Of a stretch of DNA of 53,873 nucleotides, positions 1 to 53,873 are shown in pieces; positions within the stretch are counted from its first letter, which is position 1, and every line of letters begins with the position of its first letter. Origin of the DNA: Halococcus hamelinensis 100A6 (lineage in GTDB: Archaea; Halobacteriota; Halobacteria; Halobacteriales; Halococcaceae); contig NZ_AOMB01000022.1 of NCBI RefSeq assembly GCF_000336675.1, positions 1-53,873 of the forward strand. Direction: 5' to 3'. The notes under the pieces are model-generated. The model was not told where the DNA came from and made no database searches. It saw only the letters and a list, made by a program, of their open reading frames with translations. The translations under genes and the position numbers were made by a program.

Positions 1-327
1 GGCTGGACCCCGCCGATAATCGAGACGGTCGCCACCCGCGGTGAGGGGGTCGAGGAGTTCGTCGACGCGCTCGCCGACCACCGCGCCCACCTCGAATCGA
101 CCGGCGAGATCGAGGCCAAACGCCGCGCCCGCTACGCCGAGGAGATCCGGACCCTGCTCCGCGAGGACACCGCCGACCTCCTGGCCGAGGAGATCGACGC
201 CCGTGGGGGGATCGACGACCTCGCCGCGGCGGTCGCGGCGGGCGAGACCGACCCCTACGAGATCGCCGACGACCTCCTCGACCCGATCGCCGAGTACGCT
301 CGTCGGGGTCGGGACACGGACGCGTGA
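1..327 (+). CDS. meaB: MeaB/ArgK-type G3E GTPase, C-terminal part (5' end outside window)
   Basis: Reading frame 1 is open from the first base to TGA at 325-327 and encodes 108 residues. It begins GWTPPIIETVA, followed by a charged helical tail rich in Glu, Arg and Ala with EEIDARGG and DPYEIADDLL. This matches the C-terminus of MeaB/ArgK (LAO/AO ATPase) GTPases, which chaperone methylmalonyl-CoA mutase, where WTPP precedes the dimerisation helices. The G domain lies upstream of the window, so nucleotide-binding motifs cannot be checked. Methylmalonyl-CoA mutase is the expected partner but is not visible here. The assignment rests on the tail alone. Confidence 0.72.
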   Translation, partial: GWTPPIIETVATRGEGVEEFVDALADHRAHLESTGEIEAKRRARYAEEIRTLLREDTADLLAEEIDARGGIDDLAAAVAAGETDPYEIADDLLDPIAEYARRGRDTDA

Positions 328-440
328 CGAACCCCAGCCGGAGTGACGAAACGGAACGTTCTGCCCCGTTTGGGTGACATTCGTTGCCTTACGGCCGCTG
401 GAGTAGCATTCATTAAGAACCCCTCGGCCGTACCCACGAC

Positions 441-1769
441 ATGAACCGCGAGACGGCGGAACCGCGGGTGGACGACCTCCCGGGGAAACGGGCCCGCGAG
501 TGGGTCGAGTACCACACCGAGCGCGCCGCGCCGAGCACCTACGTCTACGATTTCGTCTGGGACCGCACCGCCCCCGCCGAGGGCCCCTTCTGCACCGACG
601 TCGACGGCAACGTCCTCCTCGACTTCACGAGCCACGTCGGAGCCGCACCGCTCGGCTACAACAACCCCCTGATCCTCGACCCGATGCGCGAGTTCGACCT
701 CGTCGACCCGCTCAAGATCGCGGGCCAGGACTTCTACGTCAGCGGCGGCGGGTCGCCCGAGAACCCCGACCTCCCGGGCCCCACGGGGTTGATGGACCGC
801 CTGCTCGACGTCACCTCGCAGTACGGGATGGACAAGGTCTTCCTCTCGAACAGCGGGGCCGAAGCCGTCGAGAACGCGATCAAGATCTGCTACGACCACA
901 CGAAGGGGAAGTACGGGATCACCACCGAGGGCGCGTTCCACGGCCGGACGCTCGGCGCGCTCTCGCTCAACCGCTCGAAGTCGGTCTACCGCCGCGACTA
1001 CCCCGAGATACCGAGCGTTCACACGATCCCGTTCTGCGACGACCGGCACTGTGAGGCCGAGACGTGTTCGTGTGGCTTCTTCGGGGGCGGGACGACGGGG
1101 CTCGAACGGATGGTCGGTCCCGGCGGGTTCGTCGACCCCGACGACGTGGCCTACCTGATACTCGAACCGATCCAGGGCGAGGGCGGCTATCGCCTCCCGA
1201 GCGAGGCCTTCATGAACGAGGTCGCGCAGGTGTGTGAGACCCACGACCTCACGCTGGTCGCCGACGAGATCCAGTCGGGGATGGGACGAACGGGCGAGAT
1301 GTGGGCCGCCGACCACTACCCGATCGAACCCGACGTGATCACCGCCGCGAAGGGGCTGCGGGTCGGGGCGACGATCTCCCGCTCGGACGTCTTCCCCGAG
1401 GAACGCGGCCGGATCTCCTCGACCTGGGGGGCGGGCGACGTCATCGCTTCGCTCCAGGGCGCGCTCACGCTCGACGCCATCCACGAACACGACCTCCTCC
1501 ACAACGCGACCGAACGCGGTCGACAGTTCGTGGAGTACCTCTCGGACGCCGACCCGGAGGGGGTCGTCGACGTTCGCGGCAAGGGCCTGATGCTCGCGGT
1601 CGAGTTCGACACTCCCGAGCGCCGCGACGACGTTCTGGGGGCGGCGTTCGAACGCGGTCTGCTGACGCTCGCCTGCGGGCGGAAGGCGCTCCGGATCCTC
1701 CCGCCGCTCGACGTGACGCCCCGCGAGATCGACCTCGGCGTGAGCCTGCTGTGTGAGGCGATCGAGTAA
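441..1769 (+). CDS. Class III PLP-dependent aminotransferase (4-aminobutyrate/ornithine type)
   Basis: The 442-residue protein has the class III aminotransferase layout: SNSGAEAVENAIK near 136-148, FHGRT at 166-170, EPIQGEGG at 242-249, the cofactor-ring Asp in ADEIQSG (D275) and the Schiff-base lysine in TAAKG (K304). It should transfer an omega- or alpha-amino group to a keto acid in the cytosol. The substrate (GABA, ornithine or acetylornithine) cannot be read from sequence. An unusual segment at 199-211 holds four cysteines (C199, C204, C209, C211), which could bind a metal. It stands alone between meaB and a PNPOx-like gene. ATG 441 is chosen because it follows a 113-base gap and starts the acidic haloarchaeal N-terminus. 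Confidence 0.85.
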   Translation: MNRETAEPRVDDLPGKRAREWVEYHTERAAPSTYVYDFVWDRTAPAEGPFCTDVDGNVLLDFTSHVGAAPLGYNNPLILDPMREFDLVDPLKIAGQDFYVSGGGSPENPDLPGPTGLMDRLLDVTSQYGMDKVFLSNSGAEAVENAIKICYDHTKGKYGITTEGAFHGRTLGALSLNRSKSVYRRDYPEIPSVHTIPFCDDRHCEAETCSCGFFGGGTTGLERMVGPGGFVDPDDVAYLILEPIQGEGGYRLPSEAFMNEVAQVCETHDLTLVADEIQSGMGRTGEMWAADHYPIEPDVITAAKGLRVGATISRSDVFPEERGRISSTWGAGDVIASLQGALTLDAIHEHDLLHNATERGRQFVEYLSDADPEGVVDVRGKGLMLAVEFDTPERRDDVLGAAFERGLLTLACGRKALRILPPLDVTPREIDLGVSLLCEAIE

Positions 1770-1826
1770 GGACCTCGACCCTGTTCGGAGCGTCAGGGCT
1801 TTGCTCGTCGCTCCCGTCCCTCTCAT

Positions 1827-2408
1827 ATGCGCGACGACGCCGACGGTCGCCCGGGAAGCGACGGCGAACGCGACCTCCAGGAGCGGTTCGGCACGAAGGC
1901 CCGCGCGCTCGCGTTCTACGACGGCAGCGTCCACGACCGGCTCAACGACGTGATGACGGCGTTCGTCCGCGAGCGGATCATGTTCTTCCTCTCGACGGCC
2001 GACAGCGAGGGCAACACCGACTGTTCGCCCCGGATCGGTCCCCGGGGCTTCGTGACGGTGCTCGACGACCGCCACCTCGCCTACCCCGAGTTCCGGGGCA
2101 ACGGGGTCCAGGCCTCGCTCGGCAACATCCACGAGAACCCCCACGCGACCTTTCTGTTCGTCGATTGGTGGGATACGACGGTGGGGCTCCACGTCAACGG
2201 CGAAGCGACGCTCCACGACGAGGTCGACGGGGCCCACGACCCGACCGACGTGAACCGCACGAAGACGTGGGTCGAACTCGAGATAGAGGAGGCCTACATC
2301 CACTGTGCGAAACACGTTCCACGGCTATCGATCGAGGAGTTCGACCCGCCGTGGGGCACCGACGATCCGAGCGCCAAACGGACCGGGTTCTTCGCCGACA
2401 TCGACTGA
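1827..2408 (+). CDS. Pyridoxamine 5'-phosphate oxidase-like (split-barrel flavin-binding) protein
   Basis: The 193-residue protein reads as a PNPOx-family split barrel. FVRERIMFFLSTADSEGNTDCSPRIGPRGFV resembles the first strands, YPEFRGNGVQASLGNI the flavin phosphate region, and the mid-section ends in HPR-like loops. Such proteins bind FMN, F420 or heme and often reduce or detoxify small molecules. No specific PdxH substrate residues are obvious, so it is not called as true PNPOx. It starts 57 bases after the aminotransferase and could be co-transcribed with it, but a link through PLP chemistry is only suggestive. Confidence 0.72.
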   Translation: MRDDADGRPGSDGERDLQERFGTKARALAFYDGSVHDRLNDVMTAFVRERIMFFLSTADSEGNTDCSPRIGPRGFVTVLDDRHLAYPEFRGNGVQASLGNIHENPHATFLFVDWWDTTVGLHVNGEATLHDEVDGAHDPTDVNRTKTWVELEIEEAYIHCAKHVPRLSIEEFDPPWGTDDPSAKRTGFFADID

Positions 2409-2445
2409 CCCCTCGTTCCCGGGTGTAGCGGGTAAAACAGGGGTT

Positions 2446-2454
2446 TTTATAGCG
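2446..2454 (+). promoter_or_regulatory. TATA-like box of the glycosyltransferase gene; T-run may also end the upstream transcript
   Basis: TTTTTATAG lies about 25 bases before ATG 2475, the spacing of a leaderless haloarchaeal promoter. The five T residues, 38 bases after the PNPOx-like stop, are also what an archaeal oligo-T terminator looks like. Both roles are inferred. Confidence 0.5.
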
Positions 2455-2474
2455 AGACGGGGTATCGGTCGTTC

Positions 2475-3467
2475 ATGCAGCTTTCGGTGGTCGTGCCGAC
2501 GCTCAACGCTCGGCGACGGCTCGTGGCGTGTCTCGACGCGCTCGCTGCGGTGACCCCCGAGAGCGAGGTGGTCGTCGTCAACGGCCCGTCGGCCGACGGA
2601 ACCACCGGTATCGTACGCGAACGCGAGGACGTCGACGTGCTGGTGGAGGTCGCCGACCGGAACGTCAACGTGATGCGCAACGCCGGGATCGAACACGCGA
2701 GCGGCGACCGGATCGCGCTCGTCGGCCAGGGTCGCACGGTCGACCCGGGCTGGCTCGCCGCGCTCGCCGATGGATTCACCGGCGACCACGTCCACCCGCG
2801 AAACCACACGTTCGCCGAGGGCTACTCGCTCCCCGAACGCTCCTCGATAGGGGCGGTCACGGGTCCCACGCTGCCGACCGAGGGCCCGGCCCCCGAGACC
2901 CGCGCCATCGCGGGCCGGGAGGTGACCTACTTCGACGGCTTCAACGTGGCGTTCTCGCGGGAGGCGCTCGACGCGCTCGACGGCTTCGACGAGTACCTCG
3001 AAACCGGCGGCTCGCGCGACCTCGCCCACCGGCTCGCCGCCGCCGGCTACGACGTTGCCTGGCGCGACGGCATGGCGGTCCGCCGGGGCGTGAAAGCCCC
3101 ACAGCGTGGCGACCCGGGGACACCCGTGCCGCACGCGCTCTCGGACGGCGGGCAGGCCGAGCGCGACTGGTACTGGAAGTACCGGGCGCTCGCCTATCGC
3201 CTCGCCAAGAACTACGGGCTCCGCCCGACCACGGCGCGACGGTTGTTGAGCCACGCGGGGAGCGACGCCGCCACCGAGCTCCGCGACATCGTCCGGGGCG
3301 AGGCGACCCCCTCCGGCTGGGCCGCCACCGGCCGGGACGTGATAACGGGCACCGCCCGGGGGCAAGCGGGGGGCGTGCTCGCCCGGTGGCGCGACCGGGG
3401 CCGCCGGAACCCCCGCGGGGTCTCCTCGCGGTCGGACCGCGCGGTGGCGGTCTACGACCGCCGGTGA
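2475..3467 (+). CDS. Family 2 glycosyltransferase
   Basis: The 330-residue protein begins with the GT2 Rossmann strand LSVVVPTLNA, followed by EVVVVNGPSADGT and a MRNAGIEHASGD segment typical of GT-A nucleotide-sugar binding. A classical DXD is not evident; GQGRTVDPGW occupies that region. The acceptor loop FDGFNVAFSREALDALDGFDE is typical of GT2. The C-terminal third is basic and lacks a clear membrane helix, suggesting a peripheral enzyme on the inner membrane face. A role in dolichol-linked glycan or exopolysaccharide synthesis is plausible, but no glycosylation neighbours support it. It is preceded by its own TATA-like box. Confidence 0.8.
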   Translation: MQLSVVVPTLNARRRLVACLDALAAVTPESEVVVVNGPSADGTTGIVREREDVDVLVEVADRNVNVMRNAGIEHASGDRIALVGQGRTVDPGWLAALADGFTGDHVHPRNHTFAEGYSLPERSSIGAVTGPTLPTEGPAPETRAIAGREVTYFDGFNVAFSREALDALDGFDEYLETGGSRDLAHRLAAAGYDVAWRDGMAVRRGVKAPQRGDPGTPVPHALSDGGQAERDWYWKYRALAYRLAKNYGLRPTTARRLLSHAGSDAATELRDIVRGEATPSGWAATGRDVITGTARGQAGGVLARWRDRGRRNPRGVSSRSDRAVAVYDRR

Positions 3468-3540
3468 GGGCGGGGCACTCACGCCTCGCACCATGTCACA
3501 CCATCCCGTCCACGTCCGGCGCTTTTTCGAGCCGGGTTGA

Positions 3541-3557
3541 AAAAATTTATATAGAAC
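3541..3557 (+). promoter_or_regulatory. Thermosome gene promoter (AT-rich TATA element)
   Basis: The segment AAAAAATTTATATAGAA is strikingly AT-rich against its surroundings and lies 31-47 bases before ATG 3588. TTTATATA is a strong archaeal TATA box. A GGTGAGGA stretch near 3573 could act as a ribosome binding site, implying a short leader. Strong promoters of this kind are usual for heat-shock chaperonin genes. Confidence 0.7.
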
Positions 3558-3587
3558 CGCAAACGACCCACTGGTGAGGATTCCATC

Positions 3588-5171
3588 ATGGCACAGCAAC
3601 AGCGAATGGGTGGACAGCCGATGTTCATCCTGAGCGAGGACACGGAGCGCACCCGCGGACAGGACGCCCAGAGTTCGAACATCACCGCCGGCAAGGCGGT
3701 CTCGGAGGCGGTACGCACGACGCTCGGCCCGCGCGGCATGGACAAGATGCTGGTCTCGGACGCCGGCGACGTCGTCATCACCAACGACGGCGCGACGATC
3801 CTCGGCGAGATGGACATCGAGCATCCCGCCGCCCAGATGATCGTCGAGGTCGCCGAGACCCAGGAGGACGAGGTCGGCGACGGGACGACGACGGCGGCCG
3901 TGCTCTCGGGCCAGCTGCTCGCGAAGGCCGAGAGCCTGCTCGACGACGACGTCCACCCGACCACGATCGTCGAGGGCTACAACGAGGCCGCCGTGCTGGC
4001 TCGCGAGGCGGTCGAGGAGCTCGTGCTCGACGCCGACGACCTCGACGACGACCGGCTCCGGGCCGTGGCCCGCACCTCGATGACCGGGAAGGGCACCGGC
4101 GACGTGAACGCGGACGCACTGGCCGAGACGGTCGTCGACGCCGTTCGCCAGGTCGAGAGCGACGACGGCGTCGCTCGTGAGGAGATCGCCGTCCGAACCC
4201 AGACCGGGGCGGCCTCCAGCGCCACCGAACTCGTCGAGGGGGTCATCTCGGAGGAGGAGCGCGTCCGCGAGGACATGCCGACCGGTGTGGAGGACGCCTC
4301 GATCGCGGTGCTCGACGTCGAGTTCGACATCCGCGAGTCGAGCGTCGACGCCGAGTACGACGTCACGAACATCGACCAGCTCAACGCCGCGCTCGACGCC
4401 GAGGAGAGCCAGTTCAAGCAGTACGCCGAGAAGCTCGCCGACCTCGACGTCGACGTCGCGTTCGTCACCGAGAGCATCGAGGACCGCGCGGCGGCCTACC
4501 TCGCCGAGGAGGGCATCCTCGCGTTCGAGTCGGTCGGCGACGACGAGGCGAAGTCCATCACGCAGGTCACCGGCGCGAGCCGCGTCGGCGCGATCGACGA
4601 CCTCGAAAGCGACGACCTCGGGAACGCCGAGTCGGTGAGCGTCGAGTCCTACGGCGACGACGACCTCGCGTTCGTCGAGGGCGGCGCGGCCGCGGAGTCC
4701 GTCACCGTCTTCGCCCGCGGTAGCACCGACCACGTCACCGACGAACTCGAACGCGCGCTCAACGACGGCCTCGACGTCGTCACCGCCGCGCTCGACGCCG
4801 GCGGTGTCGTCCCCGGCGGCGGTGCCTCCGAGATCGCGATCGCCGACCACATCCGCGGCCGCGCGGCGAGCATCGAGGGCCGTCGCCAGCTCGCGGTCGA
4901 GGCGTTCGCCGACGCGATCGACGTCCTGCCCCGGACGCTCGCCGAGAACACCGGGATGGACCCGATCGACGCGCTCGTCGACCTCCGCTCGCGTCACGAC
5001 AGCGAGGGCCGTGCGGGGATCATCTCCGAGGGCCAGACCGGCCAGGTCACCGACCCCGTCGAGGCCGGCGTCTTCGACCCCGCGGCCGTGAAGTACGAGG
5101 CGCTCGAATCCGCCACCGAGGCCGCGACGATGATCGTCCGGATCGACGACGTGATCTCGGCCGACAACTGA
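3588..5171 (+). CDS. Thermosome subunit (group II chaperonin, Hsp60/CCT family)
   Basis: The 527-residue protein is a full-length group II chaperonin that folds proteins in an ATP-driven double ring. Visible motifs are [11 protein letters not shown] near 45-55, NDGATIL near 66-72, the nucleotide-binding [10 protein letters not shown] near 97-106 and [11 protein letters not shown] in the C-terminal equatorial part. It ends ISADN and lacks the Gly-Gly-Met tail present in many haloarchaeal paralogues, so the alpha/beta/gamma assignment is open. It has a strong AT-rich promoter and stands as a single gene. Confidence 0.95.
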
Positions 5172-5234
5172 GGCGCGTCGACGACCGACACCCCATCACC
5201 AACCGTTATTTTCGAGCCCGATAGAGTGGTCTCG

Positions 5235-5837
5235 ATGGAGTACGACGAACTTCAAGAGCGCTACGGCCGCGAGGACTTCTACTGGGGAACGGAGCCGAAC
5301 GACTTCGCTCGCAGAGCCGCAGACCACGCACCGAAGAACGGAACCGTCGTCGACATCGGTGCGGGGGAGGGACGCGACGCCGTCTACTTCGCCGAACGGG
5401 GATTCGACGTGGTAGCGGTCGATATCGCTTCGAACGGGCTCGAGAAGGCCGAACGACTCGCCGACGAGCGCGGTGTCGAGATCCGTACGCGCGTCGGCGA
5501 CATCAACACGTTCGAGCTCCACGACTCGGTGGACGTGATCTACTCGATCGGGACGATCCAGTATCTCCACCCGAACGGACGGCGCGAGCGGTTCGAGCAG
5601 CTACGACGACGGACGAACGGGGGTGGTATCCACGCGCTGTTCGCGTTCGTCTCCCATCCCGAGGTCCCGCTCGCGCCGGACTGGAGCGAAAACGAGCACC
5701 GCTACGAGCAGGGCGAACTCGACTCGTACTACTCCGATTGGGTGCGTCTCGGTGGCGAGACGATCGTCTTCGAGGACGATTCGGGTGGCGAGCCACATCG
5801 ACACGCCGCAGAACAGGCACTCTACCGGAAGCCCTGA
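5235..5837 (+). CDS. Class I SAM-dependent methyltransferase (TehB-like)
   Basis: The 200-residue protein carries SAM-binding motif I in VVDIGAGEGRDAVYFAERG and the acidic end of strand 2 in VVAVDIA, followed by DVIYSIGTIQYL, a motif seen in TehB-like and UbiE-like methyltransferases. YWGTEPNDFA near the N-terminus also recalls TehB/tellurite-resistance relatives. The substrate is unknown. ATG 5235 is preferred over GTG 5226. The C-terminus faces the SAM hydrolase gene with only 11 bases between the stops. Confidence 0.8.
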   Translation: MEYDELQERYGREDFYWGTEPNDFARRAADHAPKNGTVVDIGAGEGRDAVYFAERGFDVVAVDIASNGLEKAERLADERGVEIRTRVGDINTFELHDSVDVIYSIGTIQYLHPNGRRERFEQLRRRTNGGGIHALFAFVSHPEVPLAPDWSENEHRYEQGELDSYYSDWVRLGGETIVFEDDSGGEPHRHAAEQALYRKP

Positions 5838-5848
5838 AACCGTTCCTC

Positions 5849-6610
5849 TCACCGGGTGAGTACCACGTCGTCGCCGACCCCGACGCCGAACGCCTCCGCA
5901 CCCCTTCCTTGATTCACCGCGAGCTCGACGTTCTCGTGGCTGCCCACGGTGACGAGCCGTTCACCGGGCTCGACGTGGGCGTACGACCGCTCGACCCGCA
6001 CCGACTCGCCATCGAGTTCGATCGCCTCGCCGAATCGGCCGTCGAGCACGGTTCCTGGAACGTTCGTGACCGCGTTCCCGAAGCCGTCCACCACGAGGAT
6101 CTCGCCGTTCGCGGTTCCGTCGTCGACCGCCGGTTCGGGAAACGTCAGCGACTCGATGTCGTCGACCGGCTCGTAGCCGTCGAGGCTCTCGATGGCGTCG
6201 GTACCGACCTCGTGGACCGCCGCCGCGGCGGGCGCGAACACATCACGTCCATGAAACGTCGCGCTCGCGGCGTCGGACTCGATCGCGAACGCCTCCAGTT
6301 CGGCTCCCTCCCCGGCGAGCCGTCGGGCGGCGGGCACGAGCACGCCGTTGTCGGGCCCGACGAGTGCGTGGTCGCCGGCACGCACCACGAGCGCCGCGCG
6401 GTCGGTGCCGACGCCCGGGTCGACCACCACGAGGTGGACGGCGGGCGGGAAGGTGGGGAGCACCTCGCGGAGCCAGAAGGCGGTCGTGCGAACGTCCTGC
6501 CGTGGAAAGTCGTGGGCGACGTCGACGAGCCGTGCGTCCGTTCGATCGAGGATCACGCCCTTCATCGCCGCCGGGTAGGGCGAGCCGAAATCGGAGCTCA
6601 GCGTGATCAC
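5849..6610 (-). CDS. SAM hydrolase (SAM hydroxide adenosyltransferase, DUF62 family)
   Basis: The 253-residue protein starts MITLSSDFG, the signature N-terminus of the DUF62/duf-62 fold shared with fluorinase and chlorinase. It also has DVAHDFP, VVVDPGVGT and GPDNGVL, which line the SAM pocket. Archaeal members use water, cleaving SAM to adenosine and methionine. It follows nadM by 2 bases and is almost certainly in the same transcript. Pairing of this family with nadM suggests a link between adenosine nucleotide and NAD economy, but that is inference. ATG 6610 is the natural start. Confidence 0.9.
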   Translation of the reverse strand: MITLSSDFGSPYPAAMKGVILDRTDARLVDVAHDFPRQDVRTTAFWLREVLPTFPPAVHLVVVDPGVGTDRAALVVRAGDHALVGPDNGVLVPAARRLAGEGAELEAFAIESDAASATFHGRDVFAPAAAAVHEVGTDAIESLDGYEPVDDIESLTFPEPAVDDGTANGEILVVDGFGNAVTNVPGTVLDGRFGEAIELDGESVRVERSYAHVEPGERLVTVGSHENVELAVNQGRGAEAFGVGVGDDVVLTR

Positions 6611-6612
6611 GG

Positions 6613-7164
6613 TTACTCGGGGTCGGTGGAGCCGCTTGGGTTGGGCTGTGCGGCGGCCCCGTCGGTGTCGCTGACGCGCTGGATGCGCTCGACACCGTCG
6701 ATCTCCTCGACGATGTCGACCACGGCGGGCGGGACGAGTTCGCGCCAGCCCGCCTCGACTATCATCCGTTCTCTGATCTCGGAGCCTTCGAGCTTCTCGC
6801 GATCGAACATCGGCGACTGCTGGACCTCCACACCGGCCTCCGAGAACAACTGGACGACGAGCGGGTTGTTGGAGTAGGCGACGTCGAAGGTCGGCGACAT
6901 GCTCCGGACGTGCGAGACCCAGACCGCGTTACGGTTGAGGTCCTCGATCGGCACCGGATAGATCACGAGATCCGAGTCGGCGAGCGACTTCGTGACCATC
7001 ATGATCCGCTCGCCAGCGGTGAAGGGGTCGTGGCGGGTGTGGGAGTCGTCGGCGCTCCCGATCCCGAGCACGAGTTCGTCGACCTCGCTCGCGATGTGTT
7101 CGACCATCCGGTGATGGCCGTCGTGGTAGGGCTGGAATCGGCCGATGTAAAAGCCCCGTCTCAT
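6613..7164 (-). CDS. nadM: Nicotinamide-nucleotide adenylyltransferase, archaeal NadM type
   Basis: The 183-residue protein makes NAD from NMN and ATP. It has the nucleotidyltransferase motif GRFQPYHDGHH with its HxGH core at residues 8-18 and a GSEIRERM motif near 129-136 that serves as the second ATP-binding element. The length fits archaeal NadM (about 170-185) with an extra hydrophilic tail rich in Ser, Asp and Pro. It diverges from lonB across a 167-base gap and leads a two-gene operon with the SAM hydrolase gene. Confidence 0.95.
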   Translation of the reverse strand: MRRGFYIGRFQPYHDGHHRMVEHIASEVDELVLGIGSADDSHTRHDPFTAGERIMMVTKSLADSDLVIYPVPIEDLNRNAVWVSHVRSMSPTFDVAYSNNPLVVQLFSEAGVEVQQSPMFDREKLEGSEIRERMIVEAGWRELVPPAVVDIVEEIDGVERIQRVSDTDGAAAQPNPSGSTDPE

Positions 7165-7284
7165 ATCCGTCCGTGGGACGGCGCGTATTTAAGTTCGTTC
7201 AGTTGTCGGTCGGGGCGGGGACTCCATCGAGCGGGGCTGTCGGGGCCGAGGACGGTGGTGTGACACCGGTCGCCGAGGGGAGAA

Positions 7285-7294
7285 AGTATATCAG
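7285..7294 (+). promoter_or_regulatory. TATA-like box of lonB
   Basis: AAGTATATCA lies about 38-47 bases before ATG 7332 in the gap between nadM and lonB. It is the best TATA match in the gap and implies a leader of roughly 10-20 nucleotides. Confidence 0.5.
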
Positions 7295-7331
7295 TAAACG
7301 TGCCCTCCGTTTGGCTGTTAGAGCCAGTCAC

Positions 7332-9368
7332 ATGAGTAATGAAATGGACGCCGACGACGCGTTCCCGACCCAGTCGGAGGCGGAGTCGGAGTCGGACCCT
7401 GAGGCGGAGGACGCGCCGTTCGAGGAGGACCTCGGAAGCGACATCGCCGAGGCGGCGATCATCGAGGAGAACGAGGACGGGCTGCTCGGCGGTCTCGATA
7501 TCGAGTCGACCGACGACATCGAGATCCCGGACCGCCTCGTCGACCAGGTCATCGGGCAGGACCACGCCCGCGACGTGGTGTTGAAGGCCGCGAAGCAGCG
7601 CCGCCACGTCATGATGATCGGCACGCCCGGCACGGGGAAGTCGATGCTGGCGAAGGCGATGAGCCAGCTCCTCCCGAAGGAGGACCTCCAGGACGTGCTG
7701 GTGTACCACAACCCCGACGACGGCAACGCGCCGAAGGTCAGAACCGTTCCGGCCGGGAAGGGCGAACAGATCATCGACGCCCACAAGGAGGAGGCCCAAA
7801 AGCGCAACCAGATGCGCCAGTTCCTGATGTGGATCATCATCGCCATCGTGCTGGGCTACTCCTTCCTGATCGCGAACCAGCTCCTGATCGGTGGCGTGCT
7901 CGCGGTCCTGATCTACCTCGCCTTCAAGTACAGTTCGCGGAGCACGGACGCCATGATCCCGAACCTGCTGATCAACGCCGCCGAGGACCAGACCGCGCCG
8001 TTCGAGGACGCGACGGGTGCCCACGCCGGCGCGCTGCTCGGCGACGTCCGCCACGACCCGTTCCAGTCGGGCGGGATGGAGACGCCGAGCCACGACCGCG
8101 TCGAGGCCGGCGCGATCCACAAGGCCAACAAGGGCGTGCTGTTCGTCGACGAGATCAACACGCTCGACATCCGCAACCAGCAGAAGCTGATGACCGCGAT
8201 CCAGGAACGGGAGTTCTCGATCACCGGCCAGTCCGAACGCAGTTCGGGCGCGATGGTCCAGACCGAACCCGTCCCGACGGACTTCATCATGATCGCGGCG
8301 GGCAACCTCGACGCGATGGAGAACATGCACCCCGCGCTGCGCTCGCGGATCAAGGGCTACGGCTACGAGGTCTACATGGACGACACCATCGAGGACGAAC
8401 CCGAGATGCGCCGGAAGTACTCGCGGTTCGTGGCCCAGGAGGTCGAGAAGGACGGCCGCCTGCCCCACTTCACCCGGAAGGCGGTCGAGGAGGTCATCCT
8501 CGAAGCCCGCCGCCGTGCGGGCCGGAAGGGCCACCTCACGCTCAAGATGCGTGACCTGGGTGGTCTCGTCCGGGTCGCGGGCGACATCGCCCGCGCCGAG
8601 GACGCGGAACACACCACCCGCGACCACGTGCTCCAGGCCAAGCGCCGCTCGCGCTCGATCGAACAGCAGCTCGCGGACACGTTCATGGAGCGCCGGAAGG
8701 ACTACGAGATGACGGTGGCCCAGGGCGAGGTCGTCGGCCGTATCAACGGCCTCGCCGTGATGGGCGAGGACTCGGGCATCGTCCTGCCCGTGATGGCCGA
8801 GGTCACGCCTTCGCAGGGTCCCGGCGGCGTGATCGCCACCGGCCAGCTCAAGGAGATGGCCGAGGAAGCCGTCCAGAACGTCTCGGCGATCATCAAGAAG
8901 TTCTCGGACCAGAACATCTCCGAGAAGGACATCCACATCCAGTTCGTGCAGGTGGGTGAGGGCGGCGTCGACGGCGACTCCGCATCCATCACGGTGGCCG
9001 CGGCGGTCATCAGCGCGCTCGAGAACGTCCCGGTCGACCAGAACCTCGCGATGACCGGGTCGCTCTCGGTCCGGGGCGACGTACTGCCCGTCGGCGGCGT
9101 GACCCACAAGATCGAGGCCGCCGCGAAGGCGGGGCTCGAACGCGTCATCATCCCGGCGGCGAACGAACAGGACGTGATGATCGAGGACGAGTACGAGGAC
9201 CAGATCGAGATCATCCCGGTCTCGCACATCTCGGAAGTCCTCGAAGTCGCCCTCGCCGGCGAGGGCGAGAAGGACGGGCTGGTCGACCGCCTCAAGTCCA
9301 TCACGGGCCAGGCGCTCGACCGCCAGCCGGTCAACCAGCAGGGCTCCGGCAGCCCGAGACCGCAGTAG
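7332..9368 (+). CDS. lonB: Membrane-anchored archaeal Lon protease (LonB)
   Basis: The 678-residue protein is an archaeal-type ATP-dependent protease. An acidic N-terminus precedes Walker A GTPGTGKS (97-104). Two adjacent membrane helices follow at about 163-181 and 183-197, inserted within the AAA+ domain as in archaeal LonB. Walker B VLFVDEIN is at 269-276. The C-terminal peptidase domain carries the Ser-Lys dyad in GDSAS (S550) and GGVTHK (K593). It degrades unfolded and regulatory proteins at the inner membrane face; haloarchaeal LonB is known to control carotenoid synthesis and lipid balance. The frame is open further upstream, but MSNEMDADD at 7332 follows the TATA box and is the sensible start. 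Confidence 0.96.
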   Translation: MSNEMDADDAFPTQSEAESESDPEAEDAPFEEDLGSDIAEAAIIEENEDGLLGGLDIESTDDIEIPDRLVDQVIGQDHARDVVLKAAKQRRHVMMIGTPGTGKSMLAKAMSQLLPKEDLQDVLVYHNPDDGNAPKVRTVPAGKGEQIIDAHKEEAQKRNQMRQFLMWIIIAIVLGYSFLIANQLLIGGVLAVLIYLAFKYSSRSTDAMIPNLLINAAEDQTAPFEDATGAHAGALLGDVRHDPFQSGGMETPSHDRVEAGAIHKANKGVLFVDEINTLDIRNQQKLMTAIQEREFSITGQSERSSGAMVQTEPVPTDFIMIAAGNLDAMENMHPALRSRIKGYGYEVYMDDTIEDEPEMRRKYSRFVAQEVEKDGRLPHFTRKAVEEVILEARRRAGRKGHLTLKMRDLGGLVRVAGDIARAEDAEHTTRDHVLQAKRRSRSIEQQLADTFMERRKDYEMTVAQGEVVGRINGLAVMGEDSGIVLPVMAEVTPSQGPGGVIATGQLKEMAEEAVQNVSAIIKKFSDQNISEKDIHIQFVQVGEGGVDGDSASITVAAAVISALENVPVDQNLAMTGSLSVRGDVLPVGGVTHKIEAAAKAGLERVIIPAANEQDVMIEDEYEDQIEIIPVSHISEVLEVALAGEGEKDGLVDRLKSITGQALDRQPVNQQGSGSPRPQ

Positions 9369-9414
9369 AAGCCCCGATCTTCCCGAAATCGTTGTTCGAT
9401 CTCCCCGATTCGTC

Positions 9415-10656
9415 CTACTCGTCGAGCGGCGCGACGATATCGTCCTCGACCAGATCCTCGATCGCTTCCCCGTCGTAGCCCGCTTCACCGAGGAGTTCGC
9501 GGGTGTGTTCGCCGAGCCGCGGCGGATACCGACGAACGGTCGTCGGGGTGTTCGAGAAATGCATCGGGCTGCCCGGCATCTCGACCGTGCCCGCCGTGGG
9601 ATGGGCGACCTCGCGGTGCATCCCCCGCGCCTCGACCTGCGGCGTCTCGAAGACGTCGGCCATGTCGTGGACGTCGCTCGCGGGCACGTCGTGGTCGTCG
9701 AACACCGAGAGGAGTTCCTCGGTTTCGTACTCGGCGAACTCGTCGGCCAGTAGGGAATCGAGCGCGTCGCGGTTCGCCACCCGGTCGGCGTTGGTCGAAA
9801 AACGGTCGTCGTTCGCGAGGTCTTCACGGTCGAGCGCGGCACAGAAGCGCGTCCAGATGGCTTCGGAGCCGACCGCGACCACGACGTAGCTGTCCCGTGT
9901 CTCGAAGGCCTGGTACGGCGCGATGGTCGGATGTCGGCTGCCCATCCTGGTCGGCGGGTCGCCGGTCGCGAAGTAGTTCGAGGCCATGTAGGTCATCCAG
10001 GCCACCTGGCCGTCGAAGAGGCTGATGTCGACCTTCTGCCCGCCGCTATCGCCGACCTCGCGTTCGAGCAGCGCCGCGAGGATGCCCTGCGTCGCGTACA
10101 TCCCCGCACCGATGTCGGCGAGCGCGACCCCCACTCGTACTGGGGTTCGGCCCTCCTCCCCAGTGATGCTCATCAGCCCACCCTCGGCCTGCATGATGAT
10201 GTCGTAGGCCGGGCGGTCCGCATCGGGTCCCCACTCGCCGTAGCCCGAGAGCGAACAGTAGACGAGGTCCGGGTTCGATTCGGCGAGGTCGTCGTAGCCG
10301 AGGTCCCACTCGTCCATCTTCCCGACCCGGAAGTTCTCGACGAGGATGTCGGCCTCGCGCGCGAGCTGCCGAAACACGTCGCGGCCGTCCTCGGAAGCGA
10401 GATTGAGCGCGATCGAGCGCTTGTTCCGGTTGATGCTCATGTAGTAGGCGCTCTCGTCGCTCTCCCCGTAGGACGGGGGTTGCCACCCTCGCGTCTGGTC
10501 GCCGCCGTCGAGTCGTTCGACCTTGATGACCTCCGCGCCGAGGTCGCCGAGCTGCATCGTACAGAACGGCCCCGCGAGTACCCGCGAGGCGTCGAGTACC
10601 GTGAGCCCGTCGAGCGGGCCGGTCTCGCCCTCGGCCTCGCGCGCCTCGCCGGTCAT
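9415..10656 (-). CDS. Family III CoA transferase (CaiB/BaiF type)
   Basis: The 413-residue protein starts with the family signature PLDGLTVLDASRVLAGPF and continues LGDLGAEVIKVE, NRNKRSIALNL and DILVENFRVG. The expected catalytic aspartate is in PAYDIIMQAEGG (D152). These enzymes move CoA between acyl-CoA and free acids such as carnitine, formate/oxalate, bile acids or mesaconate. The substrate cannot be told from sequence. It is convergent with lonB, with 46 bases between the stops, and lies downstream of the ABC importer on the same strand, but a 182-base gap argues for its own promoter. Confidence 0.9.
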   Translation of the reverse strand: MTGEAREAEGETGPLDGLTVLDASRVLAGPFCTMQLGDLGAEVIKVERLDGGDQTRGWQPPSYGESDESAYYMSINRNKRSIALNLASEDGRDVFRQLAREADILVENFRVGKMDEWDLGYDDLAESNPDLVYCSLSGYGEWGPDADRPAYDIIMQAEGGLMSITGEEGRTPVRVGVALADIGAGMYATQGILAALLEREVGDSGGQKVDISLFDGQVAWMTYMASNYFATGDPPTRMGSRHPTIAPYQAFETRDSYVVVAVGSEAIWTRFCAALDREDLANDDRFSTNADRVANRDALDSLLADEFAEYETEELLSVFDDHDVPASDVHDMADVFETPQVEARGMHREVAHPTAGTVEMPGSPMHFSNTPTTVRRYPPRLGEHTRELLGEAGYDGEAIEDLVEDDIVAPLDE

Positions 10657-10838
10657 CGGTTCGTCCCCCGAAGCGGTGCGTCGAATCGGTGCGACGGAAC
10701 GCTACCGTCCCCGGACCACGTCGAGGGTTCGGGACCGATCTCGTCGCCGGATCGAGCGCCGGTGTGCATACGGTCGCATGGCTGGCCGGCGTGAAAAGTG
10801 CATACGTCGTCGCCCGAGGTCGGTCGCGAGAACGAGGG

Positions 10839-11756
10839 CTACTTCGGCGGTGTGTTCAGGTCGTTGCCGTCGGCGTCGTGGACCGCGTTGTGCGCGGTGA
10901 CCCGTGGGCCGCGGTCGGTGCGTTCGACGGTGGCCGCGACCCCGAAGACGTCGTGGAGGAGGTCCTCGGTGATGACCTCCTCGGGGGGGCCGCGGGCGTA
11001 GATCGACCCGTCGTCGAGCGCGAGCACGTGGTCCGCGTACCGGGCGGCCTGGTCGATGTCGTGCAGGACGAGGACGATCGTGACCTCGGAGTCGGCCTTC
11101 AGGGTCTCGATGATCTCCATGACTTCGAGCTGGTGGTGGAGGTCGAGGAAGGTCGTCGGCTCGTCGAGCAGGAGGACGTCGGTGTCCTGGGCGAGTACCA
11201 TCGCGATCCACGCGAGCTGTTTCTGGCCGCCGGAGAGCCCGCCGACCTCGCGGTCCCTGAGGTGGTCGACGCCCGCGAGGCTGAGCGCGTCCGCGACGGC
11301 ACACTCGTCCTCGTCGGTCAGCGAGTCGAAGAAGCCACGGTGGGGGTACCGGCCGTGGAGCACGAGGTCCTCGACCGTGATGCTCGACGGCGAGACGTTC
11401 TCCTGTGAGAGCAACCCGAGCTTCCGCGCGAGCTCCTTGGTGTCGAGGTTCTGTATCGCCCGCCCGTCGAGCCTGACGACGCCGTCGTCGGGTGTGAGCT
11501 GGTTCGAGAGCCCCCGGAGGAGCGTGCTCTTGCCCGAGCCGTTCGGGCCGACCAGCGCCGTCACGCAGCCCTGCGGGATCGAGACCGACTCGCCGTCGAT
11601 GACCGGCTCACCCTCGGGATAGCCGAGCACGACCTCCTCGCATTCGAGCGTTGGGTCCCGGTCGGCGGGAACGTCGGGTTCGTCCGTGAGCCCAGCCGAT
11701 TCGCCACGCTCGACGAGCGTGCCGCCGTCCGTCCGGAGCGGGTCGTCGTCGGTCAT
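10839..11756 (-). CDS. Iron/siderophore ABC importer, ATP-binding subunit
   Basis: The ATPase of a FecCDE/BtuCDF-class importer. It carries Walker A GPNGSGKST, the Q-loop LSQENV, the signature GLSGGQKQ, Walker B VLLLDEPT and the switch His in LVLHDIDQ. From ATG 11756 it has 305 residues. An in-frame GTG at 11819 would add 21 residues, but ATG 11756 follows a GGAGGG run on the coding strand and begins the acidic MTDDDP. The upstream gap holds a perfect TTTAGG-CACT-CCTAAA palindrome and a TATA-like element, so this third gene of the cluster may also have its own metal-controlled promoter. A C-terminal tail follows the core domain. Confidence 0.92.
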   Translation of the reverse strand: MTDDDPLRTDGGTLVERGESAGLTDEPDVPADRDPTLECEEVVLGYPEGEPVIDGESVSIPQGCVTALVGPNGSGKSTLLRGLSNQLTPDDGVVRLDGRAIQNLDTKELARKLGLLSQENVSPSSITVEDLVLHGRYPHRGFFDSLTDEDECAVADALSLAGVDHLRDREVGGLSGGQKQLAWIAMVLAQDTDVLLLDEPTTFLDLHHQLEVMEIIETLKADSEVTIVLVLHDIDQAARYADHVLALDDGSIYARGPPEEVITEDLLHDVFGVAATVERTDRGPRVTAHNAVHDADGNDLNTPPK

Positions 11757-11841
11757 CGGGGCTCGCCCTCCGTCGGTCGCAGTCGTGTGCCGAACGCCGA
11801 CCGTGTGTTCGCCCGCCACGAAGCGCTCGCTTCCATATCTG

Positions 11842-11857
11842 TTTAGGCACTCCTAAA
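11842..11857. promoter_or_regulatory. Palindromic operator TTTAGG-N4-CCTAAA before the ATPase gene
   Basis: TTTAGG at 11842-11847 and CCTAAA at 11852-11857 are exact inverted arms around CACT. The site lies between the permease stop and the ATPase start, next to a TATA-like CGTTTATGCG on the minus strand (about 11859-11868). It is the most perfect of five similar sites around metal genes in this window. The half-site TTAGG/CCTAA is that of DtxR/IdeR/SirR metalloregulators, although those operators usually have a longer spacer. Confidence 0.72.
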
Positions 11858-11893
11858 ACGCATAAACGTTTTCGTTGGGGCGAGATCCTCGAC

Positions 11894-13045
11894 TCAGACC
11901 TCGCCGATCGAGCCCTGTTTCCGCATCAGATAGAGGAAGTAGGGCCCGCCGATGAGGCCGGTGACGATCCCGACGGGGATCTGGACGGGGTTGAGCGCGA
12001 GGCGCGCGCCGACGTCGGCGGCAACCATCAACGCCGGGCCAGCGAACACACAGCCCACCATGAGGCGTTTGTAGTCGCTGCCGACGAGGTTGCGGACGAC
12101 GTGGGGCACGATGAGGCCCACGAAGCTCACGATCCCGGCGACCGAGATGCTCGCCGCCGCCGCCAGGATCGCGATGCCCGAGAGCGCAAAGCGGACCCGC
12201 TCGACCGACATCCCGAGCGACTTCGCGGTGCGCTCGCCGAGGAGGAGGACGTTGAGCTGGCGTGCGCCCGCGAGCGCGAGCACCGTCGCGAGGATCGTCC
12301 ACGGCAGCGCGATCCGGACCTGTTCCCAGTCGGTGCCCGTGAGCGAGCCCGTGGTCCAGGAGATCGCCTGCTGGACGATCCCGAGGTCGTCGGCGAAGAA
12401 GAACAGCCCCGTCTGGAGCGACTGGAACACCGTGCTGACGATCACGCCCGCGAGGACCAGCCGGACCGGCGAGGTGCCGTTCTGCCAGGCGATCGCGTAG
12501 ACGATCAGGAAGGCGACCGCGCCCCCGAGCGACGCCGTCACCGGCAACAGCGCCGTGAGGCCCGAGAAGACGACGAGCGTGAGGAGGATCGCGAGCCCCG
12601 CACCGGACGAAACCCCGAGGATGAACGGGCTCGCGAGTTCGTTGCGGGTGACGGCCTGGAAGATCGCCCCCGAGATCGCGAGGTTCGTCCCCACGAACGC
12701 CGCGACGAGGACACGCGGGAGGCGGATGTTCCAGACGATCAGCGCGCGCTGGGGGAGGTCGACGGCCGCCGTCGAGAGGCCGAGCGTCGAGAAGAGACCG
12801 TTCGCGAGCCCCTCGCCGAGCAGGAAGGTCGCGATCACTTGCGGGTTGGTCCAGACGACCGGGTCGAACACCGCGCCCCACGCCTGGCCGATGGTCATCG
12901 AGTACGACCCGAAGCTCACCTGGACCAGCCCCGCGACCGCCACGATCGCGACGCTCGCGAGGATCAGCGAGACCAGCGAGCCGTCGACCCACTCGAACCA
13001 GCCCTCGTCCTCGCCGACGGTCGTCGTCGGACCGCTCCCGGCCAT
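11894..13045 (-). CDS. Iron/siderophore ABC importer, permease subunit (FecCD family)
   Basis: The 383-residue polytopic membrane protein has about nine or ten hydrophobic helices and FecCD/BtuC family landmarks: RLPRVLVAAFVGTNLAISGAIFQ near the N-terminal third, NPLA-like NELASPFILGVSSGAGLA, and GIVSFVGLIVPHVVRNLVG followed by a PVQIPVGIVTGLIGGPYFLYLM end. It forms the homodimeric channel of an importer for ferric siderophore, heme or cobalamin. It starts 11 bases after the binding-protein stop, so the two are co-transcribed. The first 45 residues are hydrophilic and cytosolic. Confidence 0.93.
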   Translation of the reverse strand: MAGSGPTTTVGEDEGWFEWVDGSLVSLILASVAIVAVAGLVQVSFGSYSMTIGQAWGAVFDPVVWTNPQVIATFLLGEGLANGLFSTLGLSTAAVDLPQRALIVWNIRLPRVLVAAFVGTNLAISGAIFQAVTRNELASPFILGVSSGAGLAILLTLVVFSGLTALLPVTASLGGAVAFLIVYAIAWQNGTSPVRLVLAGVIVSTVFQSLQTGLFFFADDLGIVQQAISWTTGSLTGTDWEQVRIALPWTILATVLALAGARQLNVLLLGERTAKSLGMSVERVRFALSGIAILAAAASISVAGIVSFVGLIVPHVVRNLVGSDYKRLMVGCVFAGPALMVAADVGARLALNPVQIPVGIVTGLIGGPYFLYLMRKQGSIGEV

Positions 13046-13056
13046 CTACGCTCCCC

Positions 13057-14274
13057 TCACGACGACCCCGTGACGATGTCGGCCACGCGTTGTCGGTCGA
13101 AGAGCTGCGCCGAGGCCCCGTAGACCTGCCGGGCGGCGCGCTCGGTCAGCACGAGGTTGGTGATCGGCCCCTGATAGAGCGGGCCGCCGCGGTAGACGTC
13201 GCCGTTCTCGACCGCGGTCAGCGCGCTCGCGGTGTCGTTGCTTTCGAGGTACGACACCACGGTGTTCCGGAACTGCTTTCGGGTCTTGTCCTCGTGGCCC
13301 CGAAGCAGGAGGACGTCGGGGTCGACCTCCAGCAGCGTCTCGAAGTCGACCTCGCTCCGGTCCGCGTGGAAGTCCCGAACGGACGTGTTGGCGAACGCGT
13401 CCCGAACTTCGAGGTCGCGCCACTGTTTGAAGCTCGTCCCGGGGCTGATGAGGTACGGGGAGAACGTATCCGGTTCGTCGCTCCCCGCCCACATGATCGC
13501 CACGGCGGGTTTCTCGCCCGAGGGGACGACGTCGCTCACGTTCGACTGGAAGTCGTCGTGGAGCTTCGCGAAGGCCTCGTAGCGTTCGGTCTCCTGGAAC
13601 ACCTGCGCGAGCTTCTCGAACGCCTCGTAGAGCGAGAGGTACGGGTAGTCGTCGTGCCAGTCGTAGCCCCGCGAGAAGATGCTGTTGCCGAAGAAGGGCG
13701 CTATCTCGCTCTCGATCTCGTCGACGTCGGCCTGTCCCCAGCCCTTGTACCGGTTCAGGAGGAAGTTGGGGTCGATGACGTGGACGTCGCCGTCGAGTTC
13801 GTAGAACAGCTCCTTGCTCACCCCGTCGCTGTAGAGGCTCTGCATCCCGCTCTTGTCGACCGAGACGCCGGGGATATCGTCGTAGTACTGGGTGTGGTAC
13901 CGCTCGGTGAGCCAGACCGCCTTCGGGGGCTGCTTGCCGAGCGCGACCCCCATGTCGGCCCAGCTCCCGTTGTTGGCGACCCACGTCTCGGGAACGCTGT
14001 CGAAGCTCACCGTGCCCACGGGCGGCATCGTGACGCTGTAGGACCCGCCCGACGTCGTTCCCGCTCCGTCGGTGGCTTCCGAGCCCGTCGCCTCGGCCGC
14101 GGTGGACCCGGACTCGGTCGCGGCTCCCGCGCCGGTCGTTCCGTCGCTCGCGGACGTCGCGGTCCCGTCGCCGGCACCGGCGGTGCTCCCGTTGTTTCCG
14201 CCGTCGCTTCCGGTACAGCCGGCGAGCAGTCCGCCGGCGGCCGCCGTGGTCGCGAGGAATCGTCGTCGTCGCAT
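13057..14274 (-). CDS. Iron/siderophore ABC importer, substrate-binding lipoprotein
   Basis: The 405-residue protein has a twin-arginine type N-terminus (MRRRRFLATTAAAGG) ending in lipobox LLAGC, so it is likely Tat-exported and lipid-anchored. A Ser/Thr/Gly/Ala-rich linker to about residue 75 is typical of haloarchaeal binding lipoproteins. The rest resembles the helical-backbone class III fold (FepB/FhuD/BtuF): LLEVDPDVLLLRGHE and AFFGNSIF match its two lobes. It captures a ferric chelate outside the cell for the permease downstream. Two TTAGG-N4-CCTAA-like sites flank its TATA region, the nearer one only 5 bases before the start codon. Confidence 0.9.
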   Translation of the reverse strand: MRRRRFLATTAAAGGLLAGCTGSDGGNNGSTAGAGDGTATSASDGTTGAGAATESGSTAAEATGSEATDGAGTTSGGSYSVTMPPVGTVSFDSVPETWVANNGSWADMGVALGKQPPKAVWLTERYHTQYYDDIPGVSVDKSGMQSLYSDGVSKELFYELDGDVHVIDPNFLLNRYKGWGQADVDEIESEIAPFFGNSIFSRGYDWHDDYPYLSLYEAFEKLAQVFQETERYEAFAKLHDDFQSNVSDVVPSGEKPAVAIMWAGSDEPDTFSPYLISPGTSFKQWRDLEVRDAFANTSVRDFHADRSEVDFETLLEVDPDVLLLRGHEDKTRKQFRNTVVSYLESNDTASALTAVENGDVYRGGPLYQGPITNLVLTERAARQVYGASAQLFDRQRVADIVTGSS

Positions 14275-14279
14275 ACGAG

Positions 14280-14293
14280 TTAGGCCCGCCGAA
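14280..14293. promoter_or_regulatory. Metal box TTAGG-N4-CCGAA at the importer start
   Basis: TTAGG-CCCG-CCGAA matches the TTAGG-N4-CCTAA pattern with one mismatch. It begins 6 bases before the ATG at 14274, so a bound repressor would cover the transcription start. A TTTAGC TATA-like element on the minus strand (about 14299-14305) lies between this box and the next. Confidence 0.62.
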
Positions 14294-14313
14294 AGAAGCT
14301 AAAGCCTTCCGAT

Positions 14314-14327
14314 TTCGGTCGGCCTAA
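14314..14327. promoter_or_regulatory. Metal box TTCGG-N4-CCTAA upstream of the importer TATA element
   Basis: TTCGG-TCGG-CCTAA has one mismatch to the palindrome pattern. With the 14280 box it brackets the importer's TATA-like element; the box centres are 34 bases apart. Confidence 0.58.
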
Positions 14328-14569
14328 ATCGAATTCCGTTCCGTTCATACTTCTTTCAACCAAGGCTGAGTGTAACGATCGCTCACTCGCTCCGTTTTCC
14401 CGATTCACCCGACGACCGACCGCCTGAACCGTTTCCCGCGGTCCTGCTTCACCGGCCGAACCCGTCGTCGAGTCCCGTTCCGTCGGGCGATCCCCCGTGC
14501 GATGCCATCGCATATTCCGATCCGGAAATCGGATTTTCGGGATCCCAAAGAAAACTTCTCGTGAGGGGA

Positions 14570-14579
14570 ATGTTTAAGT
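14570..14579 (+). promoter_or_regulatory. dpsA core promoter
   Basis: ATGTTTAAGT centres about 28-30 bases before ATG 14604, the spacing of a leaderless haloarchaeal transcript. No copy of the TTAGG palindrome lies on this side, so dpsA may respond to another signal. Confidence 0.5.
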
Positions 14580-14603
14580 GGGTTGTCGTCCTATACTGGG
14601 GTG

Positions 14604-15161
14604 ATGAGTCTCCAAGAATCCGACTCCCGTCTCCAACAGGAGTTCGGCACGGTCGACGAATCGCCGGCGACCCGCATCGAGGCCGAGCGCGCCGAACAGG
14701 TCATCGACGCGCTCAACGCCGACCTCGCGGCGTCGTACGTGCTCTATCACCAGCTCAAGAAGCACCACTGGAACGTCGAGGGCGCGGAGTTCCTCGAACT
14801 CCACCGCTTCTTCGAGGAGGCCTACGAGGCCGTCGAGGAGCACGCCGACGCGATCGCCGAACGCGCCCAGGCGCTCGGCGGCGTTCCCGTCGCGGGGCCG
14901 GTCAACCTCGACGAGCGGAGCTACGTCGAGTTCGAGGGCGAGGACGTCTACGACGTCCGGACCTCGGTCGCGAACGACATGGTGATGTTCGCCGACATCG
15001 TCGAGCGATTCCGCGACCACATCGAGCTCGCCAACAACCTCGGGGACTACACCTCCGAGGAGGTCCTGCGCCACGCGATCACGGACTACGAGGAGTACGC
15101 TCACCACCTGGAGCACTACCTCGAGGACGACACCCTCGTGCTCGAAGAAGCGACGCACTGA
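14604..15161 (+). CDS. dpsA: DpsA ferritin-like iron-storage and DNA-protection protein
   Basis: The 185-residue protein matches haloarchaeal DpsA in length and motifs. YVLYHQLKKHHWNVEG supplies the intersubunit ferroxidase histidines, FFEEAYEAVEEHADAIAERAQALGG the acidic ligands, and a long four-helix pattern continues to the C-terminus. Dodecameric Dps stores ferric iron and removes peroxide-derived radicals. It sits back-to-back with the iron importer, pairing uptake with storage. The frame opens at TTG 14583, but ATG 14604 is correctly placed behind the TATA-like box. A T5 run follows the stop. Confidence 0.96.
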   Translation: MSLQESDSRLQQEFGTVDESPATRIEAERAEQVIDALNADLAASYVLYHQLKKHHWNVEGAEFLELHRFFEEAYEAVEEHADAIAERAQALGGVPVAGPVNLDERSYVEFEGEDVYDVRTSVANDMVMFADIVERFRDHIELANNLGDYTSEEVLRHAITDYEEYAHHLEHYLEDDTLVLEEATH

Positions 15162-15180
15162 GACGCGGTCCACGAAAACG

Positions 15181-15188
15181 AATTTTTA
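15181..15188 (+). terminator. Oligo-T terminator after dpsA
   Basis: AATTTTTA, 20 bases after the dpsA stop, contains a T5 run in otherwise GC-rich DNA. Archaeal RNA polymerase terminates at such coding-strand T tracts without needing a hairpin. Confidence 0.5.
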
Positions 15189-15218
15189 ACTTCCCTCAGT
15201 AGCCACCGGCCCGGCGGT

Positions 15219-15398
15219 TCAGCGTTCGAGGTCGACGGCGAGGTCCGTCGCGATCCAGCCGTCGGTGTTCCCCGCCTCGACGAAGACGCGGCGGCCGGGG
15301 CGGGTGGTGTGAACCGAGACGCCGTCGCGGAGTCGCGATCCGCCGTGGTCGTCGTCGGTCGTGGCGTCGGGGCCCGGTCGGTGGGAGGGAACGGCCAT
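15219..15398 (-). CDS. Small haloarchaeal protein (59 aa) under metal-box control
   Basis: This gene is too short to be prominent but is well supported. ATG at 15398 and TGA at 15219-15221 enclose 59 residues: a polar N-terminus (MAVPSHRPGPDATTDDD), then GVSVHTTRPGRRVFVEAG and an ending GWIATDLAVDLER. The last part resembles short haloarchaeal proteins of the DUF7331 kind, which end in a Trp followed by an S/T-D-x-A-V segment; I hold that loosely. The start is preceded by a TATA-like element (about 15424-15431, minus strand) bracketed by two TTAGG-N4-CCTAA boxes, exactly the arrangement seen at the iron importer. It is therefore probably iron- or manganese-regulated. Its function is unknown. 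Confidence 0.68.
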   Translation of the reverse strand: MAVPSHRPGPDATTDDDHGGSRLRDGVSVHTTRPGRRVFVEAGNTDGWIATDLAVDLER

Positions 15399-15406
15399 TA
15401 CCCGTG

Positions 15407-15420
15407 TTAGGCAGCCCTAA
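15407..15420. promoter_or_regulatory. Metal box TTAGG-N4-CCTAA before the 59-aa gene
   Basis: TTAGG-CAGC-CCTAA is an exact inverted repeat with the same four-base spacer as the other boxes. It begins 9 bases before the small gene's start codon, where it would block the transcription start. Confidence 0.7.
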
Positions 15421-15432
15421 AGTCATAAGTAT

Positions 15433-15446
15433 TTTGGTCGGCCTAA
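15433..15446. promoter_or_regulatory. Metal box TTTGG-N4-CCTAA
   Basis: TTTGG-TCGG-CCTAA has one mismatch and shares the spacer TCGG with the 14314 box. It lies on the far side of the small gene's TATA-like element. Confidence 0.58.
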
Positions 15447-15481
15447 TCGGTTTCGGAACCGGTCGATCCCGCGGTCTCGCC

Positions 15482-16915
15482 TCAGTCGCTGGGCTGGGTC
15501 GCGGGGCGGTAGTTCCGGGCGATCACCTTCCACCGGCCCGTCGAGAAGCGGTAGTAGCTGACCGCGGCGGGCGCGACCATCACGGCGACGACGGCGACCA
15601 CGAGCCCCGGGAGACCGAGCCCGGTCGTCGCGCCGAGGTACGCGAGCGGGAGCCCCACGACGTAGCCGAGGACCTGGCCGTAGAACGGCCACCGGGTGTC
15701 GCCGCTCGCGCGGAGCGGGCCGGTCGCGGTTCGCGAGAGACCCTTGAAGACGATCCCGACGCAGGTCGCCCTGACGAGCAGCGTGGCGATCGGGAGCGCG
15801 TCGCTCGCGGGGTCGCCGACGAACGCGAGCGCGATCGGATCGGCGAGGACGAACACCGCGGCCGCGAGCAGGAAGTAGACCGCGACGCCGAAACGGATCA
15901 CCTCGGTGCCGTAGGCCTCGGCGGTGTCCTCGTCGCCGGTGCCGAGTTCCTGGCCGACGAGGCTGGAGGAGGCGAGCCCGAAACCCCAGCCGGGGGTGTT
16001 GAGGAGGTCCCGAACGCGCTGGGCGACCACGAACGCCGCCACCACCGTCGTTCCGAACAGTCCGACGATCCAGAGCATGGCGAAACCGCCGAGCCGCCAG
16101 GCGACGTTCTTGCCGATCAGGGGCGTCCCGATCGTCACGAGTTGGCGGGTGGTCTCGCCGTGGACGTAGGTACCGAGCGGGTCGACGGTGATGGGGAGTC
16201 GCCCGACGCCCGGGAGCCGGCCGGCCGTCAGCCCGTAGATGAACGCGGCCGTGACGGCGACGTTCGCGAGGACGGTGCCGACCGCCGCGCCGACGACGCC
16301 GTAGCCCAGCCAGAATATCAGGGCCGCGTTGACGGCGATGTTCAGGACCGCGCCGGCGGCCCGGACCACCATCGGCGTCCAGGCGTCGTCGGCCCCCACG
16401 AGCGCGCGGCTCGCGATCAGGTTGAGACCCGCGAACGGCACGCCGAGGCCCATGAGCCGGAGGTAGTTCGCGCCGAGTTCGACCACGCGTGGGTTGTCGC
16501 TGAGGAGGCCGAGGAGCTGTGTCGGGAGGAACCAGAACAGCGCGGCGACCGGGAGCGTGAGGCCGAGCACGACCACGATGCTCGACCGGACGGGTTGGCC
16601 GACGGGTTCGTCAGCGCCGTAGCGCTGGGAGACGAGCGCGATGGTGCCGCTGGCGAGGCCGCCGCCGAGCGCGAACGCCATCCCCCAGTAGGGGGCGACG
16701 AACCCCACACCCGCGATCGCGGCCGTCCCCACTGCGAGGCCGACCATCGCGGTGTCGGCGGCGTTCTTCGACATCCGCGCGAGGCCCGTGACGATCCGTG
16801 GCCAGGCGAGGTCGGTGGTCCGGCGCGCGCGTTCGGGCTCGATGAGGTCCGCCCGAACCAGCGCCGTTCCCACCCAGGAGACCACCAGTCGGACCGGATT
16901 CGGGACTCGTTCCAA
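15482..16915 (-). CDS. MATE family efflux transporter
   Basis: The 477-residue protein has about twelve hydrophobic segments in two similar halves, as in the multidrug and toxic compound extrusion (NorM/DinF) family. The first half has GTAAIAGVGFVAPYWGMAFALGGGLASGTIALVSQRYG, the second GTPLIGKNVAWRLGGFAMLWIV and GWGFGLASSSLVGQELG. It exports cationic organic compounds by Na+ or H+ antiport. Its stop is 35 bases from a metal box, but the box lies at its 3' end, so it is not an obvious target. Its own upstream region is the 16916-17354 gap. Confidence 0.92.
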   Translation of the reverse strand: MERVPNPVRLVVSWVGTALVRADLIEPERARRTTDLAWPRIVTGLARMSKNAADTAMVGLAVGTAAIAGVGFVAPYWGMAFALGGGLASGTIALVSQRYGADEPVGQPVRSSIVVVLGLTLPVAALFWFLPTQLLGLLSDNPRVVELGANYLRLMGLGVPFAGLNLIASRALVGADDAWTPMVVRAAGAVLNIAVNAALIFWLGYGVVGAAVGTVLANVAVTAAFIYGLTAGRLPGVGRLPITVDPLGTYVHGETTRQLVTIGTPLIGKNVAWRLGGFAMLWIVGLFGTTVVAAFVVAQRVRDLLNTPGWGFGLASSSLVGQELGTGDEDTAEAYGTEVIRFGVAVYFLLAAAVFVLADPIALAFVGDPASDALPIATLLVRATCVGIVFKGLSRTATGPLRASGDTRWPFYGQVLGYVVGLPLAYLGATTGLGLPGLVVAVVAVMVAPAAVSYYRFSTGRWKVIARNYRPATQPSD

Positions 16916-17354
16916 GACTCCTGCGCGTTGCCGTCACGGGATAAAATGACTTGTGTCATCGGCAGTTCGGGCTGGTTTTTCAGCCGTTCTAACTATCGAA
17001 AATAATCGTGTGAGACGCGCTGGCGTGCGGTGCGGCGCGGCCGCGGGGCGGCGGTGGCGGTGGGGCGGTGGCGGTGCGGTCCTTGGTGGATGAAGGGCGA
17101 CGGCGCGAACTCCGGAGCACGCTTCGCGCGCTCCGTGCTCCCGTTCGCTCCGCTCACGGGAACGAAGCGAGCGCCGGAGGGCTTCTGCGGTGCTGTGCGG
17201 TGGCGGTCTGCGGAGGCAGTTAGTGTTCGTACCGCGAACGAGCGCGAAGCGCGAGTGAGCGGGCCAAGGAACCCCCGGAGGGGGTGACGCAGGCTTTTGA
17301 TCCACATTTTGCCAGGGAGGCCGCTTCGCGGCCGACCGCAGCAAAAGGTGGGTT
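16916..17354. other. 439-base gap: G-rich tract, hairpins and a nested inverted repeat
   Basis: No credible gene is seen. From the left: the MATE upstream region with an AT-rich patch (about 16940-17005) and a T5 run at 16976-16980; a G-rich tract (17024-17080) of GG and GGGG runs separated by one or two bases; an 8-bp hairpin GGAGCACG (17114-17121)/CGTGCTCC (17134-17141); runs related to GAACGAAGCGAGCG; a CCCCC-GGA-GGGGG hairpin near 17272-17285; and a nested inverted repeat ending at the MGMT-like stop. It looks like a composite intergenic repeat. Confidence 0.6.
17302..17351. repeat. Nested inverted repeat at the 3' end of the MGMT-like gene
   Basis: Outer arms CCACATTTTGC (17302-17312) and GCAAAAGGTGG (17341-17351) pair with one mismatch and enclose an inner perfect hairpin GGCCGC-TTC-GCGGCC (17319-17333). 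It starts 3 bases after the minus-strand TAA at 17355, so it could fold at the end of that transcript. It may be a terminator-like or 3'-protecting structure, or one end of a dispersed repeat. Confidence 0.6.
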
Positions 17355-17816
17355 TTAGAGCCCTTCGAGCGATCGCAGCTTCTGTTCGACCTTCGGGGGA
17401 GCGGCGCTCGGGCCGTCCCGAACGCGGTGGTCGGGGATGATGACCGGGATCGGGTTCTCGTCGAGCGCGGTGCGCACCCGGTCGCGGTCGTCGTCGTCGG
17501 CGGGGTCGAAACCGGCGACGCGGCCGGTGAGCTGCTCGACCGAGGTCTGGGTACCGTAGGGGATCTCGCGGACGGCCTCGAGCACCGACCGCTGGTCGGT
17601 GGGAACGGTGAGACCGATCTCGACGTCGGTGAACTCGTCGCGGTCGCCTTCGAGGTAGTCGAAGATCCGATCGAGCACCTCGTGGTCGGGGGTCGCCTCG
17701 GACGCGAGGCTCCGTGGGAACGACACCGAGACGACGCGGTCGCTCGCCACCCCGACCTGGACGCAGCGGTCGAGATATCCCGACTCCCGCGCGTAGATTC
17801 CGGCGACCTCGCTCAT
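17355..17816 (-). CDS. Alkyltransferase-like protein (MGMT fold) lacking the active-site cysteine
   Basis: The 153-residue protein matches the C-terminal DNA-binding domain of O6-alkylguanine-DNA alkyltransferase: [23 protein letters not shown] and [15 protein letters not shown]. The hallmark PCHRV reads PDHRV, so the alkyl-accepting cysteine is replaced by Asp and direct transfer is impossible. Alkyltransferase-like (ATL) proteins also lack the cysteine, usually with Trp, and flag damage for nucleotide excision repair. A similar role is likely but unproven. An ATG at 17816 with a TTAAAG element about 25 bases before suits a leaderless transcript divergent from trpC. Confidence 0.78.
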
Positions 17817-17877
17817 GGTGTTCGTAGGACTGTGCGGGTCTTTAACATTCTGTCGGCTCGTGCCGGGTGACGCAAGC

Positions 17878-17907
17878 CTTATGTACAGAACAGTCCATCA
17901 CTGTACA
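17878..17907 (+). promoter_or_regulatory. trpC promoter with two TGTACA boxes (TRP-box-like operator)
   Basis: TGTACA occurs at 17882-17887 and 17902-17907, 20 bases apart centre to centre, and the extended arms TGTACAG/CTGTACA form an inverted repeat. The left copy overlaps the TATA-like CTTATGTA (17878-17885) and the right one ends 3 bases before ATG 17911. TGTACA is the TRP box bound by TrpY in Methanothermobacter. A repressor here would block both TBP and the transcription start. Confidence 0.65.
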
Positions 17908-17910
17908 CTA

Positions 17911-18669
17911 ATGAACGAAATCGAGGGGGTGGCTCCCGAGGTCGAATCGATCCTGGCGGCCGCAGCCGAACGTGAGGGCGGCACCAGTCGGCTCGCCGTC
18001 TCGGCGCGGTCGTTCCCGGAGGCGTTCGCCGCGGCCGAATCCGAGGGCCGGGTGCCGGTGATCGCCGAGGTCAAGCCAACCAGCCCGACGACCGACGGCG
18101 AACACGACGAGGACCCCGTGGCGCTCGCGGAGTCGATGGTCGCCGGCGGCGCGGCGGCGATCTCGGTGCTCACCGAGCCTGACCACTTCGGCGGCTCGCC
18201 CGACGCGCTCACGGCCGTGCGTGAAGCGGTCTCGGTGCCGGTGCTCAGGAAGGACTTCGTGCTCCGCGAGGACCAACTCGACGCCGTGGCGGCGGACGCC
18301 GTCCTGTTGATCGCGCGGTTCGTCGACGATCTTCCGAGCCTTATCGAGGCCGCCCGCGACCGCGGCTTCCAGCCGCTCGTGGAGGTACATTCGACGACCG
18401 AACTCGACGCCGCGCTCGATGCGGGGGCCGACCTCGTGGGGGTGAACAACCGCGACCTCACGAAACTGGAGGTCGACCTCTCGACCTTCGAGGAACTCGC
18501 GCCGCGGGTTCCGGACGACGTCACCCTCGTGGCCGAGAGCGGCATCACGAACCAGGCCGACGTCCGACGGATGCGCGAGGCGGGGGCCGACGCGCTGCTG
18601 GTCGGCACGGCGATCATGGACGGCGACCCGGAGACGAACGCCCGGCGACTCACGACGCAAGACCAATGA
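17911..18669 (+). CDS. trpC: Indole-3-glycerol-phosphate synthase
   Basis: The 252-residue TIM barrel has [11 protein letters not shown] (first strand with the substrate lysine), VLRKDFVL (catalytic lysine), [10 protein letters not shown] and LVAESGI, all diagnostic of TrpC. It closes the indole ring of CdRP with loss of CO2 and water. It opens the trpCBA operon: the stop overlaps the trpB start by ATGA. Although the frame runs upstream to 17815, ATG 17911 is the start because it follows the TATA element and the two TGTACA boxes. Confidence 0.96.
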
Positions 18670-19937
18670 GTGGGACGAACCGAGGGACGAACAAGCCAAT
18701 GGCAACGGACGAGAACGGAAAGTTCGGTCGGTACGGCGGCCAGTACGTCCCCGAAGCGCTGATGGCGGCGGTCGAGGAGCTCGACGACGCCTACCGGCGC
18801 TACGTCCTGGAGAACGAGGACGGGTTCATGGACGAGTTTCGCGCACGTCTTCGGGATTTCGGGGGCCGACCCACCCCGCTCCAGCACGCCGACCGACTGA
18901 GCGAGCGCTACGGCTTCGATGTCTACCTCAAACGCGAGGACCTCCTCCACGGCGGCGCGCACAAGCTCAACAACGCGCTCGGCCAGTGTCTGCTCGCGAA
19001 GTACATGGGGAAGGACCGGATCGTGGCCGAGACCGGGGCTGGACAGCACGGCACCGCGACCGCGATGGCCGCCGCCCACCTCGGGATGGAGTGTGAGGTC
19101 TATATGGGCGAGCGCGACATCAACCGCCAGCGCCCCAACGTCTTCCGGATGCGGCTCAACGGCGCGACCGTCAACCCGGTGACGACGGGTCGTGGCACCC
19201 TGAAGGAGGCGATCAACGAGACGATGCGCGAGTGGGCGACGACCGTCGAGGACACCCACTACGTCATCGGCTCGGTGGTCGGCCCTCACCCGTTCCCGGC
19301 GATGGTTCGGGATTTCCAGTCGGTGATCGGGGAGGAAGCTCGTCGGCAGGCCGAGGAAAGGATCGGTGGGCTGCCCGACAGCGTGGTGGCCTGCGCCGGC
19401 GGCGGGTCGAACACGATGGGCGCGTTCGACGCGTTCGTCGACGACGAGTCCGTCTCGCTGATCGCGGTCGAGGCGGGCGGCAGCAGCCTCGACGTCGACG
19501 AGGAGGCGGGCGTCGCACCCAACTCGGCCTCGCTCGCCACGGGCCAGGAGGGCGTGCTCCACGGCGCGCGCACGAAACTCCTCCAGGACACCACGGGCCA
19601 GATCCTCGAATCCCACAGCGTGAGTTCGGGGCTCGACTACGCCGGTGTGGGGCCCGAGCTCGCGAACCTCGTGGACGAGGGACGTGTGACCCCGACCGCC
19701 GTCGACGACGATGCCGCCCTCGAAGGCTTCCACCGGCTCTCCCAGTTGGAGGGCATCATCCCGGCGCTCGAAAGCGCCCACGCGATCGCCTACCTCGAAC
19801 GTGCCGACCCCGACGACCTCGGTGAGCACGTCGTGGTCAACCTCTCCGGGCGCGGCGACAAGGACCTCGAAAGCGTCGTCGAGGAGACCGAGAAACGCGA
19901 CATCGAGAGCGCGCCCGAGATGGGGGTCTTCGAGTGA
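18666..19937 (+). CDS. trpB: Tryptophan synthase beta chain
   Basis: The 423-residue protein is the PLP enzyme that joins indole and serine. It has [13 protein letters not shown] near 18-30, the Schiff-base lysine in [24 protein letters not shown], the phosphate-binding [10 protein letters not shown] and LSGRGDKD near the end. The start at 18666 overlaps the trpC stop by 4 bases; an alternative ATG at 18699 would drop 11 non-conserved residues. The trpA GTG start overlaps its own stop. It works as an alpha2beta2 complex with TrpA. Confidence 0.97.
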
Positions 19938-20785
19938 GCCGCATCGACGAGGCCTTCGAGAACACCGAGGCCGCGTTCGTCCCCTACCTCGCGGTCGGCG
20001 ACCCCGACGTCGAATCCAGCGTGGCGTACATCGAGGCGCTCGCGCGCGGCGGGGCCGACGTCATCGAACTCGGCCTCCCCTTCTCGGAGCCGATCGCCGA
20101 GGGGCCGACGATCCAGCACGCGGTCGTCCGCTCGCTCGACGCCGGGATGACGCCCGAGACGTTCTTCGAGGTGGTCGAACGGCTCGACGTCGACGTGCCG
20201 CTGGTCTGTATGACCTACTACAATCTGGTCTATCAGTATGGACGGTCACAGGGTGGCGACCCTGGACCGGAACCGTTCGTGCGGCGCGCGACCGAGGCCG
20301 GCATCGACGGTTTCGTGATCCCCGACCTTCCCGTCGAGGAGAGCGGACCGCTGCGAACCGCGTGCGACGAGCACGGCTGTGACCTCGTGTTCATCGCCGC
20401 GCCGACGACGCGTGGGGACCGACTCACGGCGGCCGTCGAGCGAACCTCGGGCTACCTCTACGTCCAGGCCCGCCTCGGGGTCACGAGCGCCCGCGACGAC
20501 GTCTCCGACCAGACCACCGAGAGCCTCGACCGGCTGGCCGAGTACGACATCCCGAAGGCGGTCGGGTTCGGGATCAGTTCGGGCGAGATCGCCCGCGAGG
20601 TGGTCGCGGCGGGTGCCGACGGCGTGATCGTCGGGAGCGCGCTGGTCGACATCGTAGCCGAGGGCCACGAGAACGGCGACGATACCACGGCGGTCGCCGA
20701 ACGGCTCGAAGCCAAGGCCCGTGAACTGAAGGACGGCGCGCTTGCGGGGGCCACGCAACGTGCGCCGCGACCGGAACGTCCATAA
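19934..20785 (+). CDS. trpA: Tryptophan synthase alpha chain
   Basis: The 283-residue protein releases indole from indole-3-glycerol phosphate. [12 protein letters not shown] and [14 protein letters not shown] carry the catalytic Glu and Asp regions, and [10 protein letters not shown] and [13 protein letters not shown] form the phosphate site. It starts with GTG at 19934 inside the trpB stop. It is followed after 23 bases by ADH synthase, linking the trp operon to the early shikimate pathway. The C-terminal Arg/Pro tail (QRAPRPERP) is a lineage extension. Confidence 0.96.
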
Positions 20786-20808
20786 CCATCGTGGGACGGA
20801 GTGACAGT

Positions 20809-21603
20809 ATGACCGCGGGCATCCACGCACGGCTCGACCGTATCGGCACCGACGGCAAGTTCCTCACCATCCCGATGGACCACGGGCTCACCCTCGGCGC
20901 GGTCCGGGGGCTGGTCGACATCGAGGGAACTATCGACGCGGTGACGCGCGGCGGGGCCGACGCGGTCCTGACCCAGAAGGGGATCGCCCCGCGCGTCCAC
21001 GCGAACAAGAACGACGCGGGCTACATCGTCCACCTCAACGGCTCGACCGCCGGCGGCCCGGACGCGAACGACAAACGGATCACCGGGACCGTCGAGGCGG
21101 CGGTCAAGGCCGGCGCGGACGCGGTCTCGTTCCACATCAACGTCGGCAGCGCATCCGAACCCGAGCAGATCACCGACCTCGGCGAGCTCACCGAGCGCGC
21201 CTCGGAGCTCGGGATCCCGGTGCTCGCGATGGCCTACGCCCGCGGCCCGGGCGTCGACGGGGCCAACCCCGAACGACTGGCCCACGCCGTCCGACTCGCC
21301 GAGGAGCTCGGCGCGGACGTCGTCAAAACCGGCTACTCGGGCGACGCCGAGAGCTTCACCCAGGTCGTCGACGCGACCCGACTGCCCGTCCTGATCGCCG
21401 GTGGCGAACCCGCAGGGGACAGCGCGTCCCTCGAAGCGGTCCGCGGCGCGATGGACGCGGGCGCGTCGGGCGTCTCGATGGGACGGACGGTGTTCCAGCA
21501 CGACGACCCGGAAGCCATGACCCGCGCGGTCTCGGGCGTGGTCCACGACGACCGCACCGTCGAGGAGGCGCTCGACCGGGCGGGCCTCGCGGTCGAGGCA
21601 TAG
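20809..21603 (+). CDS. aroA': 2-amino-3,7-dideoxy-D-threo-hept-6-ulosonate synthase (ADH synthase)
   Basis: The 264-residue class I aldolase-like barrel has FLTIPMDHGLTLG, the Schiff-base lysine in DVVKTGYSG, and LIAGGEP. It makes ADH from an aspartate-semialdehyde-derived and a ketose-derived unit, the first step of the archaeal DAHP-independent route to dehydroquinate. Partner DHQ synthase II is nearby at 22584. ATG 20809, preceded by GGAGTGA, is preferred over GTG 20791. It is probably read from the trp promoter, so tryptophan status may also tune the common pathway. Confidence 0.92.
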   Translation: MTAGIHARLDRIGTDGKFLTIPMDHGLTLGAVRGLVDIEGTIDAVTRGGADAVLTQKGIAPRVHANKNDAGYIVHLNGSTAGGPDANDKRITGTVEAAVKAGADAVSFHINVGSASEPEQITDLGELTERASELGIPVLAMAYARGPGVDGANPERLAHAVRLAEELGADVVKTGYSGDAESFTQVVDATRLPVLIAGGEPAGDSASLEAVRGAMDAGASGVSMGRTVFQHDDPEAMTRAVSGVVHDDRTVEEALDRAGLAVEA

Positions 21604-21777
21604 TTATCGATAAACGACGGCGAGTCCGACCGCCACCGAGACTACACCGTAGGTCAGCGCCCCCCACGCGAGCAGATTCGTTGCGCCCACGAAGACGAAC
21701 AGAGCGGATATCCCGACGGTCATGACTCCCACGAACAGGATCAGATGGCCGGGGAGGCGCTGTAGCAGGCTCGACAC
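21604..21777 (-). CDS. Small two-helix membrane protein (57 aa)
   Basis: On the minus strand a GTG at 21777 opens a 57-residue frame that ends with TAA directly against the ADH synthase stop. The sequence has two hydrophobic helices (about 11-33, LILFVGVMTVGISALFVFVG, and 37-55, AWGALTYGVVSVAVGLAVV) and a short basic start (SSLLQRLPGH). Composition and GC-rich third positions fit a real gene. No family is recognised. Positive charge before helix one suggests an N-in topology. Confidence 0.6.
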   Translation of the reverse strand: MSSLLQRLPGHLILFVGVMTVGISALFVFVGATNLLAWGALTYGVVSVAVGLAVVYR

Positions 21778-21836
21778 GATTTGTGTATGCGATGTGATAG
21801 CATGAATCTATTCCGGAAACCGACGTGCAGCGTGCT

Positions 21837-22502
21837 TCACGTCGTCCGCAGGAGGTCGGGGAGACCCACGGGCGATTCGATGATGTGATCCGGTCGAACC
21901 TCATCGACCGGTCCGGCCTCCCCGTGTGAGATCCAGACCGACCGGATGCCGAGCGCGTTCGCACCGGCGACGTCCGCCTGGAGGGAGTCGCCGACGTGTA
22001 CCGTTCCCTGGGGGTCGACATCCAGTTCAGAGAGCGCGTGTTCGAAGGGTGCTGGATCGGGTTTGATACCGCCGGTGTCGGCGAACACCCGGACGTCGAA
22101 CCGGTCGGCGATGCCGAGCGCGTCGAGCTTCGCGCGCTGGGTTGCCTCGCTGCCGTTCGTGACGAGCCCGAGCGGGGCGTCGGTCTCGCGGAGGGCGGCC
22201 TCCGCACCGGGGACGAACTCGACGTCCGCGTAGTCGATGGCGCGGTGGTACGAGCGGGCGACCGCCTCGGCGCGCTCGGGTGTCGCGTCGGTTCGCGCCG
22301 CGGCCGCTTCGAGGCAGTTGGTGTAGAACGCCACGTCGTCCTCGGCGGTCGGCACGTCGTTCACGACCGCGCTCATCTCGCTCGCGGTGGTGTAGGGCGT
22401 CACACCCACCTCGTCGAACGCCCCCGAGAGCACCGTCTCGGGCGACCAGCGCCGTCGACAGAGGGTCGCATCCAGGTCGAACAGCACCGCGTCGGGCTTC
22501 AT
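21837..22502 (-). CDS. HAD-superfamily hydrolase
   Basis: The 221-residue protein has all four HAD motifs: nucleophile DLDAT in AVLFDLDAT (residues 5-13), GLVTNGS, the lysine of GGIKPDP, and VHVGDSLQADVAGA. The second Asp of the usual DxDxT is present (DLD). An alpha-helical cap of about 80 residues follows motif I, as in phosphoglycolate phosphatase and haloacid dehalogenase relatives. The substrate is unknown. It is transcribed away from aroB' across an 81-base shared promoter gap. The frame is open far upstream, but ATG 22502 starts exactly at the family N-terminus. Confidence 0.88.
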   Translation of the reverse strand: MKPDAVLFDLDATLCRRRWSPETVLSGAFDEVGVTPYTTASEMSAVVNDVPTAEDDVAFYTNCLEAAAARTDATPERAEAVARSYHRAIDYADVEFVPGAEAALRETDAPLGLVTNGSEATQRAKLDALGIADRFDVRVFADTGGIKPDPAPFEHALSELDVDPQGTVHVGDSLQADVAGANALGIRSVWISHGEAGPVDEVRPDHIIESPVGLPDLLRTT

Positions 22503-22583
22503 TATGCGGATGATGGGTCGTCGCATCCGAAAACCTTCCGGGGTTTCCGCCACGTTCAAGCCCGACGGCTTCGAGCGCCCCGT

Positions 22584-23774
22584 ATGACACGTACGGTCTG
22601 GCTCAAAGCCGACGATTCGGTTGGCGACTGGGAGCAGCGGAAAAAGCGGATCACGGCGGGGCTCGAAGCCGGCGTCGACTGGGTGCTCTGTGACGCGGCC
22701 GACGTCTCGAAGGTGCGCGACCTCGGCGCGGTGTCGGTCGCGGCGTTCGTCGGCGGTGGCATCGACACCATCGGGGGCGAGAGCGAGGGCCCCGACGCGA
22801 CGGTCGTCGGGAAGGGCGGTGAGGGCGACGGCACGGCCGACCTGCCACCCGACCTCTCGGGGTCGGCCGACCTCTCGGCGATCCGCCGTGACGACGCCGA
22901 CGGGGCGTACGTCCGGGTGTTCAACCAGGACTACGAGTCCTTCGCCGAGGCCGCCGCGGGCGAGGCCGACTACACCTTCATCATCGGCGAGGACTGGACC
23001 ATCATCCCGCTCGAGAACCTGATCGCACGCATCGGCGAGGAGACCCACCTCGTCGCCGGCGTGGAGACCGCCGACGAGGCCCGGACGGCGTTCGAGACGC
23101 TCGAAACCGGCTCCGACGGTGTGTTGCTCGATTCCGACGACCCCGACGAGATCCGGCGTACGGTCGAGATCCGCGACGAGGCCGAGCGCGAACACCTCGA
23201 CCTCCAGTGGGCCGAGGTCACGGGGATCGAACAGGTCGGCTCGGCCGACCGGGTCTGCGTCGACACCGGCTCCCTGCTCTCGGACGACGAGGGGATGCTC
23301 GTGGGCTCGATGAGTCGAGGGCTGTTCTTCGTCCACGCCGAGACCGCCGAATCGCCCTACGTGGCCTCGCGGCCCTTCCGGGTGAACGCCGGCGCGGTCC
23401 ACGCCTACGTCCGGACGCCGGACGGGGGCACCCAGTATCTCTCCGAGGTCAAGAGCGGCGACGAGGTCCAGGTGGTCGACACCGAGGGCCGAACCCGCGA
23501 GGCGCTGGTGGGGAGAGCGAAGATCGAGCGCCGGCCGATGTTCCGGGTCGAGGCGACGGTCGGCGCGGCGGTCGACGACGCCGAGAGCGGCGGCGAGGTC
23601 GACGGCGACCACATCGAGACCCTGCTCCAGAACGCCGAGACGATCAAGGTCGCCACGCCGGACGGCCCGAAGGCGGTGACGGACCTCGAGGTCGGCGACG
23701 AGGTCAAGGTCTACCACGAGGAGACGGCGCGCCACTTCGGCGAGGCGGTCGACGAGCGGATCGTCGAGAAGTGA
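22584..23774 (+). CDS. aroB': 3-dehydroquinate synthase II
   Basis: The 396-residue protein starts MTRTVWLKADDSVGDWEQRK and has DWVLCDAADVSKVRDLG, FIIGEDWTIIPLENLIA, RVCVDTGSLLSDDEGMLVGS and FRVNAGAVHAYV, the conserved blocks of archaeal DHQ synthase II. It oxidatively deaminates and cyclises ADH to 3-dehydroquinate using NAD+. Together with ADH synthase 1 kb upstream it replaces bacterial AroF/AroB. ATG 22584 lies far inside a longer open frame and is set by family alignment. Confidence 0.95.
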   Translation: MTRTVWLKADDSVGDWEQRKKRITAGLEAGVDWVLCDAADVSKVRDLGAVSVAAFVGGGIDTIGGESEGPDATVVGKGGEGDGTADLPPDLSGSADLSAIRRDDADGAYVRVFNQDYESFAEAAAGEADYTFIIGEDWTIIPLENLIARIGEETHLVAGVETADEARTAFETLETGSDGVLLDSDDPDEIRRTVEIRDEAEREHLDLQWAEVTGIEQVGSADRVCVDTGSLLSDDEGMLVGSMSRGLFFVHAETAESPYVASRPFRVNAGAVHAYVRTPDGGTQYLSEVKSGDEVQVVDTEGRTREALVGRAKIERRPMFRVEATVGAAVDDAESGGEVDGDHIETLLQNAETIKVATPDGPKAVTDLEVGDEVKVYHEETARHFGEAVDERIVEK

Positions 23775-23775
23775 G

Positions 23776-24240
23776 TCAGTCCCGGACCATGACCAGCGCG
23801 TTCTCGCCGTCGGCGTAGTAGCCCGGCGCGGTCTTCCGGTGGACGAAACCGAACCGGCGGTAGAGCGACTGTGCGCTCTCGTTGCTCGCACGGACCTCGA
23901 GCTTGACCGCGGTGGCACGCCGCTCGTCCATGACGTCGAGCGCGCGTGCGAGCAGGGTCGCACCGACCCCACGCCCGCGGTGGTGGGGGTCGACCGCGAG
24001 GTCCTTGACGTGGCCGAGCCGACGGCCGTGGTTCGGCACGTCGTCGGCGACGATGTAGCCGACCACCTCGTCGGTGTACGCAACCAGAAAGCCCGGGGTC
24101 CCCAGGAACCGCTCGAACGCGCGGAACGGCCACGGCTGGGGGAAGGAGGCCTTCTCGATCCGGAACACCGAGAGGAGGTCGGCCCGGACGGTCTCGCGGG
24201 TCCGCACCGCCGGTCCGTCGGCATCGGTCGCCGTCGTCAT
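23776..24240 (-). CDS. rimI: Ribosomal-protein-alanine N-acetyltransferase-like GNAT enzyme
   Basis: The 154-residue protein is a GNAT-fold acetyltransferase of the archaeal RimI/Ard1 type. VKDLAVDPHHRGRGVGATLL is the acetyl-CoA pyrophosphate loop (R/QxxGxG/A), followed by LEVRASNESAQSLYRRFGFVHRKTAPGYY, the classic C-terminal block. Archaeal homologues acetylate N-terminal residues of many proteins. It is convergent with aroB', only one base between stops, and is followed on the same strand by a separate cupin gene upstream. Confidence 0.88.
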   Translation of the reverse strand: MTTATDADGPAVRTRETVRADLLSVFRIEKASFPQPWPFRAFERFLGTPGFLVAYTDEVVGYIVADDVPNHGRRLGHVKDLAVDPHHRGRGVGATLLARALDVMDERRATAVKLEVRASNESAQSLYRRFGFVHRKTAPGYYADGENALVMVRD

Positions 24241-24282
24241 CGACGGCCGTACGGCGCGAGCGTATTTATGGCCACTGCGGGG

Positions 24283-24600
24283 TCAGGGCGCGCCGGTGAT
24301 CACGAACTGGGCACCCTCGTCCCCGGTCGTGATCTGCCGGGTCGTCCCGGGCGAAACCCGGACCGCGTCGCCGACGTCCATCGCGACGTCCTCGTCGTCG
24401 ACGGTGATCGTGGCCGCGCCGTCGACGAGCACGTAGACCTCCTCCTCGCCCTCGTCGGCGTGGTCGTGTTCGAAGCCGTCCCAGTTCGGTTCGGCGTCGA
24501 GCACGCTGACGCCGTGGTCCTCACAGCCGAGCGGGTCGCGAAGGAAGTGCAACCCCTGGGTCGATTCGGTCTCCTCGTAGTTGACTTTGGTGTACGACAT
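24283..24600 (-). CDS. Small cupin-domain protein
   Basis: The 105-residue single cupin barrel has HDHADEGEEEVYVLVDGAATITVDDE (motif 1 with two His and one Glu metal ligands) and VRVSPGTTRQITTGDEGAQFVI as motif 2, where the last His is replaced. It probably binds a divalent metal. Function could be an isomerase, dioxygenase or sensor and cannot be told. ATG at 24600 fits MSYTKVNYEETES. Confidence 0.85.
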   Translation of the reverse strand: MSYTKVNYEETESTQGLHFLRDPLGCEDHGVSVLDAEPNWDGFEHDHADEGEEEVYVLVDGAATITVDDEDVAMDVGDAVRVSPGTTRQITTGDEGAQFVITGAP

Positions 24601-24704
24601 CACCGACTGTGAGACACCGCGGATGAATACGCATTTTGTTCGTGGATCGACGTATCGGCTCGTCGCCACACAAGCACTATTCGGCTCGCCCCCCAACTCG
24701 GGGA

Positions 24705-25670
24705 GTGGAATACACGACACTCGGCGACACCGGGACGAGCGTGAGCAAGATCTGCCTCGGCTGTATGAGCTTCGGGGAGGGCGGCGACGGGATGTTCGAT
24801 TGGACCGTCGGCGAGGAGCGAGCCACCGAGGTGATCGACCGCGCGATCGACCTGGGGATCAACTTCTTCGATACGGCGAACGTCTACTCCCACGGCGACA
24901 GCGAGCGGATCCTCGGCAACGCGCTCTCGGAGTACGACCGCGACGAACAGGTGGTCGCCACCAAGGTCTGGGGCGAGATGCGCGACGACGACCCCAACTC
25001 GGGCGGTCTGTCGCGAAAGACCATCGACCAGGAGCTCGACAACTCCCTCGATAGATTGGGAATGGAGACCGTCGACCTCTATCAGATCCACCGCTGGGAC
25101 CCCGAGACACCGATCGAGGAGACCCTTCGCGCGCTTGACGACGCCGTGCGGCAGAACAGGACACGGTACATCGGCGCGAGTTCGATGTGGGCCCACCAGT
25201 TCGCCGACGCGCTCCACACCAGCGATTCGCTTGGCCTCGAACGGTTCGTCACGATGCAGAACCACTACAACCTCGTCTACCGCGAGGAGGAACGCGAGAT
25301 GAACCCGCTGGCGGCGAAGGAGAACGTGGGGGTGATCCCCTGGAGCCCGCTCGCGGGCGGCTACCTCGCCCGCCCGCACGAACGGGCCGACGAGATGCGC
25401 GACATGACCGAGGACAGATACGACACGCCACAGGCCCGCGAGGTCAACGAGCGCGTCCAGGAGGTCGCCGACGAGGAGGGCGTGAGCATGAGCCAGATCG
25501 GCCTCGCGTGGCTGCTCTCGAAGGAGGGCGTGACCGCACCCATCTACGGCACGTCGAGCGTCGAACACCTCGAGGACGCCGTCGAGGCGGTCGAACTCGA
25601 CCTCGCCGCGAGCGACGTCGAGTACCTCGAAGAACCCTACGAGCCGATGGCGGTCCTCGGTCACGAGTAG
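24705..25670 (+). CDS. Aldo/keto reductase
   Basis: The 321-residue TIM-barrel oxidoreductase begins at GTG 24705 (VEYTTLGDTGTSVSKICLGCMSFG). The catalytic tetrad is visible: Asp and Tyr in FFDTANVYSHG, Lys in VATKVWG, His in YQIHRWD. The NADPH-binding end includes PIYGTSSVEHLEDAV. It reduces sugar or aldehyde carbonyls; the exact substrate is unknown. It is of the YajO/YdbC-like subfamily by its VYSHGDSERILG motif. It stands alone. Confidence 0.9.
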   Translation: MEYTTLGDTGTSVSKICLGCMSFGEGGDGMFDWTVGEERATEVIDRAIDLGINFFDTANVYSHGDSERILGNALSEYDRDEQVVATKVWGEMRDDDPNSGGLSRKTIDQELDNSLDRLGMETVDLYQIHRWDPETPIEETLRALDDAVRQNRTRYIGASSMWAHQFADALHTSDSLGLERFVTMQNHYNLVYREEEREMNPLAAKENVGVIPWSPLAGGYLARPHERADEMRDMTEDRYDTPQAREVNERVQEVADEEGVSMSQIGLAWLLSKEGVTAPIYGTSSVEHLEDAVEAVELDLAASDVEYLEEPYEPMAVLGHE

Positions 25671-25705
25671 TCGTTCGTCCTCCCGGGTTCGATCGGGACG
25701 GCGGG

Positions 25706-26776
25706 TCAGCCGTCCGGTTCGCCGTCCGCGACCGCGCGGGTGAGTTCGAAGACCGTGTTGCCGTCGGCGTCGGTCGCCTCGATCCGGAGTTCGTAGGTCG
25801 AGCCAGCGCCGTCCGGCACGGCGAACCTCGTCCCGGCGCTGGATTCGCTCCCGCCCGCGTCGAACGACCGCTCGGCGACGGTCCGGGCGTCCCCGTCGGG
25901 GTCGGCGACGAGGCCGACGGTGACTCCCGAGAGGTCGTCGTCGGGGTCGGCGACGGTCCAGGAGACGTCGAAGACCGCCACGGTGTCGTTCGACCCGTCG
26001 GCGACGTCGAACGACTCGACGACCGGCGACCGCGACCCCGGGGTCGCGGTCGGGCTCTCGTCCCCGTCCCCCGCACCCGACTCGTCGGCGTCGGTTGGGG
26101 TGTCCGCGTCACCGGATGCAGCCGTGTCAGTCGGAGTATCCCCCTCGTCCGCCGTAGGCGTGTCAGTCGGTGTGTCCCCATCACCGTCTGCAGCCGCCTC
26201 GGTCGGTGTGCCCGCCTCGCCTGATTCATCTGCCTCATCCGACGTATCCGCCTCGGTTGGGGTGTCCGCCTCGCCCGACGCATTCGCCTCGGTCGGAGTA
26301 TCCCCCTCGCCCGACGCAGGCGTGTCGGTCGGGGTCCCGGAGGCGGCTGCCGTCGGGGTGTCCGGTGCCGACGGCGCTTCCGACTCCGCGAGGGATTCCG
26401 GCGTCGGGGTTGCGGTCGCTGTCGTCGTCGCGTTCGGCGGTGCGGTAGCCGTCGTCCGGGCCGTGCTGAGGTCGGTCGTGGCGCTTCCGACGGTCGTCCG
26501 GGTTCCCGCGACGGTCGTGAGTCGCTCGGTAGCTCCGCCAGCGGTGCTCGTCGTCGGGCCGGCGGGCTCGTCCTCGGCCCCCGCACCGCCGTCCGCCAGA
26601 CCGCCGAGGAACGGGAACCCGATGACGAACAGCACCGCGCCGAGCACGCTGACGACCACGATGCTGGCGACGACGGTCTCGGCACCGAGGCTCCTGTCGC
26701 TCGTCTCGCTGGGTCCCTCGTCGCCGAAGACGAACCGTCCGTCGTCGGGTCCCGTTCGGTCGTCGTCGTTGGCCAT
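25706..26776 (-). CDS. Membrane-anchored stalk protein with low-complexity TPTEA/Asp/Glu repeats
   Basis: The 356-residue protein has a cytosolic polar N-terminus, one membrane helix near 35-60 (VVASIVVVSVLGAVLFVIGFPF), then about 190 residues of Thr, Ser, Glu, Ala, Pro and Gly with repeated TPTEA, GDTPTDT and DESGE-like units. A final domain of about 100 residues (VVESFDVADGSNDTVAVFDVSW, then STYELRIEATDADGNTVFEL) looks like an Ig-like beta-sandwich. Topology suggests a stalked extracellular domain. The Thr-rich stretch could be O-glycosylated. No family is recognised, and its two neighbours on the same strand are similarly built for the surface. Confidence 0.8.
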   Translation of the reverse strand: MANDDDRTGPDDGRFVFGDEGPSETSDRSLGAETVVASIVVVSVLGAVLFVIGFPFLGGLADGGAGAEDEPAGPTTSTAGGATERLTTVAGTRTTVGSATTDLSTARTTATAPPNATTTATATPTPESLAESEAPSAPDTPTAAASGTPTDTPASGEGDTPTEANASGEADTPTEADTSDEADESGEAGTPTEAAADGDGDTPTDTPTADEGDTPTDTAASGDADTPTDADESGAGDGDESPTATPGSRSPVVESFDVADGSNDTVAVFDVSWTVADPDDDLSGVTVGLVADPDGDARTVAERSFDAGGSESSAGTRFAVPDGAGSTYELRIEATDADGNTVFELTRAVADGEPDG

Positions 26777-26848
26777 TATTCGTCTCCTGGGCGTGGGTTT
26801 CGTTCGTCGGTGATGGTCGCGGTTGGTTCGGTCGGTCTCACGGCGGGG

Positions 26849-27748
26849 TCAGGGATACGACCGCTGGAGGACCACCGTTCCGCTCGCGTCGCGGACCGTC
26901 ATGGTGTCCGCGCCGTCGTTCCAGACCTCGTTCGCCCGGCCCCAGTAGCGCTCGGTCGCGGTGTCGGTGCCGCTCCCGGTGTAGAGGGTGACCTGCGCCC
27001 CCGGCGTGAGCGAGACGCCGTCCGGGAAGGTGTAGGTCGTGCCCGAGCTGTCGGTGACGGTCCAGCCCGAGAGGTCGAGGCCCGCGTCGCCGGTGTTCTC
27101 GTAGGTGACGTACTCGTCGTTGAGGTCGTTCGCGTCGGTGCCGTCGGCGTCGGCGCTCAGCCCGGCCACCGAGAGCTCGCCCTCCCCTGCGTCGTCGCTC
27201 TCGTCACCGTCCGCACCCGCGACGAACTGCTTTGCGATCGGGCCCACCTGGTCCTCGCTCCGCGCCGGGTCGAACGCGTTCGGCGCGGGACGCTGGAGGT
27301 GGAGGAGCTGGAAGTAGGTCGCGTGGTTGGCCTCGACGCTGTGGATCGAGAGCGCGGCCGAGAGCACGTCCTCGTTGTCGATCATGGGTGCCGCGCCGGC
27401 GTAGGCCGAGACCCCGACGGCCTCGATCCGGTCGGCGAGAGCGACGAACTCCTCCATCGAGTCGTACGGGAACTCGTAGTCGGCGGGTTCGACGGGCGTC
27501 CCGCCCAGTTTCTCGATGGTCTCCGTGAGCGCGGCGACGTGGGCCTCCTCGTGGTCCCGGACGTCCTCGATCTGCTGGTAGACCGAGTACTGCAGGGTGG
27601 GCCGGGCGAAGTAGTTCGCGACCGCCGAACCCTCGACGTCGCCCTCGGTGTGGTTGGCGAGGAACTCGTTGTAGAAGGCGGCTTCGAGGTGTTCGAGTCC
27701 CAGCGCGTAGTTCAATACGTCGACATCGCTCGGGTCGGGTCCGTCCAT
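26849..27748 (-). CDS. Ferritin-like protein fused to a C-terminal lamin-tail (LTD) domain
   Basis: Residues 1-180 form a ferritin-like four-helix domain: GLEHLEAAFYNEFL, RDHEEAHVAALTETIEKLG and SIHSVEANHATYFQLLHL give the Glu and His ligands of a di-iron centre, close to desiccation-related PCC13-62 proteins. After an acidic linker (about 187-207), EYVTYENTGDAGLDLSGWTVTDSSG and FPDGVSLTPGAQVTLYTGSG match the lamin-tail immunoglobulin fold, which is commonly extracellular. No signal peptide is visible at ATG 27748, which lies about 27 bases behind CCTTTTATCC. An extracellular location is therefore unproved. Confidence 0.85.
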   Translation of the reverse strand: MDGPDPSDVDVLNYALGLEHLEAAFYNEFLANHTEGDVEGSAVANYFARPTLQYSVYQQIEDVRDHEEAHVAALTETIEKLGGTPVEPADYEFPYDSMEEFVALADRIEAVGVSAYAGAAPMIDNEDVLSAALSIHSVEANHATYFQLLHLQRPAPNAFDPARSEDQVGPIAKQFVAGADGDESDDAGEGELSVAGLSADADGTDANDLNDEYVTYENTGDAGLDLSGWTVTDSSGTTYTFPDGVSLTPGAQVTLYTGSGTDTATERYWGRANEVWNDGADTMTVRDASGTVVLQRSYP

Positions 27749-27820
27749 ACCGACGACAGACAGATGACGGATAAAAGGTTATGCCAAATTCTCGCCGAAA
27801 ATCGGCGGGCGCGTCCCGGG

Positions 27821-28570
27821 TTACCCGAGGTCGGTCTCCTCGCCGTCGACGTAGACCGAGACGTTGCCGTCGGCCTCGAAGCTCGTGATCTCGCCGGTGA
27901 TGTGGTAGGCGTCGCCGCCGCCGCCGAGCCGTCCGTCGACCGTCGACCCGCTGATGACGTCGATGTCGGGGTCCTGGGTCACGCCGCTGTCGTCGATCGG
28001 CGCGCCGTAGCTCTCACCGCGGCGTTCTATCGACCCCGAGACCGTCAGCTGGTAGGTCACCCTGTCCTCCACGGACCCGCCGATGAGGACGACGTCGTGC
28101 TCCTCCTGCGGGGTGGTCTCCGTCGTGGTCGGTGTCTCGGTCGATGTCGCGGTCGGAGTTGCCGTCGAGGTCGGTGTCGGTGTTTCCGTCGGTGTCGGCG
28201 TCGGCGTTGCCGTCGTGGTCGGGGTTGGTGTTGGAGTGGCCGTCGGTGTTGGCGTGGCCGTCGGCGTCGATGTCGCGGTCGGGGTTGGCGTCGCGGTGGC
28301 CGTCGCCGTCGCGGTCGACGTTGCAGTGGACGTCGCCGTAGACGTCGCGGTGTCCGTCGCGGTCGAACCGGCGGTCGTCGTCGATGCCTCCGTCGTGGTG
28401 TTCGCCGCCGGCGCGCTGGTCGGCGAACTCGTCGCGGTTCCCGTCCCGTTTCCGGATCCACCGGCAGTCGGAGCCGGTGTCTGGTCCGCGGGTGCCGACG
28501 CGAGCTGTGAGCACCCCGCGAGTAACAGCAGCGCGACACACACGACGGCGATGACGGCTCGTTGCCTCAT
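27821..28570 (-). CDS. Thr/Pro-rich lipoprotein with a small C-terminal beta domain
   Basis: The 249-residue protein has a signal peptide with lipobox LLAGC near residues 16-20. About 120 residues of Thr, Ala, Pro and Ser follow as TATST and TPTPT repeats, and a C-terminal domain of about 90 residues (EHDVVLIGGSVEDRVTYQLTVSGSIERRG ... ITSFEADGNVSVYVDGEE). The repeat part is a spacer that lifts the C-terminal domain above the membrane. The DNA under it is a long imperfect tandem repeat on the 3-9-base scale (about 28130-28400) and may be prone to length change. Function unknown. Confidence 0.8.
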   Translation of the reverse strand: MRQRAVIAVVCVALLLLAGCSQLASAPADQTPAPTAGGSGNGTGTATSSPTSAPAANTTTEASTTTAGSTATDTATSTATSTATSTATATATATPTPTATSTPTATPTPTATPTPTPTTTATPTPTPTETPTPTSTATPTATSTETPTTTETTPQEEHDVVLIGGSVEDRVTYQLTVSGSIERRGESYGAPIDDSGVTQDPDIDVISGSTVDGRLGGGGDAYHITGEITSFEADGNVSVYVDGEETDLG

Positions 28571-28720
28571 GCCCCTAACCAGCTAGCTTCTCGACCATAA
28601 CTCCCCCGATAGGAGAAACGGGCCGTTTCCAACGTCCATCGCACCGAGATCGGCCGATCCCGACGAAATCGGCGGTCCGCCGAACCCGGTCGCCCGTCGT
28701 GGAACTCGGCCGTGACGTGG
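28571..28720. other. 150-base gap with no gene seen
   Basis: It holds only the promoter side of the lipoprotein gene and the 3' flank of the oxidoreductase. No distinct element is recognised. Confidence 0.6.
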
Positions 28721-29848
28721 TCAGGGTTCGTCCCGGACCAGACCGACGGCGTTGCTCGGCGCGCCGACCACCGAGAGATACGTCGCGCCGACGGTGCTCT
28801 TCAGCGCGTTCGCCGCCGCACCGCGGACGACGCGCGGGCCGACCTGGCCGACCGCGCCGTCGCCGACGCTCACCAGCCAGCCCGGCGCGTCGAATCGGAA
28901 CCGCTCGGGCCGGGGTTCGAACACGCCGTCGCGGTCGTCCTCGACGATCCGGGTGATGGATTTCGCCACGGTGAGCGCCTCGCGGACCGCCGACGCGGCG
29001 CTCGCGGGCACCGCCGCCCCGTCGGTGTCGGTGACCCGTGCGGCGTCGCCGACCGCGAAGGTCCCGTCCCCGAGTTCGAGGGTGTCGGGAGTCAGGGGGC
29101 GCTCGCCGCCGAGCGCGTCCGGCCCGCGGAGCCCGCCGGTCCACACCAGCTGGTCGTAGTCGAGCGCCTCGCGGTCCGCGAACTCGATGCTCGTTTCGGT
29201 CGCCCGCTCGACCGTCCGTCCGGTCTTCACCACGACCCCGCACGATTCGAGTTCGTCGTGGACCGCGTTCTGGAAGTCGACCCCGAAGTTCGGCGCGACC
29301 GCGTCGGCCTGTTCGAGGAGGGTGACCTCACAGCCGAGCCCTTCCTCGTCGACGAGCGCAGCGAGTTCACCTGCGATCTGGACCCCCGACAGCCCCGCGC
29401 CGCCGACCACGGCTCGATCCCCCGGCCCGAGTTCGAGGAACCGCTCGCGGATGCGTGCGGCGTCCGGAAGGCGCTTGAGCGGCGTGCTGTGCTCCTCGAC
29501 GCCGGGGAGGTCGTAGTAGGCGGTCTCGGCCCCGAGACACACCGCGCCGACGTCGTAGTCGAGCTCCGACTCACCCGTCTCGTCTTCGAGGTGGGCTACT
29601 CCGGCCTCGTGGTCGACCCCGGTAACGCGAGCGACGCGGACCTCGGCACGGTCGAGGACGTCGTCGAGGTCGACGGTGATCCGGTCGGCGAGCGCGGGTC
29701 GGCGGACCACCCGGTGGAGTTCGTGCTGGACGAGGTGGTCGGGTCGGTCGTTGACCACGACGAGGTCGGCCGACGACGGCAGGTTCCGTTCGAGCCGGCG
29801 GGCGAGCATCAGCCCGGCGTAGCCGGCACCGAGAACGGCGACGTTCAT
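28721..29848 (-). CDS. FAD-dependent NADH dehydrogenase-like oxidoreductase (NDH-2 type)
   Basis: The 375-residue protein has the FAD Rossmann motif [17 protein letters not shown] at residues 3-19, a second nucleotide-binding [14 protein letters not shown] in the middle, [10 protein letters not shown], and the FAD-isoalloxazine motif [10 protein letters not shown]. This is the order of type II NADH:quinone dehydrogenases and of sulfide:quinone reductases. No redox cysteine pair is seen, which favours NDH-2. It probably passes electrons from NAD(P)H to menaquinone at the membrane. ATG 29848 starts at the family N-terminus although the frame extends upstream. Confidence 0.85.
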
Positions 29849-30039
29849 GCGCGAGGCTTGGCTTCGCAGGGCTAAATCGTTTGAGAATACCGAAGCACGG
29901 AGTACGGACTCGACGGGCGGTCGTGGAGCCGAGTCCGACCGTTCGGCGACCCGCTCGGAACGGTGTCTTTCGAGACGGATTCGAACGGCTACCGGCACGG
30001 GAGCAGAAGGGTTTAGCCCGAAGCCGGTCGAACCCGGGC

Positions 30040-31041
30040 ATGGTGACGTTTCTCTCCGGCGGCACCGGCACGCCGAAGCTCCTCTCCGGTGCCGACGCGG
30101 TTTTCGCCCTGGACGAGACCACGGTGGTCGCCAACACCGGCGACGACGTCGAACTCGGTGGCCTGCTGGTTTCGCCCGACCTCGATACGGTGCTCTACGA
30201 CCGCGGCGGCGTGCTCGACCGCGAGCGGTGGTGGGCGGTGGCCGACGACACGACCGCGACCCACGACGAACTCCAGGAACGCTCGACGGCGGCGGGCTTC
30301 GAACCCGGGCCGCGCTACCTGCCCCCGGAAGAACAGACCGCGGGCCGCGACCTCGCGCGCTGGCGGCGGTTCTCGGGCGTCGGTGAGTTCATGCTGATCG
30401 GCGACCGCGACCGCGCGACCCACCTCCTCCGGACGAGCCTCCTCGACGAGGGACACACCCTCACCGAGACGACCCGCCGGCTCGCCGACGCCTACGAGGT
30501 CGACCTCGACCTCCTGCCGATGAGCGACGAGCCGGTGGCGACGATGGTCCACACCCCCGAGCGCGAGATCCACTTCCAGGAGTTCTGGGTGGCCGAGGGC
30601 GGCGAACCCCCAGTAGAGGACGTCGAGTTCCGGGGCGAGGAGCGCGCTGCACCCACCGACGCGGTGCTGGAGGCGCTCTCCGAACCGGTCGTGATCGGTC
30701 CCTCGAACCCCGTGACCAGCATCGGGCCGATGCTCGCGCTCGACGGGGTTCGAAAAGCCCTCGCCGAGACCACCGTGGTCGCGGTCTCGCCGTTCGTCGG
30801 CGACGAGGTCTTCTCCGGGCCGGCGGCGAAGCTCATGGAGGCGGTCGGACTGGAGGCGAGCACCGCAGGGGTCGCCGAGGCCTACCCGTTCTGTGACGCG
30901 TTCGTGCTCGACGACGGCGACGACACGCCGCTCGGCCGACCGACGGTGAAGACCGACATCACGATCGACATGCCCGAGGACTCGACGCGGGTCGCGCGCG
31001 CGGTCGACGACGCGCTCGAACTCGGGCGGGAGGCCGCGTGA
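30040..31041 (+). CDS. cofD: 2-phospho-L-lactate transferase (CofD), coenzyme F420 biosynthesis
   Basis: The 333-residue protein begins [18 protein letters not shown], the CofD nucleotide-binding start, followed by [24 protein letters not shown] and [16 protein letters not shown]. It transfers the phospholactyl (or related) group from a GDP-activated donor to deazaflavin Fo. The N-terminus is preceded by GGTTTAGCCC at about -30, indicating a leaderless transcript. It is first in a four-gene unit in which every junction overlaps or nearly overlaps. Confidence 0.95.
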
Positions 31042-31820
31042 TGGCCGACCCCGACTTCGAGCCGCGCGTGGCGCTGGCGAGCCTCAGCGGCGAATCCGAC
31101 GCGGCGTGGGCGGCGCGCGGCGCGGACCACGCCGGGCTGGCGTTCCTCGGCGGGATCGCGCTCGACGAGGGCTCGCGGCGCGCGGCGGAACGGTTGGTCG
31201 AGCGCGGTCGGAACGAGTTCCTGCCCACGGACCCCTTCGGGTTCGTCGAGCGGGAACTCCGCGCGCTCGACGATCGCCCGCTCCGGGCCGGGGTCAACGT
31301 CCGGAGCGCGACGCGTGCCCCGATCCGGAACGCCGCCGAACTCTGTGCCGACCACGACGCCATCGTCGAGATCAACGCCCACTGCCGTCAGGAGGAGCTC
31401 TGCGCGGCTGGTTGTGGCGAGACGCTCCTCAGGGACGCCCACCGGCTCTGCGAGTACGTCGAGACCGCCGCCGCGACGGGCGCGACCGTGAGCGTCAAAC
31501 TCCGCGCGGAGGTGCCCGGGGTCTCGCTGCCCGAGACCGCCGGCTGGGTCGCGGCCGCCGGCGCGGACGTCCTCCACGTCGACGCGATGGACTCCGAATC
31601 CGTCGTCCGAGAGGTCTCGGAGGCCACCGACGCGTTCGTGGTCGCCAACAACGGCGTTCGCGACGCGGCGACCGTCACGGAGTACCTCGATTACGGTGCG
31701 GACGCGGTGAGCGTCGGGCGGCCGAGCGACCGGCCGGCCGTGCTCGGGCGGGTCCGCGAGGCGACCGACGCGTGGTTCGCGGCCAACGAACCGGACCTGA
31801 CGGCGGGGACCGGCGGATGA
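31041..31820 (+). CDS. tRNA-dihydrouridine synthase-like FMN barrel protein
   Basis: The 259-residue protein resembles the archaeal branch of DUS-like flavin-binding TIM barrels: AGLAFLGGIALDEGSR at the N-terminus, IVEINAHCRQEELCAAGCGETLL carrying the Cys that acts as acid in Dus enzymes, VSVKLRAEVPG, and VANNGVRD...YGADAVSVGRPSD as the FMN phosphate end. It is shorter than bacterial Dus and lacks the C-terminal helical RNA-binding domain. A small-molecule reductase is possible. ATG 31041 shares its A with the cofD stop. Confidence 0.72.
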   Translation: MADPDFEPRVALASLSGESDAAWAARGADHAGLAFLGGIALDEGSRRAAERLVERGRNEFLPTDPFGFVERELRALDDRPLRAGVNVRSATRAPIRNAAELCADHDAIVEINAHCRQEELCAAGCGETLLRDAHRLCEYVETAAATGATVSVKLRAEVPGVSLPETAGWVAAAGADVLHVDAMDSESVVREVSEATDAFVVANNGVRDAATVTEYLDYGADAVSVGRPSDRPAVLGRVREATDAWFAANEPDLTAGTGG

Positions 31821-32653
31821 GGACGACCGCCGAGAACGCCGAACTGGCCCTCCTGCTCGACGTCACGAGCACCCCGAAACCCGGCAACGTCGACCGGGCG
31901 CACGACCACGAGGACCTCCGCTTCGAGCACTTCATGGCGGGCGCGGTTGGCGCGAGCGAGGGCCTCCGGATGGCGGCGGCGGGCGAGCCGGTCGGAACCG
32001 CGTTCGAGCGCGCCGTCGAGGGGATGGCGAACCAGCGCGGCGGCAACACCCAGTTCGGCGCGTTGCTGACCCTCGTCCCGCTGGTCGCGGCGGCACGCGC
32101 TGAGGGCGGGGTCACGCCCGAGAGCGCCGCGAACGTCGTCGAATCGACCACCGTCGAGGACGCGGCGGGGTTCTACCGCGCCTTCGAACACGTCGACGTC
32201 GCCGTCGACGACCCGCCCGACGGGATGGACGCGCTCGACGTTCGACACGGGGCGGACGCGATCCCCACGCTCAGGGACCGTGAACTGACGCTCTACGACG
32301 TGCTCGCGGCGAGCGTCGAACGCGACGGCCTCGCGCGCGAGTGGGTCTCGCGGTTCCCGCGGAGCTTCGAGACCGCCGAGCGGATCGAGTCGGGCGACGG
32401 GCCGGTGCCCGACCGCGCCGCACGCGCGTACCTCGAACTCCTCGCGAGCGAACCCGACACGTTCGTGGCGACCGCTCACGACGAGGCGACCGCGCGCGAG
32501 GTCTGCGAGGCCGCGCGGGCGGTGCGCCGCGGCGAGACGAGCCCCGAGACCCTCGCCGACCAGCTCGTGGCGGCCGGCGTGAACCCGGGGACGACCGCCG
32601 ACCTCGTCGCCGCCGGGCTGTTCGTCGCGCTCGAACGCGGGCTCGACGTATGA
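31817..32653 (+). CDS. CitG-like triphosphoribosyl-dephospho-CoA synthase family protein
   Basis: The 278-residue protein has the CitG/MdcB-family blocks SxxxSTPKPGNVDR-like (LLLDVTSTPKPGNVDRAHDHEDL), HFMAGAVGASEG and NQRGGNTQFGALLTLVPL. In bacteria such enzymes make the prosthetic-group precursor of citrate or malonate lyase. No lyase genes are nearby and archaea generally lack that need, so the true product is unknown. The start overlaps the previous stop (ATGA), as does its own stop with the next start. Confidence 0.85.
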   Translation: MRTTAENAELALLLDVTSTPKPGNVDRAHDHEDLRFEHFMAGAVGASEGLRMAAAGEPVGTAFERAVEGMANQRGGNTQFGALLTLVPLVAAARAEGGVTPESAANVVESTTVEDAAGFYRAFEHVDVAVDDPPDGMDALDVRHGADAIPTLRDRELTLYDVLAASVERDGLAREWVSRFPRSFETAERIESGDGPVPDRAARAYLELLASEPDTFVATAHDEATAREVCEAARAVRRGETSPETLADQLVAAGVNPGTTADLVAAGLFVALERGLDV

Positions 32654-33219
32654 CCGAACCTGGGGAGTGGCCGGTCGACCTCGACGGCGTCACCGAGTCG
32701 GTGGTAGCGACCCGGGGCCCCGAGGGAACGTGGAACTTCGCTGCGCTCGGGCTCCACGCCGGCGATCCCGTGACGGCGCGAACCTGGGGTCGCACGCGAA
32801 CCCGCCGCAACGTCGAGCGCGAGGGTAGTGGGATAGTTCAGTTCGTCCACGACCCGGTGGTGTTCACCCGGAGCGCGCTCTCCGTGCTCGAACGCGACTC
32901 GCCGATCCACCCGGCGGCCGCGGCGTGGGTGCGCGTCGACGTCGAGCGCGCCGAAACGGGCGAATCCGGGGGCACCGAGTGGGTCGACTGGGAACTCGTG
33001 CCCACGGAATCGGCGGTCGAATCGACGACCGTCCCGACCACGAACCGTGGCTACGGAGCGGTCGTCGAGGCCACCGTCGCGGCCTCTCGACTGGACGTCC
33101 CGGGCTACGACACCGCCGAACTCCGGGACCGACTGGCGTTCTTCGAGGACGTCGTCGAGACCTGCGGCGGCGAGCGCGAGCGGGCCGCAATGGCGCTGAT
33201 CCGCGACCGAACCGGATAA
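32650..33219 (+). CDS. DUF447 domain protein (flavin-reductase-like split barrel)
   Basis: The 189-residue protein starts DGVTESVVATRGPEGTWNFAALGL and has VTARTWGRTRTRRNVEREG and FVHDPVVFTRSAL, the pattern of DUF447 family proteins. Structures in this family show an FMN-binding split barrel. It starts inside the CitG-like stop and ends the operon. Consistent linkage of DUF447 with CitG-like genes suggests a shared pathway; I cannot name it. Confidence 0.82.
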   Translation: MTEPGEWPVDLDGVTESVVATRGPEGTWNFAALGLHAGDPVTARTWGRTRTRRNVEREGSGIVQFVHDPVVFTRSALSVLERDSPIHPAAAAWVRVDVERAETGESGGTEWVDWELVPTESAVESTTVPTTNRGYGAVVEATVAASRLDVPGYDTAELRDRLAFFEDVVETCGGERERAAMALIRDRTG

Positions 33220-33334
33220 CACGACGACCGAACGGCAGCCGATACGTACGTCCGGTCGCACCGCTCTCGGAACCCCTCCCCAGTCGTCCGAACGACCATC
33301 GGGAGTTATGCCGACCCGAGCCAATAGGTGACGC

Positions 33335-34285
33335 ATGTCACATTCGGTCGACGACGAGTTGAGTGACGCCGACGAGAACGTCCATCACGTCTGGGACAAC
33401 TCCCTCGAACCGGCGCTCACGGTCGAACCGGGCGACGTCGTCGGGTTCGAGTGCCGGGACGCGCTCGACGGCCAAGTCATACCGGGATCGGGCGTCGAGG
33501 ACATGCGCGATGCGAGCTTCGACCCGGTCCACCCGCTGACCGGGCCGGTCTACGTCGAGGGTGCCGAACCCGGCGACGTCCTCGCGGTCGAACTCCTCGA
33601 CTTCGAACACAAGGGCTGGGGTTTCACGGGCTTCATGCCCGGCGAGATGGGGCTCGGTCTCCTTCCGGAGGACTTCCCCGACCCCGGGCTCCACATCTGG
33701 GACCTCGCCGACGGGGTGGGAGCGTTCGTGAACGGCATCGAGGTTCCGCTCGATCCCTTCCCCGGGATCATCGGGACGGCACCGGGCGACGCGGGCGAAC
33801 ACGATACCCTCCCGCCGCGCGACACCGGCGGGAACATGGACGTGAAACAGATGACCGCGGGCTCGACGGTCTATCTGCCCGTGGAGTGTCCGGGCGCGCT
33901 GTTCTCGACCGCGGACTGTCACGCCGCCCAGGGCGACGGTGAGGTATGTGTGACGGGCATAGAGGCACCGATGTTCGTCACCGCGCGCTTCGAGGTGCGA
34001 ACGGACATGGAGATCGAACAGCCGCAGGTGCGGTCCGACCACCCCTACACGCCGACCGGACGCGACGAGCCGATGCACGGCACGACCGGCATCGCGCCCG
34101 ACCTGATGGACGCGACGAAGCTCGCGGTCCGCCACATGATCGACCACCTCGAAGCCGAGCGGGGTCTCACTCGCGGCGAGGCCTACATCCTGTGTTCGGC
34201 CGCCGTCGACCTCAAGATCAGCGAGGTCGTCGACGCGCCGAACTGGACGGTGACGGCGTTCGTCGCCGACAGCCTCTTCGAGTAG
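33335..34285 (+). CDS. Acetamidase/formamidase family amidohydrolase
   Basis: The 316-residue protein fits the FmdA_AmdA family: [78 protein letters not shown] and [21 protein letters not shown]. The GNMD...G.LFS..D.HA.QGDGE block holds the metal-site histidine and acidic residues. It hydrolyses short amides to ammonia and acid. A TATA-like GAGTTATGCC about 27 bases before ATG 33335 gives it its own promoter. Confidence 0.92.
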
Positions 34286-34308
34286 GGTTCCGCGGTCGAG
34301 AGCGCGTC

Positions 34309-34318
34309 GTTTATACGC
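34309..34318 (+). promoter_or_regulatory. rps17e core promoter
   Basis: CGTTTATACG lies about 25 bases before ATG 34339, as expected for a leaderless transcript. Confidence 0.55.
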
Positions 34319-34338
34319 CGCGCGAGAAAAGTCGGCCC

Positions 34339-34533
34339 ATGGCCATCAAACCCGCCTACATCAAGAAGACGGCGAACGAGCTGCTCGAACGGTACCCCGA
34401 CGCGTTCTCGACGGACTTCGAGCACAACAAGGAGAGCGTCACCGCGCTCACCAACGTCCAGTCGAAGGGCGTCCGCAACCGGATCGCGGGCTACGTCTCC
34501 CGCAAGCGCCAGTCCGAGGCCGCGGCCGCCTGA
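34339..34533 (+). CDS. rps17e: 30S ribosomal protein S17e
   Basis: The 64-residue protein [23 protein letters not shown] followed by DFEHNKESV and [15 protein letters not shown] is S17e, an archaeal/eukaryotic small-subunit protein. Its length is normal for archaea. It lies just before asd, a frequent haloarchaeal order, but the two are separated by 68 bases. The conserved basic C-terminal region ends in a short Ala tail. Confidence 0.95.
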
Positions 34534-34601
34534 GCCGGCCGTGCCCGGCGTGATTTACGCCGATCAGAACCGTTTTCCCCTGGTTTGTCCTACCACGGGG
34601 A

Positions 34602-35636
34602 ATGACAACGCGAGTCGGTATTCTCGGTGCGACCGGAGCCGTCGGCCAGCGCCTCGTCCAGCTCCTCGACCCCCACCCCGAGTTCGAGATCGCCTGCGTG
34701 ACCGCGAGCGACGACAGCGCCGGTCGACCCTACGGCGAGGCCGCGAACTGGCGGATCGACGTCCCGATGCCCGACGCGCTCGCCGACCTCGACGTGGCTC
34801 GAACGGAGCCCGACGCGATCCCCGACGACGTTCCCCTGTTGTTCTCCTCGCTCCCGTCGGCGGTCGGCGAGCGCGTCGAACCGCCGCTCTGTGAGGCGGG
34901 CTACGTGGTCTCCTCGAACTCCTCGAACGACCGGATGGCCGACGACGTCCCGCTCACTATCCCGGAGGTCAACGGCGACCACCTCGACCTGATCGAGGTC
35001 CAGCGCGACTCCCGTGACTGGGACGGCGCGCTCGTGAAGAACCCCAACTGTTCGACCATCACGGCGGTGCCGCCGCTCGCGGCGCTCGCCGAGTTCGGGC
35101 TCGAAACCGCCCACGTCGCCACGATGCAGGCGGTCTCCGGCGGGGGCTACTCCGGCGTGACCTCGATGGAGATCATCGACAACGTCCTCCCCCACATCGG
35201 CGGCGAGGAGGAGAAGGTCGAGACCGAACCCACGAAGCTCCTCGGCGAGTTCGACGGCGCGGAGGTCAAGCGCCACGAGGTCGACATCGCCGCCTCCTGC
35301 AACCGCGTCGCGACGGTCGACGGCCACCTCGAAAGCGTCTGGGCCGACACGCGGGAGGACATCACTGCCGACGACGCCGCCCGCGCGATGCGCGAGCTTC
35401 CCGCCCTCGACCTCCACAGCTCGCCCGACCAGTTCATCGAGGTCTTCGAGGACCCCGACCGCCCCCAGCCCCGGCTCGACCGGATGGTCGGCGGCGGGAT
35501 GAGCGTCGCGGCGGGCGGCCTCCGCGAGACGACCCGCGGTGTGCAGTTCAACTGCCTCGCCCACAACACCCTCCGCGGCGCGGCGGGCGCGAGCGTGCTG
35601 AACGGCGAACTCCTCGTCGAGCGCGGCTGGGTCTGA
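34602..35636 (+). CDS. asd: Aspartate-semialdehyde dehydrogenase
   Basis: The 344-residue protein makes aspartate semialdehyde for Thr, Met and Lys, and also supplies the building block for the ADH synthase route to aromatics found in this window. Visible are RVGILGATGAVGQRLVQLL (NADP Rossmann), NSSNDRMADDVPLTIPEVN, the catalytic cysteine in KNPNCSTI, and QAVSGGGYSGV. The size and NPNCST motif fit the archaeal/fungal subfamily. Confidence 0.96.
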   Translation: MTTRVGILGATGAVGQRLVQLLDPHPEFEIACVTASDDSAGRPYGEAANWRIDVPMPDALADLDVARTEPDAIPDDVPLLFSSLPSAVGERVEPPLCEAGYVVSSNSSNDRMADDVPLTIPEVNGDHLDLIEVQRDSRDWDGALVKNPNCSTITAVPPLAALAEFGLETAHVATMQAVSGGGYSGVTSMEIIDNVLPHIGGEEEKVETEPTKLLGEFDGAEVKRHEVDIAASCNRVATVDGHLESVWADTREDITADDAARAMRELPALDLHSSPDQFIEVFEDPDRPQPRLDRMVGGGMSVAAGGLRETTRGVQFNCLAHNTLRGAAGASVLNGELLVERGWV

Positions 35637-35748
35637 ACGCCCTTCCCGCCGTCGCCCCGTCGTCGTTCCCGTCGGTCCTGAACCAGCACGGACCGGTCGT
35701 TGTCGACGGATCCACGCCGTATTTGACGCCGGCCCGACCACGACCGAT

Positions 35749-35799
35749 ATGACCCCACACGCCCGCTCGAACGTTCGCGCCACCAGTGGCGCGACATGA
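35749..35799 (+). other. 16-codon upstream ORF overlapping the AEC transporter start, with a perfect hairpin
   Basis: ATG 35749 opens a 16-residue frame (MTPHARSNVRATSGAT) whose TGA overlaps the transporter ATG as ATGA. Inside it CGCGCCAC (35776-35783) and GTGGCGCG (35786-35793) form an exact 8-bp hairpin with a 2-base centre, ending 2 bases before the transporter start. This could be an operator or an RNA hairpin controlling translation by coupling. Confidence 0.5.
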
Positions 35800-36749
35800 G
35801 CGGCGTCGTCGCACCGTTCACCGACGCGATCCTGCCGATCGTCGCGATCGCCGCGGTCGGCTACCTCCTCGGTCGCCGAACCGACCTCTCGGTCGAGCCG
35901 CTCAACACGGTGGCGCTGACGTTCTTCCTCCCGGCGCTGGTCTTTCACGGGATCGCCACCACCGACCTGAGCGGCGACACGGTGGTCAAACTGGTCGGGG
36001 GCGTGCTCGCCTACGTCTTCGTCCTGATGGGGATCGCCTACGTCGGCGGGCGGGCGCTCGACGTCCCCGAGGCGCTTCTGCCGGCGATCGCCCTGTCGAG
36101 CGCGTTCCCGAACTCGGGGTTCGTCGGGATCCCGCTCACGGGTTTCGTCTTCGGCGACATCGGGCGCACCACCGCGACCCTCTTCCTCACGACCCAGAGC
36201 GTGGTGCTCTACACGCTCGGGGTCTACGTTGTCTCCTCGGAGGGCGAGAACGCCGCCATGGAGGCGGTTCGGGAGGTCTTCCGGCTCCCGCTGGTCTACG
36301 CTGTGATCGCCGCGGCGGCGTTTCGCGCGCTGGGCCTCGTCCCGCCCGTCGACGGGACGTTCATGACCACCGTCGATTCGGTGGGGTCGGCATCGATCCC
36401 GCTGATGCTCACCGTCGTGGGGATCCAGCTCTCGGAGGTCGAACTCGGGGCGCTCCGGCACACCCTCTTCCCGGCGGGGCTCAAACTCGCGGTCGCGCCC
36501 GTCGTCGGCGCGGCGCTCGCGCTCGCAGTCGGCTTCTCGGACCCGCGGGTGAGCAACGTCTTCGTCATCGAGTGTGCGACCCCCGCGGCGGTCACGCCGC
36601 TCGCGCTCATCATCGCCTACGGCGAGACCCCCGAGGAGGGGATTTCGGCCGCCGAGTTCACGAGTACGGTGATATTCGTGACCACCGTCCTGAGCGTCGT
36701 CGTCCTCACCGGGCTCGTCGTCGGGGTCCGGAACGGCTGGCTGTTCTGA
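35796..36749 (+). CDS. AEC (auxin efflux carrier) family transporter
   Basis: The 317-residue protein has about ten hydrophobic segments, including NTVALTFFLPALVFHGI, ALSSAFPNSGFVGIPL (the conserved N-x-G-F-x-G-x-P block), SIPLMLTVVGIQLS and ECATPAAVTPLALIIAYG near the end. AEC carriers move organic acids such as malate or malonate or amino acid derivatives. The substrate is unknown. The start is marked by the hairpin and uORF just upstream. Confidence 0.88.
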   Translation: MSGVVAPFTDAILPIVAIAAVGYLLGRRTDLSVEPLNTVALTFFLPALVFHGIATTDLSGDTVVKLVGGVLAYVFVLMGIAYVGGRALDVPEALLPAIALSSAFPNSGFVGIPLTGFVFGDIGRTTATLFLTTQSVVLYTLGVYVVSSEGENAAMEAVREVFRLPLVYAVIAAAAFRALGLVPPVDGTFMTTVDSVGSASIPLMLTVVGIQLSEVELGALRHTLFPAGLKLAVAPVVGAALALAVGFSDPRVSNVFVIECATPAAVTPLALIIAYGETPEEGISAAEFTSTVIFVTTVLSVVVLTGLVVGVRNGWLF

Positions 36750-36776
36750 GCCCCGACGGGTCCGCGGCGCTCCCGT

Positions 36777-37733
36777 TCAGAGCACTTGGTTCTTCAGGTC
36801 CTCGTACTCGCCGGTTTCGTCGACCCGCTCGACGTTCTCCGCCACGATGTCGGCGAGGCGTTCGTAGTACATCGGGGTGTTGCCGGTGTTGTGCGGCGTG
36901 ATGAGGACGTTCTCGAACTTCCAGAGCTGGTGGTCGGCGGGCAGCGGTTCGGGGTCGGTGACGTCGAGCGCCGCGCCGCCGATGGCGTTGTCGTGGAGCG
37001 CCGCCACCAGCGCGTCGGTGTCGACCACCGGCCCGCGCGCGACGTTCACGAGGAACGCCTCGGGCGAGAGCGTGGCGAACTCCTCCTCGCCGATCAGGCC
37101 TTCGGTCCCCTCGTTCAGCGGCACGGCGAGCACGACGCTGTCGGTCCGCGCGAGCGCGTCGTGCAGTTCGTCGGTGCCGAGGACCTCGTCCGTCGGCCCG
37201 CCCTTCTCGGGCGAGTGACGCACGCCGATGGTGTGGACGTCGAATCCCGAGAGCCGTTCGACGATCGCGTTTCCGATCGCGCCGAGACCGACGACCGTGA
37301 CCGTCGATCCGGCGAACTCCCGTGTGGGATAGGCACGCCACTCGTGCTGTTGCTGTCGTCGCCAGCCCTCGTAGTGGCGACGGGTGAGCGAGAGGAGGAA
37401 GCCGAGGACGTCCTCCGCGATGTTCGGGCCGTGGACGCCCGAAGCGCTCGTCACAGCGACGTCGTGCTCGTCGAGCGCGTCCATCGGGAGGTGGCCGTAG
37501 CCCGCCGAGAAACCCGCGAACAGCCGAAGGTTCCCGGCGTGGTCGAGCAGCTCCTCGTCGATGACCTGGCCGACCACGATGGGGGCGTCCTCGATGAGGT
37601 CGCGCTCCTCGGCCGGCGTCGCCGCACACTCGATCCCGTGGTCGGGCAGGCGCTCGCGGAGCGCCATCGCCAACTCGCTGCTCGACAGCCCGTGGATCCC
37701 CTTTCGAAGCACGATGATGTCCGGATCCGTCAT
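36777..37733 (-). CDS. D-2-hydroxyacid dehydrogenase
   Basis: The 318-residue protein has the NAD-binding GLGAIGNAIVERL near 155-170, then NVARGPVVDTDALVAAL (catalytic Arg), DVTDPEPLPADHQLW (catalytic Glu region) and ITPHNTGNTP with the catalytic His. It oxidises or reduces D-2-hydroxyacids such as glycerate, lactate or glyoxylate. ATG 37733 (MTDPDIIV) is preferred over ATG 37760. It is convergent with the AEC gene, with 27 bases between. Confidence 0.92.
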   Translation of the reverse strand: MTDPDIIVLRKGIHGLSSSELAMALRERLPDHGIECAATPAEERDLIEDAPIVVGQVIDEELLDHAGNLRLFAGFSAGYGHLPMDALDEHDVAVTSASGVHGPNIAEDVLGFLLSLTRRHYEGWRRQQQHEWRAYPTREFAGSTVTVVGLGAIGNAIVERLSGFDVHTIGVRHSPEKGGPTDEVLGTDELHDALARTDSVVLAVPLNEGTEGLIGEEEFATLSPEAFLVNVARGPVVDTDALVAALHDNAIGGAALDVTDPEPLPADHQLWKFENVLITPHNTGNTPMYYERLADIVAENVERVDETGEYEDLKNQVL

Positions 37734-37821
37734 TCGCTGGCCGCTCCTGTTTCCATGCACGCGCTTCGACGGCTACGGATGTTATACCTCCCGGAAGTCA
37801 GGCGGGCCGTCGCCAACGGGT

Positions 37822-37832
37822 AGACATTTATC
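37822..37832 (+). promoter_or_regulatory. Core promoter of the geranylgeranyl-reductase-like gene
   Basis: AGACATTTATC lies about 22-32 bases before ATG 37854, suggesting a leaderless transcript. Confidence 0.5.
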
Positions 37833-37853
37833 CACGGCGGCGGGCGAGACGGT

Positions 37854-39200
37854 ATGGAGCGGATCGATGTTGCGGTCGTCGGTGGTGGACCCGCCGGAAG
37901 CTCGGCGGGGCGAGCCGCGGCCAGGCAGGGAGCCGAGACGGTGGTGCTCGAAAAGGGGGTCCCGCGCGAGGACCGCGACCGCCCGGGGCCGGACTCGACC
38001 GACGCCGCCGGGATGCTCGACTACTGGGTCGACCTGATGGACCTCCCCGAACCGGTCCCCGACGACGTGATCCTCCGGGAGCTCGACGGCGCGACCTTCG
38101 CGGGGCCCACAGAACGGATCACCATCCGGGAGACGGGCATGAAGAGTTCGTACCCGAACTTCGGGTTCACCTTCCACCGCGCGCGCTTCGACGACTGGCT
38201 CCGCGAGCGCTGTGAGGCCGCGGGCGCGGAGTATCGCGTCGGCAAGAGCGTCCGAAACGTCGACGTCGACCCCCGGGGTGGACACGTCCTCACGCTCGCG
38301 AACGGTCACGAGATCGAGGCCGAATACCTGATCCTCGCCGACGGGCCACAGCGTACCGTCACGAGAGGCGTGCTCTCGGAGTTCGTCGGCGAGAGTCGAT
38401 TGGAGGGGCTCTCCTCGCGCCGGGCGAACCACATCGCCTATCAGGAATATCGGGAGTTTCCGCCCGAACTCTTCCCCGAGGACCGGATCGTCTTCTGGTG
38501 GGGAGCGATGCCCGGCCACACCGCCTACCCGTGGGTGTTCCCGAACGACGGCAACGTCGCGCGCGTGGGGCTGACGATGCCGATCGGGCTCGACATCGAC
38601 GCGGTCGAGAACCGGGAGGACTATCGACTCCTCGAACCCGACGACGACTCGATCCCCTCGGGTTCGGAGTACATCCGCCGACTTCTCGAGAGCGAGTACC
38701 CCGACTACGACCTCGAGGACTTCCCGATCGTCGAGGACCGTGGGAAGCGAAAGGGCGTCGAGTCCTACCCGATCTCCTCGACGAAGCCGATCGACTCCCC
38801 CGTCGGCGCGAAGGTCGCCGTCGCGGGCGGTGCGATGGGCACCACCTCCGCGTTCCACGAGGGTGGCGACCACGTCGCGGTGCGGACGGGGAAGATCGCG
38901 GGTTCGCTCGCCGGCGCGGGCGCGCTCTCGGCCTACAACCGCGAGTGGAAGCGCGCGGTCGGCGACGAACTCGGGCGGAACGTCGCGATGGCCGACGTGG
39001 TCGGCGGGTTCGGGCCCGACGACTGGGACCGGACCTTCGGGGCGGTCGGTCGGATGATGAAGGACGGGCGGTACAGCCCGCTGCGCGTGCCGCGGGCGGG
39101 GCGTGCGGGGCTGTCGGTGTTCGCGAAGTACGAACGCGCCCGGCTCGGCTACCGCAACGGCGGTTACGTCCAGATCGAGGAGTCGGAGTACGCGATATGA
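37854..39200 (+). CDS. FAD-dependent oxidoreductase of the geranylgeranyl reductase family
   Basis: The 448-residue protein opens with IDVAVVGGGPAGSSAGRAAARQGAETVVLEKG, the dinucleotide fold of the GGR family. HRARFDDWLRERCEAAGAEYRVG and LILADGPQRTVTRG follow, then VAVAGGAMGTTSAFHEGGDHVAVRTGKIAGSLA as the second FAD-binding block. Family members saturate isoprenoid chains of archaeal lipids or quinones. It differs from the canonical archaeal lipid reductase by its YW-rich middle, so the substrate is open. Its TGA (39198-39200) runs straight into an IS200/IS605-like end, and the end of the protein could have been set by that insertion. Confidence 0.82.
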   Translation: MERIDVAVVGGGPAGSSAGRAAARQGAETVVLEKGVPREDRDRPGPDSTDAAGMLDYWVDLMDLPEPVPDDVILRELDGATFAGPTERITIRETGMKSSYPNFGFTFHRARFDDWLRERCEAAGAEYRVGKSVRNVDVDPRGGHVLTLANGHEIEAEYLILADGPQRTVTRGVLSEFVGESRLEGLSSRRANHIAYQEYREFPPELFPEDRIVFWWGAMPGHTAYPWVFPNDGNVARVGLTMPIGLDIDAVENREDYRLLEPDDDSIPSGSEYIRRLLESEYPDYDLEDFPIVEDRGKRKGVESYPISSTKPIDSPVGAKVAVAGGAMGTTSAFHEGGDHVAVRTGKIAGSLAGAGALSAYNREWKRAVGDELGRNVAMADVVGGFGPDDWDRTFGAVGRMMKDGRYSPLRVPRAGRAGLSVFAKYERARLGYRNGGYVQIEESEYAI

Positions 39201-39236
39201 CATCCTCCCCGCCGTGAAACGGCAGGGTTTCCCTTC
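39198..39236 (-). mobile_element. Degenerate solo end of an IS200/IS605 (IS1341-type tnpB) element
   Basis: TGACATCCTCCCC followed by a GCCGT-GAA-ACGGC hairpin and AGGGTTTCCC reads, on the minus strand, as the GGGAAACCC ... GGGGAGGATGTCA right end I associate with haloarchaeal tnpB elements. The stem CCCCGCCGT/ACGGCAGGG carries one mismatch, a sign of decay. No tnpA or tnpB frame is found to its right, so this is a remnant. The call is from memory of such ends, not a search. Confidence 0.5.
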
Positions 39237-39461
39237 CGAGGTGGGATATTATAGTTCGCAGTCCATCTGTTCACGCGGGAGAAAATCTCCTCGCGCTTTG
39301 TCGGCCTACCGCCTCGGCACGGGATTCTCTCGCTGAATTAAGATAGCAAAGGGATTTGAGGTGGCGGCGGCAAGGACCCCTGCACGCCGTTGTCCCCGCC
39401 CGAGCACGTCCACACGGGCGCGATGACGCGCGGCGAACCCCGGCGTGCGATAGTCGGTACT

Positions 39462-39611
39462 GGTTGCGCGTCGCGCAACCGAACCTGGAACCGGCGGAAG
39501 CCGGTGACACGGGGTGCGCATAGCGCACCCGAACGTGGAGTCGGCGGAAGCCGACGACACAGGTCGTGCATCGCACGACCGAACGCGAGGCCGGCACGCG
39601 CCGGCCGAGGA
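39462..39611. repeat. Three tandem 50-bp units, each with two co-varying hairpins
   Basis: Units begin at 39462, 39512 and 39562. In each, stem 1 is 8 bp with a 3-base loop: GGTTGCGC/GCGCAACC, GGGTGCGC/GCGCACCC, GGTCGTGC/GCACGACC. After GAAC plus five bases, stem 2 is 6 bp with a 4-base loop: ACCGGC/GCCGGT, GTCGGC/GCCGAC, GCCGGC/GCCGGC. All positions align exactly at 50-base spacing. Paired bases change together between units, so pairing is being kept while sequence drifts. This resembles REP/BIME-type elements or a structured RNA. Confidence 0.85.
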
Positions 39612-39682
39612 TGGTCGCCGACGACCCGCCCGGCATAGGGTTTTCCGGCCGAGACGGCACACCGCCCGCGATGAGGCCGGTG

Positions 39683-39721
39683 GTTAGTGTTCCGGGCGAC
39701 ACTCCACTAACAGTAGCGAAC
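39683..39721. repeat. Inverted repeat GTTAGTG...CACTAAC
   Basis: Exact 7-bp arms at 39683-39689 and 39715-39721 enclose 25 bases that also contain AGTGT/ACACT. It could be the far boundary of the mosaic or an operator for the downstream nuclease gene. Confidence 0.4.
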
Positions 39722-39881
39722 GGCTCGTCACTTCTCGAAAGGGCGGCCCACGACGTGTTTTCCGCCGACCACCCGTCCGTTGGCGTGTGCGTTACTCCCA
39801 GCAGCGGGCAGGGCGGACGTCCACGTGGAGCCACGCTCAAGTCGTTCCCGCCCGAAGACGGAACGAGTTCACCTCCCCGCC

Positions 39882-41342
39882 ATGCCCCACGCTCACTCGA
39901 CGGCGAAACTGCTCGTCATCCCCTCCGTGGTCGCGCTCCAGTTCTCACCACCGGAGTTCGAGGACGCGCTCTCGTACTTCGAACCGGACGCCCTCCTCGT
40001 CCTCGGTCCCCGGGAACACGCCTACACGACGGTTGCCTTCGACCACCTCACCGACGACTCCGTCCCCGTCGTGTTCGACCCGCTCGACGCCTCCCTCCCC
40101 GACGACTACCGAGCGTTCACGTCGAACGGCGTCGACGTGGTCTTCGCGAACACCACCGCCGATATCGAATCCCTCCACGAGGGTGAGACGGATGGTTCGC
40201 TCGATTCCGACACGGAGACCTACGTCGTGAGCGGACTCCTCGATATCGATATCGATACCGACGCGCTTTCGACCACCCTCACCGGTCGATCCGAATACCG
40301 GAGAGCACTCTCACCGAGCGAGCGTGACGGGTCGTACACGCATCTGGTCACGAGGATCGAGGCCGGCTACGCCTACACCTGGGACGACCTCCGGGTCCGC
40401 GGCATCGGCCTCCAGGACGGGGCTGGATTGCCGCCGCTGACCTGCTTCACACTCGATACAGCGGGGCACACGACGGCCGAGTCACTCGATCCCGGCAAAC
40501 TGGGGCTTCGCGCCATCCACGGCGTCGGGCCGACGACCGAGGACCGACTCCGAACGGCGGGGCTCTCCACCACCGACGACATCGCCACCACGCCCGTCGA
40601 GGAGTTGGCCGAGATCAGGGGTATCGGCCCGAGGACGGGCGAGACGATCCGCTCGAACGCGCGGGCGTTCTCGGAGGGGCGGGTCATCCGAACCAGCGAG
40701 ACGCCGCTTCCGGGTCGGGACCCCGTCTTCATCGATATCGAGACGGACGGGCTCAACCCGACGATCGCGTGGCTGATCGGCGTGCAGGACGGCATCGACG
40801 GCGACTACGTCTCGTTCGTCCAGCCCGACCCGGACGACCCGGGGAAAGCGGTTCGTGCGTTCGTGCGCTGGTACACGGCGAACGCTTCCGATCGGACGCT
40901 CATCGCGTGGAACGGCTGGAACTTCGACTTTCCCGTCCTCCGGGAGCAGATCACCGCCCACTGTCCACAGCATCTCGACGCCTGGAAACGCGCCTCGAAA
41001 CGCGACCCGCTTCGATGGGCCCGCGACCACGACAACGCCGTCCTCCCCGGTCGAACGAACAAACTCGAACACGTCGCCGGCGCGCTCGGCTGGGAGCACG
41101 ACGACACGGGCCTCTCGGGGGCCGCCGTCGGGCGCGCCTACCGCCGCTGGATGGAGACCAGGCGTCCGGACGACGAACTCGACTGGGAGCGCCACGAGCG
41201 CTACTGCGAGGACGACGTCCGCTCGCTCGCGTTCATCTACGAGGCGATGCGTGAGGCGAACCGGCTCGCGGCGACGAACGACGATCGGTCCCAGCCAGTC
41301 GGTGAAACCACTGAACAGGGTACCCTCGGGGACATCTACTGA
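39882..41342 (+). CDS. DEDDy exonuclease with helix-hairpin-helix motifs (YprB/MrfB-like)
   Basis: The 486-residue protein has three parts. Residues 1-200 are an uncharacterised alpha/beta region. About 205-265 are two helix-hairpin-helix motifs (LRAIHGVGPTTEDRLRTAG and LAEIRGIGPRTGETIRS) that bind DNA backbone. About 280-460 form an RNase-H-like 3'-5' exonuclease with FIDIETD (D285, E287), NFDFP (D349) and YCEDD (Y441, D445), making the DEDDy metal site. B. subtilis YprB/MrfB is the closest described relative by domain. It is paired with a YprA/MrfA-like helicase 570 bases downstream, which supports a repair role. Confidence 0.85.
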   Translation: MPHAHSTAKLLVIPSVVALQFSPPEFEDALSYFEPDALLVLGPREHAYTTVAFDHLTDDSVPVVFDPLDASLPDDYRAFTSNGVDVVFANTTADIESLHEGETDGSLDSDTETYVVSGLLDIDIDTDALSTTLTGRSEYRRALSPSERDGSYTHLVTRIEAGYAYTWDDLRVRGIGLQDGAGLPPLTCFTLDTAGHTTAESLDPGKLGLRAIHGVGPTTEDRLRTAGLSTTDDIATTPVEELAEIRGIGPRTGETIRSNARAFSEGRVIRTSETPLPGRDPVFIDIETDGLNPTIAWLIGVQDGIDGDYVSFVQPDPDDPGKAVRAFVRWYTANASDRTLIAWNGWNFDFPVLREQITAHCPQHLDAWKRASKRDPLRWARDHDNAVLPGRTNKLEHVAGALGWEHDDTGLSGAAVGRAYRRWMETRRPDDELDWERHERYCEDDVRSLAFIYEAMREANRLAATNDDRSQPVGETTEQGTLGDIY

Positions 41343-41386
41343 AGGCTCGAGGATGACTTTCACCGGACCAGTCGGCGTCCCGTCCG

Positions 41387-41596
41387 CTACCTGAACTCGC
41401 GGGAGTACAACCGGGCGAGCGTGAGCAGCGCGACCCCGAGACAGACGAGCCCGGCGAGCAACCCGATCGGCGGACCGAGGGTGAGCCCCGCACCGACGAG
41501 CGCGATCAGGAATATCAGGAGGTCCAGCTGTGTCCGCGTTTCGAACTCGAACCCCGAACGGTGTCGGTCCGCACCGATCGTCGTACGCTGAGCCAT
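41387..41596 (-). CDS. Small two-helix membrane protein (69 aa)
   Basis: The 69-residue protein has a polar N-terminus (MAQRTTIGADRHRSGFEFETRTQ) and two helices, LDLLIFLIALVGAGLTLG and IGLLAGLVCLGVALLTLARLY. It lies on the opposite strand between the nuclease and helicase genes. No family is recognised. The composition is typical of small haloarchaeal membrane proteins, so it is likely real. Confidence 0.68.
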   Translation of the reverse strand: MAQRTTIGADRHRSGFEFETRTQLDLLIFLIALVGAGLTLGPPIGLLAGLVCLGVALLTLARLYSREFR

Positions 41597-41911
41597 ACCG
41601 TGCCGTTTCTATCGGGGACGCGATACGTCTTGGGGCCATCGGGATAGCCGACGGGGCGGGGAGGGAGTCACGATCGAATTCCCGCCTCCCTCACGACCGA
41701 TGGGCGAATCGAAGCGGGCCGACCGATACTTTATAGCCGGAAATCACCAACGGCTCGTATGCCCAACTGGCGAGCGTTCGGTTTTCGAGGGAACGCCCAC
41801 CCCGGTATTCGCATCCATCGGCACGGACCCCGTCCCCAGTCGGCGGGCCACCACGGTCGATGACATCCGCCGGCGTTTCCCTCCCGGTCGCCCCTTCGTC
41901 ATCGCACGACC
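41597..41911. other. 315-base helicase upstream region
   Basis: It contains a good TATA-like ACTTTATAGC (about 41730-41739), implying a leader of roughly 150 nucleotides for the helicase mRNA. A 71-codon frame (41700-41915) overlaps the helicase ATG by ATGA but would contain the TATA box itself and has no start after it, so I do not call it. The left half holds the promoter of the small membrane protein gene. Nothing else is seen. Confidence 0.5.
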
Positions 41912-44245
41912 ATGAGTGACAGCCAGAACCCCGACGCAAACTCGCTCGCGAGGACCTACCCCCGCTACGCCGGGCAGGTCGCCCACGACCACACCCAGCC
42001 CGCCGCCGACGCCGAGACGGTTCCCGCCGCCGACGTGCTCGAACCCGGGCTCGCGGACCGACTCCCGCACGACCTCTACACCCACCAGGCCGAAGCCCTC
42101 TCGCTGCTCGAAGCTGGCGAGAACGTCTGTGTCGCGACGTCGACGTCCTCGGGAAAGACGTTCGTCTACGGGCTGCACATCGCTCGCCAGCACTACCGAG
42201 GCGAGGACTCGACGGCACTCCTGGTCTATCCCACGAAAGCGCTCAGCCGCGACCAGAAGCAAGCGTTGGACGAACTCTACGCCACACTGGGGCTGGACAT
42301 CGACGTCGCCGTCTACGACGGGGACACCCCGTCGAACGAACGTCGGCGCATCCGCGAGGGGTCGGACGTCGTCATCAGCAACTTCTCCGGGGTGAACGTC
42401 TACCTCTCCGACCACGCGCTCTGGGCGGAGTTTCACGCACGATTGCACCTCGTCGCGATCGACGAGAGCCACTCCTATACGGGGATCCAGGGGATGCACG
42501 TCGCGTGGGTGATCCGCCGTCTCTGGCGCGTTCTCGATAGGTACGACGCGGACCCACAGGTGACCCTCACCTCCGCGACCATCGGTAACCCGAAAGAACA
42601 CGCCGAATCGCTCACGGCGAAAACGGTCCGGGTCGTCGACGAGGACGGCTCGCCGCACGGCGAACGCGAGATCGTCTTCTGGGACCCGCCCACCGAGACC
42701 GACGAGAACGGCGAGGAGGTCAAGCGGTCGGCCGACGAGGAGGCCAGCGACGTCCTCGCTCACCTCGCCGACCGGGACCTCCAGACGCTGATGTTCACCC
42801 GGTCGCGAAAGCAGACCGAACTCGACGCGCGCCGGGTCCGGAACGCCGACGAGGACCTCGTTTCGACCGGCAGGCTCGACGTCGAAGCCTACAACGCCGG
42901 CCACGGGAAGGACACCCGACGACAGACCGAAGATAGACTCAAGAGCGGGAAACTCGACGGTATCGTCTCGACCAACGCCCTCGAACTCGGTATCGACATC
43001 GGGAGCGTCGACGCGACGATACTCACCGGCTACCCGGGAACCCGCCAGTCGTTCTGGCAGCAGGTCGGCCGCTCGGGGCGCGGGCTCTCGGATGCGCTGG
43101 GCGTCTTCGTCGCGAACTACGACTCCATCGACCAGTACATCCTCGACCACCCGGAGTACATCCTCGGCGACACCATCGAGGACGCGGTGGTCGACACCAC
43201 GAACGATCCCGTCTACGCACGGCATCTCCTCTGTGCCGCCGAGGAGATCCCGCTCACCCACGACGACGGCCGGTGGTTCGGCGACGAACGCCTCGAACGC
43301 GCCGTCGAGATGTGGCGTCGCGCCGGGCGGATGGTCGGCCGCCTCGAATCCGGTGTCCAGTACGACGGCCCGCACCGCCCGCAGATGGACATCTCGATGT
43401 ACGCGACGCAGAGCGAGCAGTTCGAGGTTCGGATCGAAAACGGCGACATCGACATGGAACCCATCGACAGGGTTCGCGCCTATCGGGACTTCCACGAGGG
43501 GGCCGTCCACCTGCACAAGGGGACCGAATACGAGATCGTCGAGCTGAACGAGGAGGGTGCCCACCCGTACGTCCTTCTGGAACGGACGAACGCGAACTAC
43601 TACACCCGGACCCTCTCGGAGATCACCATCGGCGATCTCGACCGACAGGACTCGCGTGCCCTCGGGAACGATATCGTGCTCTGCTACGGCGAGGCGACGG
43701 TCACCGTCGACTACTACGCCTACAAGAAGATCGAGTACGGCCGAGGGGATGGTGGCCTCCAGATCCCGACGGGGCTCGACCCGATCGAGATGCGGACCCA
43801 GCTCGTGTGGGTGGCCTTCCCCGACGGAACGATGGACGACCTCGACGAGCGGACGGGGATGGACGTCGACCCGGAGGTGCTCCTCGGCGGGCTCCACGCC
43901 GCCGAACACGGGACGATCGGGATGGCACCGCTCGAACTCAGGTTGGACAAGGGCGACCTCGGCGGGCTCAGCCAGTGTCGACATCCGGAACTCGACGGGC
44001 CGGTCTGGTTCGTCTACGACGGTGTCGCCGGCGGACTGGGGTTCAGCCGCGCGATCTTCGATCACTACGAGACGATCGCGACGCACACCCGGGACATGAT
44101 CCGCGACTGTGACTGCGACGGTGAGGACGGCTGTCCGGCGTGCGTGATGGACAGCAACTGCGGCGACGACAACAGTCCGCTCCATCGCAGTATGGCGGTC
44201 GAGCTGCTGGAGCGGACCCTCCCCGAACGACCGACCCACCGCTGA
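41912..44245 (+). CDS. DEAD/H-box helicase with DUF1998 zinc domain (YprA/MrfA-like)
   Basis: The 777-residue superfamily 2 helicase has the Q-motif region YTHQAEALSLLEAGENV, Walker A TSTSSGKTF near residues 75-83, TKALSRDQ, DESH near 184-187 (instead of DEAH), SATIGN, then domain 2 with LELGIDIGSVDATILTGYPGTRQSFWQQVGRSGRG. The C-terminus is DUF1998 with four cysteines in CDCDGEDGCPACVMDSNCG (about 733-750) as a zinc site. This architecture is that of B. subtilis MrfA, a 3'-5' helicase acting with MrfB on mitomycin crosslinks. Archaeal homologues are known as Hrq1/YprA types. Confidence 0.92.
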   Translation: MSDSQNPDANSLARTYPRYAGQVAHDHTQPAADAETVPAADVLEPGLADRLPHDLYTHQAEALSLLEAGENVCVATSTSSGKTFVYGLHIARQHYRGEDSTALLVYPTKALSRDQKQALDELYATLGLDIDVAVYDGDTPSNERRRIREGSDVVISNFSGVNVYLSDHALWAEFHARLHLVAIDESHSYTGIQGMHVAWVIRRLWRVLDRYDADPQVTLTSATIGNPKEHAESLTAKTVRVVDEDGSPHGEREIVFWDPPTETDENGEEVKRSADEEASDVLAHLADRDLQTLMFTRSRKQTELDARRVRNADEDLVSTGRLDVEAYNAGHGKDTRRQTEDRLKSGKLDGIVSTNALELGIDIGSVDATILTGYPGTRQSFWQQVGRSGRGLSDALGVFVANYDSIDQYILDHPEYILGDTIEDAVVDTTNDPVYARHLLCAAEEIPLTHDDGRWFGDERLERAVEMWRRAGRMVGRLESGVQYDGPHRPQMDISMYATQSEQFEVRIENGDIDMEPIDRVRAYRDFHEGAVHLHKGTEYEIVELNEEGAHPYVLLERTNANYYTRTLSEITIGDLDRQDSRALGNDIVLCYGEATVTVDYYAYKKIEYGRGDGGLQIPTGLDPIEMRTQLVWVAFPDGTMDDLDERTGMDVDPEVLLGGLHAAEHGTIGMAPLELRLDKGDLGGLSQCRHPELDGPVWFVYDGVAGGLGFSRAIFDHYETIATHTRDMIRDCDCDGEDGCPACVMDSNCGDDNSPLHRSMAVELLERTLPERPTHR

Positions 44246-44395
44246 CGACGATTCGACCGTCGCTTTCCCGACGAAGCCATCGCGACCTGCCGTCCGGTCC
44301 CCGTGGTTCCCACGACCCGTTCGACCGTCCTCGATCCGAGACCCGTCTGACGGGCGTCGGACGTAGGTTCATGTTGCTGGAGACGAATATCACGT
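44246..44395. other. 150-base gap with no gene seen
   Basis: Between the helicase stop and the small 90-residue gene. No hairpin or strong TATA box is apparent. Confidence 0.5.
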
Positions 44396-44668
44396 ATGGG
44401 ATGGGAGCGTCGATTACCGCCGGTCGCCGAGGACGCTCTCGAACTCCTCTCGGCAGCGGCCGAGGATTCGACCGAGCCGGACAGCGGGGAGGGGAGCGAA
44501 GCGGGACGTTCGAGCGGGGATTTCACGAAGGACGAGGCCACAGCAGTCCTCGTGGCCGACGAGGGGTTCACTGAAGCCGACGCGGAACACGCACTGGAAG
44601 TCCTCTTTCAGCGCGGCCACATCTACTACGTCGGGGACGACGTCTACATCACGCCGACCGACGACTGA
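44396..44668 (+). CDS. Small acidic protein (90 aa), possible winged-helix fold
   Basis: The 90-residue protein begins MGWERRLPPVAEDALELLSAAAED, then an acidic Ser/Gly-rich linker (28-41). A second half FTKDEATAVLVADEGFTEADAEHALEVLFQRGHIYYVGDDVYITP has a helix-turn-helix-wing pattern, with GHIYYVGDDVYIT as the hairpin wing. It could be a small nucleic acid-binding protein downstream of the helicase, but no family is recognised. Confidence 0.6.
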   Translation: MGWERRLPPVAEDALELLSAAAEDSTEPDSGEGSEAGRSSGDFTKDEATAVLVADEGFTEADAEHALEVLFQRGHIYYVGDDVYITPTDD

Positions 44669-44713
44669 GCGCCGCCCGGGGGCGCATGGAGGGACCAGCG
44701 TCGCTCGACGACT

Positions 44714-44728
44714 CACACTTTCAGTGTG
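44714..44728. promoter_or_regulatory. Inverted repeat CACACT-TTC-AGTGTG
   Basis: An exact 6-bp inverted repeat with a 3-base centre lies just upstream of the DUF1931 TATA box, where an activator or repressor could bind. It could also be the end of the upstream transcript. Confidence 0.45.
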
Positions 44729-44737
44729 CTTCGATAG

Positions 44738-44746
44738 GGTATAAGT
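44738..44746 (+). promoter_or_regulatory. Core promoter of the DUF1931 gene
   Basis: GGTATAAGT centres about 29 bases before GTG 44771, fitting a leaderless transcript that starts at or next to the start codon. Confidence 0.6.
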
Positions 44747-44770
44747 CCCCTTCGGCACGAACTCCCGGGT

Positions 44771-44938
44771 GTGGCAGACCTGATCGTTCAATCGGCCGTG
44801 AAGGAACAGCTCGAAGGGATGAACGTCTCCTCGGATTTCTACGATGCGCTCGACGAGGCGGTCTCGGACCGCCTCGCCGATGCCGCCCGACGTGCGGAGG
44901 ACAACGACCGAAAGACCGTCCAGCCGCGCGACCTCTGA
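44771..44938 (+). CDS. DUF1931 single histone-fold protein (55 aa)
   Basis: This short gene starts with GTG 44771 and ends with TGA 44936-44938. The 55 residues begin ADLIVQSAVKEQL, contain NVSSDFYDALDEAV and ADAARRAEDN and end RKTVQPRDL. This is the half-length haloarchaeal DUF1931 pattern, with the C-terminal RKTVxxxDL typical of histone folds. It should dimerise and may bind DNA or protein. The TATA box position supports this start. Confidence 0.85.
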   Translation: MADLIVQSAVKEQLEGMNVSSDFYDALDEAVSDRLADAARRAEDNDRKTVQPRDL

Positions 44939-45154
44939 ATCGGCGTCCGGCTCGACCGGACCACAGCGTGGTCGTGGTTTCGGCACCCCGTTGTCTCCGA
45001 CGAGCGCGAACGGAGCAACGAGCGCAACGATCTCGGCATTCGTCTCGATCGTCGAGAGCGGAATCGCTTCACAGCGGTGTTCCGTAGGAAACCAGCCGCC
45101 ACCGAATACGTCCGAGCGATACGGCGGAAAATACATCACTCCCATCAGAATACG
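44939..45154. other. 216-base gap with AT-rich promoter end
   Basis: It has a CCACAGCGTGG hairpin near 44963-44973 and an AT-rich AAAATACATC about 20-27 bases before ATG 45155, probably the promoter of the next gene. No gene is supported on either strand. Confidence 0.5.
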
Positions 45155-45534
45155 ATGGGTATGGAGCGGGACGACGTCGTCGACCGACTCCGCGGAGCCC
45201 TCCCGGATCCCGAATCGGTCCTGATCGCCGTTCTCTGTCTCGGTGTTCTCTCGATACTCCTCGATTCGTTCGGGATCGACGTCGTCGAGAACCTCCGTGA
45301 GTCGGTGGGCGGCGACGAACCCGGATATCTGGTGTACCTGCTAGCGATGGCGCTGCTCTGTCCCTCGTCGAACGGGTTCGAGACGCCTTCGACGGGTCTC
45401 ACACCGCCGACGTTCCCGACCCGCTCGGCGACCGCGAGGTCGAAACCGAGGACGTCGACGAAACGGCTGCGGACGAGCCGGTGGCCGAGGAACGTGTCGG
45501 GTCCGCCTCCTCTCGAAACGAATCCGTGGAGTGA
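45155..45534 (+). pseudogene. Frameshifted gene for a small membrane protein
   Basis: From ATG 45155 the frame encodes MGMERDDVVDRLRGALPDPESV, a hydrophobic helix (LIAVLCLGVLSILLDSFG) and YLVYLLAMALL. After about 45360 that frame becomes Pro/Ser/Arg-rich and unlike haloarchaeal protein. The -1 frame (codons from 45359/45361) instead gives SLVERVRDAFDGSHTADVPD, DREVETEDVDETAADEP and ends ESVE at TGA 45532-45534, a typical acidic tail. One base thus seems to be missing (or two gained) at about 45340-45362. It may be a real pseudogene, a sequencing error or programmed frameshifting. No family is recognised. Confidence 0.65.
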
Positions 45535-45572
45535 GGATTTCGCCGCGCTACGACCGGACCGCCGGCGCTGCC

Positions 45573-46013
45573 TCAGTTTCCCGCACTCTTCGTTCGTCGT
45601 GGGTGGGTCTTCCCCGAGAGCCACCCGCCGATGAGGCCCCCGATGACCCCCGCGATCATCGAGAGCAACGTCAGCGCGAAAGCTACCGAAAGAAGCAGTG
45701 CGACCTCCGGGACCGGGTTCGACCACACCACGACGGTGCCGTCCGGGATCCCGAGGAGCGTCCCGACCGTCCAGACGGTGAACGGGGCACCACCGACGAC
45801 CCCCGCGATCAGACCGGCACGACTCGCCTCTCGCGAAGCGTTCGCGGCGAGATAGCCGGCGAGGGTGGCACCGGCGAGGACCCCGTTCCCGGAGAGGGTG
45901 GTGACCGAGCCCCTCCACGCCGAAAGCGCGGCCGTCAGCGGGATCGAGCCGACCCCGCCGAGCAGTCCGTACTTCCAGATACCATCGAGTCGCCGGGAAC
46001 TCGACGTAGCCAT
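45573..46013 (-). CDS. DUF5518 family membrane protein
   Basis: The 146-residue protein has four hydrophobic segments: LLGGVGSIPLTAALSAW, GVLAGATLAGYLAA, AGLIAGVVGGAPFTVWTVGTLLG and VALLLSVAFALTLLSMIAGVIGGLIGGWLSG. Gly-rich helices with GVVGG and GGLIGGWLS are typical of the haloarchaeal DUF5518 family, whose function is unknown. GATTTATATC about 30-40 bases before the ATG is its TATA-like box. It is convergent with the frameshifted gene. Confidence 0.8.
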   Translation of the reverse strand: MATSSSRRLDGIWKYGLLGGVGSIPLTAALSAWRGSVTTLSGNGVLAGATLAGYLAANASREASRAGLIAGVVGGAPFTVWTVGTLLGIPDGTVVVWSNPVPEVALLLSVAFALTLLSMIAGVIGGLIGGWLSGKTHPRRTKSAGN

Positions 46014-46116
46014 GGGTCTCTATCCAGAATGTTTCCTTTGAGCGATATAAATCTACCCCGTGGAGCGGCCCCACCCGGGCGGCGAGAGCCCGCCGAGCAC
46101 CGAGCGGCCGGTCCCT

Positions 46117-46253
46117 GAAAGAATACAGATGAAGAGAGTTATCACAAATACAGAATAGAGAAAAACAAGAGAGACAAATCTAGTAATTTTGAAGTTAGTA
46201 TTATTATCTAAATTACTAAGTTGGGAAAAGAACTAAGTGGTTATTGATTATTT
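46117..46253. promoter_or_regulatory. AT-rich leader with inverted repeat before the Gly-X-Asp surface protein
   Basis: This stretch is mostly A and T in an otherwise GC-rich region. It carries exact 9-bp arms TAGTAATTT (46181-46189) and AAATTACTA (46210-46218) around 20 bases, and several TATA-like strings including TTATTTATG next to the start. It is likely a promoter plus untranslated leader, possibly with a regulator site. Confidence 0.55.
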
Positions 46254-48521
46254 ATGTTCACGATGGGGAGAAGACTTCCACGACTCGGGATGGGGCCCGT
46301 CCTTGTTGCGTGTCTCATCGTCGTTCTCGGTACGACGATGATACCCGCTTTCGCGGCAGGAACCGGCAACCAGGCCGATATGACCGAACAGAACACGACG
46401 AACTGCGGCTGCGGTGCCGGTGAGGACAACGACGTCGTCGATATCGACGGCGACAACAACACCGTCGAGATCGTCATCAACGGCGAGACCGGCGAGGTCA
46501 GCGATATCACCACCGAACGTACCGGCGACGGCGGTGATTCGGGGGCCGACCCCGCCGATGATGGCGACAGCGCCGAAACCGACGAGAGCGCCAGCGTGGA
46601 CGTCACCGTCGACGACGGCGACGTTCGCGTCAACGGTCAGGACGTCGCGAACGAGGAGAACGACGGGATGAGCAACCAGGACGCGCGTGACTCCGTCACC
46701 CGGATCGTCACCAACGTCGAGGGGACCTCGGTCTCCAACGACGACATCGACCGGATCGTCGACGAGAACGACATCAACGGCGGCGACACCAGCGGTCTCA
46801 ACGTCGACGCGCTGGTCGAGGCGCTCAACGCGGCGGACGACGGGAGCGACGGTGCGGATGGTTCGGATGGAACCGACGGCACTGACGGTGCAGACGGCTC
46901 GGACGGTGCGGATGGAAGCGATGGCGACGATGGCACCGATGGCTCGGATGGAGCCGACGGTGCGGACGGAACGGACGGTACTGACGGTGCGGACGGAACG
47001 GATGGAACGGACGGCACTGACGGTGCGGACGGTGCAGACGATGCGGATGAAACGGACGGTACGGATGGAAGCGATGGCGATGACGGTGCGGACGGGACGG
47101 ACGGAACGGATGGAACGGACGGAAGCGATGACGGATCGGATACCGATGCACCGACCGACGATGGTTCGGACACCGACGACGGATCTGACACCGACGGCGG
47201 CGACGGCGACAACAGCCAGACCGTCGGCGACATTGACGACAGCACCCTGTTGCAGATCCTCCTCGACTTGGGTTACCTCGACCTGAGCGAGGTCAACACC
47301 GCGATCGAGGACAACTCGATCGACAACAGCACGATCGTCGACAACGCCGTCAACGGCGACCAGACGCTCAACCTGAACAGCATATACGTCGACAACAGTG
47401 TCACCAACATCGACAACAGCACGACGGTCACCCAGATCATCCAGAACTCGACGGTCGGTGACGGCTCCGGCAACGTCGACACTGGCGACGGCGACGCCGG
47501 CGACGGGGACGAAACCACCACGCCAGGGACGACTGACGGTGGGGACGGCGACGGTGCCCCCGACATCAGCGTCTCGAAGAGTACGGATACGGACGAAGTC
47601 GAGGTCAGTCTGCTCGACGGCGGCGGTATCCTGCAGGCGAACGAACCCGCGACGTTCACCGTGACGGTCACCAACGACGGGGACGCGACCGCCGATGACG
47701 TCGTGGTCAACGACGACGACGTGATCGCCGACATCGCGAACGACGACATCCTCGATACGACGGCGTTCCTCGTCACCGATTCGAGCACGAGTCAGGGCGA
47801 CTTCAGTGCCGCCACCGGCGACTTCGAGGTCGGGACGCTCGAACCGGGTGAGACCGCGACACTGACGTTCGACGCGCTCGCCGTCTCGGCGGATGCGGGT
47901 CTGCTCGACGGCTCGCTCGCCGAGCTCAACGCGACCAACGACGTCGAACTGACGTCCTCCTCGCCCGAGGACTCGAACGCCGACAACGACGCCGACAGCG
48001 CGACGATCACGCTGGTGAGCGCGCTCGACGGTGGGCTGACGGACGACCAGCTCGCCGCGCTGAACGACGCGTTCACCGACGCGCAAGTCGACGACCTCCA
48101 GGCCGAACTCACGACCGACCAGCTCGTGGCGCTGCTCGACTCGACGAGCGACCTGGAGCTCGCGTCCATCGGGGACGCGCTCAACAACGACGATACCACG
48201 GTTGAGGACCTCGGGAACGCGATCGACGGCGACGACCTCGATGGCTTCCTCGGTGGGCTCTCGGGCGGCGCATCGGCCGGTGCTAGCTCGGTCGACGACA
48301 CGTCCGAGAACGCCACCAACGCCACTGACAGCGATACCAACGCCAGCGACGACGCCACCACTGGATCCAGTACGGACGCTGGCACCGACGGAACGGCCGC
48401 CACGGCGACCACGGACACCCAGTCCGCGGTCGGCCCGCTCTCGACCGGCGGGCTCGCGGTCGGCGGCGTGACCCTGCTCGGACTCCTGGGGAGCGTCGTG
48501 CTCTTCAGAGAGAACCGGTAA
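46254..48521 (+). CDS. Large acidic surface protein with Gly-X-Asp triplet repeats and C-terminal anchor
   Basis: The 755-residue protein has a signal peptide (RRLPRLGMGPVLVACLIVVLG, cleavage near AFA). An acidic region follows, with four residues CGCG near 51-54, then about 32 Gly-X-Asp triplets (197-293) where X is Ser, Thr, Ala or Asp. An Asn/Asp-rich part with many NST sequons comes next (about 325-400), then a DUF11-like beta-sandwich (about 440-580) with FTVTVTNDGDATADDVVV. A linker leads to a final membrane helix GLAVGGVTLLGLLGSVVLF and REN tail. ATG 46263 is an alternative start. It is probably cell-wall exposed; function unknown. Confidence 0.85.
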   Translation: MFTMGRRLPRLGMGPVLVACLIVVLGTTMIPAFAAGTGNQADMTEQNTTNCGCGAGEDNDVVDIDGDNNTVEIVINGETGEVSDITTERTGDGGDSGADPADDGDSAETDESASVDVTVDDGDVRVNGQDVANEENDGMSNQDARDSVTRIVTNVEGTSVSNDDIDRIVDENDINGGDTSGLNVDALVEALNAADDGSDGADGSDGTDGTDGADGSDGADGSDGDDGTDGSDGADGADGTDGTDGADGTDGTDGTDGADGADDADETDGTDGSDGDDGADGTDGTDGTDGSDDGSDTDAPTDDGSDTDDGSDTDGGDGDNSQTVGDIDDSTLLQILLDLGYLDLSEVNTAIEDNSIDNSTIVDNAVNGDQTLNLNSIYVDNSVTNIDNSTTVTQIIQNSTVGDGSGNVDTGDGDAGDGDETTTPGTTDGGDGDGAPDISVSKSTDTDEVEVSLLDGGGILQANEPATFTVTVTNDGDATADDVVVNDDDVIADIANDDILDTTAFLVTDSSTSQGDFSAATGDFEVGTLEPGETATLTFDALAVSADAGLLDGSLAELNATNDVELTSSSPEDSNADNDADSATITLVSALDGGLTDDQLAALNDAFTDAQVDDLQAELTTDQLVALLDSTSDLELASIGDALNNDDTTVEDLGNAIDGDDLDGFLGGLSGGASAGASSVDDTSENATNATDSDTNASDDATTGSSTDAGTDGTAATATTDTQSAVGPLSTGGLAVGGVTLLGLLGSVVLFRENR
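46839..47139 (+). repeat. 9-bp-periodic tandem repeat coding (Gly-X-Asp)n
   Basis: About 33 degenerate copies of a 9-base unit (GGT/GGA-NNN-GAC/GAT) encode Gly-X-Asp. Synonymous variation between units and absence of spacers show this is a coding repeat rather than a CRISPR. Confidence 0.85.
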
Positions 48522-48753
48522 CGCTGGACACCACCGGCGACCCATTTTTCGTTCCCCAGTTTCGGATAGTACCGTCTCCGCCGACCGGGAACGGTCGAGT
48601 TCTCGGCGAGCGCTTTCGGGCCGGTATCCCGTTTTCACCCTCCCGATGGTGAGTGGATCCGCCAGCGAGCGTACCAGTCCGAGACGGAGGTGGCATCGAC
48701 CGGACGACAACGGATGGCTTAGGAAGCGCGAGTCGGAACGGTGAACAGAGTAA
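48522..48753. other. 232-base gap: oligo-T terminator, no gene
   Basis: A T5 run at 48545-48549, 24 bases after the stop, fits an archaeal terminator for the surface-protein gene. A 63-codon minus-strand ORF here is Arg/Ser/Gly-rich and rejected. The right end is the MFS gene promoter, without an obvious TATA box. Confidence 0.5.
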
Positions 48754-49938
48754 ATGAGAGTGACGCGGATACTCCGGTCCTCGCCGGTCGTCGTCGTGAT
48801 ATTCGCGAGCACGCTCGTCGCGGTGATGGGTGTCTCCCTCATCAGCCCCGCACTCCCGGCCGTCCAGGAGGCCTGGGGTATCTCGGAGGGGCAGGCCAGT
48901 TTGCTGCTGTCGGCGTTCACGCTCCCGGGGATCTTCCTCACGATTCCGATCGGGGTCGTCGCCGACCGGATCGGTCGAAAACCCGTCCTGCTTCCGGCGC
49001 TCGCCGTCTTCGGGCTCTGCGGCGGTGTGATCGTCTTCGTCCCCGATTTCACGCTCGTTCTCGTGCTTCGGGGCATTCAGGGCGCAGCCAGCAGCGCGAT
49101 CATGATGGTCACGATCACGCTCCTGGGCGACCTCTTCACCGGCGAGGAGCGGCGCGTTCTGATCGGGACCAACGCCGCGATCCTCGCGATCGGTGCCGCC
49201 GGCTATCCACTTCTCGGCGGTGCGCTCGCGACGATCGCCTGGTCGGTCCCGTTCGCCTGCTTCCTCCTCGCGCTCGTCATCATCCTCCCCGGGATCACGG
49301 TGCTCCAGGAGCCGGAACGAAGCGAGAGCGACGCCGAGCCGAGCGTGTACGCGTTCCTCACGGGGCCCACCCCGTTGCGACCGTTCGCGGTCCTCTACAC
49401 GGCGATATTCGGGATCTTCGTCGTTCTCTACGGGGCACAGCTCACGCTGCTACCCTTCCTTCTCGACGACAGCTACCAGCTCTCGTCGGCCGGTATCGGT
49501 CTCCTCCTGGGACTCCCAGCGCTCGCGATGGGAGCCACCGCGACACAGAGCGGGCGGATCCTCCGCACGTTCACGAGCTTCCAATCCATCGCGCTCGGGT
49601 TCGTGAGCTACGGCGTCGGGCTCGTCGTCGTCGCACACGCCCAGTCGCTCCCCACCGTCGCTGGCGCGTTGCTCCTGTTCGGGTTCGGGCAGGGGCTCGC
49701 GGAACCGATCACGGACACCGCGCTGAACGAACTGGCCCCGGACGACTTCCGTGGAAGCATCATGAGCGTGCGAACGAGCGTGCTCCGGCTCGGGACTACG
49801 GTCGGTCCACCGCTGAGCGTCGCCGCCACCGGCGTAGTGGGATACCGAGGGACGCTGTTCCTCTCCGGTGTCGCCGCGTTCCTCATCGGCGTGGTCTGGT
49901 TTGCGATCAGGACGATCCCCCGAAGCGACGAGAACTGA
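48754..49938 (+). CDS. MFS transporter
   Basis: The 394-residue protein has twelve predicted helices in two halves. The loop 2-3 motif A is recognisable as GVVADRIGRKPVLLPAL (DRxGRKxxL). The start RILRSSPVVVVIFASTLVAVMGVSLISPALPAVQEAWG and GLAEPITDTALNELAPDDFRGSIMSVRTS fit DHA1-type drug/H+ antiporters. The substrate is unknown. ATG 48754 lies directly at the first helix, so no upstream extension is needed. Confidence 0.9.
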   Translation: MRVTRILRSSPVVVVIFASTLVAVMGVSLISPALPAVQEAWGISEGQASLLLSAFTLPGIFLTIPIGVVADRIGRKPVLLPALAVFGLCGGVIVFVPDFTLVLVLRGIQGAASSAIMMVTITLLGDLFTGEERRVLIGTNAAILAIGAAGYPLLGGALATIAWSVPFACFLLALVIILPGITVLQEPERSESDAEPSVYAFLTGPTPLRPFAVLYTAIFGIFVVLYGAQLTLLPFLLDDSYQLSSAGIGLLLGLPALAMGATATQSGRILRTFTSFQSIALGFVSYGVGLVVVAHAQSLPTVAGALLLFGFGQGLAEPITDTALNELAPDDFRGSIMSVRTSVLRLGTTVGPPLSVAATGVVGYRGTLFLSGVAAFLIGVVWFAIRTIPRSDEN

Positions 49939-50009
49939 GCTCCGGCTATCGAGGTCGCTTTCGTGTTCGACGGGGGTGGGTAGCCCGGCGGACTACGGTG
50001 TCGACCTCG

Positions 50010-50285
50010 TCAGTACTGGTCGTTGAACTGCTCCGCCATCTCCACGTCCTGCTCGGTGACACCGCCTTCCTCGTGGCTCGTCAGCTGCACTTCGACCTCG
50101 TCGAACCGGATCGTGATCTCCGGATGGTGGACCTCCTCGTCGGCGAGCTCGGCGACGTCGTTCGCGAAGTCGACGCCGTCGAGATACTCGTCGAACCCGT
50201 AGGTCCGAACGATCGCCTCGCCGTCCCGACTCCATCCGTCGGGTGCACGGTCGTCGACCTCGTCGTCCGAGAGGGTGTCGGCCAT
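50010..50285 (-). CDS. 4a-hydroxytetrahydrobiopterin dehydratase (PCD/DCoH family)
   Basis: The 91-residue protein has the PCD fold signature EVHHPEITIRFDEVEVQLTSHEEGGVTEQDVEMAEQFN, in which HHPE carries the active-site histidines. PCD regenerates quinonoid dihydropterin or, in other roles, acts in pterin metabolism and molybdopterin trafficking. MADTLSDDE at 50285 is preferred over an upstream ATG at 50378. It is isolated and convergent with the MFS gene. Confidence 0.9.
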   Translation of the reverse strand: MADTLSDDEVDDRAPDGWSRDGEAIVRTYGFDEYLDGVDFANDVAELADEEVHHPEITIRFDEVEVQLTSHEEGGVTEQDVEMAEQFNDQY

Positions 50286-50611
50286 GTCATCACAACCGGG
50301 GAGCAGGTGAATAAGGGTTTGCCAGGCTCGTTCAAGCAACGTCGGTGGACAACCGCGCGACCGAAACCGACAGCCCAACTACGCGAAGCGGTCGGGACGC
50401 GTCGTTGATTCGGGAACGTCTCTCCCGCCGTCGGTAGCCACTCGGTCGCCGATGGGCAGTATCGAGGAGCTCGTGGTGCCCGCCGCCACGGTGGCGTTGA
50501 ACGTCCCCGATGCCCCGAGCGCGGACGACCTCGAACGGACCACATTATAAAAAGGCGGGGTTCACTGCACACGAAAGTTGAAACGGGGCTCGCCGTAAGT
50601 CACGGACGATC
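50286..50611. other. 326-base gap with a possible 32-residue ORF and the fhs promoter
   Basis: Left part: promoter side of the PCD gene. Right part: CATTATAAAAAGG (50543-50555) is a good TATA box for formate-THF ligase, leaving a leader of about 35-40 nucleotides. Between them lies a short frame, listed separately. Nothing else is seen. Confidence 0.5.
50452..50550 (+). CDS. Possible 32-residue small protein
   Basis: ATG 50452 to TAA 50548-50550 encodes MGSIEELVVPAATV, then ALNVPDAPSADDLERTTL. Third-position GC is high and the acidic, Ala/Leu/Pro composition fits haloarchaea. The end DDLERTTL looks like a natural C-terminus. It overlaps the TATA box of the next gene. It may be a small gene or a remnant. 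No family is recognised. Confidence 0.35.
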   Translation: MGSIEELVVPAATVALNVPDAPSADDLERTTL

Positions 50612-52330
50612 ATGGCGTCGTCAGACGAACCCACCGAGGTGCCGACGGATTACGAGATCGCCCAGCAGGTCGAGACGCGACCCATCACCGAGGTCGTCGA
50701 GCCGGTCGGGCTCACCGAGGACGACCTCGAGCTCTACGGCGACGAGACCGCGAAGCTCACGTTCGACGCCATCGAACGGCTCCGGAACTCGGAGCGCGAG
50801 GACGGCGACGTGATCCTCGTGACCGGGATGACGCCGACCCCGATGGGCGAGGGGAAGACCGTCACGACCGTCGGCCTGACGCAGGCGTTCAACCACCTCG
50901 GCGAGAACGCGCTCGCGGCGGTCCGCGAACCCTCGCTCGGGCCGGTCTTCGGCGTCAAGGGCGGGGCGGCGGGCGGGGGCTACTCCCAGGTACTGCCGAT
51001 GGAGGACATCAACCTCCACTTCACCGGCGACCTCCACGCGCTCACCTCGGCGCACAACCTGGTCGCCACGATGCTCGACAACCACATCAAACAGGGCAAC
51101 GACCTCGACATCGACGTCAACCGGGTCCAGTGGCCCCGGGCGATCGACATGAACGACCGCGCGCTTCGCGAGACGGTCATCGGGCTCGGCGGCGAGGCGA
51201 CGGGCATCCCCCGCGAGGACGGCTTCATCCTGACGGCGGCCTCCGAGATGATGGCCGTGCTGTGTCTCGCCGACGACCTCGCCGACCTCGAGGAGCGCGT
51301 CGGGCGCATCATCGTCGCGTACGACGAGGACGGGGACGCCGTGACCGCCGACGACATCGAGGCCACGGGGGCGGTCACGATCCTCCTGAAGGACGCCCTC
51401 AAGCCGAACGTCGTCCAGACCATCGAGGGGACGCCGGCGTTCGTCCACGGCGGCCCGTTCGCCAACATCGCTCACGGAACCAACTCGTTGATCGCCGACG
51501 AGGCGGCTCGAAAACTCTCGGACTACCTCATTACCGAGGCGGGATTCGGCTCGGACCTGGGTGCCGAGAAGTTCATGAACGTCGTCTGTCGGCTCGGTGG
51601 GATGGAGCCCGCGGCGGTCACGCTCGTCGCCTCCGTCCGCGCGTTGAAGTACCACGGCAAGGATATGTGGCCCGCCGACCTCGACGCGCTCGACGAGGCG
51701 GACGTCGAGGCGGTGCGGGCGGGGTTCGAGAACCTCGACGCTCACGTCCGCAACCTTCAGGGGTTCGGCGTCCCAGTCGTAGTGGCGGTGAATCGGTTCC
51801 CCGGCGATACGTCCGAAGAAGTCGAAGCGGTACTCGACCACTGCCGGGAGGACCTGGGCATCGAGGCGGCCGAGTCGACGGTGTTCGAGGAGGGCGGCGC
51901 GGGCGGTGCGGACCTCGCCGAGAAACTCATGACCGCCATCGAGACGAACGAGGAGACGTTCGAGTTCCTCTACGACGTGACGGCCCCGATCGAGACGAAG
52001 ATCGAGGCGATCGCCACCGAGATCTACGGCGCGGACTCGGTCTCGATCGGGAGCGACGCCCGCGACGACATCGAACGCATGGACGAACTGGGATTCGGTG
52101 ACCTCCCGGTCGTGATGTCGAAGACCTTCCACTCGCTCAGCGACGACGCCTCGAAGAAGGGTGCGCCGACGGGCTGGGACCTCGAAATCCAGGAGGTCTA
52201 TCCCTCCGCTGGCGCGGGCTTCCTGGTCGCGCTCACCAGCGACGTGCTCACGCTGCCGGGGCTACCCGACGACCCCGCCGCCGCCAACATGGACATCGAC
52301 GACGACGGAACCGTCTCGGGATTGTTCTGA
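50612..52330 (+). CDS. fhs: Formate--tetrahydrofolate ligase
   Basis: The 572-residue protein makes 10-formyl-THF from formate, THF and ATP. It has the P-loop TGMTPTPMGEGKTVTTVGL near residues 73-91, VREPSLGPVFGVKGGAAGGGYSQVLPMEDINLHFTGD, AHGTNSLIA and ADLDALDEADVEAVRAGFENLDAHV. Length and motifs match bacterial FTHFS, which haloarchaea acquired with the THF-based one-carbon pathway. It supplies formyl groups for purines. It stands alone; folD is not adjacent in the window. Confidence 0.96.
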   Translation: MASSDEPTEVPTDYEIAQQVETRPITEVVEPVGLTEDDLELYGDETAKLTFDAIERLRNSEREDGDVILVTGMTPTPMGEGKTVTTVGLTQAFNHLGENALAAVREPSLGPVFGVKGGAAGGGYSQVLPMEDINLHFTGDLHALTSAHNLVATMLDNHIKQGNDLDIDVNRVQWPRAIDMNDRALRETVIGLGGEATGIPREDGFILTAASEMMAVLCLADDLADLEERVGRIIVAYDEDGDAVTADDIEATGAVTILLKDALKPNVVQTIEGTPAFVHGGPFANIAHGTNSLIADEAARKLSDYLITEAGFGSDLGAEKFMNVVCRLGGMEPAAVTLVASVRALKYHGKDMWPADLDALDEADVEAVRAGFENLDAHVRNLQGFGVPVVVAVNRFPGDTSEEVEAVLDHCREDLGIEAAESTVFEEGGAGGADLAEKLMTAIETNEETFEFLYDVTAPIETKIEAIATEIYGADSVSIGSDARDDIERMDELGFGDLPVVMSKTFHSLSDDASKKGAPTGWDLEIQEVYPSAGAGFLVALTSDVLTLPGLPDDPAAANMDIDDDGTVSGLF

Positions 52331-52373
52331 AGGTGACCGTCCCCGGAGTCGATCCCGGGGACACGCAGTGTCG

Positions 52374-52847
52374 TTACTCGTCGGCCTGCTGGTCACGGAC
52401 GACCGTCACCGGGGAGGCCGAACGGCGCATGACTGCTTCGGAGACGCTCCCACGCAGGATTCGCGACAGGCCGGACCGGCCGTGACTCCCCATGACGATG
52501 TGGTCGATCCCGTTTCGCTCCGAGTACTTCACGATCGAGCGGGCGGGATCGCCGAACTCGATGACCGTGGCGAGGGTGAGGCCGCGTGCATCGGCCCGCC
52601 CCTGGGCCTGCGAGAATCGCTCCCTGATGCGCTCCTTCGTCGGTTCGTACCACTCCTCGCTGTATCCCGGCATCCCCGCTCTGCCGACCGGGGAGTGATA
52701 GCCGGATTCCTCCGGTCTGGTGTCGAACGGGTTGATGACCGTGAGCAACGTGATGGTGACGTCAGGCAATGCGAGCGCGTGAACGAGCGCGGCCTCGGCT
52801 TGTGGGGACCCGTCCATCGGGACGAGAATGTTTTTGGCAGTTGACAT
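52374..52847 (-). CDS. Universal stress protein (UspA family)
   Basis: The 157-residue protein has the Usp fold: start NILVPMDGSPQAEAALVHALAL, and the ATP-binding GSHGRSGLSRILRGSVSEAVMRRSASPVTVV at the C-terminus (G-2X-G-9X-G-S). ATG 52847 is used because MSTAKNILVPMDGS is the family start; the frame opens further upstream. An insertion of about 25 residues after VINPFDT (YHSPVGRAGMPGYSEEWY) is usual for haloarchaeal members. It is convergent with fhs. Confidence 0.95.
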   Translation of the reverse strand: MSTAKNILVPMDGSPQAEAALVHALALPDVTITLLTVINPFDTRPEESGYHSPVGRAGMPGYSEEWYEPTKERIRERFSQAQGRADARGLTLATVIEFGDPARSIVKYSERNGIDHIVMGSHGRSGLSRILRGSVSEAVMRRSASPVTVVRDQQADE

Positions 52848-53208
52848 TTGACATCGGTAACTCCGTTGTGTGCCCGCGACCGACCCCTCGGGAGCCAGTA
52901 CGAGCCAGCCGCTCCGTACGGTTCGTTCACGTCCCACATGCTTAACCGCTGAGCAGGAGTGCGCAGGCACCCTCGGCGGACCACGGCCTGAACGGGGATT
53001 CGGGGCTGTTCCATGGAGTCGGGGCCCGAGCGGTTCGCGTGGGGGGTCGTCGGGAACGGCGAAGCGCGCTCGAAAGCTCAAGGTTTATGCGAGGGTATCG
53101 CATCCGTTCGCCCCGGAGTTATTCGGTCTCCGGCGACCGACGAGGTGGATCGGAGTGATGGCGGCTTCGTTTCTGTTCGGCTCTCGACTCGAAAACCAGG
53201 ATGATACC
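52848..53208. other. 361-base divergent region between usp and the Nramp gene
   Basis: No gene is supported; a 63-codon plus-strand ORF has ordinary shadow composition. GGTTAAGC on the minus strand (about 52938-52945) and AGGTTTATGC (53080-53089) on the plus strand are possible TATA boxes for usp and the transporter, respectively, each giving a leader of about 70-100 nucleotides. Confidence 0.45.
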
Positions 53209-53873
53209 ATGAACGTGATGGAGAACACGCCGTTGGAGGGGTTCTTCGACGAATACGGTCTCGGGTTCGTGATGGTCGCGAGCTACTTCGGTTCGGGCTC
53301 GGTGTTCATCGCGAGTTCGGCCGGGGTCCAGTACGGCTACGCACTGCTCTGGGCGGTGGTCGCGGCGGTCGTGCTCGGGTTCATCGCCCAGTACATCAGC
53401 GCCAGGTGTGGCATCTTCGGGAAGCCACTGATGGTGTTCGTCCACGACCGGCTCGGAGCCCCGACCGCCACCGCCATCGCGGTCGTGCTCTCGCTGGGGT
53501 GTGTCGCGTGGGGGCTTGAACTCACGGCCGCCGTCGGAAAGGGTATCTCGGTTCTCCTCGCTGGCGCGGGCTACGCCGTCGGCTGGATGCCGCTCGCGGT
53601 GCTGTGTGCCGTCGTCGCCGTCGTGGTCGGCATCCTCGGCTACGACGCGGTCGAGAAGGTGATGGTCGCGCTGATGTTCGGCCTCCTGATCGCCTACGTG
53701 GTCGTCGCCGGCGGGAGCTCGCCGTCCCTCGTCGGGATGGTGGGCGGGATGGTTCCCCGGATCCCCGAGCTCGGCGCGCTCGCCCTCGTCGCCGGGATCC
53801 TCGGGACGACCGCGCTCTGGCCCAACTTCTTCCTCGAATCCATCCTCGTTCGGGAGAAGGGCTGGACCGACGA
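53209..53873 (+). CDS. Nramp-family metal ion transporter, N-terminal part (3' end outside window)
   Basis: The frame is open from ATG 53209 to the window end (221 residues). It has about six hydrophobic helices and the Nramp N-terminal order, with SSAGVQYGYALLWAVV matching the TM1-TM2 segment of MntH/Nramp. The metal-binding DPGN of TM1 is not present; SYFGSGSVFIAS stands in its place. It may therefore carry a different ion or belong to an Nramp-related group. An in-frame ATG at 53158 would add 17 residues, but their lower GC at third positions favours 53209. Confidence 0.8.
   Translation, partial: MNVMENTPLEGFFDEYGLGFVMVASYFGSGSVFIASSAGVQYGYALLWAVVAAVVLGFIAQYISARCGIFGKPLMVFVHDRLGAPTATAIAVVLSLGCVAWGLELTAAVGKGISVLLAGAGYAVGWMPLAVLCAVVAVVVGILGYDAVEKVMVALMFGLLIAYVVVAGGSSPSLVGMVGGMVPRIPELGALALVAGILGTTALWPNFFLESILVREKGWTD

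Follow-up and report, generated by a model that had tools for sequence, protein, structure and literature searches.

Why should three adjacent 50-bp units, each able to fold into two hairpins, differ in their letters and still remain paired? The units lie in a stretch of 53,873 nucleotides from Halococcus hamelinensis 100A6, here called the window, and an earlier note made from the sequence alone had read them as three exact repeats in which the fold rather than the sequence is kept, proposing either a BIME-like element or a new structured noncoding RNA. Exactness holds for the period, which is 50 throughout and was detected independently by Tandem Repeats Finder, but not for the letters, as identity to unit 1 is 80% for unit 2 and 62% for unit 3. 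Likewise, the two hairpins per unit (8 bp with a 3-nt loop, 6 bp with a 4-nt loop) recur in all three, but the second stem of unit 3 has 7 bp, of which the inner 6 are in register with units 1 and 2. The stem sequences, the GGAA loops of units 1 and 2, and the GAAC that follows each first stem had all been read correctly. The array consists of:

39459-39508, + strand: unit 1, with hairpins at 39462-39480 (8 bp, 3-nt loop) and 39490-39505 (6 bp, 4-nt loop GGAA), GAAC between them
39509-39558, + strand: unit 2, with hairpins at 39512-39530 (8 bp, 3-nt loop) and 39540-39555 (6 bp, 4-nt loop GGAA; extended outward via a GA/GA 2x2 loop), GAAC between them
39559-39608, + strand: unit 3, of a terminal type that recurs in other Halococcus, with hairpins at 39562-39580 (8 bp, 3-nt loop) and 39589-39606 (7 bp, 4-nt loop), GAAC between them

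Two hairpin types alternate within these units: an A type of about 8 bp with a triloop, and a B type of about 6 bp plus loop, below which follow a symmetric 2x2 internal loop and an outer stem of 3-4 bp. In the window this internal loop is GA/GA and is clearest in unit 2. With six perfect hairpins in 175 nt (39450-39625), the array has the highest hairpin density of the 53.9 kb, non-overlapping segments of which hold at most three per 175 nt, and 2000 Markov-1 copies of the 300-nt segment around it averaged 0.57 hairpins, with a maximum of four. Such a density is beyond chance. Fold z-scores at the array are -5.5 (+ strand) and -3.6 (- strand), and conserved hairpins are found on both of its flanks.

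The host RNA of the array

When positions 39200-39880 were searched with BLAST against 99 relatives, what proved conserved, across many haloarchaeal genera, were two boxes flanking the units, 39381-39454 and 39624-39701, and not the units themselves. The region was matched in 87 of the 99 relatives and in 36 of 42 genera, a count that takes in some matches to the end of a neighbouring insertion sequence. Judged by sequence and predicted fold, the three units are almost certainly part of a 173-nt linker inside an RNA of about 320 nt, a two-hairpin H/ACA guide for pseudouridylation. The predicted RNA and its immediate surroundings are laid out as follows:

39200-39347, - strand: outside the RNA, the two joined ends left over from a TnpB-type IS200/IS605 element, lying between the RNA promoter and the gene upstream
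39354-39373, + strand: predicted promoter, with a weak TATA-like ATTTGA (39354-39359) and AA near -10
39381-39452, + strand: HP1, first H/ACA guide hairpin, from the 61-species alignment, fold and class-wide presence; its upper part holds a K-turn-like CGATGA
39381-39388 with 39442-39449, + strand: HP1 lower stem, TGCACGCC with GGCGTGCG
39392-39394, + strand: 5' guide of the HP1 pocket, GUC, pairing with the GAC after the Psi-A of the 23S target; at least 90% conserved
39436-39440, + strand: 3' guide of the HP1 pocket, AACCC, pairing with the GGGUU before the target U; at least 90% conserved
39450-39452, + strand: ANA box of HP1, ATA, 14 nt from the pocket
39453-39625, + strand: variable linker between HP1 and HP2 holding the hairpin array, 173 nt
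39613-39626, + strand: short last hairpin before HP2, GGTCG-CCGA-CGACC, from the centroid fold
39627-39701, + strand: HP2, second H/ACA guide hairpin, from the 61-species alignment and class-wide presence
39627-39633 with 39692-39698, + strand: HP2 lower stem, CGCCCGG with CCGGGCG
39637-39642, + strand: 5' guide of the HP2 pocket, AGGGUU, pairing with GACCCU (one G-U) in helix 69 of 23S rRNA; from conservation
39670-39674, + strand: K-turn-like GATGA of HP2
39683-39686, + strand: 3' guide of the HP2 pocket, GUUA, pairing with the UAAC before the helix 69 target U; at least 90% conserved
39699-39701, + strand: ACA box of HP2, 16 nt from the pocket

Both flanking hairpins show the anatomy of H/ACA RNAs, with a lower stem, an internal pocket, an upper stem, and an ANA box 14-16 nt from the pocket (14 nt from the first base of the AACCC guide in HP1); Grosjean et al. 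2008 (PMC2584109) give about 13-16 nt for this distance in archaea. Among the 61 aligned sequences the lower stems covary, one HP1 pair being GC in 37, AU in 14 and GU in 10, the pocket bases of both hairpins are at least 90% conserved, and an ANA box follows each lower stem in nearly all species. The GATGA motifs of both upper stems are conserved and stand where a K-turn is expected, an assignment that concerns the motif letters and leaves the non-canonical pairs aside.

The pockets also find their targets in the species' own 23S rRNA, where the pairing was made by eye from the printed sequences. GUC and AACCC of HP1 complement GGGUU-U-A-GAC in GCTGGGTTTAGACCG, the target GCTGGGTTTAGACC being the equivalent of Psi2621 of H. 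marismortui (E. coli 2586). AGGGUU and GUUA of HP2 complement UAAC-U-A-U-GACCCU in helix 69, GTAACTATGACCCTC, at the equivalent of Psi1956; moving the 3' guide by two (UAGU with ACUA) fits the next target U, so that Psi1958 is possible as well. In the species' own numbering, the target uridines are U1963, U1965 and U2629. By likeness to the H/ACA family, each guide hairpin would be the nucleus of one RNP, binding L7Ae, Nop10, Gar1 and Cbf5, the last of which would isomerise the target uridines. Guide-directed pseudouridylation is reported as validated for H. volcanii in work cited by PMC4652768.

The host RNA is already known, and the RNA family is not new. For H. volcanii and other halobacteria, Grosjean et al. 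2008 (PMC2584109) predict an HP1 directed at 2621 and an HP2 directed at 1956 and 1958, the two being "separated by a long spacer", and in PMC4652768 Hvo1 targets L2621 and Hvo2 targets L1956/L1958, with a third target residue left unpaired, as it is here. Our RNA shares with these the order of the hairpins, the three 23S targets, the long spacer and the class-wide occurrence in Halobacteria; the likeness to the published HP1 and HP2 is one of target sites, layout and taxonomic range, not letter by letter. As such, the noncoding RNA proposed earlier does exist, on the + strand and with the array inside it, but its layout had been published, and the supposed gene-free mosaic around the units holds an RNA gene. 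We take this guide to be the one named sR-h45 in H. volcanii. The multi-hairpin H/ACA RNAs Pf7, Pab40 and Afu-4 of Thermococcales and Archaeoglobus are related, HP2 corresponding to stem III of Pf7 and HP1 apparently to stem II according to PMC2584109; their hairpins, however, are adjacent, without a hairpin array in between.

Distribution, promoter and neighbouring genes

Most of the 119 named loci, among them Haloferax, Halobacterium, Haloarcula, Natrialba, Halorubrum and Halococcus, have both guide hairpins in readable form, as do 60 relatives besides the window; the two-hairpin guide RNA is found throughout the haloarchaea sampled. It occurs twice on one scaffold in Haloquadratum walsbyi J07HQW1 (L123, L125) and in the uncultured archaeon A07HR67 (L202, L206). 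In Halorubrum tebenquichense DSM 14210 (L165) the sequencing-library adapter AGATGTGTATAAGAGACAG lies within the HP2 region, and the assembly is therefore probably faulty there. Four loci filed under Woesearchaeota/Nanoarchaeota (L117, L146, L192, L214) carry a well-formed HP2-like hairpin, GCCCGTCACGAGAGTACCC...GTTAGTGT.ACGGGCTACA, beside which no HP1 was found. At the gathering threshold Rfam gave no match in the window, nor at the guide RNA of five relatives. As all six scanned sequences thus escaped Rfam 15, the guide RNA will probably be overlooked when genomes are annotated. A weak match to che1 (E 1.2) was judged to be chance, and RNase P RNA and SRP RNA, without Rfam match at the locus, are both located elsewhere in the genome.

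Aligned upstream regions of the 61 species have an A/T share of 0.85-0.98 at -38 to -36 relative to the GUC guide and a second peak of 0.84 and 0.72 at -21 and -20, and T-rich sequence follows immediately after the final ACA. Haloarchaeal promoters carry a -10 WW motif. The two peaks would fit a haloarchaeal TATA box and this WW motif, with transcription beginning where HP1 does (~39381), and we infer transcription, ends and processing of the guide RNA from such sequence features. The window's own TATA-like box is weak and adjoins the insertion sequence remnant; the arrival of this element may have substituted a weaker box for the usual TATA box. This remnant shows weak similarity to Rfam sot0042 (RF02656) at 39206-39256, its parts 39200-39303 and 39301-39347 have separate copies in relatives, and at its place the nearest relative (G006; locus L088) has about 1.35 kb with a TnpB-like ORF. 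The IS-like end seen earlier is thus real, but it consists of the ends of such an element only and is unrelated to the array.

Nor does the nuclease gene, taken earlier as context, belong to the feature: among 179 loci there is one in which it comes after the RNA, compared with 87 in which a gene for an FAD-dependent oxidoreductase (Pfam DAO/FAD_binding_3) is near the RNA, as it is upstream here, in a count where some loci are too short to show the upstream or downstream gene. On reading, this oxidoreductase is geranylgeranyl-reductase-like. The window further encodes, at 39882-41342 and 41912-44245, an RNase_H_2 nuclease with an HhH domain and a DEAD-box helicase with an MrfA zinc-binding domain, which resemble the MrfB/MrfA repair pair of bacteria. 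At 46843-47200 and 28122-28366 lie long tandem repeats of low complexity whose periods are divisible by three (GACGGTGCGGAC..., GTCGGGGTCGGT...); they are probably repetitive protein segments.

Variation of the linker in length, unit number and orientation

The earlier claim that the fold rather than the sequence is kept is borne out by the copies of the unit in relatives. Among 19 linker units from Halococcus and its relatives both stems are supported, 98.5% of cells are paired, and 8 of the 14 stem pairs have compensatory changes on both sides, a cell here being a sequence and not an evolutionary event. The covariation score is 0.354, compared with 0.187 for shuffled and at most 0.084 for slid alignments, and RNAalifold agrees.

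Unit number is far less constant. Halococcus arrays contain one, two or three units, of which the last differs in kind from the inner ones and is termed terminal. In most arrays a single inner unit precedes the terminal one; in the window two inner units do so, and in the nearest relative G006, as in G005, the terminal unit stands alone. The linker accordingly measures 66 nt in G006 and 173 nt in the window, a difference of 107 nt that we read as two units and a further 7 nt. The 135 distinct linkers of at least 20 nt have a median length of 51 nt and a maximum of 324; the linker of L074 measures 6 nt, and in L040 and L094, with about 4 nt, HP1 is joined almost directly to HP2.

Long linkers consist mostly of hairpins, about one per 31 nt. 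We counted 244 hairpins of at least 6 bp, where 67 were expected from Markov controls (maximum 84). Hairpins of the B type, defined by stems of at least 5 bp and at least 3 bp on either side of a symmetric 2x2 loop, numbered 39, where the controls gave 7.3 (maximum 14). The 2x2 loop is UC/UC in 17 of these 39 and GA/GA in 7, and the A/B alternation with such a loop recurs across families. For the linkers of at least 40 nt among the 61 species (n=39), the mean fold z-score is -3.9 and 31 fall below -2, the complete linker of the window (39453-39625) reaching -7.1. The linker of Haloferax profundi (L108) has an extra long imperfect palindrome of about 85 nt, AGCAGCGTTTGCAA...TTGCAAACGCTGCT, compared with two other Haloferax.

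The covariance-model search that the earlier note had proposed also brought out a reversal of orientation. In other families a model of the Halococcus unit matches the array at this very locus, the lowest E being 6.5e-11, but on the strand complementary to the RNA; within the Halococcus family every strong match has the strand of the RNA itself. The junction letters agree, as GAAC after a hairpin occurs 9 times, only within the Halococcus family, and GTTC before a hairpin 16 times, only outside it. Because hairpin stems read alike on both strands, which could produce a palindrome artefact, the control kept the stems and shuffled the unpaired letters 60 times. The non-Halococcaceae loci that scored above 8 bits, 11 in number, all did so on the strand opposite to the RNA. 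No shuffle matched the score of 9 of these loci; the score of L212 was reached once and that of L025 five times. The 11 Halococcaceae loci are all on the RNA strand by construction, since the training set of the model is included among them. At one and the same site, Halococcaceae thus carry the reverse complement of the arrays found in at least four other families, a difference for which an inversion between palindromic units on one lineage would be the simplest account.

Upkeep and role of the array

What, then, keeps the hairpins perfect? Guiding can evidently do without the array, since in some species next to nothing separates HP1 from HP2, and an array that is dispensable in this way is most likely a linker that is either constrained in its fold or maintains itself by mutation. 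We regard it as very probable that the array is a structured linker of the guide RNA that also serves as a spacer, a statement in which most of the weight is on identity. For the spacer mechanism by itself the chances seem about even: the array would fold on itself into a rod-like linker that separates the two guide modules and prevents pairing between them, with the hairpin fold retained while unit number, sequence and orientation can change freely. In the minimum-energy fold of the whole RNA, HP2 bases are pulled into pairs with the linker, and clean insulation is therefore not shown by thermodynamics alone. Furthermore, the loop and junction letters (GAAC, GA/GA) are kept more than a pure spacer needs, on opposite strands by family, for which the spacer idea has no account.

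The main rival, which we consider somewhat improbable, is that the array is kept at the DNA level without any function in the RNA. Palindromes would perfect themselves by template switching or quasi-palindrome correction, units would grow, shrink and flip by recombination between units, and the linker, being neutral, would be tolerated. The reversed orientation of the Halococcaceae array fits such an origin, as do linkers that can be absent, the rarity of G-U pairs in Halococcus units (2.4% of variable pairs), and the excess of double over one-sided changes (29 versus 5 cells). However, within the window such hairpin density is found only in this linker, and the A/B alternation with its 2x2 loop recurs across families. 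The G-U share, which is 6% in the arrays (about what chance hairpins alone give), 14.6% in HP1 and 3.3% in HP2, does not decide between the two, because HP2 is certainly constrained as RNA and nevertheless has few such pairs. An array that acts as a binding platform, its tandem GA/UC-loop hairpins recruiting L7Ae or another RNA- or DNA-binding protein for an extra RNP function, would explain the recurrent symmetric UC/UC and GA/GA loops as well as the conserved GAAC junction; we find it unlikely, as the copy number runs from zero to many, the strand of the motif is reversed between families, and K-turns require a bulge, which a symmetric GA/GA loop lacks.

A dispersed BIME/REP-like element that landed here by chance, in line with the earlier proposal, has hardly any probability left. 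Like bacterial BIME/REP elements, the array has tandem palindromic units with short junctions and a sequence that varies while its pairing is kept, and both orientations are known between families, but it differs from them in forming a single locus inside an RNA gene, constant across families and without dispersal. In the species' own genome, BLAST and the covariance model of the unit recovered the three units and no other convincing copy, the next, unrelated match having E=0.07. The best matches in 20 genomes of other families are mostly to the same locus, and those of the weaker matches elsewhere that were inspected look like coding sequence. Equally remote is a role as cis-regulatory leader of the downstream RNase_H_2 and MrfA-like pair, or as an independent regulatory sRNA. 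The region is structured and precedes the nuclease start by about 180 bp, but its conserved parts are accounted for by the guide pockets and ANA boxes, and as a leader it lacks synteny, the one locus with the nuclease after the RNA being that of the nearest relative.

Returning to the structured linker, one further idea, which we put forward with considerable doubt, is that the unit is kept in sequence, at its junction and internal loop, in opposite orientations between families, and so would work either way round. If so, the array would be a strand-symmetric RNA rod or have a function at the level of DNA or double strands, and it would represent a module undescribed for H/ACA RNAs in the literature searched.

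What is new here is the hairpin-array linker with its changing unit number and orientation. The literature searched makes no mention of a linker range of about 4-324 nt with hairpin-packed long linkers, of unit number changing between close relatives, or of a Halococcaceae array that is reverse-complementary to those of other families. Compared with the text of PMC2584109, which speaks only of "a long spacer", the hairpin content, the changes in unit number and the orientation are additions, and a class-wide alignment of the guide RNA is now supplied. H/ACA guide RNAs are usually pictured as compact, with only short linkers to their hairpins. The class-wide RNA described here tolerates linkers from about 4 to more than 300 nt, made of perfect hairpins whose number varies among close relatives and whose orientation varies among families. 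As such, these linkers provide a natural series for asking how an array of palindromes stays perfect, be it through selection on the RNA fold or through a mutational process.
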